Source: Deltaproteobacteria bacterium
GTDB taxonomy: Bacteria > Desulfobacterota > GWC2-55-46 > UBA9637
NCBI GenBank assembly: GCA_016219285.1
Contig: JACRNJ010000043.1
Coordinates: forward strand, 1-43,989
DNA: 43,989 nucleotides
Direction: 5' to 3'
In this document: positions 1 to 43,989 of the stretch, piece after piece
How positions within the stretch are numbered: the first letter of the stretch is position 1
Layout of the letters: every line of letters starts with the position of its first letter
Position numbers and translations under genes: made by a program
The notes under the pieces: generated by a model
Databases searched by the model: none
The model's input: the letters and a program-made list of their open reading frames with translations, nothing else
What the model was told of the DNA's origin: nothing

Positions 1-132
1 AGACGAAGGACACGGCCTATAGGGGTGTTTACCAATAGGGAGAGTGTTGAAAGGATTGTCTTTGCTGTTTTTCACTATTTGAATGTCAACTGGGAGAATA
101 ACCCTCTGAATGAATTTACACATAGGTATTGA
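1..132 (+). mobile_element. IS256-type transposase, C-terminal end (partial)
   Basis: The window opens inside a reading frame that runs 43 codons to TGA at 130-132. The tail reads RRRTRPIGVFTNRESVERIV, then a short helix and an NPLNEFTHRY ending. This fits the C-terminus of IS256/MULE-type DDE transposases, which end in an R-R-T-(R/K)-x-(I/V/M)-G-x-F-x-N-x-E-S block. The catalytic core lies outside the window. The IS end should fall in the 43 bases before the argC stop codon, so the element is inserted directly downstream of argC. The family call rests on the tail only. Confidence 0.7.
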
Positions 133-175
133 CATTACCACAGACCCCAAAAATATTGATTTTTACAGCAGACCG

Positions 176-1255
176 TTACACAGACAATGGCGGCATAACA
201 AGACCGGTTGTTTCAGGAATGCCCAGCATTATATTCATATTCTGAACAGCCTGACCCGATGCCCCCTTGACTAGGTTGTCAATTGCTGTGATGACAATCA
301 AACGGCCTGTCCGCTCATCTACCTTGAATCCTATGTCGCAGAAATTAGAACCCTTCACCTGTGATATATTCGGATAAATTCCATCCGGCAGGATGCGGAC
401 AAAAAACTCACCGTTGTAATATTTTTTATAAGTATCAAAAACCATTTCCTTTTGACCCTGGGCTTTTGACCCCTGCTTACTGACTGCCGGGGCAGGCTTT
501 TGACTTTTGATCGATGTATATATCGTGCTTAATATGCCCCTGTTGACAGGTAAAAGATGCGGTGTAAATGTTATTTTTATATCTTTTCCGGCAATTAAAC
601 TTATTTCCTGTTCGATCTCAGGCATATGGCGATGTTCGCCCACTTTGTATGCCTTGAATCCTTCATTTACTTCCGCAAATGATGTATCCAAAGATGCTGC
701 CCTTCCAGCGCCTGAAATACCGCTTTTTGAATCTATAATAATACCATCGGTGTCTATAATGCCTGCCTTTAAAAGAGGCGCCAGAGCGAGTATTGCGCCA
801 GTTGGATAGCAGCCAGGGTTTGCAATTAATTCTGCATGTTTTATCTTGTCCCGGTAAAGCTCTGAAAGGCCGTAAACAGCCTTTTTCAATAGTCCTTTTG
901 CTATATGCTTGCCATACCATGCCTCATAGATATCTGCATCCTTGAGACGGAAATCTGCGCTTAAATCTATAACCCTTTTCCCATTTTTAATGAGGTTTGG
1001 CACTATTTCCATTGACGTATGGTGAGGAAGGGCTGAGAAGATAATATCTGCCTTTTGAAGTGAGGTAGAGTTTGCATGGTCTTCAAATGCCAGTTTAGAA
1101 AGCCTGTTTAGGCCAGGGAAGACCTCTTCAATCTTGCACCCCTTGTGCTGTCGCGAGGTTATGGTAAGCACTTCCACAAAATGGTGGTTTCCCAAAATCC
1201 TTAAAAGCTCAAAACCTGTATAACCACTTCCGCCAAATATTGCGACCTTTATCAT
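176..1255 (-). CDS. argC: N-acetyl-gamma-glutamyl-phosphate reductase
   Basis: ArgC makes N-acetylglutamate semialdehyde from N-acetylglutamyl phosphate with NADPH (third step of arginine synthesis, cytoplasmic). The N-terminal NADP-binding loop GGSGYTG is at residues 8-14, and the active-site cysteine lies in NPGCYPTG (Cys149). A GAAGGA ribosome site precedes the ATG. At 359 residues it is slightly long. Residues about 249-268 ([19 protein letters not shown]) look like an insertion in the C-terminal domain and are encoded by a repeat-like stretch (451-510 on the plus strand) with four TCAAAAG-type heptamers and a GC-rich hairpin. The gene lies downstream of rpsI but behind a strong terminator, so it probably has its own promoter in the repeat-rich gap. 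Confidence 0.96.
451..510 (-). repeat. Repeat inserted in frame within argC
   Basis: On the coding strand this stretch carries TCAAAAG twice in tandem, then CCTGCCCC-GGCAGTCAGTAAGCA-GGGG, then TCAAAAG twice more. The GGCAGTCAGTAAGCA part recurs, slightly varied, beside the hairpins in uvrC (23303-23320 and 24608-24626). It encodes residues that interrupt an otherwise ordinary ArgC. Confidence 0.6.
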
Positions 1256-1289
1256 AATCTATCCTTCACAACTTCGTAAAAAAATTATC

Positions 1290-1353
1290 TGCTGAGCCTG
1301 TTTCGGACTAAATTAGGGAACCGCTGTGTTCGCTGCGGTTTCTTGGCTCAGCA
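1290..1353. repeat. Nested inverted repeat between argC and rpsI
   Basis: TGCTGAGCC at 1290-1298 pairs with GGCTCAGCA at 1345-1353, and AACCGC (1319-1324) pairs with GCGGTT (1335-1340) inside it. The left edge shares AAAAATTATCTGCTGAG with the coding region of comEC (26265-26285). Confidence 0.6.
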
Positions 1354-1443
1354 TACTTTGCAGTTGCCCAATTTATTGGGCGCATCCTTGCTTAAAGATT
1401 GCAAGGATAAGTTTAAGACGCCGATAAATCGGCAAACTACAAC
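1350..1443 (-). repeat. Core of MITE-like family A, with an extra hairpin
   Basis: Read on the minus strand it follows the middle of the family A element at 20040-20110: GTAGT-TGCCGATTTATCGGCGT, then GCGCCCA-ATAAAT-TGGGC, then AGTATGCT. It differs by an extra hairpin, ATCCTTGC-9 nt-GCAAGGAT (1384-1408), placed in the A/T-rich spacer. No gene is seen in this 333-base gap. Confidence 0.55.
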
Positions 1444-1533
1444 CGCCTTTCATCCGGGTCTTTTTACTTTGCCGTTAAAAGTACGACTTTTCACAATGCT
1501 AATCTCAAGTAGCCATTACATGCTTGGGAAAAG

Positions 1534-1566
1534 AAAAAGGGAAGGCCAGAAGGCCTTCCCTTTTTT
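1534..1566 (-). terminator. Rho-independent terminator (bidirectional) after rpsI
   Basis: AAAAAGGGAAGGCC (1534-1547), an AGAA loop, then GGCCTTCCCTTTTTT (1552-1566). This is a near-perfect GC-rich hairpin with A-tract and T-tract on opposite sides, so it works on both strands. It lies 23 bases past the rpsI stop and separates rplM-rpsI from argC. Confidence 0.88.
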
Positions 1567-1588
1567 GTAGACAATATCAATTCCAATA

Positions 1589-1981
1589 TTACCTCTTTGA
1601 GAACTGGAATCTCTTTCTTGCGCCCTTCTGGCCGTATTTCTTCCTTTCCTTCATTCTTGGGTCTCTGGTAACATATCCTGCTTTTTTGAGCGTCAGTCTG
1701 CTATCAGGGCTTTGCTCTAAAAGCGCCCTTGTAATACCAAGTCTGATTGCGCCTGCCTGGCCGGTTATACCGCCGCCGTATACATTCGCATATATATCAA
1801 ATTTGGTTAAAGTCTTTGTTGCATCCAAAGGCTGTTTGACAATCATCTTAAGTGTCTCTCTGCTGAAATAATCATCCATTGGTTGATCGTTTATTATTAT
1901 CTTGCCGTTTCCTGGCATTAAACGAATCCGTGCCACCGATGTTTTTCTTCTCCCTACTGCTTGATAAGTTGCTTCTGTCAT
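1589..1981 (-). CDS. rpsI: 30S ribosomal protein S9
   Basis: A 130-residue protein of standard S9 length, opening with [14 protein letters not shown] and ending in the basic tail [11 protein letters not shown]. The tail reaches the P-site tRNA in the ribosome. It has a good AAGGAG site before the ATG. It follows rplM by 48 bases on the same strand, the usual L13-S9 operon, and is closed by the terminator at 1534-1566. Confidence 0.98.
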
Positions 1982-2029
1982 GAATTACTCCTTCTTCCAA
2001 GTGGTTACACAGATTTAATCATAATTATT

Positions 2030-2455
2030 TCAGATTGCCATTTTTTCAGGTCTTTGAGCCTGATGCGGATGGTTTTCACCGACATAGACCTTAAGTTTCT
2101 TTATCATATCCCGGCCGAGGCTCCCCTTTGGAAGCATACCCCAAACCGCATGTGTTACTACATCTTCCGGTTTTCTTGTTAGACGCTTTCCCAGCGGTTC
2201 TGCCTTTAGCCCATTTGGATACATACTGTGATGATAGTATATCTTGTCTGTGAGTTTTTTGCCGGTTACTGCTATTTTTTCGGCATTTACAACTACCACA
2301 AAATCTCCTGTGTCCATAAATGGCGTATAGGTGGGTTTGTGTTTCCCTCTAAGCACAGTAGCTATATGTGACGCCAGCCTGCCGAGGATTTTCCCCTTGG
2401 CATCCACGATATGCCACTTGGTATTATCTTGTGATTTCACAAATTCAGTCTTCAT
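2030..2455 (-). CDS. rplM: 50S ribosomal protein L13
   Basis: A 141-residue L13 of normal length. Diagnostic blocks include the start [19 protein letters not shown], then [25 protein letters not shown] and AVWGMLPKG. It is an early assembly protein of the large subunit and the first gene of the rplM-rpsI operon. The site before the ATG is weak (GGGGCG). No obvious promoter was picked out in the 43 bases between it and the toxin gene. Confidence 0.98.
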
Positions 2456-2498
2456 AATCGCCCCTGCTTTTTAATAATATAATTTTGAATAGTCTACT

Positions 2499-2967
2499 TT
2501 AATGAATTTCAATCTTCTTGTCAAGGGTTTTTTGTTTTTGGGTTTTTTGGTTTTTCTTAAAAATATTGTCATTACATATAAAACCAGAGGCGCCGGAGGC
2601 AATGGCGGATGCTGCCTGTATTGAGTCAGGGGTTTTAAGATTATATTCTGCGCGAAGCCTTGCCGCAAGGTCGGCAATGTTCAGCGTCAAATCAATCCAG
2701 ATAAGATTGGGGTAGGTAGTCAGGAGTGAATAAAACTTGAGAACAAGGCTTTCATTCTTCAGGCGGTATGGCTGAACAAGAATTTCCAATAGTGACAGGG
2801 TTGAGGTTGATGCCCTGATGCGGCCGGACTCAATATCCTTAAAATATCTTATCGCACAAAGGATAATAGCGCGGGTGTTTTTCAACATAATAGATACACA
2901 GGTTGGTATCTATAAAAATATTGCGGCGCCCTTTGAGAAATTTATCAAGGGCTGGTATTGCTACCAA
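2499..2967 (-). pseudogene. PIN-domain (VapC-type) toxin, frameshifted
   Basis: A PIN-domain ribonuclease split by one base. The first frame opens at a likely TTG (2967; GAGGAG lies upstream inside the antitoxin gene, 7-base overlap) and reads ALDKFLKGRRNIFIDTNLCI to DKIF, then stops. The second frame continues as KDIESGRIRA. Removing one T from the TTTT run (plus-strand 2841-2844) joins them into a PIN domain of about 155 residues. The four expected acidic positions are then visible: D in FIDTN, E in LLEIL, D in TPDSIQ and D in CNDNIF. The family cleaves RNA and is held inactive by its partner antitoxin. The single slip in a short homopolymer could be decay, an assembly error or, least likely, programmed. 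Confidence 0.8.
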
Positions 2968-3179
2968 GAAAGACGCTCCTCTTTTATATGCCCTTTCTTA
3001 TAAATCCCCTTGCCGATGCCGGCAAGCGCTTCGCTATATTTTTTTGGTTTGGGAAGGATTATGGTAACATTATCTTTTACCACAACCAAAAGCTTGTCAT
3101 TTGCCTTTACGTGCATTGCCTCCCTGTCTTCTTTAGGAATCACTATTTGGTTTTTAGAACTGAGCCTTACGGTCTGCAT
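2961..3179 (-). CDS. AbrB/SpoVT-type antitoxin
   Basis: A 72-residue protein with an N-terminal swapped-hairpin AbrB domain: VRLSSKNQIVIPKEDREAM, then a V/L-rich strand LLVVVKDNVTIILPKP. The tail (YSEALAGIGKGIYKKGHIKE) is typical of the segment that wraps the PIN toxin. A GAAGGAGG site precedes the ATG. It overlaps the toxin gene, and its promoter has an 11-bp palindrome as expected for autoregulation. It is intact although its toxin is broken. Confidence 0.85.
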   Translation of the reverse strand: MQTVRLSSKNQIVIPKEDREAMHVKANDKLLVVVKDNVTIILPKPKKYSEALAGIGKGIYKKGHIKEERLSW

Positions 3180-3200
3180 ATTTTAGCCTCCTTCAACCTT

Positions 3201-3235
3201 GCTTTACTTTTAGCATAAAAAGTAAAGCGCGTCAA
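3201..3235 (-). promoter_or_regulatory. Promoter and operator palindrome of the toxin-antitoxin operon
   Basis: On the minus strand TTGACG (plus 3230-3235) and TAAAAG (plus 3207-3212) are separated by 17 bases. Between and over them lies a perfect 11-bp inverted repeat, GCTTTACTTTT (3201-3211) and AAAAGTAAAGC (3218-3228). The placement fits binding of the antitoxin or toxin-antitoxin complex to block RNA polymerase. Confidence 0.65.
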
Positions 3236-3521
3236 GAATCCCAAAAATAGACTTTGATTTTTGGGGAATGATAAAAAGGTTCCTCAACACAATCACGCCC
3301 TTCTGCGCCACGTTCACAATCTTTTTCTGCGATGCCATATCGAGGATGTCTTTTGAGGTCAATATATGTCGTAATGGCAAGAAAGTAGGCCTGACCCTCT
3401 TTCCTTCTCGTAAACGGCATGATTACCGGAGGCGAGCCTTCCTGCGGATGCGGGGATGCTCAAAATACCTGCTGTTGATAAGTAAAGCGGAGTCGCCCCC
3501 CCTTTTTCTTTCCTTTTTGGG
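3236..3521. other. Gap without a recognised gene
   Basis: These 286 bases separate the toxin-antitoxin promoter from the methyltransferase promoter. A 62-codon minus-strand frame (3232-3420) exists but resembles nothing I know and has no ribosome site. I see no clear repeat here. It may be a remnant between two accessory modules. Confidence 0.4.
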
Positions 3522-3552
3522 TTGACATAGTTTATCAACCTATGATAGATAA
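3522..3552 (+). promoter_or_regulatory. Methyltransferase promoter with two overlapping dyads; leaderless start
   Basis: TTGACA sits at 3522-3527. Candidate -10 sequences are TAGATA (3546-3551, 18-base spacer) and GATAAT (3548-3553, 20-base spacer). CATAG (3526-3530) mirrors CTATG (3540-3544), and TTATC (3532-3536) mirrors GATAA (3548-3552). The ATG is at 3562 with no Shine-Dalgarno sequence, so transcription probably begins at or just before it. The HTH domain of the product is a natural candidate to bind the dyads. Confidence 0.55.
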
Positions 3553-3561
3553 TTTTTCAAG

Positions 3562-5352
3562 ATGGAAGAGTTAGGACAAAAAATAAGAAGTTTAAGATTG
3601 GGAAAAGGGCTGAGCATAAAAAAACTCTCAACCCTTTTAAAAATAAATTATACCTACATAAGCCATATAGAGCGCGGCAAATCTATTCCCTCAGAGCATC
3701 TTCTCAAAAATATTGCCAAAAAGTTAGGCGCTGATGAAGAAGAACTTGAAATTCTTTCCGGAAAAATCCCTGAGGATATAAAAAAAATTTTTTACGAGTA
3801 TCCAATAGAAGCCCCTGTGCTTATCAGAGATGCCTTGGGCAGTTATGCCGCATTAAAACAACTCTCTTTTTTGAACGATAAAGAAAAACGCCTTGAGCAA
3901 TTTTTTACACCTCTTGATATAGCATCAGGAATGCTTGAGCTTATCTGGGGCAACAAAACTAATCAAAATGCCAGAATAATAGACCCAAGTTGCGGAGACG
4001 GCGTATTTTTAAAGGCAGCAAAAGAAAAAGTGCTTGGGTTTGAATTTTTTGGGTGTGATATAGATTCTGAACACATAAATTCTGTAAAACCTCAAATCCC
4101 TGAAGGTATTTTTATTGCAGGCAATGCACTTGAGGCGCTGTTGCCGCAGGAAGGTTCATTTGATTTTGCAGTAGGCAATCCTCCCTTTAGCGCCCAAGAT
4201 AATCTCGTAACAGATAAATATATTCTCAACAACTATCGTCTTGGTTTCGAAAAAAAAAGGCAGGCAGTAGAAATACTTTTTCTTGAACTGTTTGTTCGCC
4301 TGCTTAAGAGAGGTGGGAAATTTTCTATTATACTGCCGGAAGGTATTTTGTCAGCCAGACCGCATAAATATGTAAGAGATTGGCTGGCGTCAAACACAGT
4401 AATATATTCCATCGTCAGCCTGCCAAGAAACACCTTCAAGAAAACTTCTTCCAAGTGCGTAATTATAAGCGGCGAGAAACTTGTCCCCGAAGGTAGTAAT
4501 CGGGGAAATGCCAATAGCAGCAATTTTGTTAAATATGCAGTTTTTCATGGAGGCAATTTTTCTGAAGCTGTAAATGTGGTTAAGAATAAAAACAAGAATT
4601 CCATTAAACAGGCAGAGCTTATCAATACAGAAGATTGGCGGCCGGAAAATTTGGCATTTATTAAAATGAGACAACTCTGTAAAAAACCGGATTGGGTCTG
4701 TCTTGGGGAACTTGTAAAATTGAGAACGGGTTTTGTGAAGTATGGGAAAGATAGAATTTTTGACTCCAAGCCCAAAAACCGAAGCTGTCAATTAATCGTT
4801 GCAAAAAACTTTCTGCCGGTTACAGGGCTTGACTTGGATAAAGCAAGAAATTTTATTGATGCGGATAATTCTTCATTTTCTATAAAGGCTAAAATAAACA
4901 ATGGAGAAATACTTTTTGTCAGGGTTGGGGTGGGATGCTGCGGGCGGGTAGCTGTTTTTGATGGGGATAATGATGTACAGGCAGATGATTGGATACATAT
5001 CTTGACTCCACAACAAGGGGTGGACCCGTGGTATATAACTTCATGGATGGCAAGTTCATATGAACAGCGATTAATAAGACTGATCTCTCATGGTGTCGGA
5101 ACTGTGAGCATTTCAAAGTCAAGTCTTGGGCAGTTGTTGATTCCAAGACTTGATAAAAATACGGAAGAAGATATTGCAGGGATTTTTAAGGCATTTACCA
5201 AACAACAAATTCAATACGATTTATGGGTTGATGTTTTAGACGAGATATTCGGAAAGCATATTAAAAATCTGGCGGTGTTAGTTCCTCTCCCCACAGTAAA
5301 AAGACAGCATCCTCTTCAACACCATCAATATCAATCCCAACCAAGTATATAA
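3562..5352 (+). CDS. HTH-fused type II N6-adenine DNA methyltransferase
   Basis: A 596-residue DNA methyltransferase. Residues 1-60 form an XRE-type helix-turn-helix (LGQKIRSLRLGKGLSIKKLS). The catalytic part has EQFFTP (112-117), SAM-binding motif I DPSCGDGVF (141-149) and the adenine-specific motif IV NPPF (206-209), the gamma-type order. The C-terminal half resembles an HsdS-like target-recognition region (YITSWMASSYEQRLIRLISHG). The HTH suggests it also acts as the controller of its operon. Residues about 306-318 are encoded by a family C hairpin. The last 25 or so residues are low-complexity and run antisense to the end of the convergent restriction-enzyme frame (92-base overlap), so the true C-terminus may have been altered. 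Confidence 0.88.
   Translation: MEELGQKIRSLRLGKGLSIKKLSTLLKINYTYISHIERGKSIPSEHLLKNIAKKLGADEEELEILSGKIPEDIKKIFYEYPIEAPVLIRDALGSYAALKQLSFLNDKEKRLEQFFTPLDIASGMLELIWGNKTNQNARIIDPSCGDGVFLKAAKEKVLGFEFFGCDIDSEHINSVKPQIPEGIFIAGNALEALLPQEGSFDFAVGNPPFSAQDNLVTDKYILNNYRLGFEKKRQAVEILFLELFVRLLKRGGKFSIILPEGILSARPHKYVRDWLASNTVIYSIVSLPRNTFKKTSSKCVIISGEKLVPEGSNRGNANSSNFVKYAVFHGGNFSEAVNVVKNKNKNSIKQAELINTEDWRPENLAFIKMRQLCKKPDWVCLGELVKLRTGFVKYGKDRIFDSKPKNRSCQLIVAKNFLPVTGLDLDKARNFIDADNSSFSIKAKINNGEILFVRVGVGCCGRVAVFDGDNDVQADDWIHILTPQQGVDPWYITSWMASSYEQRLIRLISHGVGTVSISKSSLGQLLIPRLDKNTEEDIAGIFKAFTKQQIQYDLWVDVLDEIFGKHIKNLAVLVPLPTVKRQHPLQHHQYQSQPSI
4479..4512 (+). repeat. Family C hairpin within the methyltransferase gene
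   Basis: TCCCCGA (4484-4490), a 9-nt loop AGGTAGTAA, and TCGGGGA (4500-4506). The left flank CTTGTCCCC matches the intergenic copy at 30324-30332 exactly. It encodes LVPEGSNRGNA in frame. Confidence 0.6.
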
Positions 5353-5866
5353 ACAAGTTAGTAAAACTGAAAGAACATTGCAACCGTCTCTGAGCCTTTG
5401 AATCTATCTTTGGATTTAAGGTGATAATAGTCGGTTTTTTATTCCTTAATTCTGATAATTTTTCCTGTATACGTTTGCGGGCAGCCTCCGGTGATATGCT
5501 TCTATCTTTTATAAGACTGTCCAATTCCCTTATGTTTTCTGCGGTCAGAGGCTTCCATATCTTTTTCCACTTATCAGGAGAAATAACAGCCTCCACTATT
5601 TTCACAATTTTCTTTTTATTGGCTTCACTTTTCCAAAAACCGACTATAAGGGTAAATTGCTGCTGAATCTGAAATTGTCTTAAAGCGTCTCAAAAATATA
5701 CCGAACCTCTCCATTTTGCTGTTTTTATAGAGATTGGGCCGCCTTTTGGATTAGGATTCAGTTTTTCAGGAATATCCCATTCGCTGGTGTAGTAAATATC
5801 AAAGAAGATTTTTTTCAGCCAATCTTCAAACTTGAAACCGTGTGCTTGTCGTTCATTTCTCAGCAT
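5261..5866 (-). pseudogene. Probable type II restriction endonuclease with an in-frame TGA
   Basis: One frame of 201 codons from ATG 5866 to 5261, interrupted only by TGA at codon 59 (plus 5690-5692). Upstream of it reads FKFEDWLKKIFF, SEWDIPEKL and GGPISIKTAKW. Downstream reads DALRQFQIQQQFTLIVGFW, then a helical region and QRRLQCSFSF. The WDIP...SIKTAK spacing and the 'DALRQF...FTLIVGFW' strand-helix pattern look like a PD-(D/E)xK nuclease of restriction type. Its tail-to-tail position beside an adenine methyltransferase supports a restriction partner. I cannot name its specificity. If the stop is real, the cell keeps the methylase without the nuclease. The segment after the TGA could be translated alone from GTG 5605, but it would lack the catalytic part. 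Confidence 0.6.
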
Positions 5867-5936
5867 ATGAATCTATACTACTTTTGATATGTGGAGGCAA
5901 TAGGTTTTTTCGGCGACTGTTGTTGAATAAGAACAG

Positions 5937-7280
5937 CTATGCCGTTCTCTTCAATATCTCTCTTGCCGCAACAACTCCGGACACTGCCGCATGGATAATC
6001 CCTCTGGTAATGCCTGCGCCATCGCCTGCTGCAAACAAATTTTTAACCTCTGTTTCAAGATTATTTGTAAGTTTGAGCCTCATTGAATAGAACTTTACCT
6101 CTGCGCCGTAGAGGAGGGTAGATGTTGAATAAACACCTGGCACAATTTTATCAAGGGCCTCAAGCATTTCAAGGATGTCTGATATGTAGCGGTAAGGGAT
6201 TGCAAAGGAAAGGTCGCCGGGTGTTGTATCTGCCAGTGTCGGTTTGACGCTCCCTTTTTTTATCCTGTCAGGCGTAGACCTTCTGCCTTGCAGCAGGTCT
6301 CCGAGTCTCTGAACAATAATGCCTTCGCCGAGGAGATTGACAAGTTTTGCAATATACTGGCCATAGGCAATCGGCTCATGAAACGGCTCGGTAAATGTTG
6401 TGGAGGCAAGGATTGCAAAGTTTGTGTTGTTGGTCTTTTTTGTAGAAAAGCTGTGACCGTTGACTGTGCAGAAATCTTTGTGTTTTTCTTTTACCACAAC
6501 ACCGTAAGGATTCATGCAAAATGTCCTTACCAAGTCGTCAAACCGCTTGGAATAAAAGAGGAGTTTTGCCTCATGCATCACATCAGTTACAGGCCTCATG
6601 ATGGATGCGGGCACCTCAACCCTTACGCCTATATCCACAGGGTTATTGCCGGTGGAAAGACAGAGTTTTTTTGATTCCCCGCTCAGCCAGTACGAACCGC
6701 TCCTGCCCGGTGCAAGAATGATAAAATCTCATAGAAACTCTCTGCCGTCACCGGTCTTCACACCGGCTGCTTTATGGTCTTGCTTAAATATCTCAACTGC
6801 TTCGGCGTTGAATTGAATGTCAATCTTTGTGTTTATTTCTTGTCTTAGATTTTTTAGAAGGGAAAAGCACCTGTCTGTGCCGAGGTGCCTTATTTTAAAA
6901 GGGAGAAGTCTTAAGCCGTTTCTTGCCGATATCTCTTCCAGCCTTTTTACCTCTTCTTCGTTTGTGCCGTGCAGTTCATCAGGGGCGCCATATTTTAGAA
7001 AAATTTTATCAACATAAGTTATCAGGGATTCAAGTTCGTCTTCTCTAATATACTCGTTTAAAAATCCTCCAACGGCTGCTGATAAATTGAGCTTGCCGTC
7101 GCTGAATGTGCCTGCCCCGCCCCAGCCCTGAAAGATGTCGTTGGGTTTTCTATCAGGCAAATCGTCTCCCTTTTCCAGAAGAAGAATTTTTAGATTCTTC
7201 TTGGCTGAAATAAGTTCAAGCGCCGCAAATATACCGGCAGGCCCTGCGCCAACTATGATAACATCATAGCTATTATTCAT
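5937..7280 (-). pseudogene. FAD-dependent dehydrogenase (COG2509-like) with an in-frame TGA
   Basis: The frame from ATG 7280 (MNNSYDVIIVGAGPAGIFAA, the FAD dinucleotide fold) to 5937 totals 447 codons with one TGA (plus 6729-6731). The sequence stays homologous across it: GDGREFL, stop, DFIILAPGRSGSYWL. The N-terminal half shows GWGGAGTFSDGKL. The C-terminal half shows IGVRVEVPASIM, FCMNPYGVV and the closing FAD motif NLFAAGDGAGITRGI. All fit the uncharacterised FAD-dependent dehydrogenase family. The natural product, about 450 residues, is soluble; its substrate is unknown. Either the gene is newly dead, or the stop is read through, or the base is an error. An upstream ATG (7349) would add residues encoded by a palindromic repeat and is less likely. 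Confidence 0.8.
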
Positions 7281-7291
7281 TGTTTTAAACC

Positions 7292-7324
7292 GTAAAATAG
7301 CGATTGAAACACTCGCTATTTTAC
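7292..7324. repeat. Hairpin with 12-bp perfect stem and 9-nt loop
   Basis: GTAAAATAGCGA (7292-7303), loop TTGAAACAC (7304-7312), TCGCTATTTTAC (7313-7324). On the minus strand the loop is GTGTTTCAA, close to the loops of the GC-stem hairpins in uvrC. It lies 11 bases upstream of the FAD dehydrogenase start. Confidence 0.8.
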
Positions 7325-7331
7325 AAACCTG

Positions 7332-7399
7332 CGATTTGGAGCGAGGCAACCGTGTTGCCGTTTGTTTTTACGCCGACACGGTCTGCTTGCTCCAAATCG
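7332..7399. repeat. 68-bp palindromic element (second copy lies inside a gene at 35295)
   Basis: CGATTTGGAGC (7332-7342) pairs with GCTCCAAATCG (7389-7399). Inside, the arms continue as imperfect ACCGTG/CACGGT stems. Its reverse complement matches plus strand 35293-35355, within the CoA-activase gene, over nearly its whole length, including TGTCGGCGTA and ACGGCAACACGGTTGCCT. Confidence 0.8.
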
Positions 7400-7423
7400 G
7401 TGAACATACGGCTCGTCGTAAAT

Positions 7424-7470
7424 AACACACCCCTTTAGTCCCCTCTCGAGAGGGGATTTAGGGGTGTGTT
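7424..7470. repeat. Long palindrome, C/G-rich
   Basis: AACACACCCCT (from 7424) mirrors AGGGGTGTGTT (to 7470), and TCCCCTCTC (7439-7447) mirrors GAGAGGGGA (7448-7456). Only the middle AT-rich part differs between the arms. It is the third of five palindromes in a row. Confidence 0.75.
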
Positions 7471-7488
7471 GTCTAACAGGCAACTTGC

Positions 7489-7515
7489 CCTTGACAGGTG
7501 AAACGTCTGTCAAGG
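7489..7515. repeat. Inverted repeat CTTGACAG...CTGTCAAG
   Basis: CTTGACAG and CTGTCAAG flank GTGAAACGT-like spacer sequence. The arms resemble the terminal repeat of family B (CCCTTGACAAATTAT) in their first bases. Confidence 0.6.
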
Positions 7516-7524
7516 ACTTGCCAG

Positions 7525-7552
7525 TTTACCCAAAAATCTATTTTTGGGTAAA
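7525..7552. repeat. Solo palindrome related to family A ends
   Basis: TTTACCCAAAAAT (7525-7537) and ATTTTTGGGTAAA (7540-7552) are separated by two bases. It resembles the TTAACCCAAAAAATGCA ends of family A and lies just past the stop of the XRE gene. No T-tract follows, so it is not a classical terminator. Confidence 0.7.
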
Positions 7553-7566
7553 TTATCTGTGGTTTC

Positions 7567-7992
7567 TTACTTCTTCCGTTTCCTGTATGCTTCAGGTGGT
7601 TCAGCTACCATGGGCAGCCTCTCCCTTTTCTCCCGATGCTTTTTCAGGACACTGACTATCTCTATGAGAAGAGGGATATCTTCCTCGTGGATATCTTCCA
7701 GCGCTTTCAAGAGATCCCAGATTTCTTTTTTCCGAACTACTCTGTAACCCTCTCCTGGCAGGAGATTAATCAACCTCAAGGTTGACTCATCCATAATGAA
7801 ACGGTCAAGCGGCAACGAAAGAGCTTCAGATATCTTTATAAGAACCCCGAGGGATGGAAGTTGTTCAGCGCGTTCTATTTTTCCTATGTATGTGTAGTCT
7901 ACCCCTGCCATTTGAGCCATAGTCTTCTGGGTAAGCCCTTTAGAAAACCTTATCTCCCGCAGTCTTTTACCTATCTTTTCCTTTATCGCCAT
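7567..7992 (-). CDS. XRE-family transcriptional regulator
   Basis: A 141-residue protein with an N-terminal helix-turn-helix (about residues 8-62: IGKRLREIRFSKGLTQKTMA, then YTYIGKIERAEQLPS) and a charged helical C-terminal half ending in RKRKK. The HTH resembles the one fused to the methyltransferase at 3562 (both contain YTYI and IERG/IERA). The binding site is unknown. A family B element lies immediately upstream, in the gap shared with the plus-strand gene at 8365. The Shine-Dalgarno sequence is poor. Confidence 0.85.
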   Translation of the reverse strand: MAIKEKIGKRLREIRFSKGLTQKTMAQMAGVDYTYIGKIERAEQLPSLGVLIKISEALSLPLDRFIMDESTLRLINLLPGEGYRVVRKKEIWDLLKALEDIHEEDIPLLIEIVSVLKKHREKRERLPMVAEPPEAYRKRKK

Positions 7993-8016
7993 AGGAACTT
8001 AAAATATCCCCTTTCT

Positions 8017-8099
8017 CCCTTGACAAATTATCTGCTCCATTTTCCATCTGAGCAGTCTTTCATGTTTTGCTTATAGCAAAACATATAATTTGTCAAGGG
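8017..8099. repeat. Family B element, 83 bp, perfect 15-bp terminal repeats
   Basis: CCCTTGACAAATTAT (8017-8031) and ATAATTTGTCAAGGG (8085-8099). Inside are CTGCTC/GAGCAG and ATGTTTTGC/GCAAAACAT stems. A second copy is at 30242-30324. It has no coding potential and is MITE-like. It separates the XRE gene from the promoter at 8139. Confidence 0.85.
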
Positions 8100-8138
8100 T
8101 CAACTCAAATGCATTCCAATTCATATCATCCTTTTTTC

Positions 8139-8167
8139 TTGACAATATAGATTATTTATCCTATTTT
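8139..8167 (+). promoter_or_regulatory. Sigma70-like promoter
   Basis: TTGACA (8139-8144), 17-base spacer, TATTTT (8162-8167). It would drive the small gene at 8365 and the receiver gene at 8743 with a leader of about 190 bases containing two palindromes. Confidence 0.55.
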
Positions 8168-8267
8168 GATACCGATTCGGCGGCTCGTTGAGCATGATTA
8201 TATCCTTTTATCAGGACAAACCCACACGAGCCGTTGGCTCACAAATGGGCATGAGAATGGGCGACTG

Positions 8268-8297
8268 CACGAATAAATTCGTGCCTACAGTAGGCAC
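8268..8297. repeat. Paired palindromes in the leader of the 8365 gene
   Basis: CACGAATAAATTCGTG is nearly self-complementary and overlaps GTGCCTACAGTAGGCAC, a second hairpin. A GGCTCGTTGAGC / GAGCCGTTGGCTC pair lies just upstream. These argue that codons in frame upstream of 8365 are repeat sequence rather than protein. Confidence 0.55.
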
Positions 8298-8364
8298 GGT
8301 TTTAACAGTGCTTAACCATGTCGGCCTCAACACATTTTCAGGACAAAAAGGGGAAGCTATATTT

Positions 8365-8667
8365 ATGGACAAGGTGGAGTTTTTAAGATATCTCAGCAAT
8401 TCAGACTTTTTTCACCTTCTGTCAAATGGAGAATTAAAGCTATACATACTGCTCCTTGCAAGCGCGGACGATATTGATGTCTCGTGCAAAATAAACTTTA
8501 GAGAAATAGAAAAGATAGGGAGGAGATTAACGGCGCTCAAGAAGCTTAAATCAAGTATGGCTTCTCTTGAAAGATACGGACTTGCTTCATTTGAAAAGTT
8601 TGAAGAATGGCCGCACGGCGAACTGAAATTCAAGCTCAAGAAACCTTCGGGGTTAAAAGCAGTATAA
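8365..8667 (+). CDS. Small protein, possibly winged-helix
   Basis: About 100 residues from MDKVEFLRYLSNSDFFHLLS. The frame is open from an ATG at 8188, but that first third is encoded by palindromic repeats, so I place the start at 8365; a GGGGA sequence lies 10-14 bases upstream. The pattern (FFHLLSNGELKLYILLLASA, then a helix with KINFREIEKIGRRLTALKKL and ASLERYGLASFE) resembles small winged-helix or replication-initiator-like domains in which one subgroup senses growth state. I do not recognise the family. It shares a transcript direction with the receiver protein 75 bases on. Confidence 0.55.
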   Translation: MDKVEFLRYLSNSDFFHLLSNGELKLYILLLASADDIDVSCKINFREIEKIGRRLTALKKLKSSMASLERYGLASFEKFEEWPHGELKFKLKKPSGLKAV

Positions 8668-8676
8668 GGAGGTACT

Positions 8677-8709
8677 ATGGCAGAAAAGTTAATACAAAAG
8701 AATATTTGA
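8677..8709 (+). CDS. Ten-codon open frame with strong ribosome site
   Basis: AAGGAGGT precedes ATG 8677, which encodes MAEKLIQKNI followed by TGA, in the same frame as the receiver gene that starts 66 bases later. It may be a leader peptide, a truncated remnant of a gene, or a chance frame. Nothing else supports it. Confidence 0.25.
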   Translation: MAEKLIQKNI

Positions 8710-8742
8710 AATCACAGCCTGTTTGCAGGAGGTAATATCATA

Positions 8743-9138
8743 ATGGGAAAGCGTATTCTTATAATAGATGATGAGCATATTATCCTTGAACTTCTTGCAA
8801 TCATATTTGGCAAAGAGGGTTATGAGGTTGATGCTGCCAGCAGTGGTGCGGGAGGATTGAAGATGGCATATAGCAAGGAATACGACATTATAATAAGCGA
8901 TATTGATATGCCTGTAATGAGCGGAATAGAATTTTACAGGAAACTCATAGAAAAGATACCGTCCATGAAACAGAGGGTATTGTTTATAACGGGAAATGAC
9001 GACAGGGAAACATTTATGTTTTTAAATGAGACAGGGGTTAAGTATCTGTTGAAACCCTTTAAGCCCATGGACATTGTGAAAGCTGTAACTGAGGTTGGCG
9101 ATTTTACTAATAGCAAAACCTCCCGTTTTTCTGAATAA
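8743..9138 (+). CDS. CheY-like response regulator receiver protein
   Basis: A 131-residue stand-alone receiver domain with no output domain. Acidic pocket Asp9/Asp10 (LIIDDEH), phospho-acceptor Asp53 (IISDIDMP), Thr83 (FITGND) and Lys104 (LLKPF) are all present, so it should be phosphorylatable. A GGAGGT site precedes the ATG. No histidine kinase is in the window, so its partner is elsewhere. Its end overlaps the convergent aminopeptidase gene by 32 bases. Confidence 0.93.
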   Translation: MGKRILIIDDEHIILELLAIIFGKEGYEVDAASSGAGGLKMAYSKEYDIIISDIDMPVMSGIEFYRKLIEKIPSMKQRVLFITGNDDRETFMFLNETGVKYLLKPFKPMDIVKAVTEVGDFTNSKTSRFSE

Positions 9139-10177
9139 GTCTTCCGTCCACATAAATCGTCCCGCCGTTTCGCAAGTCCTTTATCATGTCCCAGTGGATT
9201 GCAGACTCATTTTTGCCGCCAGCGTCCTTGTATGACCTGCCCACAGCCAGATGAACCGTGCCGCCGATTTTTTCATCAAAGAGTATATCCTTGGAAAAAT
9301 GCCTTATGCCGTAGTTTGTGCCGATGCCTAATTCGCCAAGATACCGCCCCCCTTTGTCTGTATCAAGCATTGCAATGAGGAACTTCTCATTTTTTTCAGC
9401 CGATGCTTCAACCACCTTGCCTTCATTGAATTTAAGATGAATCCCTAAAACCTCTTTTCCCTGATATATGGCAGGCAGGTCGTAGTAGATTTTACCTTCT
9501 GCCGAGTTTTCTATGGGAGACAAAAACACCTCGCCGTCCGGCATATTCCTTTCTCCGAAGCATGGGATGGCCTTTCTCCCTTTAATGCTCATACTCAAAT
9601 CCGTGTCCTTGCCGACTATCCTTACAATCTTTCCTTTATCCAGAACCCGCTTAAGTTTCATCTCCTCTTTTTTGACCTTTTCCCAGTCTATATTGGTTGC
9701 GCCATAGAGAAAATCTTCATATTCTTCCAGCGACATATCAGTCTCCTGTGCCAAGGCATTTGTAGGAAAATTGCAGAGCACCCACCGCTTCTTATTGACA
9801 ATCTCTTCTTGAATGGGCATTAAGACCTTGCTTCGCATGCTGATTGCCTTTGAGTCAACATTAGAGAGAGCCTTTTTATTTTGCGATGCCCTTATATGGA
9901 CAACGCAGTCAGCGCCTTTTGCCTCAAAGAACTTCGCCTTGGGAAAGTCCAAAAGCTGTTCTTTTGCGGCCAGAGTATAAAAGATATTTGCTGTCTCCTC
10001 AAATGCAATATTTACCGTTGCATGGCCGCCGGCCTTCAACACATTTTTATACACCTCCAGGACAAGCGGTTTTGCAAGTTCTGAAGATACGTTGATGAGA
10101 ACCCTTTCCCCCCGTTTTACCTTGAGGGAATAGTTAACCAAAATATCTGCAAGCTTGATTACCCGTGGGTCAGACAT
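9107..10177 (-). CDS. M29-family aminopeptidase (AmpS/AmpT-like)
   Basis: A 356-residue zinc-type exopeptidase of the thermophilic aminopeptidase family, which removes N-terminal residues from peptides in the cytoplasm. Family features: an N-terminal LADILVNYSLKVKRGERVLI, a central MPDGEVFLSPIENSAEGKI, and metal-binding C-terminal blocks LGELGIGTNYGI, GTVHLAVGRSY and SAIHWDMIKDLRNGG. A GGGAGG site precedes the ATG. Upstream lies a heptamer repeat array separating it from the radical SAM gene. Confidence 0.93.
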   Translation of the reverse strand: MSDPRVIKLADILVNYSLKVKRGERVLINVSSELAKPLVLEVYKNVLKAGGHATVNIAFEETANIFYTLAAKEQLLDFPKAKFFEAKGADCVVHIRASQNKKALSNVDSKAISMRSKVLMPIQEEIVNKKRWVLCNFPTNALAQETDMSLEEYEDFLYGATNIDWEKVKKEEMKLKRVLDKGKIVRIVGKDTDLSMSIKGRKAIPCFGERNMPDGEVFLSPIENSAEGKIYYDLPAIYQGKEVLGIHLKFNEGKVVEASAEKNEKFLIAMLDTDKGGRYLGELGIGTNYGIRHFSKDILFDEKIGGTVHLAVGRSYKDAGGKNESAIHWDMIKDLRNGGTIYVDGRLIQKNGRFCY

Positions 10178-10193
10178 GAAAACCTCCCATGAA

Positions 10194-10270
10194 AGATTTA
10201 CGATTGTAGATTTACGATTTCAGATTTTAAAGATTTTAAATCGTAATTCGTAAATCGTAATTCGTAAATT
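10194..10270. repeat. Head-to-head heptamer array (ATTTACGA / TCGTAAAT)
   Basis: The left half carries ATTTACGA-type units in direct order and the right half carries TCGTAAT/TCGTAAAT units in reverse complement. The 77-base stretch can therefore fold back on itself. Similar words occur at 29020-29080 and 31626-31700. Confidence 0.7.
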
Positions 10271-11241
10271 CATAGTATCTCCTTTGATATAATATGTAAA
10301 CTGTTAACTGTTTGCAGTTCACAATGCACTTTCATTTTTATTCCCTGATAACTGTTTCGCTGTTTCAGGATTTTATGAATGTTATCAAGTATTACAAATT
10401 TATTTATGCTCCAGTCAGGGGCAACCAGAAATCTTCTGGATGTATCGCCGCAAAGCCTGTGTATGATAACATCCTCTGGAATCTCCTGTAAAAAATCTAC
10501 GGCCAGATTCGCATACTCCTCAAGCTCAAGGGGTTTGGTTTCCTGCCTCATATACATCTCTTCAAGTTTAGTGCCTTTGTGTATGTGAAGGTGATGCAGT
10601 TTTACGCCCCATATATTAAGATTGGCCAGAAAGCGAGCTGTTGCAAGCATCTCCTCTTTGGTCTCTCCGGGAAGGCCTAGGATTACATGGGCGCATACAC
10701 GGATGCCTCTCTCATTAGCCATTTTTACAGCATCGGCAAAATTATCAGCAGTATGACACCTGTTTATCAGCTCAAGGGTTTTGTTGTTGGATGATTGAAG
10801 CCCCATTTCAAGCCAGAGAAATTTTTCTTTTGCAAGTTTTGCCAGTAAATCTAAAATCTCATGATTCACACAGTCAGGCCTTGTTGAAACAGCCAGACCA
10901 ACAACATCAGGATGAGCTATCGCATCTTCATAAAACTTTTTTAGCTTTGAAACCGGCGCATATGTATTTGTGTTTGTCTGGAAATAGGCAATAAATTTTT
11001 CCGCATTATGCCTTTGTTTTATATATTCAATGCCCTGACAAAGCTGCTCTCTTATCCCCATTTTATGGTCGTAATTCAAAGGCATCATGGGTTCAGAGCT
11101 GCAATAAATACATCCGCCTTTGCCTTTTGCGCCGTCCCTGTTTGGGCAGGTGAGGCCTGCATTTAAAGAGACCTTGAAGACCTTGCAGCCGAATTTATTT
11201 TTTAGAAAATCAGAGAGGGAATTGTATGCTTTAATCATCAT
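10270..11241 (-). CDS. Radical SAM protein, TIGR01212/YhcC family
   Basis: 323 residues. The iron-sulfur site is Cys32-x11-Cys44-x2-Cys47 (TCPNRDGAKGKGGCIYC), the long-spaced motif of the YhcC/TIGR01212 family. Other blocks are FQTNTNTY, STRPDC, LEMGLQSSN, HVILGLPGE and HRLCGD. The family's substrate is not established; a role in tRNA modification has been suggested. The family normally ends soon after the DNIHKxLxxRxxYQG block. Here about 22 more residues follow (KMKVHCELQTVNSLHI...), encoded by CTGTTAACTGTTTGC-type repeats, so a repeat seems to have replaced the original stop. Confidence 0.92.
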   Translation of the reverse strand: MMIKAYNSLSDFLKNKFGCKVFKVSLNAGLTCPNRDGAKGKGGCIYCSSEPMMPLNYDHKMGIREQLCQGIEYIKQRHNAEKFIAYFQTNTNTYAPVSKLKKFYEDAIAHPDVVGLAVSTRPDCVNHEILDLLAKLAKEKFLWLEMGLQSSNNKTLELINRCHTADNFADAVKMANERGIRVCAHVILGLPGETKEEMLATARFLANLNIWGVKLHHLHIHKGTKLEEMYMRQETKPLELEEYANLAVDFLQEIPEDVIIHRLCGDTSRRFLVAPDWSINKFVILDNIHKILKQRNSYQGIKMKVHCELQTVNSLHIISKEIL

Positions 11242-11296
11242 ATGTGCCGTCCATAGAATTTCAGAGAATTTTATTCTGATTAGTTTGCCATATTAA

Positions 11297-11325
11297 AGTT
11301 TAGGCTTAGGCTGAGGCTTAGGCTT
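11297..11325. repeat. Tandem hexamer TTAGGC array
   Basis: TTAGGCTTAGGCTGAGGCT followed by TAGGCTTAG: five near-identical hexamers in the gap between aspA and the radical SAM gene. Confidence 0.65.
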
Positions 11326-11385
11326 AGAAAAAGATTTGGGATTTTATTAACCTGTTCTTCTGTCTATTTTTACTTTGATGCTTTG

Positions 11386-12795
11386 CTACTTTTTTCTGAC
11401 AACCCTCGGCCTTGTCATAGCCATTGGATCCAATATCTTTTCTATCTCCTTTGAGCAAAGGATGCCTTTTTCAAACACTATCTCCCTGATAGTCTTCCCT
11501 GTTGCCACTGATTCTTTTGCAACAGATGCCGCCGCCTGATAGCCAATAAACGGATTTAAAACAGTTGCAATGCCTGCGCTCTTTTCTGCCATCTCCCGGC
11601 ATCTTGTCTTATTTGCCTTTATACCTTTTAGACACCTGTCTGTAAATGCCTTTACACTATTTTTAAGAATCTCCAGAGACTGAAACAGATTGTAATTTAT
11701 CACAGGCGTCATCACATTAAGTTCAAGCTGTCCTGCCTGCGCCGCCATTGCAATAGTCAAATCATTGCCCATAACCTGAAAGCAGGCCATATTCAGCATC
11801 TCAGCCATGACAGGATTAACCTTGCCCGGCATGATGGATGAGCCAGGCTGGACAGGAGGCAGGGTTATCTCTGCAAAACCTGTTCGCGGGCCTGAGCTTA
11901 AAAGACGCATGTCGTTTGCAATCCGTATAAGTTCTATGGCAAGGCCTCTTAATGCCGAGGACAGATTTACGAAATCAGCCATGCTGTTTATTGCCTCAAG
12001 CATATCATAAGCAGGTCTTAAATCCTTTATCCCTGTAATATCTTTTAACGCCTTTATAACATTCTTTCTATATGCAGGATGCGTGTTTATGCCTGTGCCT
12101 GCCGCCGTAGCTCCGATGCCGAGCTCCTTTAAGTCATCTGCTGCATCTTCATTTCTTTTTATCGCCTTTGCAATTGTTTTGCCATAGGCGCGAAACTCCT
12201 GTCCAAGCCTTATGGGGACTGCGTCCTGAAGATGGGTCCGTCCCGATTTAATAATGCCGTCAAACTCTTTTGCCTTGGCTGTGAGTGTATTTTCCAAAAG
12301 CCTTAATTCAGCAAATAATTCGTGTGTCATAAACAGGCTGGCAATCCTCATGCCGGTTGGCACTGTATCATTTGTTGACTGAGACATATTTACATGGTCG
12401 TTTGGATGGGCAATCCTATAATTCCCTTTTTTACCACCCAGCATCTCTATTGCCCTGTTTGCAATAACCTCGTTGATGTTCATGTTATGCGATGTGCCTG
12501 CGCCTGCCTGATATACATCAACGACAAATTCGTTATGCAATTTCCCTCGTATTATTTCATCGGCTGCATTAACAATAGCCCGTCCGATTTTTTTATTGAG
12601 ACTGCCTGTCGCCATATTGGCAATGGCAGCAGCCTTCTTTACCATTGCTGTGGCTGTTATGAATTCCCTTTTTGGAGTAATCCCGCTTATGGGAAAGTTT
12701 TCAATTGCCCTTGAAGTCTGGATGCCGTAATAGGCATTTATAGGCACATCTTTCTCGCCCAGAGGGTCTCTTTCTGTTCTGTAATTGCTGGCCAT
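11386..12795 (-). CDS. aspA: Aspartate ammonia-lyase (aspartase)
   Basis: A 469-residue member of the fumarase/aspartase superfamily. It converts aspartate to fumarate and ammonia, feeding the TCA/fumarate pool. The start YRTERDPLGEKDVPINAYYG, the block QSTNDTVPTGMR, the flexible catalytic loop GSSIMPGKVNP (about 318-328) and NVMTPVINYN favour aspartase over class II fumarase. The start is placed at MASNYRT (12795); an in-frame ATG 24 bases upstream adds eight residues. The MATE gene upstream ends 74 bases before this start and is probably independent. Confidence 0.85.
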   Translation of the reverse strand: MASNYRTERDPLGEKDVPINAYYGIQTSRAIENFPISGITPKREFITATAMVKKAAAIANMATGSLNKKIGRAIVNAADEIIRGKLHNEFVVDVYQAGAGTSHNMNINEVIANRAIEMLGGKKGNYRIAHPNDHVNMSQSTNDTVPTGMRIASLFMTHELFAELRLLENTLTAKAKEFDGIIKSGRTHLQDAVPIRLGQEFRAYGKTIAKAIKRNEDAADDLKELGIGATAAGTGINTHPAYRKNVIKALKDITGIKDLRPAYDMLEAINSMADFVNLSSALRGLAIELIRIANDMRLLSSGPRTGFAEITLPPVQPGSSIMPGKVNPVMAEMLNMACFQVMGNDLTIAMAAQAGQLELNVMTPVINYNLFQSLEILKNSVKAFTDRCLKGIKANKTRCREMAEKSAGIATVLNPFIGYQAAASVAKESVATGKTIREIVFEKGILCSKEIEKILDPMAMTRPRVVRKK

Positions 12796-12868
12796 ATGAT
12801 TATCTTTGCATAATACCATGGTATCAAAAAATCAGAGAATGTTTCTCTGTCCCTCTGACACCTTATCT

Positions 12869-14215
12869 CTATATCTCAGCCGCTTTCCATTTGCCGGCCT
12901 TAAATTTCCACAGCATGCTTAATGCCATAATTAAACTATATGCAAACATGCTTATCCATGCGCCATAAAGGCCTAAACCCAATAACACACTTAAAATATA
13001 TGCTGCCGGTAAAAACAAAAGCCATACCACAAGCCCCTCTGCCTTCATAACCCACTTTGTGCAGCCGGCGCCCTGAAGCGCATGGGAAAGGATAAGATTT
13101 ACAGCATCAAAAAATTGTATTATTCCAAATAAGACAAGTATGTTTTTGCCGGTATCTATGACAGCAGTTTGGTCAGTAAAGAGCTCAAGCATAATTTCTG
13201 GGAATAATATAAATATAATTCCTAAAAAACCCATGCATACCAGCCCAAGCTTCACAGCCTCCCAGCCGTATCTTTCCGCAGCTTCCGCATTGCCTTTTCC
13301 TAAGTTCTGGCTGACCATGGTGGCAGCGGCAACTGCAAATCCATAACCAGCTAGAAATGTGAAAGAGGAAAGGGTCATGAGAATGTTGCTTGCGGCAAGC
13401 TCCGCATTTCCTGCCTGTCCTACTATCCAGAGAAAGGATGTAAGCCCTGCCATTATAAAAAACACTCTAATCATTGCCGGAAAGGCAAGCCTTAAGATGG
13501 AATTTAAAACAGGCAGGTCAAATGTTGTATGGTTGTTTAAATATTTAAACCGCCTGATAAATCCGCTGGAGAGACTCAGGCCTACAAAATAGGCTGCGCC
13601 TATTAAGGAAGAGAGAAGAGATGCAATGGCAGCGCCCTTTACCTCAAGCCTTGGAAAACCGAATTTCCCGAAGATGAGGGCATAATCAAATATGATATTT
13701 GAGATATTCATGACAATAGCAACCTTCATAAAGAGATGTGTTTGACCAAGGCCGTCAAAAAATCCCCTGAATGAGGCAATGATGAGAAAGAAGAATATGG
13801 ACAAGAAACTGTATTTCAGATAATCAATTCCATATTGGATAATTTTTATATCATCTGACAGCAAAGGGAATATCACCGGGGCAAGCAGATAGCCTGCAGC
13901 AGAAAATACAAAGCCAGATGATAAGGAGAAAAACAGGGTATTGTCAAGAAGCCCTCCGCATGCCTCCCAGTCTCCTTCTCCAAACCGCCTTGCCACAAGG
14001 CTCTGCGTGCCTATTTCCACAGCCATAAGACTGCTGCCGAATATCCATACAATAAACCAGCCTAGACCTGCGGCCGCCAATGCCTCCACCCCGACCCTTC
14101 CCAGCATGGCAGTGTCAACCGCATAGAAAATTGTCTGCGAAAGTATGCCAAAGAATACAGGAGAGGCGAGTTTCAGGATGTCTCTGGATAAAGGGCCTTT
14201 GAGCAAGGCCGTCAT
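12869..14215 (-). CDS. MATE-family efflux transporter
   Basis: A 448-residue inner-membrane protein with about twelve hydrophobic segments, arranged as two similar six-helix halves. It starts LKLASPVFFGILSQTIFYAV and has the family block GLGWFIVWIFGSSLMAVEIGTQ. MATE proteins export cationic drugs or metabolites using Na+ or H+ gradients. It shares a 4-base ATGA overlap with the membrane protein gene before it, so the two are probably translationally coupled. The substrate is unknown. Confidence 0.93.
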   Translation of the reverse strand: MTALLKGPLSRDILKLASPVFFGILSQTIFYAVDTAMLGRVGVEALAAAGLGWFIVWIFGSSLMAVEIGTQSLVARRFGEGDWEACGGLLDNTLFFSLSSGFVFSAAGYLLAPVIFPLLSDDIKIIQYGIDYLKYSFLSIFFFLIIASFRGFFDGLGQTHLFMKVAIVMNISNIIFDYALIFGKFGFPRLEVKGAAIASLLSSLIGAAYFVGLSLSSGFIRRFKYLNNHTTFDLPVLNSILRLAFPAMIRVFFIMAGLTSFLWIVGQAGNAELAASNILMTLSSFTFLAGYGFAVAAATMVSQNLGKGNAEAAERYGWEAVKLGLVCMGFLGIIFILFPEIMLELFTDQTAVIDTGKNILVLFGIIQFFDAVNLILSHALQGAGCTKWVMKAEGLVVWLLFLPAAYILSVLLGLGLYGAWISMFAYSLIMALSMLWKFKAGKWKAAEI

Positions 14216-14946
14216 TTCTTCTTCTCCTGTAATCTCTTTTCAAGATATTCCTTATCATATTCCAAAGAGCCCATTGTCTGCAAGGCTATAAAGGTGATAA
14301 GCCCTGCTGCAATGCCTGCCAGAATAGATAAGGCTATGGATAGTTGTTTCGGGAGGCAGGGATATAAAAGCCCAAGCATAATAACTGCAAGACCGGTTGT
14401 TATGCCGTATCTTGGGGCTTTTCTGAAAAACACCCTGTGGTCCCTAAACCTGCTTTTTTCTTTAATACCCCTTACTGCCTTTGAATAATCAAGCTCGCAG
14501 TAGCTGTATTTAATTGATAGAAGCGCTGAATCGGGGAAAAATCTGGTTACGGCGCAATATGCCTTATAGCCGTCTGTTAGAATGGAGGTTTCCTTTCTCA
14601 TCGCATATATGTCTCTCAGGATATCCATTATCTGATTGGATTCAAGGATTGCATCCATCTCTATTTTTGATATGCCCAATCCTTTGAAAAACCCTATTGC
14701 CTCTTTGGAGGCAGGGATGGAGTATTCCGCCAACGGCCTTTTGACCGCGCCCTGATGAATCTTTAAAGCCGTTTCTGTTATTTCAACAGATGCCTCTCTA
14801 ATCCCATCTGCTTGAAGTTTTATAAATATATCCCCTTCAAGGGATGTGGCTATGCCATTTAGTTCAGCATAAAGCCTTTGCTTAAAAAGGGCGTCTTTGA
14901 GGAGGCAAGCCTTCCACAATAGTTTTTTGATGGCATTAGAAATCAT
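14212..14946 (-). CDS. Unknown protein with two C-terminal membrane segments
   Basis: 244 residues; I do not recognise the family. The first 180 or so are soluble and mixed alpha/beta (for example AELNGIATSLEGDIFIKL, VEITETALKIHQGAVKRPLA). Two hydrophobic segments follow (YGITTGLAVIMLGLLYPCL and LSIALSILAGIAAGLITFIA), then a charged tail LEYDKEYLEKRLQEKKK. It precedes and overlaps the MATE gene by 4 bases, suggesting a joint role at the membrane. No signal peptide. Confidence 0.7.
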   Translation of the reverse strand: MISNAIKKLLWKACLLKDALFKQRLYAELNGIATSLEGDIFIKLQADGIREASVEITETALKIHQGAVKRPLAEYSIPASKEAIGFFKGLGISKIEMDAILESNQIMDILRDIYAMRKETSILTDGYKAYCAVTRFFPDSALLSIKYSYCELDYSKAVRGIKEKSRFRDHRVFFRKAPRYGITTGLAVIMLGLLYPCLPKQLSIALSILAGIAAGLITFIALQTMGSLEYDKEYLEKRLQEKKK

Positions 14947-15022
14947 CTGCTATCCCCAAAAACAGGCATATGTCTTTTACTCAAAGAATGCAGTTGGAAT
15001 CGTCATGAAATTCACAGGCAGG

Positions 15023-15258
15023 CCAAAGTCTGCTCCTAAGGGTTTCTGTCATGGGACAAGGAAAAGCGTGTGTCCTCTGAGTGCGGATAAAACGGAGTAT
15101 ACTCTTTTAGGTATAATAGTTGCCCGACCCAACCTTCTGTTGGGCGCCCAATGGGCGTTTTAAAATCGGCAACTACAGTATTCGACCAGAGCCTGCCTCC
15201 TATGAAGGGTTTTATCAGGGAATTGCGTTTGGCAGAAAATGCAAATGCATGGGGTTAA
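15023..15258 (-). repeat. Degenerate family A element with two C-type hairpins
   Basis: Read on the minus strand it follows the family A copies at 20 and 30 kb: GTTAA...TTGCATTTGCATTTT, CCAAACGCAAT, AATACTGTAGTTGCCGAT, a GCCCATTGGGC stem, TATACC-AAAAGAGTATAC, CTCCGTTTTATC, then CGCTTTTCCTTGTCCCATGA. C-like hairpins lie at 15026-15058 and 15191-15221. Weaker similarity may extend left to about 14952. It fills most of the 338-base gap; no gene is seen there. Confidence 0.65.
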
Positions 15259-15284
15259 TGTGAGCCATCGGAATACAACCTCTG

Positions 15285-16574
<1,290 letters not shown>

Positions 16575-16584
16575 CTAGACTCCA

Positions 16585-16672
16585 TTAGAAAATGCAAATT
16601 GAAAAGCGCAAATTTTAAATTCAAAAATAGAAGTAGTTAAATTTGCATTCTGCGATTTGCAATTTATAATTA
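16585..16672. repeat. AT-rich inverted heptamer array between ubiX and serS
   Basis: AATGCAAATT and CGCAAATTT words on the left are mirrored by AAATTTGCATT and GATTTGCAATTT on the right. Part of the array forms the 3' region of the gap after serS. A related ATGCAAATTGC word occurs at 41311. Confidence 0.6.
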
Positions 16673-17278
16673 CACAGGCTTCCATCGCTTATACAGACTA
16701 TTCTCAATCCCCATTGCATCCAGAATCTTCCCCACAATAAAATTAACAAGGTCTTCCACTTTTTCAGGTTGATGGTAAAAACCGGGCATTGCAGGAATAA
16801 TATGCGCACCGGCCTTAGAAAGCCTCAGCATATTTTCCAGATGGATTTGATTGAATGGCGTCTCTCTTGGCACAAGGATAAGCCTTCCTTTTTCTTTCAG
16901 CACAACATCGGCAGTACGCTCAATAAGATTGCCTGATATGCCGCAGCTAATTCTTGCGAGCGTCCCCATGGAGCATGGGCATACAACCATATCCCGCACA
17001 AAAGAAGAACCGCTGCTAAGAAAAGAAGAAATATCATCTGCGGGATAATAATTTATTCTCCCTTTGGTTCTGCCAAAATATTTCTTAAGCCATTTTTCTA
17101 TCTCAACTCTATCGCCTTTTAATCTTAAACCTGTTTCATGTCCCAGCACCAAAAAACCAGAAGGGGAGATGATGACCGCTGTATCATCTCCCCTTCCAAT
17201 AAGTTCTTGTATCAGCCTTAGGCCGTATACCGCACCGCTGGCGCCTGTTATGGCAACAACCCTTGTATTTTGGCCCAT
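16670..17278 (-). CDS. ubiX: Flavin prenyltransferase UbiX
   Basis: About 202 residues. UbiX joins dimethylallyl phosphate to FMN, making the prenylated flavin cofactor for UbiD-type decarboxylases. Family marks are VVAITGASGAVYGLRLIQEL, the SSGSSFVRDMVVCPCSMGTLA stretch (split here over two strands), RETPFNQIHLENML and IIPAMPGFYHQPE. An ATG five codons earlier is possible but lies in repeat sequence. No ubiD is in the window. Upstream is an inverted CAGTTA array. Confidence 0.93.
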   Translation of the reverse strand: MGQNTRVVAITGASGAVYGLRLIQELIGRGDDTAVIISPSGFLVLGHETGLRLKGDRVEIEKWLKKYFGRTKGRINYYPADDISSFLSSGSSFVRDMVVCPCSMGTLARISCGISGNLIERTADVVLKEKGRLILVPRETPFNQIHLENMLRLSKAGAHIIPAMPGFYHQPEKVEDLVNFIVGKILDAMGIENSLYKRWKPV

Positions 17279-17282
17279 ATCA

Positions 17283-17365
17283 GTTAGCAGCAATCAGTTA
17301 TCAATTATCAGTTATCAGATTTTTGTCTCTACTGTTAACTGTTCACTATTGACTGATAACTGTAA
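17283..17365. repeat. Inverted CAGTTA/TAACTG array between ubiX and degP
   Basis: CAGTTAGCAGCAATCAGTTA and ATCAGTTATC words on the left face CTGTTAACTG and CTGATAACTG words on the right. The same words are found in the 3' end of the radical SAM gene (10296-10330). Confidence 0.65.
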
Positions 17366-17367
17366 TC

Positions 17368-18879
17368 TTATTCTTTACCTTTCATCTTTATAGCAACATA
17401 AAAGCTATTGCCGCCTCTGATGATACGGAAAAGCACGGTGTCGTCTTTGCCAACAGCCTTTGTCGCTTCTTTGTATTCCTTCAGGTTTTTAATATCTTTC
17501 CTGTTTACCTCTTTTATAATATCTCCGCTTTTTATACCTGCTATTGCAGCAGGGCCGTCCGGTCTAACTTGGGTCGCCACCACGCCTTCTGCATCCTTTA
17601 TATTAAGCCTCCTTGCTATATCAGGAGTTATGGGTTGGACTGAAAGCCCAAACTTTTTCTCAGGCGACCTATCTTCTTTCTCCTCAGATGCCGCAATCTC
17701 TCCATCGTCTTCCTTCATCTTTTCTATAGTCACAGCAAATATCTTCTCCTTGCCGTCTCTTATAACCTTTGCCTTGACGGTTTTACCGGGAAGAGTGGAG
17801 GCAACACTCCTCGGAAGGTCGCTCACCTCTTTTATCTCTTTTCCGTCAAATTCTACAATAATATCCCCTGCCTTTATTCCTGCCTTATCTGCCGGATCAT
17901 CTTTGTTGACAGAGGATACAAGCGCCCCATGTCTGTCCTTAAGGCCAAAGGATTTGGCAAGGTCAGGTGTAACCTCCTGTATGCTTACGCCCATCCACCC
18001 TCTCGTAACCCGTCCTCTTTCTTTCAATTGGAGCAATATATCTTTTGCCATATTTATGGGTGTTGCAAAACCCACACCCTGGCCGCCTGCGATTATTGCC
18101 GTATTTATTCCTATAACCTCTCCTTTCAGATTAAAGAGAGGTCCTCCGCTATTGCCTGGATTGATGGCAGCATCGGTCTGAATAAAATTGTCATAAGGCC
18201 CTGCGCCGATAACCCGCCCCTTTGCGCTCACAATGCCGGCGGTTACCGTATGACTGAGTCCAAACGGATTTCCTATAGCCATGACCCATTCGCCTATCTC
18301 AAGTTTGTCAGAATCCCCAAGCAGCGCAACAGGCAAGTCGCCGTTTGCGTCAATCTTAATAAGCGCCACATCAAGTCTGGCATCTTTTCCTACAATCTTT
18401 GCCTTGTACTCTTTTTCCTTTTTATCCGAAAGCGCAACCACTATCTCTTCTGCATTTTCTATCACATGATTATTAGTAATAATATAGCCTTCTTTGTTTA
18501 TGATAAATCCAGACCCAAGGCTTTGCCTCTTCAATTCCCTTTCCGGAGCCTCCCCAAAGAACCTAAACTCATCTCCAAAAAAATCTTCAAACGGGTTTTT
18601 GAATTCAGGAAATGGAACCATGGGTTTTTGCTTTACCACCTGTGTGGTAGATATATTAACCACAACGGGGTTTAAGTCTTTGGCTAATTTTACAAACGAG
18701 TTAGGTTCAAGCTGCGGCATCTCTGTTTTTTCACCCTTCTCTTTCCAAAAGCTCTGGGCGTCTGTCTGCGGCGTAACATCAAACTTTGCAGTCAACAGAA
18801 CCCCTGCTAATAGAGAAGCTGCAGCAACGATGATTATGCTTTTGATGCCGAATTTTTTCTTGTTGTCCATAGTATCCAT
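17368..18879 (-). CDS. degP: Periplasmic serine protease, DegP/HtrA family
   Basis: A 503-residue Do-type protease for misfolded envelope proteins. An N-terminal hydrophobic segment (about 12-30) directs it across or anchors it to the inner membrane. The trypsin-like triad is visible as His138 (TNNHVIE), Asp170 (DVALIK) and Ser244 (GNSGGPL). Two PDZ domains follow (about 280-375 and 405-500; GWMGVSIQEV and FGLSVQPITP open them). A good AAGGAG site supports ATG 18879. It is the last gene of the clpB-hsp20-DUF1844-degP run on this strand, a logical stress-response neighbourhood. Confidence 0.95.
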   Translation of the reverse strand: MDTMDNKKKFGIKSIIIVAAASLLAGVLLTAKFDVTPQTDAQSFWKEKGEKTEMPQLEPNSFVKLAKDLNPVVVNISTTQVVKQKPMVPFPEFKNPFEDFFGDEFRFFGEAPERELKRQSLGSGFIINKEGYIITNNHVIENAEEIVVALSDKKEKEYKAKIVGKDARLDVALIKIDANGDLPVALLGDSDKLEIGEWVMAIGNPFGLSHTVTAGIVSAKGRVIGAGPYDNFIQTDAAINPGNSGGPLFNLKGEVIGINTAIIAGGQGVGFATPINMAKDILLQLKERGRVTRGWMGVSIQEVTPDLAKSFGLKDRHGALVSSVNKDDPADKAGIKAGDIIVEFDGKEIKEVSDLPRSVASTLPGKTVKAKVIRDGKEKIFAVTIEKMKEDDGEIAASEEKEDRSPEKKFGLSVQPITPDIARRLNIKDAEGVVATQVRPDGPAAIAGIKSGDIIKEVNRKDIKNLKEYKEATKAVGKDDTVLFRIIRGGNSFYVAIKMKGKE

Positions 18880-18915
18880 TTTATCGTCTCCTTGTTTATA
18901 GGTTGAAGATGAAGA

Positions 18916-18951
18916 TTAACCCAAAAAATGCAACTGCATTTTTTGGGTTAA
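18916..18951. repeat. Solo family A palindrome
   Basis: TTAACCCAAAAAATGCA (18916-18932) and TGCATTTTTTGGGTTAA (18935-18951) form a perfect 17-bp inverted repeat with two central bases. This is the two ends of family A joined without the middle. It lies between the degP start and the DUF1844 stop. Confidence 0.85.
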
Positions 18952-18959
18952 AACTTTTT

Positions 18960-19340
18960 TCAGCCCTCACTCTTCTGCCTCTCTTTTGCCATATTAACAT
19001 ATCTCATCCGTAAATCGTAAAGCATATTATCTATCAGCCTTGCCTCTGCCTCCGCCAGATTCCCTTTGGTTTTTTGCTTCAACATATCAATCATGTCTAT
19101 TGTATGCTTGGCAAGCTCAAGGTTTTTGGTTGTTTTTTGAGTCTGAGGGTCAGGAATCTCACCGAGGTGCAACAGGGCTGATGTGCTCAAAGATAAGATG
19201 AAGGTGGGAAAATCTATACAGGGGACATCTTGTGTTTTTACGGCATCCTGCGGCTTTTCAGTCTCTTCACCTATGCCCTGTGTTTCACCTGTTTCTGCAA
19301 ATCTTCTTTTATCCACAACCTTAAAATCTTTGTCATCCAT
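18960..19340 (-). CDS. DUF1844 domain protein
   Basis: 126 residues. The N-terminal 40 are charged and disordered. The rest, DFPTFILSLSTSALLHLGEI then helix-rich NLELAKHTIDMIDMLKQKTKGN, is the DUF1844 pattern found widely in Desulfobacterota, Planctomycetes and relatives. Function is unknown. It lies 80 bases upstream of degP and downstream of hsp20 on the same strand. Confidence 0.85.
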   Translation of the reverse strand: MDDKDFKVVDKRRFAETGETQGIGEETEKPQDAVKTQDVPCIDFPTFILSLSTSALLHLGEIPDPQTQKTTKNLELAKHTIDMIDMLKQKTKGNLAEAEARLIDNMLYDLRMRYVNMAKERQKSEG

Positions 19341-19349
19341 GATAAATGT

Positions 19350-19425
19350 CGTTGTCCGTGTCCGTTTCCTGTGACCGTTAAAGACTTTTTACGAACACGG
19401 TTCACAGTCACGATTCACGGTCTTA
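19350..19425. repeat. Inverted CGTGTCCG/CACGGT array between DUF1844 and hsp20
   Basis: Words such as CCGTGTCCG and TGTGACCGTT on the left are mirrored by AACACGGTTCACAGTCACG and ATTCACGGTC on the right, around a short TAAAGACTTTTTA centre. Confidence 0.6.
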
Positions 19426-19869
19426 TTTCGCCTCCACCTTTATATGTTTAGGTTTTTGTTCTTTGGTTTTATGCAGTGTAATTTCTAAAACACCGTTATT
19501 ATATTTTGCCTTAGTATCATTCTTATCCACCACATACGGAAGAGTAAAAATCCTGTGAAAGCTGCCATAAGAACGTTCCATCCTGTGATAGTTTTCCTCA
19601 TGAACACTTTTTTCAAATCTGCGTTCGCCTTTCAACACAAGCATATTGTCATTTATCTCCACCTCAATATCCTTCTTATCTATGCCAGGAAGCTCCGCCT
19701 TAAGAATGATATGCTCCTCTGTTTCGTAAACATCCACAGGGGGAGACCAACCCCCTCCAAATTTTTCACCGGCAGGCTTTACCTTTGAAATGGTATCGTC
19801 AAACAAGCGATTCATTCTTTCCTGGATTGTAATCAGATCTTTAAAGGGATCCCATTTTAACAACGCCAT
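19423..19869 (-). CDS. Small heat-shock protein (Hsp20/alpha-crystallin)
   Basis: 148 residues. The alpha-crystallin domain (about 42-135) starts at WSPPVDVYETEEHIILKAEL and contains ELPGIDKKDIEVEI, RRFEKSVHEENYHRMERSYG and the A-x-x-x-N-G-V-L-E-I block (KYNNGVLEITL). It is an ATP-independent holdase. GGAGG lies 7 bases before the ATG, and a promoter with the same hexamers as the clpB promoter precedes it. Confidence 0.95.
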   Translation of the reverse strand: MALLKWDPFKDLITIQERMNRLFDDTISKVKPAGEKFGGGWSPPVDVYETEEHIILKAELPGIDKKDIEVEINDNMLVLKGERRFEKSVHEENYHRMERSYGSFHRIFTLPYVVDKNDTKAKYNNGVLEITLHKTKEQKPKHIKVEAK

Positions 19870-19915
19870 AGTTTGCCTCCTGTCCTATAATCACACAAGA
19901 TGAGAAATTAAATCC

Positions 19916-19944
19916 AATTTATTTTATAATTATATCTTTGTCAA
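19916..19944 (-). promoter_or_regulatory. hsp20 promoter, TTGACA-N17-TAAATT
   Basis: On the minus strand TTGACA (plus 19939-19944) and TAAATT (plus 19916-19921) have a 17-base spacer. It is identical in both hexamers and in spacing to the clpB promoter at 22814-22842. No CIRCE palindrome is seen. Confidence 0.65.
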
Positions 19945-19985
19945 GGGCTGTTTATCAATGTGAAGCCCATAATGCGCAGAAAATA

Positions 19986-20153
19986 TTAACCCAAAAAATG
20001 CAGTTGCATTTTTTGGCAAACGCAATCTTTGGCCAAATACTGTAGTCTGCCGATTTATCGGCGTATTTTAAAAGCGCCCATAAATGGGCAGGCTACTATA
20101 CTTAAAACAGTATGCTCCGTTTTGTCAAAAATCAAATGCATTTTTCGGGTTAA
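19986..20153 (+). repeat. Family A element, 168 bp, inverted termini
   Basis: It begins TTAACCCAAAAAATGCA (19986-20002) and ends TGCATTTTTCGGGTTAA (20137-20153), inverted with one mismatch. Inside are stems GCCGATTTATCGGC, GCCCATAAATGGGC and an ATACTG/CAGTAT pair. There is no coding capacity. It fills the gap between the clpB stop and the hsp20 promoter (303 bases, no gene). Confidence 0.85.
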
Positions 20154-20172
20154 ACTTTCTAAACATGATTTG

Positions 20173-22776
20173 CTAACCAGGCCCAAACTTTAGTTCTCCC
20201 TTATCTTCATCAACAACAATATTATCGCCCTCTTTAAATTCACCCTCCAGAAGTTTTGTTGCAAGCGGATCCTGAATCTTATGCTGGATAAGCCTCTTAA
20301 GCGGCCTTGCGCCGTATGCAGTATCGTAACCTTGTGCTGCCAGAAACCCCTTTGCTTTATCTGTAAGCGTGAGGGCAATTTTCTTTTCTTTGAGCAGCTT
20401 CTTTAGGTGCTCAAGCTGTATATCCACTATAGATTTGATATGTCCTTTTGATAAAGGGTGAAATATTATTATGTCATCAATCCTGTTTAAAAACTCGGGC
20501 TTGAATGAAACCTTAAGGCTCTCCATCACCCTGCTTTTAATCTCTTCATACTCATTCCCACGCTCTGCGTGGGAATGCAAAAACTCAGCCAAATACTGGC
20601 TGCCTATATTCGATGTCATAATAATCACGGCATTCTTAAAATCAACTGTTCGTCCCTGACCGTCGGTAAGCCTGCCATCATCCAATATCTGTAAGAGTAT
20701 ATTAAAAACCTCAGGATGCGCCTTCTCTATCTCATCAAAAAGCAGAACTGAATACGGCCTTCTGCGCACAGCCTCGGTAAGATAGCCGCCTTCTTCATAG
20801 CCCACATAGCCAGGCGGCGCGCCAATGAGCCTTGAAACAGAGTGTTTTTCCATAAATTCGCTCATGTCAATCCTTACCATTGCCTGCTCATCGTCAAAAA
20901 GAAATTCTGCCAATGCCCTTGCTGTCTCTGTCTTACCCACGCCTGTAGGCCCTAAAAATATAAAAGAACCTACAGGCCTGTTTATATCCTGAAGTCCTGC
21001 CCTTGCCCTTCGCACTGCATTTGAAACCGCCTTGATGGCCTCGTCCTGACCAACAATCCTCTTTTTGAGCCTGTTCTCCATTTGAAGGAGCTTATCCCGC
21101 TCCCCTTCCATCATCTTTGATACAGGGATGCCTGTCCATTTAGATACAACCTCTGCAATATCCTCTGAACCAACCTCTTCCTTGAGCATACCCTTACCCT
21201 TTTGTATCTCTGCCAACTTCTTCTGCCCCTGTTCCAATTCCTTTTGAAGCTGGATAAGAATGCCATATTTAAGCTCTGCTGCCTTTCCCAGTTCACCTGC
21301 CCTTTCAGCTTGAGATGCCTTTAATTTTGTATCCTCAATCTTTTGTTTAGCTGTCCTTATCTTTGCTATCTCTTCTTTTTCCTTATGCCACCCTGCCTTG
21401 AGCCCGGATCTCTCCTCCTTGAGATTTGCCGCCTCCCTTTCTATCTTTTCAAGCCTTTCAAGAGAGGCCTTGTCTGTTTCCTTCTTCAATGCCTGCCTTT
21501 CTATCTCAAGCTGGGTAATTCTTCTCTCTATCTCATCTATCTCTGTAGGCATGCTGTCTATCTCAATCCGAAGCCCGGAGGCAGCCTCATCTATTAAATC
21601 AATTGCCTTGTCAGGGAGAAACCTATCTGTAATATAACGGTGCGAAAGTGTAGCCGCTGCAACAATGGCAGAATCTGCAATTCTCACCCCATGGTGAACC
21701 TCATATTTTTCTTTGAGCCCCCTTAAGATTGAAATTGTATCCTCAACGGTAGGCTCACCGACATAAACAGGCTGAAAACGTCTCTCAAACGCAGCATCTT
21801 TTTCAATGTGCTTTCTATATTCATCCAATGTTGTTGCGCCGACGCATCTGAGTTCTCCCCTTGCAAGCGCAGGCTTGAGCATATTAGACGCATCCATTGC
21901 GCCATCGGCAGCCCCTGCGCCAACCAGGGTATGAAGTTCATCTATAAATAATATTACCTCACCTTGCGCTTCATTTATTTCACGCAAGACCGCCTTTAGC
22001 CTGTCTTCAAATTCGCCACGATATTTTGTGCCTGCAATGAGGGCGCCAAGGTCAAGGGCCAGAAGCCTCTTGTTTTTCAAAGTCTCCGGCACATCGCCCG
22101 ATACAACCCTCTGGCTCAAACCCTCCACAATCGCAGTTTTTCCGACCCCCGCCTCGCCAATCAAAACCGGATTATTTTTTGTCCGTCTGGAAAGCACCTG
22201 AACAACACGTCTTATCTCGTCATCACGACCTATAACAGGGTCAAGCTTCCCCTTTCTTGCAAGTTCAACCAAATCCCTTGTATATCGCATCAGGGCCTGA
22301 TATTTTTCTTCAGGGCTCTGGTCTGTTACACGTTGACTGCCTCTTACCGATGCCATCGCCTTTAATATTGCATCCTTTGCAGCGCCATGCGCTAATAGTA
22401 TCCTGACAGCCTCGCTTGTCTTTTCATCTGCAATTGCAATGAGTATATGCTCTGTGGATACAAAATTATCCTTTAGCCTCTGCGCCTCTTCAAATGCCTT
22501 GTCAAAAATCTTATTCAATCTTGGTGACAAATATACCCCTTCAGAAGCGCCAGAAACTTTGGGCGCCTTTTTTAACGCTTCCTCAAGCTGATTCTTTATC
22601 AGAGATACATTGGCGCCAATCCTTTGAAGGATTGAATTAACGATGCCGCCCTCCTGGCCAATCAATGCCAGCAAAACATGCTCTGCATCAACCTGCTGAT
22701 GCTGGTATTTTTCAGCAATTGATTGCGCCTCATTAAGCGCCTCTTGTGATTTTATGGTAAACCGGTCAAGCCGCAT
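20173..22776 (-). CDS. clpB: ATP-dependent chaperone ClpB
   Basis: An 867-residue Hsp100 disaggregase, working with DnaK to rescue aggregated proteins. It has the N-terminal repeat domain (1-145), nucleotide domain 1 with Walker A GEAGVGKT, a middle coiled coil (about 400-530, E/K/L-rich), and nucleotide domain 2 with Walker A GPTGVGKT. The tail reads [23 protein letters not shown] lies 9 bases before ATG 22776, which is preferred over an upstream ATG. Residues about 733-741 (SHAERGNE), just after MTSNIGS, are encoded by a perfect palindrome and make that surface loop about five residues longer than in E. coli ClpB. Confidence 0.97.
20553..20577. repeat. Perfect 11-bp-stem palindrome inside clpB
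   Basis: CATTCCCACGC (20553-20563), TCT, GCGTGGGAATG (20567-20577). It is read in frame as HSHAERGNE. Its GC-rich perfect symmetry is unlike the surrounding codons. Confidence 0.75.
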
Positions 22777-22813
22777 AAAATAATCACCTCCCTGCAAAAT
22801 CAATCATGTTTAT

Positions 22814-22842
22814 AATTTAGTCTTGTAACATCATATTGTCAA
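22814..22842 (-). promoter_or_regulatory. clpB promoter, TTGACA-N17-TAAATT
   Basis: On the minus strand TTGACA (plus 22837-22842) and TAAATT (plus 22814-22819) have a 17-base spacer. The clpB ATG follows about 38 bases after the -10. It matches the hsp20 promoter hexamers. Confidence 0.65.
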
Positions 22843-22908
22843 GGCGATTACCTTACCACTGGGCACGGTCTGTTTGCAACTCAGAAAAGAAAGTGTTAAA
22901 TTTAAAAT

Positions 22909-24957
22909 ATGGTCACGCAAGAAAGATTAAAGGATATGCCCCAATCCCCCGGCGTATATTTAATGAAGGGGAATAAAGGAGAGGTATTATATATAGGCAA
23001 GGCAAAAAATATCAGGAATAGGGTCCGTTCGTATTTTCAGGAAACTTCGGACACACGACACACCATTAAATTTCTTGCCGCAAAAATCCATGACATAGAA
23101 TACCTTATAACCACAAATGAGAAAGAGGCAATCATACTCGAAGATACCCTTCTAAAAAAATACAAGCCTCGATACAATATCCGGCTCAAAGATGACAAAA
23201 CCTATGTCAGCATTAAACTTACCCTTGCAGAAAAGTTTCCGCGGATTCTTATAATCAGACAAATAAAGCCTGTCCCAGCAGGCCTGCCCTCGAATGTCTC
23301 TATCGGGGGCAGTAAGCAAGGAAAGGATGGCAGCCATTCCCAGCTTAAGCCTGCCCCCGCATGTTTTAAGCGGGGGGACTGCGTAGACAAGTATTTTGGT
23401 CCTTACGCATCGGCGCAAAAGGCGCGGGAGACTGTAAGATTTATCCGTAATCTCTTTCTTCTCCGCACATGCAGCCAGTCAGAATTTAGAAATAGGGTGC
23501 GGGCATGTCTGGATTATCAGCTTGGAATATGCTCGGCGCCTTGCGTTCGCTTTATTTCAGAAACAGGTTATAAGGAACTGATTGATAAAACCATTATGTT
23601 TCTGGAAGGTAAGAGCAGGGAACTACTTTCCGAACTTAAAGCCGATATGATTGAAGCAGCTAATATCATGGCCTTTGAAAAAGCTGCTAAAATAAGAAAC
23701 CAGATTAATGCAATAGAAGCAACATTGGAGGAGCAGAAGGTAGTATCCCAGGAAAAGATTGACCGGGATATTTTTGCCCACATTATGTTTGAAGGTGGAA
23801 TGTTGATTCAGGCTATGTTTATACGAGAGGGAAGACTTGGCGGCGCAAGAGACTTTTTTTTTAACAGTAAGGAATTTCCTCAAAACGGGTCGGTTTTGCC
23901 GGTCCACGGGCAGAGGCAAAGCTTTTGGCTGGAAGAAGCAGTTTCTTCATTCCTCGCCCAATATTACAGCGGAGATAGATTTATCCCTGATGAGATAATT
24001 GCCTCGGTTGCACTGGAAGATAAAGATGCGATTGAGAATTGGCTTTCCGAAAACAAAGGGAAAAAGGTCAGACTTTTCTTCCCATCAAAAGGCAATAAAT
24101 TAAAGTTCTTAAACATGGCAGAGGTAAATGCAAAAGAGGCATTAAAGAAAAGAGTTGCGGTAGCGGAGAAAGAACAAACTCTGTTACAAGAACTGCAAAA
24201 GAGGCTGCATTTAAGAAAAAAGCCAGAAATAATTGAGGCCTTTGACATATCTAACATAAGCGGCAAAATGGCTGTAGGCGCTATGGTGGTTTTTGAAGAT
24301 GGGAAACCCAATAAAGACAAATACCGTCTTTATAAAATAAGAACTCTTGAGGAACCGGATGACTATGGCATGTTATATGAAGTTCTATCCAGGCGATATA
24401 AAGTTGCTGCCAATGCACAAGCGCCTTCAGAGGTTAGCAAAGGTGCGCTCCTTCCAGACCTGATTTTAATTGATGGCGGAAAAGGCCAATTGAATATTGC
24501 AATTAAAGTTATAAATGAATTAGGCATAAAGGGGATTGATATAGCTGCCATTGCGAAGGAAAAGGAGCAGGGGTTACCCCCGCATGTTTCAATCAAGGAG
24601 TCAGGGGGCGGCAGTCAGAAAGCACAAGGAGAAAAGATTTATCTTCCCAATGTAAAAGATCCTGTAATATTGAGACAAGGCTCGGCGCCAGACCTTTTTG
24701 TCAGGAAAATAAGGGATGATGTTCATAGATTTGCCATAGGCTATCACAAAAAACTTAGGGGAAAGATAAAATCACTCCTTGATGAAATCCCCGGCATTGG
24801 TAAAGCAAAGAGAAATAGTTTACTAAAGCATTTTGAAAGCATCGAAAAGATAAAGCAGGCATCCGCAGAAGAAATTGCAAAAGTTCCTGGTATTACTGCA
24901 ACTCTTGCAGAGGCTATAAAAATGACGTTAGGTGAATCACATTGGAATATTCAATAA
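22909..24957 (+). CDS. uvrC: UvrABC excinuclease subunit C with three repeat-encoded insertions
   Basis: UvrC makes both incisions in nucleotide excision repair. It has the GIY-YIG domain (LYIGKAKNIRNRVRSYFQ), a UvrB-binding UVR motif (about 220-260), the RNase H-like domain with FDISNISG and LILIDGGKGQLN, and C-terminal tandem helix-hairpin-helix (IPGIGKAKRNSLLKHF). At 682 residues it exceeds the usual 600-620. The extra length sits at about residues 120-160 (PAGLPSNVSIGGSKQG ... KPAPACFKRGD), between IRQIK and DKYFGPYASA, and about 555-577 (LPPHVSIKESGGGSQKAQG), before EKIYLPN. Both segments are encoded by family C hairpins. The frame is intact, so the protein is probably functional. It is divergent from clpB. 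Confidence 0.95.
   Translation: MVTQERLKDMPQSPGVYLMKGNKGEVLYIGKAKNIRNRVRSYFQETSDTRHTIKFLAAKIHDIEYLITTNEKEAIILEDTLLKKYKPRYNIRLKDDKTYVSIKLTLAEKFPRILIIRQIKPVPAGLPSNVSIGGSKQGKDGSHSQLKPAPACFKRGDCVDKYFGPYASAQKARETVRFIRNLFLLRTCSQSEFRNRVRACLDYQLGICSAPCVRFISETGYKELIDKTIMFLEGKSRELLSELKADMIEAANIMAFEKAAKIRNQINAIEATLEEQKVVSQEKIDRDIFAHIMFEGGMLIQAMFIREGRLGGARDFFFNSKEFPQNGSVLPVHGQRQSFWLEEAVSSFLAQYYSGDRFIPDEIIASVALEDKDAIENWLSENKGKKVRLFFPSKGNKLKFLNMAEVNAKEALKKRVAVAEKEQTLLQELQKRLHLRKKPEIIEAFDISNISGKMAVGAMVVFEDGKPNKDKYRLYKIRTLEEPDDYGMLYEVLSRRYKVAANAQAPSEVSKGALLPDLILIDGGKGQLNIAIKVINELGIKGIDIAAIAKEKEQGLPPHVSIKESGGGSQKAQGEKIYLPNVKDPVILRQGSAPDLFVRKIRDDVHRFAIGYHKKLRGKIKSLLDEIPGIGKAKRNSLLKHFESIEKIKQASAEEIAKVPGITATLAEAIKMTLGESHWNIQ
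23284..23312 (+). repeat. Family C hairpin in uvrC, copy 1
   Basis: CTGCCCTCGA (23284-23293), 9-nt loop ATGTCTCTA, TCGGGGGCAG (23303-23312), one G-T pair in ten. Followed by TAAGCAAGG, a flank shared in part with the argC insert. It encodes LPSNVSIGGS. Confidence 0.8.
23354..23376 (+). repeat. Family C hairpin in uvrC, copy 2
   Basis: CCCCCGC (23354-23360), 9-nt loop ATGTTTTAA, GCGGGGG (23370-23376). The left flank AAGCCTG is shared with the argC insert. It encodes APACFKRGD in a different frame from copy 1. Confidence 0.8.
24577..24608 (+). repeat. Family C hairpin in uvrC, copy 3 (degenerate right arm)
   Basis: CCCCCGC then ATGTTTCAA, as in copy 2, but the right arm is interrupted (TCAAGGAGTCAGGGGG). 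The following GGCGGCAGTCAGAAAGCA matches the argC insert flank. It encodes LPPHVSIKESGGGSQ, in the same frame as copy 1. Confidence 0.7.
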
Positions 24958-24996
24958 GCAACATCGTAAATAAACGCATTTTCATGCAGCGGCACA

Positions 24997-27483
24997 ATGA
25001 TGGATAAACAATCTCAACTCCACATTTTCAGCGCTAAACAGCCGTTTGTTCCAATCCTTATCTTCTTTATTCTCGGCATTATTACTGCCTCCCACCAATG
25101 GCTGATAGGACTGCCATCTTTTCCTCTTCTTATAGTTTCACTGCTTATTTTCATATTTGGAATAATAAGAAAGTTAAAATATAATTTTATCCTAATATAC
25201 ACCATCTTTTTCCTGCTTGGCAGCATACTCTCCACGCAGAAGATAAACCCGCACATTCCACAAAACCACATAAAAAATGTTGTTGAGCAAATTAACAACT
25301 TGCCATCCAAAGAAAATGGCTCTGTCGGCATGAGCATTGAAGGTGTTTTATTCAATGCCCCTGAAAAGTTTCCTGATAAGACAAGGCTTTATGTAGATGC
25401 AGAAAAGGTTTTTACAAAAGACAAAACTCTCCATGTAACAGGAAAAATCCTGGTCACAGTAGGAAGCCCGTCTGTAAAGGTTAAATATGGCGACAGTATA
25501 AGGTTTATTGCCAAACTGCGCATACCGAGAAACTTCGGCAACCCAGGAGAGTTTGATTATGCTGGTAATCTTGCAAGAGAAAATATATACGTCATCGGCT
25601 ACATTAATAACGAAAGAGGGCTCGCTGTGCTTGGCGGCAAGCAAAAGCAAGGCATAAGGACGGCGCTTGAGCGGTTCAGGGACAAAATCAGGGACTTTAT
25701 TGAAGGCTCAGGAATGGAAAATGCCATGATTATTAAAGCGCTGATTATCGGGGAGCAGGGCGAAATTTCTAAGCATGTGAAAGAAAATTTCAGCATTACC
25801 GGCACAGCCCATATCCTTGCCATTTCAGGCCTTAATATAGGCATTATTGCATTTGCTTCATACTGGATAATGCTGCAGGCATTGAAACTGTCAGAAAGGC
25901 TTATGCTTGCCTTTAATATAAAAAAGATAGCCGCTGCCTCAAGCATCGTTCCTGTGCTTTTATATGGCATTATTGCCGGTTTTTCTGTATCAACACAGAG
26001 GGCTGTCATAATGGCGCTTATTTTTATCATCGCGCTCCTTGTTGATAGAGGAAAAAGGCTTTACAATACACTTGCCTCTGCGGCATTGATTATCCTTGTT
26101 ATATCGCCGCTGGCTATTTACGATATCTCGTTCCAATTGTCATTTGCAGCCGTTCTTGCAATGATATACCTTGTGCCAAGATTTCAATCATTATGGGCGC
26201 CAAGCCAAGCGCCGGACCTTTCACAACTTTTTCCGCCTCATCCCGCTTGGAAATTATTGAAAAATTATCTGCTGAGTCCGCTCTCCGTATGTATAGCGGC
26301 ATCCATTGGAACTGCTCCCTTCATTGCTTATCATTTCCATAGGATTTCCATAACCGGAATTATGGCAAATCTGATTGCTGTTCCACTAATAGGCTTTGCA
26401 GCAGTCATTCTGGGGCTTATATCCAGCTTCATCTCGTTTATAAGTCCATCGCTTGCCCATATAATACTTAAACCTGCTGACATTATTATAAACGTTTCCA
26501 TATGGATAATAGAGCTCTTTGCCCGGCTCCCCTATGCATCTGTCTATACAACAACACCGACTATTCTGGAGGCGGTTTTATTTTATCTCCTGATAATCTG
26601 CATTGTGGAATTCAAGAAAGCCAGATTTTTTAAATACGGCCTTGCTATTGTGGTAGTCTTTCTCATAGGCAATTATTCATACTGGTATTATCATCTCAAT
26701 TACAACTCAAATCTTAAAGTCACCTTTATCAGTGTCGGACAGGGAGATTCTGCGCTGGTAGAATTCCCATACGGCAAGAGGATGCTCATAGACGGCGGCG
26801 GTTTTTATAACGAAGATTTTGATGTGGGCGAAAGGATTGTTGCGCCGTTTCTATGGAAAAAAAAGATAACCAGCATTGACTATCTGCTCTTAAGCCATCC
26901 CCAGTCCGATCACATGAAGGGCTTAAAATTTATCGCAGAAAAATTTCATGCAAAAGAGTTCAGATGGAACGGCATGGTTAGAAATGATAATACCTTTACA
27001 GAATTGTTCCAATCTCTTGACAAAAACAATATAACAAAGTTTATTACAAATGCCTCTGCCGCACCTTTAGATATAAATGGTGTGAGGGTTAATTTTCTTA
27101 ACCCGCCTGAGGAAAGCAATCTTGATATAAATAACAATTCTCTGGTGGTAAGGCTTGATTATAAAGATGCAAGCTTTCTTTTTACAGGTGACATAGAAGC
27201 CGTTGGCGAGGCTTCTGTTATCAAGAATGTGACGGCCGGTGTTACTGTTTTGAAGGTTCCCCACCATGGAAGCAGGACATCGTCTGCAATGGATTTTTTA
27301 AACAGGGTTACACCTGAGCTTGCGGTTGTCTCTGTCGGTTATATGAATCCATTTGGCTTTCCACATCCGGAAATATTAAAACGGTACAATGAATTTAAAA
27401 TACCGCTTTTACGAACAGACATATTGGGGGCAATTACCGTGGAAACAGATGGGCAAAAGAAGTGGGTAACATCGTATAGATAA
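24997..27483 (+). CDS. comEC: DNA internalisation / competence protein ComEC (Rec2)
   Basis: An 828-residue inner-membrane channel for single-stranded DNA uptake. Order: two or three N-terminal membrane segments, an OB-like DUF4131 domain (about 50-200), the competence domain (about 220-520, motif ILAISGLNIGI and eight or so membrane helices), and a C-terminal metallo-beta-lactamase domain (VTFISVGQGDSALVEFPYG, LIDGGG, LLSHPQSDHMKGL, LKVPHHGSRTSS). The HxxxDH-like site suggests a nuclease role. Residues around 405-425 (APSQAPDLSQLFPPHP) sit in a variable loop whose DNA has a CCAAGCG/CGCTTGG inverted repeat. It starts 39 bases after uvrC and is probably co-transcribed. Confidence 0.94.
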   Translation: MMDKQSQLHIFSAKQPFVPILIFFILGIITASHQWLIGLPSFPLLIVSLLIFIFGIIRKLKYNFILIYTIFFLLGSILSTQKINPHIPQNHIKNVVEQINNLPSKENGSVGMSIEGVLFNAPEKFPDKTRLYVDAEKVFTKDKTLHVTGKILVTVGSPSVKVKYGDSIRFIAKLRIPRNFGNPGEFDYAGNLARENIYVIGYINNERGLAVLGGKQKQGIRTALERFRDKIRDFIEGSGMENAMIIKALIIGEQGEISKHVKENFSITGTAHILAISGLNIGIIAFASYWIMLQALKLSERLMLAFNIKKIAAASSIVPVLLYGIIAGFSVSTQRAVIMALIFIIALLVDRGKRLYNTLASAALIILVISPLAIYDISFQLSFAAVLAMIYLVPRFQSLWAPSQAPDLSQLFPPHPAWKLLKNYLLSPLSVCIAASIGTAPFIAYHFHRISITGIMANLIAVPLIGFAAVILGLISSFISFISPSLAHIILKPADIIINVSIWIIELFARLPYASVYTTTPTILEAVLFYLLIICIVEFKKARFFKYGLAIVVVFLIGNYSYWYYHLNYNSNLKVTFISVGQGDSALVEFPYGKRMLIDGGGFYNEDFDVGERIVAPFLWKKKITSIDYLLLSHPQSDHMKGLKFIAEKFHAKEFRWNGMVRNDNTFTELFQSLDKNNITKFITNASAAPLDINGVRVNFLNPPEESNLDINNNSLVVRLDYKDASFLFTGDIEAVGEASVIKNVTAGVTVLKVPHHGSRTSSAMDFLNRVTPELAVVSVGYMNPFGFPHPEILKRYNEFKIPLLRTDILGAITVETDGQKKWVTSYR

Positions 27484-27553
27484 TCACATGCTCATTTATA
27501 ACCGGGCGGGTAATATGCCAATTACCCAAATCCGGCTATAGCTGAATTTGACC

Positions 27554-27580
27554 CTTGACAAAATAGCTAATTTTGTCAAG
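27554..27580. repeat. Palindrome CTTGACAAAAT...ATTTTGTCAAG
   Basis: Two perfect 11-base arms (27554-27564, 27570-27580) around AGCTA, followed by ATTTTG. It resembles a collapsed family B (CCCTTGACAAA...) and may also end comEC transcription, although the T-tract is poor. Confidence 0.6.
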
Positions 27581-27659
27581 ATTTTGAAAGTTTGACTTTT
27601 GCATGAAACAACAGATATAATCTTACGAAACATACATGAGTTTTTAACTCACAAAGGAG

Positions 27660-27845
27660 GATAAAAATTCCAATAACCAAGCGCCAATAATTAAACAAAT
27701 TCCAATAACCAAGCACCAAATAACAAACAAATTCCAATAACCAATTTCCAAATTCCAAACCGTTTGGTTATTGTGATTTGGGATTTTGAATTTGTTTGAG
27801 ATTTGGAATTTGAGATTTGTGATTTGTTTGTAATTTGGGATTTGG
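27660..27845. repeat. AT-rich degenerate repeat array (AATTCCAATAACCAA type)
   Basis: The left half repeats AATTCCAATAACCAAGC about three times. The right half carries ATTTGGGATTTTGAATTTG-like words, the reverse complement in kind. The block is therefore a large imperfect inverted array. It fills the 396-base gap before the PP-loop gene; no gene is visible. GGAGGATAAAAA at 27655 is an orphan ribosome-site-like word. Confidence 0.65.
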
Positions 27846-27879
27846 AATTTCTATTTTCGGGCAATCGGGGGTATTATCC

Positions 27880-28884
27880 ATGAATAAAAAGGCTGTAGCG
27901 CTTCTTTCAGGAGGATTAGATTCCACTCTGGCGGTCAAGGTTTTACTGGACCAGGGTGTTGAGATTGTTGCCCTTAACTTCACATCTACATTTTGCACAT
28001 GCAGCTGCAGGGGCAGCGTATGCAGTAATGAAGCAGCCAGAGTTGCCAACGAATTCGGCATCCCAATAAAGGTTCTCAAAAAGGGGCTGGATTATATAGA
28101 GGTTATAAGGAATCCAAAATACGGCTATGGCCAAGGCATGAACCCTTGCGTGGACTGCCGTATATATATGCACAGGCTTGCTAAAAATTATATGGGAGAG
28201 ATTGGGGCGTCTTTTGTAATAACAGGCGAGGTGCTGGGACAAAGGCCCATGAGCCAGAGAAAGGATGCGTTCAAGTCCATAGAAAAAGAAAGCGGGCTTG
28301 ACGGGCTTATTGTAAGGCCGCTTTGCGCAAAACATCTTGACCCAACCATTCCTGAAAAAGCAGGGATTATAGACAGGGAAAAACTTTTAGACATGGTTGG
28401 CCGCTCACGAAAGCCACAGATAAGCCTTGCAGAGGAGTGTGATATTCAAAACTATCCATGCCCGTCTGGCGGCTGCCTTTTAACGGACAAGATATTCTCA
28501 AAAAGGGTAAAAGATTTACTGGACAATAAAAAAGATGTTACAACAGAAGACCTGCAAATCCTGAAGATTGGCAGACACTTCAGGTTAAATAATGAGACCA
28601 AGATTGTGATTGGCAGGGATGAGGCTGAAAATAAAAGACTTGGAAATCTTGTGCAGCCAGGTGATACCTTATTAGAACCATTAGATTTTGCCGGCCCAAC
28701 TGCAATGATATGCGGCCCGGTTAAGAATGGAACGCACTCTTTGGCAGGAAGGATGATATTAAGATATGCAGGCGAAAAGGCTGATGGGAAAAGATTCTTA
28801 AAACTTTCCCAAAATGGTGAGGCAACGATATTTGAGGTTGATTCTCCCGTTGATGATAAGGTCTTAAAAGGGATGATGATATGA
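27880..28884 (+). CDS. PP-loop ATPase, MnmA/ThiI-like thiouridylase homologue
   Basis: 334 residues. The ATP pyrophosphatase loop SGGLDST is at 10-16. Cysteines lie in FCTCSCRGSVC (about 42-52), NPCVDCR and PCPSGGCLLT, which could carry persulfide or an iron-sulfur cluster. The middle (GEVLGQRPMSQ, LIVRPLCAKHLDPTIPE) matches a family often annotated as tRNA 2-thiouridylase in Desulfobacterota. The C-terminal part (about 240-334) resembles an NFACT-R/DUF814-type RNA-binding domain. Likely role: sulfur transfer to tRNA; the target base is not known. The start at 27880 (MNKKAVALLS) avoids repeat-encoded residues upstream. Confidence 0.75.
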   Translation: MNKKAVALLSGGLDSTLAVKVLLDQGVEIVALNFTSTFCTCSCRGSVCSNEAARVANEFGIPIKVLKKGLDYIEVIRNPKYGYGQGMNPCVDCRIYMHRLAKNYMGEIGASFVITGEVLGQRPMSQRKDAFKSIEKESGLDGLIVRPLCAKHLDPTIPEKAGIIDREKLLDMVGRSRKPQISLAEECDIQNYPCPSGGCLLTDKIFSKRVKDLLDNKKDVTTEDLQILKIGRHFRLNNETKIVIGRDEAENKRLGNLVQPGDTLLEPLDFAGPTAMICGPVKNGTHSLAGRMILRYAGEKADGKRFLKLSQNGEATIFEVDSPVDDKVLKGMMI

Positions 28885-28885
28885 A

Positions 28886-28978
28886 CCCCGTTAGACCCAA
28901 ACAAAGCAAACCTCTTTGTTAGTGCGAAGGAGGAATGTGAAGTGGGGATAAATGGGGTAAAAAGGAGGTCTAACGGGG
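28886..28978. repeat. 93-bp element with 12-bp perfect terminal repeats
   Basis: CCCCGTTAGACC (28886-28897) and GGTCTAACGGGG (28967-28978), with an internal AACAAAG/CTTTGTT stem. It begins two bases after the PP-loop gene stop. It carries two AGGAGG sites, each followed at good spacing by an in-frame GTG (28942 and 28978) that can start larE. Confidence 0.8.
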
Positions 28979-29895
28979 TGAACTTGCAGAAGTCAGGAGA
29001 ATCTATTGACATTGACGGTTTACGATTTACGAATTGCGAATTTAAAATCGAAAATCGAAAATCGAAAACCGAAAATCAGAAAGACCCAAAGTTTTTAAGG
29101 CTAAAAGAAATTTTAAGCGATATGGGCTCCGTGCTTGTAGCCTTCTCAGGCGGAGTTGATTCTACATTTCTTTTGAAGATTGCCTTTGATGTTTTGGGGG
29201 ATAAGGCGGCGGCCATTACAGCCACTTCTCCAACCTATCCTGACAGGGAATTTCAGGAGGCAAAGAGGCTGGCCCAAAAAATTGGCGCAAGGCATATTGT
29301 AGTAGAGTCAAACGAACTCCTACTGCCGAATTTTGCAGACAATACTGATAAAAGATGCTTTTACTGCAAAAGCGAGCTTTTTGATATATGCAGTAAAAAG
29401 GCAAAGGAATTGAGCATTGCATTTGTGGCAGACGGAAGTAATGTTGACGACAGTGATGACTATAGACCAGGGCGAGAGGCCGCAAAAAAGCTTGGTGTAA
29501 GAAGTCCGCTTCTTGAAGCAGGCCTTTCAAAACCTGAGATAAGAGAATTGAGCCGAATTATCAGCCTCGAAACATGGGGAAAACCGTCCTTTGCCTGCCT
29601 TTCGTCAAGATTTCCATATGGAACAAAGATAACCCAGGAGAGGTTGGATAAGGTGAAAGAATGTGAAGAGATACTCCGCAAATCAGGCTTTTCCCAGTTC
29701 AGGGTAAGATACCATAATGAAATAGCCAGAATTGAAGTGCCGTCTGCTGAAATACACAGGTTTCTGGATGAAGATATAAGGGACTTAATTGTCAAAGACT
29801 TTAAGGAACGAGGTTTTACCTATATAACGCTTGACCTTCAAGGATACAGAACAGGAAGCATGAATGAGGGAATGATAAAAAGAGATAAGACCTGA
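28942..29895 (+). CDS. larE: LarE-type sacrificial sulfur transferase
   Basis: A PP-loop enzyme that adenylates and sulfurates the pyridinium precursor of the nickel-pincer cofactor. The ATP loop SGGVDST follows MGSVLVAF. Cys-x2-Cys in KRCFYCKSE plus the cysteine in FACLSSRFPYG form the three-cysteine set known from [4Fe-4S] LarE proteins, which use a cluster as sulfur carrier instead of sacrificing one cysteine. The closing block is FRVRYHNEIARIEV. The start is uncertain: GTG 28942 and GTG 28978 both have AGGAGG sites supplied by the inverted-repeat element upstream. The first 45 or so residues (ENRKSKTENQK...) come from AAAATCG heptamers. No larA, larB or larC is in the window. Confidence 0.88.
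   Translation: MGINGVKRRSNGVNLQKSGESIDIDGLRFTNCEFKIENRKSKTENQKDPKFLRLKEILSDMGSVLVAFSGGVDSTFLLKIAFDVLGDKAAAITATSPTYPDREFQEAKRLAQKIGARHIVVESNELLLPNFADNTDKRCFYCKSELFDICSKKAKELSIAFVADGSNVDDSDDYRPGREAAKKLGVRSPLLEAGLSKPEIRELSRIISLETWGKPSFACLSSRFPYGTKITQERLDKVKECEEILRKSGFSQFRVRYHNEIARIEVPSAEIHRFLDEDIRDLIVKDFKERGFTYITLDLQGYRTGSMNEGMIKRDKT
29044..29078 (+). repeat. Five AAAATCG heptamers within the larE N-terminus
   Basis: AAAATCG three times, then AAAACCG and AAAATCA, exactly seven bases each. It encodes KIENRKSKTENQ. The reading frame passes through without a stop. Confidence 0.8.
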
Positions 29896-30040
29896 AACAG
29901 CCTGAAAATGGACCATGCTGCAGCAATCTGCCTGCCTTACAGGGTAGCTGACTGATTTATCAAGCACAATATATAACACCTACCAAATCAAGCAGTTAGA
30001 ATAAGCATCGTGCTTGTTAACTTGCCCCAAACAGATTGTC

Positions 30041-30415
30041 GTACACCCAAAAAATGCAGTTGCATTTTTTGGCAAACGCAATCTTTGGCCAAATACTGCT
30101 CCGTGGCGGTTTTTGTAGCTTGCCCATCCACAATTAAAACACTTGGGGACAAGTTTATGGGCGTTTTTAAAAGCGCCCATAAATGGGCAGACTACTATAC
30201 TTAAAACAGTATGCTCCGTTTTGTCCAGCCGGCTTTTCCTTGCCCTTGACAAATTATGTATTTTGTTGAAGCAAAACACAAAACTCCTATTTGTTAAAGG
30301 CAAAGGAGATAATTTGTCAAGGGCTTGTCCCCTGATAGAAACTTTCAGGGGCAGGCTTTGGCTCAAATCTTGCGTTTGCCCCGAAAAATAAAAATCAAAT
30401 GCATTTTTCGGGTAC
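30041..30415 (+). repeat. Composite family A element, about 375 bp
   Basis: Left end GTACACCCAAAAAATGCA with GGCAAACGCAATC; right end GTTTGCCCCGAAAAA...TGCATTTTTCGGGTACA. The two ends are imperfect inverted repeats of about 50 bases. It shares GGCCAAATACTG, GCGCCCATAAATGGGCAG, ACTATACTTAAAACAGTATG and CTCCGTTTTGTC with the 20-kb copy. A family B element and a C hairpin lie inside. Together with flanking AT-rich sequence it fills the 695-base gap between larE and mreB; no gene is seen. Confidence 0.85.
30242..30324. repeat. Family B element nested in the family A element
   Basis: GCCCTTGACAAATTAT (30242-30257) and ATAATTTGTCAAGGGC (30309-30324). Flanks read TTTTCCTT before and TTGTCCCC after. 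The older A copy at 15 kb reads TTTTCCTTGTCCC without it, so this is a filled site with a 2-base (TT) or 4-base (CTTG) duplication, depending on where the ends are drawn. Confidence 0.85.
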
Positions 30416-30463
30416 AGCATACATGCTATATATGGTTTTGGTTAAAAAATTTAAAATTTGAAC

Positions 30464-30492
30464 TTGATAACACATATCACATCTGTTAGGAT
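30464..30492 (+). promoter_or_regulatory. mreB promoter
   Basis: TTGATA (30464-30469), 17-base spacer, TAGGAT (30487-30492), about 100 bases before the mreB ATG. It is the best sigma70-like match in the gap and lies outside the repeat block. Confidence 0.5.
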
Positions 30493-30590
30493 AAGTGTCC
30501 AAGAATTTATTTGCAACATTATGACGCGGCAGATACTGAAACGCAACAAACACAAACGAGCTATCTCACATATGCAAAGGAGTATCTTGT

Positions 30591-31625
30591 ATGGTTTTTA
30601 ATTATTTTTTAGGTATGTTTTCTAACGACCTTGCTATAGACCTTGGTACCGCAAACACGCTTATCTATGTAAAAGACAAAGGGATTGTATCCAATGAACC
30701 TTCTGTAGTTGCTGTAAAAAAGGATGGCAGTGGAAGAAAGGTTCTGGCTGTAGGCAAAGAGGCAAAGCTAATGCTAGGCAAAACCCCTGGCAATATTACT
30801 GCTATAAGACCAATGAAGGACGGGGTGATAGCTGATTTTGAAGTTACAGAAGAGATGCTGAAGCATTTTATAAGAAATGTCCATAAAAGGAGATTTGGGA
30901 TTAGACCAAGAATAATAATTTGCATACCTTCGGGAATCACACAAGTAGAACAGAGGGCTGTCAGGGAATCTGCGCTTTCAGCAGGCGCAAATGAGGTTTA
31001 TCTTGTTGAGGAACCAATGGCAGCAGCAATTGGCGCAGGCCTGCCTATAACAGAACCATCAGGGAATATGATAGTGGATTTGGGGGGAGGAACCACGGAG
31101 GTTGCTGTCATATCTCTTGCAGGGATAGTGCAATCAATGTCAGTAAGGATAGGCGGAGATAAGATGGATGAGGCAATCATTCAATACATAAAAAGAAAAC
31201 ATAACCTTTTCATCGGCACAGAGGCAGCAGAGGCAATCAAGATAAATCTTGGACTGGCTCTGCCTGGTGAAGAAAGAAAAATAATGGAGATAAAGGGGAG
31301 AAATCTGGTGACAGGCATACCAACAACAATGGAGATAGGCAGTGAAGAGGTACGGGAAGCGCTTACAGAACCGATCTCCGCCATAATAGATGAGGTAAAA
31401 TCTGTGCTGGAAAGAACTCCGCCGGGCCTTGCGGCAGACCTTGTAGATAAAGGGGTTGTGCTCGCCGGCGGAGGGGCGCTGCTACGAAACCTTGATATAA
31501 TCCTAAGAGAGGAGATCACACTGCCTGTAACAATAGCTGAGGATCCGTTGACTTGTGTAGTCCGCGGCGCAGGTAAGATTCTTGATGAAATCAAGCTTTT
31601 AAAAGAGGTATCTTTGCCATCGTAA
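30591..31625 (+). CDS. mreB: Rod-shape-determining protein MreB
   Basis: A 344-residue bacterial actin that guides lateral wall synthesis in rod-shaped cells. Phosphate-1 loop [10 protein letters not shown], phosphate-2 loop [13 protein letters not shown] and adenosine-site [10 protein letters not shown] are present. The N-terminus [15 protein letters not shown] includes the short amphipathic/hydrophobic membrane-targeting segment. AAGGAG lies 8 bases before ATG 30591. Followed by mreC. Confidence 0.97.
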
Positions 31626-31700
31626 AAATTTACGAATTGCGATTTACGAATTACAATTTAAAATCCCAAATCTTAAATCCAAAATCGTAAATCTAAAATT
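31626..31700. repeat. AT-rich heptamer array between mreB and mreC
   Basis: TTTACGAATTGCGATTTACGAATT words on the left and AAATCCCAAATC, AAATCCAAAATCGTAAATC words on the right, again roughly inverted. Confidence 0.6.
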
Positions 31701-31706
31701 AACCTC

Positions 31707-32582
31707 ATGGCAACTTTTCTAAAAAAACATAGACTCATCATAATATCTGCTGTGCTGTGCCTTTTTGCGCTCCACATAGTCTCCACAAATACAAAAGGCA
31801 TAGGCGGCTCCCTGATTACAGGGAAGGTCATCTCTGTTATAAGCACGCCTTTCCAATATGGCATTGCCTCCGCAATAAAAGGAATAAGAAGTGTATGGAC
31901 ATCCTATATATATCTCATAAATGTCAACAGGGAAAATGTTTCGCTAAAAAATGATGTGGATGAACTCAAACAAGAAAACAATCAATTAAAAGAGGCTCTT
32001 TTTTTAAATAATAGATTAAAGGAGTTGCTGGCCTTCAAACAAGAAGTAGCCGCGCCATCTGTTGCAGCCAATGTCATAGGGATTGAAAGCTCTGGATGGA
32101 TAAGAACTGTAACTCTCAATAAAGGCCTATCTGACGAAATTAGGCGAGATATGGCCATTGTCACACCGCTTGGCATTGCTGGCCGTGTAATAGATGTGCA
32201 GCCAACAACCTCAACGGCGCTTCTTGTTACAGATCCACGCTGTACTATTGATGTTGTTGTGCAGAGAACCAGGACCAAAGGCATAGCAGAAGGCAATGGC
32301 ACTGACAGACTCACATTAAAATATGTAAGACATGAAGACGATATACAGATAGGGGATATATTAATATCATCAGGTCTTGGCGGCATATTTCAACAAGGTA
32401 GGATTGTAGGGGAGGTAGTTCGCATAGAAAAAGGGGAGGATAATTTTTTCATGAATATAGAGATAAAACCTGGCGCTGATCTGAAAAAACTTGAAGAAGT
32501 CCTCATAGTTACAACAGACAAAGATAACAATATTAGTGCGGATGTGAAATTCCAAAAATTAAAAGTCAAAAAGCAAAATTGA
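31707..32582 (+). CDS. mreC: Rod-shape-determining protein MreC
   Basis: A 291-residue bitopic protein of the elongasome. One N-terminal membrane helix (about 8-26), a coiled coil (about 70-110, NVSLKNDVDELKQENNQLKE) and the periplasmic beta-barrel domain (AANVIGIESSGWIRTVTLNK, LLVTDPRC, ISSGLGGIFQQGRIVG). It follows mreB by 81 bases, with a repeat array between them. The usual mreD, mrdA and mrdB do not follow; the CoA-activase gene does. Confidence 0.95.
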   Translation: MATFLKKHRLIIISAVLCLFALHIVSTNTKGIGGSLITGKVISVISTPFQYGIASAIKGIRSVWTSYIYLINVNRENVSLKNDVDELKQENNQLKEALFLNNRLKELLAFKQEVAAPSVAANVIGIESSGWIRTVTLNKGLSDEIRRDMAIVTPLGIAGRVIDVQPTTSTALLVTDPRCTIDVVVQRTRTKGIAEGNGTDRLTLKYVRHEDDIQIGDILISSGLGGIFQQGRIVGEVVRIEKGEDNFFMNIEIKPGADLKKLEEVLIVTTDKDNNISADVKFQKLKVKKQN

Positions 32583-32699
32583 CCTAAAACGCCATTCTGG
32601 ACTAATAGAAGAACTTCAATAGACATTTCTCTTCAGCTCAGGGTGATGCGTGTTATTCAAAGGTCTCAAGATTAGAGTTCAAATATGTGGAGGTATACC

Positions 32700-35600
32700 A
32701 TGAATAGAAATGAATTTGTTTTTATAGGTATTGACATAGGCTCTGTCAGTGTAAATACGGTAGTTATTGATGAAAGCAGAAATGTCATTGAGGAGCGCTA
32801 TACAAGAACAAAAGGCCAGCCGCTGGAGACAACATTTGCTGTTCTTGCCGATGTTCTTACAAGGTTTCCTGTTCATATGATAAAGGCGGCTGTTACAGGC
32901 TCGGCTGGGAAACTGATTGCTCCTCTCATAGGTGCGAGCTTTACAAACGAGGTCATTGCCCAGGCAAAGGCTGTCGAATATTTTCATCCGGAGGTACGAA
33001 CAGTAATAGAGATGGGCGGCGAAGACGCAAAATTACTTCTTTTTGCGCCTGATGGTGATAGCGGAAAAATAAGGATCGAAGACTTTCAGATGAACTCTGT
33101 TTGTGCTGCAGGCACAGGTTCTTTTCTTGATCAGCAGGCAACGCGGCTTAATCTTACCATTGAAGAATTCGGTAATCTTGCCCTGCAATCAGAAAAGCCG
33201 CCGAGGATTGCAGGCAGATGCAGCGTGTTTGCTAAAAGCGATATGATACACCTGCAGCAGGCGGCAACACCTGACTATGATATTGTTGCAGGGCTGTGTT
33301 ATGCAGTCGCGAGGAATTTCAAAAGCAGCATCGGAAAGGGCAAAGAGTTTATAAGACCTGTTGCGTTCCAGGGCGGCGTTGCTGCAAATCTGGGCGTTAG
33401 GAAGGCATTCAAAGATGTTCTCGATCTCAAGGATGACGAGTATATTATACCAAAACATTTTGCATCAATGGGCGCCATTGGTTCTGTATTTAATGCAATG
33501 GAGAAGATGCGGGGTTCAAGGGTTCAAGGGTTCAAGGGTCAAGAAAAGACTGAAACTATATTCAAGGGGCTTAGAGAGTTAGAGGAATATATAAAATCAG
33601 GCAGAAAGAAGGAAAGGGGACTGGATTCACTTTCACGGCCCGAAAAACATCCATCACAGAATGATAAAACAGGTTATTGGGGACAGGTTTCAAATCTGTC
33701 TCATGGTGAAAAGGTTCCAGCCTATCTTGGCATAGATGTAGGCTCCACAAGTACCAATGTGGTGCTTATGGATAAGGAGATGAGACTTGTATCCAGGAGA
33801 TACCTGGCAACAGCAGGCAGGCCCATAGAGGCTGTAAGGCAGGGACTTCTTGAGGTGGGGGAAGAGTGTGGAGATAAGGTGGATGTTATCGGTGTTGGCA
33901 CAACAGGTTCAGGCAGATATCTTACAGGAGATTTTGTTGGCGCAGATATCATAAGAAATGAGATTACTGCCCAGGCGACCGCTGCTGCTGTCATTGATCC
34001 CACAGTAGACACAATCTTTGAGATAGGCGGTCAGGATTCAAAATATATTGCATTAAAAAGCGGGGTTGTTGTTGATTTTGAGATGAACAAGGTTTGCGCT
34101 GCCGGCACAGGTTCGTTTCTTGAAGAACAGGCAGAGAGGATTGGCATATCAATAAAGGGCGAATTCAGCGAACTTGCGCTTGGCTGCGGCGCTCCTGCCT
34201 CCATGGGAGAGCGCTGCACGGTCTTTATTGAAAGCGATATGGTTCACCACCAGCAGAAGGGCGCTGGCAAGGACGAGCTTGTTGCAGGGCTTTCCTATTC
34301 CATTGTGCATAATTATCTGAACAGGGTTGTGGGAGACAGAAGGATCGGCGAGAATATATTTTTTCAGGGAGGCACTGCGGCAAATCTCGGTGTTGTCGCT
34401 GCATTTGAAAAGGTAACCGGCAGAAAGATTACTGTTCCTGCAAACCACGATGTTACCGGCGCAATAGGCGTGGCAATACTTGCAATGCAGGAAAAGAACC
34501 CGGAGAAAAGGACTAATTTTAAGGGATTTGACCTCAGCAAGAAGAAATATACCCTGACATCGTTTGAATGCAGAGACTGTTCAAACATATGCGACATAAA
34601 AAAGGTTGTCGTAGAAGGAGATGAGCCTCTCTATTACGGCAGCCGCTGTGAAAAGTATGATATAAGCATGGCGGCAAAGAAAAATAATCCCATCCCCGAT
34701 CTTTATCAGGAGAGGGAAAAGATATTATTTTCATCGTATAAAGGGAAAAAACTTTCTGAGGATGCGCCGTCTATCGGCATCCCAAGGATACTGTACATGT
34801 ATGAGATGTATCCTTTCTGGAAGGCATTTTTCCATGAGCTTGGTTTCAAGGTTATACTCTCATCACCTACCAACAGAGAGATTATACGGGAAGGGGTGGA
34901 GAGGATAGTTACAGAGACCTGCTTCCCTATCAAGGTAAGCCACGGACATATCCAGGAACTGATAAACAAAGGTGTAAAAAAGCTCTTCCTTCCCAGCATA
35001 GTAAATCTAAGGCCTGCAAAGAAAGGCCAGACATTTACTTACCACTGTCCGTATGTCCAGACAATGCCGTATCTCTCTGAATCAGCATTTGATTTCAGCG
35101 GGCTTGGTATTGAGGTGTTGAAGCCTGTCATACACTTCAATAAGCCGGAAAGGATTAGGCAAAAAGAGTTTTATGAATTCGGGAAGATGCTCGGCAAAAA
35201 TCAAGGCGAGATAGATAATGCCCTTGCATCGGCTGAAAAAAGTCAGATGTCTTTCTACAAGAGGATGCAGGAAAGAGGCAGAGAGGCGTTAAATATGGAG
35301 CGAGCCGACCATGTCGGCGTAGAAACACGGCAACACGGTTGCCTTGGTCCAGATGATATAGCTCTCGTGATTGTAGGCAGGCCGTATAACACCATGGATA
35401 ACGGCATAAACCTTGAATTGCCTCAGAAGCTGAGAGACATGGGCGTCTGTGCAATACCATTTGACATGCTGCCGGTGGATGATGCAATAGACGACACCCT
35501 TGCAGCAGATATGTATTGGAAGTCGGGTCAGAGGATTTTGTCAGCCGCAAAGTTGGTAAACGAGAATCCAAATCTTTATGCTGTCTATATTACAAATTTT

Positions 35601-37007
35601 GGCTGCGGCCCTGATTCGTTTATCACACATTTCTTTAAAGATGTTGCAAAGGGAAAACCATTCCTCCAGCTTGAAATAGACGAACATTCCGCTGATGCAG
35701 GCGCAATAACAAGGTGTGAGGCGTTTTTAGACAGCCTGAGGAATATCAGAAAAAGAAGTCAAAAGTCAGAAGTCAGAAGTCAGAAGATGGAAAAACAGCC
35801 TGTTCACAGGACCGGGCTTAAGAAAAAGATTTATCTGCCCAATATGGCTGATGCTGTTTATGCAATGAAAGCGGCCTTTGAGGCATGCGGTATTGAGGCG
35901 GAGATAATACATGAGCCTGACGATGAGACCCTTAAATGGGGCAGAAGATATACCTCCGGCAGAGAGTGTTATCCGAGCATCATTACGACAGGCGATATGG
36001 TAAAGATTATCAAGAGGCCTGATTTTGAGCCGGAGAGGTCTGCGTTTTTTATGCCTTCAGGCAATGGGCCTTGCAGATTTGGCCAGTATAATCGTTACCA
36101 TCGGCTCATACTTGATGAGATGGGCTATAAAGATGTGCCAGTCTATGCCCCTGACCAGGACGAGGCTTTTTATAAGGAACTTGGCATGGTCGGCGGCAAC
36201 TTTCCACGACTTGCGTGGTGGGGCATAGTTGCCATAGATATACTTGAAAAGCGGCTTCGTGAGACAAGGCCCTACGAAAAGAATCCAGACGAAACAGAAA
36301 AGGTATACTGGGAAAGCGTCCATAAAATATGCGCTGTAATAAAAGAAAAACGGTTCCCTGAAAAAGAGATCATAGAGGCAAAACAGGCATTTCTTGCAAT
36401 ACCGACCTATGATAAAAAAGACAAGCCTGTTGTCGGCGTCGTTGGAGAGATATATGTAAGGAGCAACAGATTCAGTAATGAAGACCTTGTTAAGCAGTTA
36501 GAGGCGCTTGGCGCAGAGGTAAGGCTGCCGCCCATCGGTGAATGGATTTATTACACCAACTTCCTGGCAAAGAGGAGAAACTGGGAGAGGGGGAATTACG
36601 GCCTCTATATCAGGACAAAAATAAATGATTTCTTCCAGAAGCGGGATGAACATAAATTTTTAAACATACTTGATGGAGATTTGAGAGGCGGGCATGAGCC
36701 GACTACAGAAGAAGTGTTGAAACTCTCCAAGCCTTATGTCCATGACTCCTTTGAGGGCGAGGCTGTGTTAAGCGTGGGCAAGGCAATGGATTATATACGG
36801 AATGGCGCTCACGGGATTGTAAATGCCATGCCTTTTACCTGTATGCCAGGGACAGTCGTGAATGCGATACTGAAAAAGGTTAGAGAAGAAAAAGGCAATA
36901 TCCCATATCTCAATATGGTCTACGAGGGTCTTGAAGACACAAACTCCAAAACAAGGATGGAGGCATTTGTGCATCAGGCAAGGGAGTATAGGGAGAGACA
37001 AGGCTAA
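32700..37007 (+). CDS. Giant BcrA/HgdC-type CoA activase-like protein
   Basis: 1435 residues. Two actin-fold ATPase domains in tandem (about 8-265: FIGIDIGSVSVNTVVID, VCAAGTGSFLDQQ, GRCSVFAKSDM; and about 345-600: LGIDVGSTSTNVVL, VCAAGTGSFLEEQ, ERCTVFIESDM). Then a DUF2229-type domain (about 690-1010, GIPRILYMYEMYPFWKAFF, ETCFPIKVSHG) and a dehydratase-component-like end (GRECYPSIITTGDM, PCRFGQYNRYH, FTCMPGT). Relatives energise electrons for 2-hydroxyacyl-CoA dehydratases or benzoyl-CoA reductases with ATP and a bridging [4Fe-4S] cluster; the substrate here is unknown. GGAGG precedes ATG 32700. Repeats are encoded at about 270-282, 327-335, 866-884 and 1018-1030, mostly in linkers. Confidence 0.88.
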   Translation: MNRNEFVFIGIDIGSVSVNTVVIDESRNVIEERYTRTKGQPLETTFAVLADVLTRFPVHMIKAAVTGSAGKLIAPLIGASFTNEVIAQAKAVEYFHPEVRTVIEMGGEDAKLLLFAPDGDSGKIRIEDFQMNSVCAAGTGSFLDQQATRLNLTIEEFGNLALQSEKPPRIAGRCSVFAKSDMIHLQQAATPDYDIVAGLCYAVARNFKSSIGKGKEFIRPVAFQGGVAANLGVRKAFKDVLDLKDDEYIIPKHFASMGAIGSVFNAMEKMRGSRVQGFKGQEKTETIFKGLRELEEYIKSGRKKERGLDSLSRPEKHPSQNDKTGYWGQVSNLSHGEKVPAYLGIDVGSTSTNVVLMDKEMRLVSRRYLATAGRPIEAVRQGLLEVGEECGDKVDVIGVGTTGSGRYLTGDFVGADIIRNEITAQATAAAVIDPTVDTIFEIGGQDSKYIALKSGVVVDFEMNKVCAAGTGSFLEEQAERIGISIKGEFSELALGCGAPASMGERCTVFIESDMVHHQQKGAGKDELVAGLSYSIVHNYLNRVVGDRRIGENIFFQGGTAANLGVVAAFEKVTGRKITVPANHDVTGAIGVAILAMQEKNPEKRTNFKGFDLSKKKYTLTSFECRDCSNICDIKKVVVEGDEPLYYGSRCEKYDISMAAKKNNPIPDLYQEREKILFSSYKGKKLSEDAPSIGIPRILYMYEMYPFWKAFFHELGFKVILSSPTNREIIREGVERIVTETCFPIKVSHGHIQELINKGVKKLFLPSIVNLRPAKKGQTFTYHCPYVQTMPYLSESAFDFSGLGIEVLKPVIHFNKPERIRQKEFYEFGKMLGKNQGEIDNALASAEKSQMSFYKRMQERGREALNMERADHVGVETRQHGCLGPDDIALVIVGRPYNTMDNGINLELPQKLRDMGVCAIPFDMLPVDDAIDDTLAADMYWKSGQRILSAAKLVNENPNLYAVYITNFGCGPDSFITHFFKDVAKGKPFLQLEIDEHSADAGAITRCEAFLDSLRNIRKRSQKSEVRSQKMEKQPVHRTGLKKKIYLPNMADAVYAMKAAFEACGIEAEIIHEPDDETLKWGRRYTSGRECYPSIITTGDMVKIIKRPDFEPERSAFFMPSGNGPCRFGQYNRYHRLILDEMGYKDVPVYAPDQDEAFYKELGMVGGNFPRLAWWGIVAIDILEKRLRETRPYEKNPDETEKVYWESVHKICAVIKEKRFPEKEIIEAKQAFLAIPTYDKKDKPVVGVVGEIYVRSNRFSNEDLVKQLEALGAEVRLPPIGEWIYYTNFLAKRRNWERGNYGLYIRTKINDFFQKRDEHKFLNILDGDLRGGHEPTTEEVLKLSKPYVHDSFEGEAVLSVGKAMDYIRNGAHGIVNAMPFTCMPGTVVNAILKKVREEKGNIPYLNMVYEGLEDTNSKTRMEAFVHQAREYRERQG
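33511..33543 (+). repeat. Tandem GGTTCAAG octamers in the activase linker
   Basis: GGTTCAAG three times (33513-33536) followed by GGTCAAG. It encodes GSRVQGFKGQE between the first and second ATPase domains. Confidence 0.8.
33680..33702 (+). repeat. C-type hairpin in the activase linker
   Basis: GGGACAG (33680-33686), 9-nt GTTTCAAAT, CTGTCTC (33696-33702), one G-T pair. It encodes GQVSNLSH just before the second ATPase domain. Confidence 0.7.
35295..35353 (-). repeat. Copy of the 7332-7399 palindromic element, in frame
   Basis: It shares TGGAGC, ATGTCGGCGTA/GTGTCGGCGTA and ACGGCAACACGGTTGCCT with the reverse complement of the intergenic element at 7332. It encodes ERADHVGVETRQHGCLG, placed between GREALNM and the conserved IALVIVGRPYN. 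That distance is about 14 residues longer than I expect for the family. Confidence 0.8.
35757..35786 (+). repeat. Tandem AGTCAGA heptamers in the activase gene
   Basis: AGTCAAA then AGTCAGA three times, seven bases each. It encodes SQKSEVRSQK in a linker before KKKIYLPNMADAV. Confidence 0.8.
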
Positions 37008-37075
37008 TGCTAATGTTAAGGGTAAAGAATATTGGCGAGCCTTTTCTCAACCTCAACCTTAACCTCAGCCTATAA
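37008..37075. repeat. Inverted hexamer array between the activase gene and rmuC
   Basis: GCTAATGCTAATGTTAAGGGT on the left is mirrored by CTCAACCTCAACCTTAACC TCAGCC on the right, around a short unrelated centre. A small imperfect terminator role is possible but no T-tract follows. Confidence 0.5.
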
Positions 37076-37080
37076 AACGT

Positions 37081-38169
37081 ATGGAAATTGTCATTGCAAT
37101 CCTTCTTGGCATTTTAATACTACTTATTCTGTGGAGTATCTTCGGTCAAAAAAAACAGACAATAGATCCCGCCCTTTCGTTGATGCAGCATGAGATTTTA
37201 AATCTCCGCCAGCAGCTTTCAGAAAAGCTTGCAGTTAATATCCAGACCATTAACCAGCAGCTTTCCAATGTTACATCTCAGGTAAACAGCCAGTTAAATT
37301 CTGTAAGCCAGCAGTTGCAGAATGCAACGGGCCAATTAGGACAAAGGATGGACAATGCAGCGCGTGTTGTGGGAGATGTAAAGAGAGATATCGGAGAACT
37401 TTCCAGGGCTACACAGCAGGTTTTTGATGTTGGTAAAGATATAGCAAGTCTGCAGGAGATATTAAGGTCGCCAAAACTGAGAGGAGGGCTTGGCGAACTA
37501 TTTCTCGGCGACCTTCTTGCCCAGATACTCCCGCCGGCAAACTTTAAACTTCAATATACATTCAAGAACGGAACAAGGGTTGATGCTGTTATACAGCTTG
37601 CCAATGGCCTTATTCCTGTTGATTCAAAATTCCCTCTGGAAAATTTTAAAAGGCTTGTAGAAAGCCGGACAGATGAAGACCGTAAATCCAATAAAAAGAA
37701 ATTTATATCAGATGTTAAAAAACATATAGATGCCATTGCAGGCCAGTATATCCAGCCCGACGAAGGCACATTCAACTTTGCCCTGATGTATATTCCTGCC
37801 GAAAATGTCTATTATGAGACAATTATAAAAGATGAATCCTTTGGAGAGGAGAAGAGTATAGCAAACTATGCATTTGCAAAAAGGGTTGTGTCGGTATCGC
37901 CAAACAGCTTCTATGCCTATCTTCAGACAATCCTCCTTGGTTTACGAGGGCTTGAGGTAAGCGAGCAGGCTATGGAAATATTATCTCACCTTGAAAAACT
38001 GAGAGCGGATTTTGACAGGTTTCTCAAAGATTTTGAGATTGTCGGCACTCATCTGAACAATGCGCGGACAAAATACGACGAGGCAGATAAAAAGCTGGAA
38101 AAATTTCAAGACAAACTTTTAAGTGTCGGGGAGGGCAACCAAGCCAAATTGGAATTAAATGCGGGTTAA
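37081..38169 (+). CDS. rmuC: DNA recombination protein RmuC
   Basis: 362 residues. One N-terminal membrane helix (about 3-22), a long coiled coil (about 35-130, rich in Q/N/L), and the RmuC domain with PD-(D/E)xK-like fold (RGGLGELFLGDLLAQILP, VDAVIQLANGLIPVDSKFPL, FALMYIPAENVYYE). The family limits sequence inversions and other rearrangements. That is of note in a chromosome crowded with inverted repeats. Confidence 0.93.
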   Translation: MEIVIAILLGILILLILWSIFGQKKQTIDPALSLMQHEILNLRQQLSEKLAVNIQTINQQLSNVTSQVNSQLNSVSQQLQNATGQLGQRMDNAARVVGDVKRDIGELSRATQQVFDVGKDIASLQEILRSPKLRGGLGELFLGDLLAQILPPANFKLQYTFKNGTRVDAVIQLANGLIPVDSKFPLENFKRLVESRTDEDRKSNKKKFISDVKKHIDAIAGQYIQPDEGTFNFALMYIPAENVYYETIIKDESFGEEKSIANYAFAKRVVSVSPNSFYAYLQTILLGLRGLEVSEQAMEILSHLEKLRADFDRFLKDFEIVGTHLNNARTKYDEADKKLEKFQDKLLSVGEGNQAKLELNAG

Positions 38170-38185
38170 ACAAGGAGGTTAGCTT

Positions 38186-38283
38186 ATGCTTATGGCAAAG
38201 ATTCTTCAACTGATTGGGTTTAATGTAGGAAGGGAATTTTTGGGATAAACATAGGCGCTGTAAAGGAGATTATAAGGGGTTGA
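38186..38283 (+). pseudogene. Remnant of a CheW-like gene, frameshifted and truncated
   Basis: AGGAGG precedes ATG 38186, which encodes AKILQLIGFNVGREFLG and a stop. Adding one T to the run at 38237-38241 continues as GINIGAVKEIIRG and then TGA at 38281. Together this reads like the first 35 residues of CheW ('L-x-F-x-V-G-x-E-x-F-G-I-x-I-x-x-V-K-E-I-I-R'), the chemotaxis coupling protein. The rest of the gene is missing. With so few residues the call is moderate. Confidence 0.5.
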
Positions 38284-38358
38284 GTGTAAGAACAGCATGG
38301 ATAGCGCATTAAAAAGTTTTTCTTGTTTCTTACTTCTATCTTTTTTCTTCTTTTTAAA

Positions 38359-39852
38359 TCAAACCGGTGTATCATGGTCTATTGGTTCCGCAGCGCTTAT
38401 AAGAGCATGTTTTACCTTTTTTATAAGTCTTTCATGGTCTGCTATCAGCCCTTTTGTATTTACCTTAAGAAGCAGATAAGATGCTCCGTCTTTCTCCTCT
38501 ATTCTGTAGGTTATCCTGTACCATGCCCCGAATACCCTTAATGACATTGCTAATAGGACAACAACACCAGACCACCACAGCAGCGGCACCCCTGGGTCAT
38601 AACGATAGCTTAAGATAGACGCTTCTTTAAATTCTTTGATGCTGATTCTTTTGTTGTCAATATATATTGCGCCATCTTGCTCCAGTTTGCCGATATTTTC
38701 TGCCTCTGTTTTTCCACTGCCCTCTTTTTTTACAAGGGTAACCTCTGTAAATGGTCTTATCTTTTCTATGCCTCCCTCTTTTTTAAATAATGTGCCTGTC
38801 ATCATTGTGTCAAACTTAAGCATTCCATCTACGCCTGGTATAATCAACTCCTTTCCTGTCTCGGTTTCAAAAAGGATAGGATTGTCATCTATCTGTATTT
38901 TCAGATTTTGCTTATACGCAGCCTGATAAAAGGTTATGTCTTGATACGAGAGAGGATCATTTACTTCAATTGTCTTTTCTAAAACAGTTCGTTTTCCTTT
39001 TATAACCTTGAGCCTGCTCTTCCAGTCTTTCGGGAAGTAAGATTCTTCCTTTAATGTATATTTGGGGTCTTTCCAGCCCATGGCGAATGCCAGCCTTGAT
39101 AGTTTGTCGGCAGGATATTCCAACTTAGGGAGTTGATTGTATTCTGTTATAAACTCCGCAAGCTCAAGTTTAAAACCGAGGGGTTGGGATTTGTTGCCCC
39201 AGCTTTTATTCCACCTGCTTGCTGCAGTTGGTTTTATTACTGTAACCTCTCCGGGATAAAGGGCAATTTCATCTTCGAACGAAAACAGGTAGGTCATAAG
39301 AAACCCCAAAAAACAAAACAGGATAGCAATATGATAAATCCATGTAAGCCATCTATACGACCAGCCCTTTTCCATTGTATATATGCCATAAGTTTGGCAA
39401 GCCTTTTCTTTAAACCGCAGTTCCTTTTTAAATATCTCTTTTACACTTTCTTCAGCGCTTTTCAGTTCATGCTTTATGTCAAGCGGAAATGTATATGATG
39501 GTGTAAATTGCCAATCCGCTGCCGCAGCCTTGCTCCGGCTCCAGAGTGTAAGAAATCTTTCGAATGTGCAGATTGCCAGATTGATAAATAAAACAAGGGC
39601 AATAATTAAAAAAGCAGGTGTATTAAATATATTCAAAAGGTCAAAAAAGATGACAAAAGTTATAAAACCGCCTCCTGATTTTATATAATCATTAAACTGG
39701 GCGCCCTGAGGAAATATAGTTCCAATAATATAAAAGCAGGCAAGTATGCAAAGCAATATGCAGGAGGTCTTAAGAGATGCTAAATTTCTGTAGAGTTTGT
39801 TTTCCCGGATGCCAGGCCAGTTGATAGATTTGATCTTTCTAAAGATAGTCAT
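38359..39852 (-). CDS. resB: ResB/Ccs1 cytochrome c biogenesis protein
   Basis: 497 residues. Membrane helices near 30-50, 75-95, 175-195 and 435-455 and a large periplasmic domain (about 200-430). Blocks such as LASLKTSCILLCILACFYI, GTIFPQG and DPGVPLLWWSGVVVLLAMSL are typical of ResB. With CcsA it exports heme and attaches it to apocytochrome c (system II). It follows ccsA on the same strand with 90 bases between. The stop lies close to the end of the cheW remnant on the other strand. Confidence 0.93.
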   Translation of the reverse strand: MTIFRKIKSINWPGIRENKLYRNLASLKTSCILLCILACFYIIGTIFPQGAQFNDYIKSGGGFITFVIFFDLLNIFNTPAFLIIALVLFINLAICTFERFLTLWSRSKAAAADWQFTPSYTFPLDIKHELKSAEESVKEIFKKELRFKEKACQTYGIYTMEKGWSYRWLTWIYHIAILFCFLGFLMTYLFSFEDEIALYPGEVTVIKPTAASRWNKSWGNKSQPLGFKLELAEFITEYNQLPKLEYPADKLSRLAFAMGWKDPKYTLKEESYFPKDWKSRLKVIKGKRTVLEKTIEVNDPLSYQDITFYQAAYKQNLKIQIDDNPILFETETGKELIIPGVDGMLKFDTMMTGTLFKKEGGIEKIRPFTEVTLVKKEGSGKTEAENIGKLEQDGAIYIDNKRISIKEFKEASILSYRYDPGVPLLWWSGVVVLLAMSLRVFGAWYRITYRIEEKDGASYLLLKVNTKGLIADHERLIKKVKHALISAAEPIDHDTPV

Positions 39853-39872
39853 GGGTTATGATGTCGTGAATC

Positions 39873-39915
39873 GGAGAAACGGGGAAAAGATTTTTCTCCG
39901 CCTCCCCGTTTCTCC
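39873..39915. repeat. Perfect 13-bp inverted repeat between ccsA and resB
   Basis: GGAGAAACGGGGA (39873-39885) and TCCCCGTTTCTCC (39903-39915), 17-base loop, continued by CGCCTCTCC as a partial tandem unit. It lies in a transcribed gap and could fold in the mRNA ahead of resB. Confidence 0.75.
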
Positions 39916-39942
39916 GCCTCTCCTCTTTACTGGTTCTTAAAT

Positions 39943-40830
39943 CTACATTGCATATAAATGTAAACTTGGTATGCCTAAAAGTCTGGCAAGCCAGTTTACA
40001 CCAATAAATGTCATAAGCATACATATAAAGCCTAATATGTTGAATAGAGAGGCAGGCAACTCCTTCCATTTTTGTATGGACATAGAATGCAGGTATATTG
40101 CAAATACTGTCCATGTGATGAGCGACCATGTCTCCTTCGGATCCCAGCCCCAATATCTGCCCCATGCCTCGTTTGCCCATGCGGCGCCTGAAAATATGCC
40201 AAATGTAAGAAGCGGGAAGCCGAACAATGCAAGCCTGAAAGATGTCCTGTGAAATGTTTCAAGATTGCCTCTATTAAGACCATATTCCAGCCTCAAGCCC
40301 TTTTTCACAGAAGAATTGATTGCAAGGTAAACTATCTCTATTGAACAGCTTACAACAAATACTGCATATGATAAAAATGCGAGGATTACATGCCATTCAA
40401 ACCAGTAGCTCTGAAGCGGCGGCGATAGTGGTTCCACGGCAGGGCTTCTTGTCAGCAGCGCATACAGAGACGCGCCAACGGCAAGAGATGTTACGAGTAT
40501 GCCCGGCAGGAATATATCTTTCCATTTTCTTTCTACATAGAGATATGTAATGGATGCCGACCATGCAAACCACGACAGGCTTTCATAAAGGGTTTGAAAG
40601 GGCGCCCTTTGCCCCTCAAATGTTCTCAAAAGTATCAAACCTGCATGTGTTATTACAGCAACCCAAAGCATATTTGTGGCTAATCTCCCTGCTCCTGTCT
40701 TTTTTGTAGTAAGATGAATGAGATACAAGATTAAGCATATTCCGTATAGAAGCGCTACGAGCCAGAAAAGCCTTACTTCAATAGAGAGGATATAGGCATC
40801 CCGTGATAGGATGGTTTCCAAATTTGACAT
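39943..40830 (-). CDS. ccsA: CcsA/CcsB heme-handling cytochrome c synthase component
   Basis: A 295-residue protein with about eight membrane helices. The tryptophan-rich heme-binding WWD motif reads WGRYWGWDPKETWSLITW (about 226-243). Flanking histidines (HAGLILL, WFEWHVILAF, YLHSMSIQKW) are candidate heme ligands. It forms the system II synthase with ResB; the gene order ccsA-resB is the reverse of the commonest one. It implies periplasmic c-type cytochromes. Confidence 0.93.
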   Translation of the reverse strand: MSNLETILSRDAYILSIEVRLFWLVALLYGICLILYLIHLTTKKTGAGRLATNMLWVAVITHAGLILLRTFEGQRAPFQTLYESLSWFAWSASITYLYVERKWKDIFLPGILVTSLAVGASLYALLTRSPAVEPLSPPLQSYWFEWHVILAFLSYAVFVVSCSIEIVYLAINSSVKKGLRLEYGLNRGNLETFHRTSFRLALFGFPLLTFGIFSGAAWANEAWGRYWGWDPKETWSLITWTVFAIYLHSMSIQKWKELPASLFNILGFICMLMTFIGVNWLARLLGIPSLHLYAM

Positions 40831-40978
40831 GATGAAGTTTCAATAACATATTTCAATTGGATTGACAAGGTAGTGGTTTTTCTTTTAAGATTATTATGTA
40901 ATATTGGGCAAGCCGGCCATATGGATGTAAAAAGGGCAATACGGTTACCTTGCTCCAAAATATAAGAAAGGAATATAT

Positions 40979-41287
40979 ATGAATAAAATTAGATGCCATT
41001 CATGTGCCAAAGAACTTCCTGAAGCAAGTCTTAAATATGTTGTTAAGGTAGAGAGCTTTGCGGATTTTGACGGTTTTCTTGAAGATTATTCTGGTGATGT
41101 AGAATCAAGCATGGTAGAGATGCTTAAAGATATGAAGGATATCGACCAGAAGACCTTAGAAAGTGATGTTTACCACGAAGCGGTATTTATACTATGTAAA
41201 GTTTGCAGGGACAAATTTTACAAAAACCTCCCTGAGACCTCTATTACAGGTGATATGGATAGAGAGATAAAAGATACGATTCACTGA
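40979..41287 (+). CDS. Small cysteine-rich protein of unknown function
   Basis: 102 residues. CHSCAKELPEASLKYVV at the start and CKVCRDKFYKNLP near the end give two Cys-x2-Cys pairs that could jointly bind zinc. The middle is acidic (FADFDGFLEDYSGDVESSM). I do not recognise the family. It has a plausible AAGGAA ribosome site and stands alone, divergent from ccsA. Confidence 0.7.
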   Translation: MNKIRCHSCAKELPEASLKYVVKVESFADFDGFLEDYSGDVESSMVEMLKDMKDIDQKTLESDVYHEAVFILCKVCRDKFYKNLPETSITGDMDREIKDTIH

Positions 41288-41349
41288 CAATGAAGGAGAT
41301 AATTTAAAAATGCAAATTGCAAAACAAGAAGTTAAAATTTACAATTTAA

Positions 41350-41387
41350 CCCGAAAAAGGAAAACCAAATACATTTTCGCGGGTACA
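41350..41387 (+). repeat. Right-end fragment of family A
   Basis: CCCGAAAAAGGAAAACCAAA then TACATTTTCGCGGGTACA closely matches the right end of the composite A element (30381-30415). It lies in the 162-base gap before acpS. Confidence 0.7.
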
Positions 41388-41449
41388 AAATATTGCAGAT
41401 GGTGGCATCTGGTTGGCGCAAGGCCGAGATTGGAAATTAAGGTGGTAGA

Positions 41450-41809
41450 ATGATTTTTTCAGTTGGCGTAGATATTGCGAGCATCAAGCGGTTAAAAAAA
41501 TCTGTGTATAATAATGCCTTTCTTGACAGACTGCTTACTGATAACGAAAGACAATATGTCTTTACAAAAAGGCATTCGTACAGGCATATTGCAGGCAGAT
41601 TTGCTGCGAAAGAGGCTGTTATGAAGGCATTAGGCACAGGTTGGAGTAAAGAGATTGGGTGGAGGGATATTGAAATTATAAATACGCCTTCTGGCAGACC
41701 AATAGTGAAACTGTATTCAAACGCTGGTGTTATTACACTGGGGAAAAAGGTTTTTTTAAGTCTTGCTTATGCAAAGGATATTGCTTTGGCATTTGCCATT
41801 GTAGAATGA
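41450..41809 (+). CDS. acpS: Holo-[acyl-carrier-protein] synthase
   Basis: 119 residues, normal AcpS size. It moves 4'-phosphopantetheine from CoA to apo-ACP. The Mg-binding residues Asp8 (GVDIASIKR) and Glu55 (RFAAKEAVMKAL) are present. It ends with LSLAYAKDIALAFAIVE. The ATG lacks a strong site; GGTGG lies 7 bases upstream. It is convergent with the flavin oxidoreductase gene, 36 bases between stops. Confidence 0.95.
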   Translation: MIFSVGVDIASIKRLKKSVYNNAFLDRLLTDNERQYVFTKRHSYRHIAGRFAAKEAVMKALGTGWSKEIGWRDIEIINTPSGRPIVKLYSNAGVITLGKKVFLSLAYAKDIALAFAIVE

Positions 41810-41845
41810 TGCGGCGATGTTTCAGGGGCTTTAAAATCTCATTTG

Positions 41846-42700
41846 TCAAATAGCCTCCCTCAAATACCGTATGTCGCTTAATCTGAATACAGGCCCTTCC
41901 TGGCATACATACACGGAATTTATCTGGCAGTGGCCGCATTTACCAAGTCCGCATTTCATTTTTCTTTCCAACGATAAATAGATATCGTGGCCTGCAATCC
42001 TTTTATCTCCAAGGCTCATGAGCACATATTTATACATAACCGGCGGCCCGACCACTATTGCAACAGTCCTTGTTTCATCAATCTTTAGCGGCGGAAGAAG
42101 CGTTGTTACAACGCCTGTGTGCCCCTTCCACTCAGGGTGTGGTTTATCAATAGTAATACTACTATTTACATTGCCGGTTTGCTGCCATTGTGTCAACTCA
42201 TCTTTAAAAAGTATTTCTTCAGGGCTTTTCACGCCGTAGAGCAGGTTTATTCTGCCGTAAGATGGACGCTCGGCAAGAACAGCCTTTATCAAAGACCGCA
42301 TAGGCACAAGGCCTATGCCGCCTGCAATAAAGAGCAGGTCTTTGCCTTTCAGGTTTTCAATAGGAAAGGTTTTTCCATAAGGCCCTCTAATCCACAACCG
42401 GTCTCCTTGCATCAGGTTGTGCAGGGCGTTTGTAAGGTTGCCAACCGCCCTGACGCATATCTCGAACGTGTTATTTCTATCGGGCGGAGATGATATGGAT
42501 ATGGGCGCCTCGCCGTAGCCGGGAATGCAGAGCATGATAAACTGTCCTGGCGCATGGCCAAGAGATTTTTTATCTTCAAGGGCTATTTTAAATAGCCTTT
42601 CTTTTTCAGTGAGTCTTGAGACTCGTTCTATGCTTGCAAGCCTTGGCAGATGTGGCGATGGTATATCAGGAACGTTTGTTTGATTCTTCGATAAGCTCAT
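41846..42700 (-). CDS. FAD/NAD(P)-binding oxidoreductase, hydrogenase gamma / AsrB type
   Basis: 284 residues. FAD-binding barrel (about 20-110, FIMLCIPGYGEAPISISS), NAD-binding domain (DLLFIAGGIGLVPMRSLI), and a C-terminal [2Fe-2S] site, KCGLGKCGHCQI...VCQEGPVF (four cysteines, spacing 4, 2 and 8). This is the layout of sulfhydrogenase gamma, AsrB and PyrK-like proteins, which pass electrons between NAD(P)H and iron-sulfur partners. Its start lies 35 bases inside the preceding gene, so the two are co-translated. Hydrogenase delta/alpha or AsrC subunits are not downstream. Confidence 0.88.
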   Translation of the reverse strand: MSLSKNQTNVPDIPSPHLPRLASIERVSRLTEKERLFKIALEDKKSLGHAPGQFIMLCIPGYGEAPISISSPPDRNNTFEICVRAVGNLTNALHNLMQGDRLWIRGPYGKTFPIENLKGKDLLFIAGGIGLVPMRSLIKAVLAERPSYGRINLLYGVKSPEEILFKDELTQWQQTGNVNSSITIDKPHPEWKGHTGVVTTLLPPLKIDETRTVAIVVGPPVMYKYVLMSLGDKRIAGHDIYLSLERKMKCGLGKCGHCQINSVYVCQEGPVFRLSDIRYLREAI

Positions 42701-43769
42701 TGGTTACCTCAACGATATTGATATTGACCAGACATGTCCTGCTGCACCTGCCGCAGCCAACGCAAAACAACCCTCCAAATTTATCCACCTGATACTGAAA
42801 CTTTCTATTAAATCTGTGTCTGAGCCTTTCCCCCCTTGTTTTTCTGAAATTATGGCCTCCTGCAACCTTTGCAAAGTCCTCCAAGAGGCATGCATCCCAC
42901 ACCCGGTACCTTTCTCCCTCTGTTAGATTGGCTTGGATATTATCTCTTACGTCAAAGCAGTAACATGTTGGGCACACATTATTGCATGAGCCGCATCCAT
43001 AACAAATCTTGCCAATCTTTTCCCATACAGGGCTGTTATAGCTGCCTGAATAGATAAGAGGCAGACTGGATGGCTCTGCATTTATTGATTTTGTAAATAA
43101 TTCGGCCTTTTTGTTTTTGGATTCGGCAATTTTTCTAATCTCTTTAACTGTTGTCTTTCTGGTTTTTGTGTGCTTGCGAAGCAGCTCTTTACCTCTTTGT
43201 GTTCCTATCTCCACTAAAAACCCAGCGCTCATATCTTGGCCCAAGTTGGCAGGTTTTCTATCTGAATTTATTCTATTACTTTTTCCGTTTGGACTTATCA
43301 GGGGGTGGAGAAAGAGGTCAAAACCTGAGTCCACAGTCATTGTATTTACACCCTTGCAAAAGCAGTATTTATCGGGGATACAGTCTATGCCTACAATAAC
43401 CGTCTTTTCTCTTCTTTTAATATAATTTATATCAGATGGTCTGTAAGAAAAAACCCTGTCAAGGAGCCTTATTGCATGGATATCGCAAGCATGGATGCCG
43501 AAGAGTATCTGATCATTTGCCTCTACGACAGATTCTATGCTTGGAGTTTCTCCGTTTTTAAACTTTAACAATGTTTCTTTGGGTGGGAATAAATACTGTT
43601 TTGGCGACAGGTGGGTTGGGGTGTGAAAAAGGTTTATATCTTTTTCTGAGGCAATCTCGCCATACAGCGGGAAACCGTCCTTCTTAATAGGGCCGTAGAC
43701 CTTAAATTCTTTTAACAGGCCTGTTAAAAAAGAGGCAATTCCTTTTTTAGAGAGGAATCTATATTCCAT
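42666..43769 (-). CDS. 4Fe-4S dicluster protein, hydrogenase beta / AsrA type
   Basis: 367 residues. Two ferredoxin-type clusters near the C-terminus: CYGCGSCNNVCPTCYC and CVGCGRCSRTC. The N-terminal part holds GIHACDIHAIRLLDRVF and DCIPDKYCFCKGV, typical of sulfhydrogenase beta and anaerobic sulfite reductase A. It accepts electrons from the flavin subunit encoded next. Residues about 153-180 (HPLISPNGKSNRINSDRKPA...) appear extra between GFDLFL and FLVEIGTQRG. An IS4-type element begins about 40-110 bases upstream of its ATG and may have displaced its promoter. Confidence 0.87.
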   Translation of the reverse strand: MEYRFLSKKGIASFLTGLLKEFKVYGPIKKDGFPLYGEIASEKDINLFHTPTHLSPKQYLFPPKETLLKFKNGETPSIESVVEANDQILFGIHACDIHAIRLLDRVFSYRPSDINYIKRREKTVIVGIDCIPDKYCFCKGVNTMTVDSGFDLFLHPLISPNGKSNRINSDRKPANLGQDMSAGFLVEIGTQRGKELLRKHTKTRKTTVKEIRKIAESKNKKAELFTKSINAEPSSLPLIYSGSYNSPVWEKIGKICYGCGSCNNVCPTCYCFDVRDNIQANLTEGERYRVWDACLLEDFAKVAGGHNFRKTRGERLRHRFNRKFQYQVDKFGGLFCVGCGRCSRTCLVNINIVEVTNELIEESNKRS

Positions 43770-43824
43770 ATAAGATAAAAGTTTCAGGTTTCAAGACACA
43801 TCTGTCCAAAATAAGTTTTTAAAA

Positions 43825-43884
43825 GGAAGCCTCATCAGGTAAGATATTCTTGAGTAGAAACAAAAAACCTGAGAGGAGGCTTCC
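43825..43884 (+). promoter_or_regulatory. Hairpin that buries the transposase ribosome site
   Basis: GGAAGCCTC (43825-43833) pairs with GAGGCTTCC (43876-43884), and TCAGGT (43835-43840) with ACCTGA (43867-43872). The GAGGAGG ribosome site (43873-43879) lies partly in the right arm and partly in the internal loop, 6 bases before the ATG. Read-through mRNA from outside the IS would fold and block translation; a start inside the loop would not. Confidence 0.7.
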
Positions 43885-43885
43885 C

Positions 43886-43989
43886 ATGACTAAGTTTAGC
43901 AGTATCTTTGGTCAGATTCTACAGATATTTTCAAGGAGTGAGTTTTATAGTGCGGTAAAGGAACTAAAGGCAGAGAAAGGCGCAAAGGG
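43886..43989 (+). mobile_element. IS4-type transposase, N-terminal end (partial, DUF4372)
   Basis: MTKFSSIFGQILQIFSRSEF then VKELKAEKGAKG: the DUF4372 segment that opens many IS4-family transposases ('F-x-Q-I-L-x-x-x-x-R-x-E-F-x-x-x-V-x-x-x-x-x-E-x-x-x-x-G'). It runs off the window. GAGGAGG lies 6 bases before the ATG. The left IS end is probably near 43795-43815, within 50 bases of the iron-sulfur gene start. Confidence 0.8.

Follow-up and report, generated by a model that had tools for sequence, protein, structure and literature searches.

REPINs are REP doublets that form hairpins and are associated with RAYT (TnpA-REP) transposases (PMC3116915, PMC3686654, PMC8266576), and REP sequences are defined by a GTRG tag (PMC3686654). 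Intragenic GTAG/CGTC REPs were reported in 2013 in Opitutus terrae, Thauera, Thioalkalivibrio and others; in that report, uvrA, polymerase and tRNA-synthetase genes contain REP dimers that keep the frame and encode 20-30 residues in what are argued to be tolerant loops, and the available portion mentions no frame preference (PMC3733652). The in-frame palindromes of Rickettsia and Wolbachia (RPE/WPE) were described before 2013 (reviewed in PMC10969869; PMC4224334). No mobilising enzyme is named for them in PMC10969869 or PMC4224334, and according to the 2024 review it is 'conceivable' that something similar happens in other prokaryotes (PMC10969869). The REPIN/RAYT mechanism class, intragenic REPs and the in-frame palindromes of Rickettsia and Wolbachia are thus known already; new here are a repeat family, its ATGG/TTGG tag, its cognate RAYT, its frame bias, and loops in which unrelated repeats are swapped between species.

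The element described here shares with REPIN/RAYT systems the inverted tag-plus-hairpin units, short spacer, dispersed and mostly intergenic copies, and a RAYT bracketed by its cognate repeat. It differs in its tag (ATGG/TTGG followed by AGCAAG, against GTAG/GTGG), in having about a fifth of its copies inside genes, and in a single repeat-RAYT pair common to two phyla. Like the REPs of PMC3733652, it occurs as in-frame dimers in tolerant loops of the same kinds of gene, but it belongs to another repeat family and lineage, and here the empty state of orthologous sites is documented and the frame bias has been measured. Like RPE/WPE, it is palindromic and is found both between genes and within unrelated core genes whose frame it keeps open, whereas the RPE/WPE hosts are obligate intracellular alphaproteobacteria and the RPEs of PMC10969869 are about 150 bp long. 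The original prediction compared the element with Rickettsia palindromic elements, which is apt as a description of how it works; anatomy and a flanking RAYT gene indicate an element of REPIN type, and its nearest kin in mechanism are the RAYT-mobilised REPINs.

The element within the activase gene

The window, meaning the whole 43,989-nucleotide stretch analysed, contains the following features:

7288..7522, no strand assigned: 235-bp composite interspersed repeat holding the intergenic copy, with repeat copies elsewhere in the genome
7334..7396, minus strand: intergenic element copy (full palindrome 7332-7399), by BLAST, covariance model and fold
32685..37007, plus strand: host gene, a 1440-aa 2-hydroxyacyl-CoA-dehydratase-type activase with Pfam PF01869 and PF09989 (BcrAD_BadFG and DUF2229)
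33679..33702, plus strand: second, unrelated palindromic repeat (GGGGACAGRTTTSAAATCTGTCCC type, also given as GGGGACAGATTTGAAATCTGTCCC type), in frame as part of YWGQVSNLSHG
35294..35354, plus strand: REPIN-like element in frame in the activase gene, residues 871-890 MERADHVGVETRQHGCLGPD, by BLAST and covariance model
40902..40960, plus strand: degenerate third copy, intergenic, by covariance model (32 bits, E 8e-6)

The copies at 35294-35354 and 7334-7396 are 84% identical over 62-64 bp (BLAST against the 2.28-Mb genome, E 2.7e-13), with covariance-model scores of 79 and 82 bits (E 4e-20 and 6e-21), which bears out the claim that the palindrome and the activase stretch are one repeat in opposite orientation. 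The intergenic copy folds as single-stranded DNA at -24.4 kcal/mol (z -6.2). Both copies share the 15-mer GGCAACACGGTTGCC, which occurs exactly 11 times genome-wide and gives 25 matches with two mismatches allowed, versus 2 for the reversed control. The surrounding composite repeat consists of several palindromes joined together; two more near-full copies (95-96%) and many partial copies lie elsewhere in the genome, and its parts are found at dozens of places.

Within the activase open reading frame, MERADHVGVETRQHGCLGPD stands directly before IALVIVGRPYN, in frame as predicted. The peptide lies at the claimed place, although the earlier numbering of 866-884 is consistent with counting from the internal Met6, the residues being 871-890 in the 1440-aa frame. 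Activase homologues were found in 53 of the 59 genomes searched, its own included, and 29 of them, with relatedness from genus to class level, were aligned. All 29 lack the 15-17 residues of the insert, with genus, family, order and class homologues gapped where the peptide sits, whereas the residues on either side (GREALN ... DIALVIVGRPYN) are conserved across the alignment; the peptide is therefore not ancestral, in agreement with the alignment check proposed originally. In one of these homologues, that of the relative G006, a copy of the element lies at another position, within the linker that precedes the second BcrAD domain (MEQANHVGVHAQHGVNTAARS). In the DNA alignment, about 10 bp of the G006 gene (TGATATTAAA) corresponds to 61 bp of element in the window gene. 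The suggestion of a mobile repeat that can add a peptide to a protein is supported, with the refinement that the loop DNA looks replaced or remodelled, not cleanly split. In the AlphaFold2 model of a fragment, the insert (residues 199-213) joins a long helix to a strand and has pLDDT < 50, which predicts a disordered, floppy loop.

The second palindromic repeat of the activase gene, at 33679-33702, sits in a linker and is found at 17 genome places with up to 3 mismatches (reversed control 0); its peptide is common to the relatives G001 and G007, and perhaps G008. The gene also contains short in-frame tandem arrays at 33512-33543 (GGGTTCAA) and 35755-35788 (GTCAGAA-type), and similar arrays occupy Pth and CzcA loops in sister genomes.

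Anatomy and distribution of the repeat

The covariance model, built from 29 copies, has 62 positions. A copy of about 62 bp consists of two inverted units of about 30 nt separated by a short variable spacer, each unit comprising a WTGG-AGCAAG tag (TGGAGCAAG) followed by a small hairpin, either GCCGAC-CRT-GTCGGC or GGCAAC-ACG-GTTGCC. Alignment, folds and pair counts agree on inverted, hairpin-capable REP units, and the three-helix fold has 97.5% of cells paired versus 27-46% when slid. Across the 126 half-units scored in 78 copies, the 5' tetranucleotide is ATGG in 63, TTGG in 52 and GTGG in 3. The tag before the palindrome is therefore ATGG/TTGG instead of the GT(A/G)G of the REP definition, so the element is not a strict REP member. 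Chimeric forms in LptD and NAPRT (L198, L195, L225, L226) carry a longer CCCATCCTTCGGATGGG-type hairpin inside the left unit, from which it appears that modules of different repeats recombine.

The covariance model locates 15 distinct places in the window's own 2.28-Mb genome (G000), about 63 copies in G006 and a handful each in G003, G004, G005 and G007; the element is dispersed over coding and non-coding places. No copy was found in G001 or G002 of the same genus or in G008-G010 of the same order. A phylum-wide survey of 297 genomes gave matches at E 0.001 in only three besides the window's own, and a GTDB pattern scan found the element also in Nitrospirae/Nitrospiria MAGs. Phages, plasmids and IMG/VR viral contigs contained no match, and an origin from a phage or plasmid was rejected on that basis. 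A known RNA family was likewise rejected, the element giving only sub-threshold miRNA-hairpin matches. Rickettsia was absent from the results of the pattern scan and the phylum searches, in which this element served as the query.

Insertion sites and reading-frame bias

Sixty-one of the 78 copies in G000 and G006 lie outside recognisable genes, a predominantly extragenic distribution as in REPINs. The remaining 17 interrupt recognisable genes without breaking the frame and represent 14 independent sites, so that, as with RPEs, in-frame insertion in unrelated protein-coding genes occurs alongside copies between genes. The sites are in the activase (two), UvrA, LptD, an EndoIII-like HhH-GPD protein, DnaE, Pth, a CzcA-type RND pump, a nicotinate/quinolinate phosphoribosyltransferase-like protein (NAPRT), a PhoR-like kinase (element reversed), IleRS, a P-type ATPase, an HSDR_N-domain protein and a BNR-repeat protein (near its C terminus), the HSDR_N-domain and BNR-repeat hosts being called from weaker family matches.

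At 10 of the 14 sites (both activase sites, UvrA, LptD, EndoIII, DnaE, Pth, CzcA, NAPRT and PhoR), the orthologous loops of sister genomes are empty or differently filled. Junctions in the DNA alignments show about 10-18 bp replaced, not a clean insertion. No target duplication is visible at the compared sites, where the loops are too changed to exclude very short ones, and the target-site duplication beside terminal inverted repeats that marks a classical MITE (DDE-type) is accordingly not seen there. Some intragenic sites (CzcA L237/L224; EndoIII L243/L199) are shared by some species only, in a pattern that fits no simple tree: the EndoIII site is occupied in G000 and G006 and not in G003, and the CzcA genes of G005 and G006 are 99% alike over the compared segment. 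The sharing pattern suggests gene transfer, repeated insertion or loss; together with the near-identical CzcA genes, it indicates that gene transfer or loss is also at work.

The +1 frame (MEQADHVGV...) is read at 11 of the 14 sites, against 3.3 expected when conditioned on the frames open in each copy (P ~ 1e-5 for at least 11, an approximate value since host genes were partly recognised by eye). Among non-coding copies, frames +1, +0 and -0 are open in 75%, and -1 and -2 in about 80%. Peptides of the +1 frame are the poorest in Cys and aromatics, with 0.87 per peptide versus 1.55-4.22 in the other frames. The bias is most simply read as the outcome of selection that retained insertions giving a tolerable peptide.

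The flanking RAYT gene and the origin of the inserts

The REPIN layout led to the expectation of a RAYT gene beside the repeat. Y1 transposases are present in all seven genomes searched, and the element immediately flanks one of them, L304:335-880 in G006, at either end. This protein scores above the cut-off of NCBIfam NF047646 (REP-associated tyrosine transposase) and is similar to E. coli TnpA-REP (4er8) by alignment. The element-bearing Nitrospirae MAG GWC2_56_14 encodes a 66%-identical RAYT (L382) that is likewise bracketed by the repeat, so that the REPIN feature of a RAYT flanked by its cognate repeat is found in two phyla, at distances of a few to tens of bases. A partial second RAYT in G006 (L389) has repeats upstream, on its one visible side, the other end running off the contig. 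Other Y1 transposases of the bacterial family, about 20-31% identical to the L304 protein, were discarded as candidates, none having the element above 20 bits nearby. A search at E 1e-10 found no RAYT of the L304 subfamily in the window's own genome, G005 or G007. In view of this, the copies in the window's own genome may be relics; more generally, copies in such carriers may be relics or the RAYT gene may be unassembled. For G005 the latter is suggested by a contig end (C5) carrying the repeat pair of the G006 RAYT 5' flank.

The element is probably a REPIN-like miniature mobile repeat spread by RAYT as single-stranded DNA, landing in tolerant loops under in-frame selection. The cognate RAYT, a REP-associated tyrosine (HUH) transposase, would spread the repeat; most surviving copies are intergenic, with a minority in gene segments encoding tolerant surface loops or linkers, where selection would keep only in-frame copies, mostly in the frame giving a soluble peptide low in Cys and aromatics. 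The tolerated loops so added have about 17-20 residues; in the activase, about 17 residues would have been gained in the loop before VIVGRPYN, with little effect on the enzyme expected. We infer that RAYT moved the element, that the peptide is neutral, and that the activase protein is made and active.

In-frame insertion into many core genes, together with the lack of a close RAYT (at E 1e-10) in several carrier genomes, would also be expected of an RPE-type selfish element specialised for coding genes and moved by a non-RAYT enzyme, with the RAYT a bystander. This is improbable given that the repeat closely brackets RAYT genes in two phyla, that most copies are intergenic, and that none of the other Y1 genes examined has a copy above 20 bits nearby. 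About equally unlikely is co-option of the palindrome or peptide for a function, for example as a DNA/RNA signal in the gene or as a tag through which repair and translation proteins interact. The hosts do include DNA-repair and translation genes (UvrA, DnaE, EndoIII, IleRS, Pth), similar hosts are noted for other REPs in PMC3733652, and several sites are common to more than one species; yet sister species hold a different sequence or nothing in the same loops, the activase insert is predicted to be disordered, and peptide tolerance accounts for the frame choice. The insertion at the window site is known from one genome, a draft assembly, which could point to an ancestral peptide, a chance resemblance or an assembly error. 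Such an origin is exceedingly improbable: the 29 homologues without the insert and the E value of 2.7e-13 already refute ancestry and chance, and an assembly chimera was rejected because the activase copy is identical to no other copy and the reading frame is open on both sides. Moreover, several genomes that were assembled independently carry in-frame members of the family in other genes.

Sister-species loops hold other repeats: in Pth and CzcA these are tandem arrays of GGGTCAA type, and there are also peptides such as SEIRNPKSE, RTPNSEL and PVGAGLKPAP, which may be dispersed repeats in those genomes. DnaE of G006 (L124) has a further insert at residues 852-871, FIPLTEGGSFLSPSGGGRGR, absent from the aligned Thermus DnaE and possibly another dispersed repeat. 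From these varied repeats, and from the second palindrome and tandem arrays of the activase gene, loop turnover by repeats seems to be general in this uncultured bacterial family, with the REPIN its best-resolved agent. A tentative and rather doubtful extension is that the sequence of this REPIN lineage has become adapted to translation, one strand and frame yielding a harmless soluble peptide that allows a RAYT-driven repeat to persist in essential genes and, with other repeats, to keep supplying the proteins of free-living bacteria with new loops.

For a protein-coding palindrome family, there are now a likely mobiliser, orthologous sites without the insert and a frame bias that can be measured, which makes the idea of selfish palindromes in working genes testable outside Rickettsia. 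In these bacteria, loops of essential proteins differ between sister species through the exchange of unrelated repeats.
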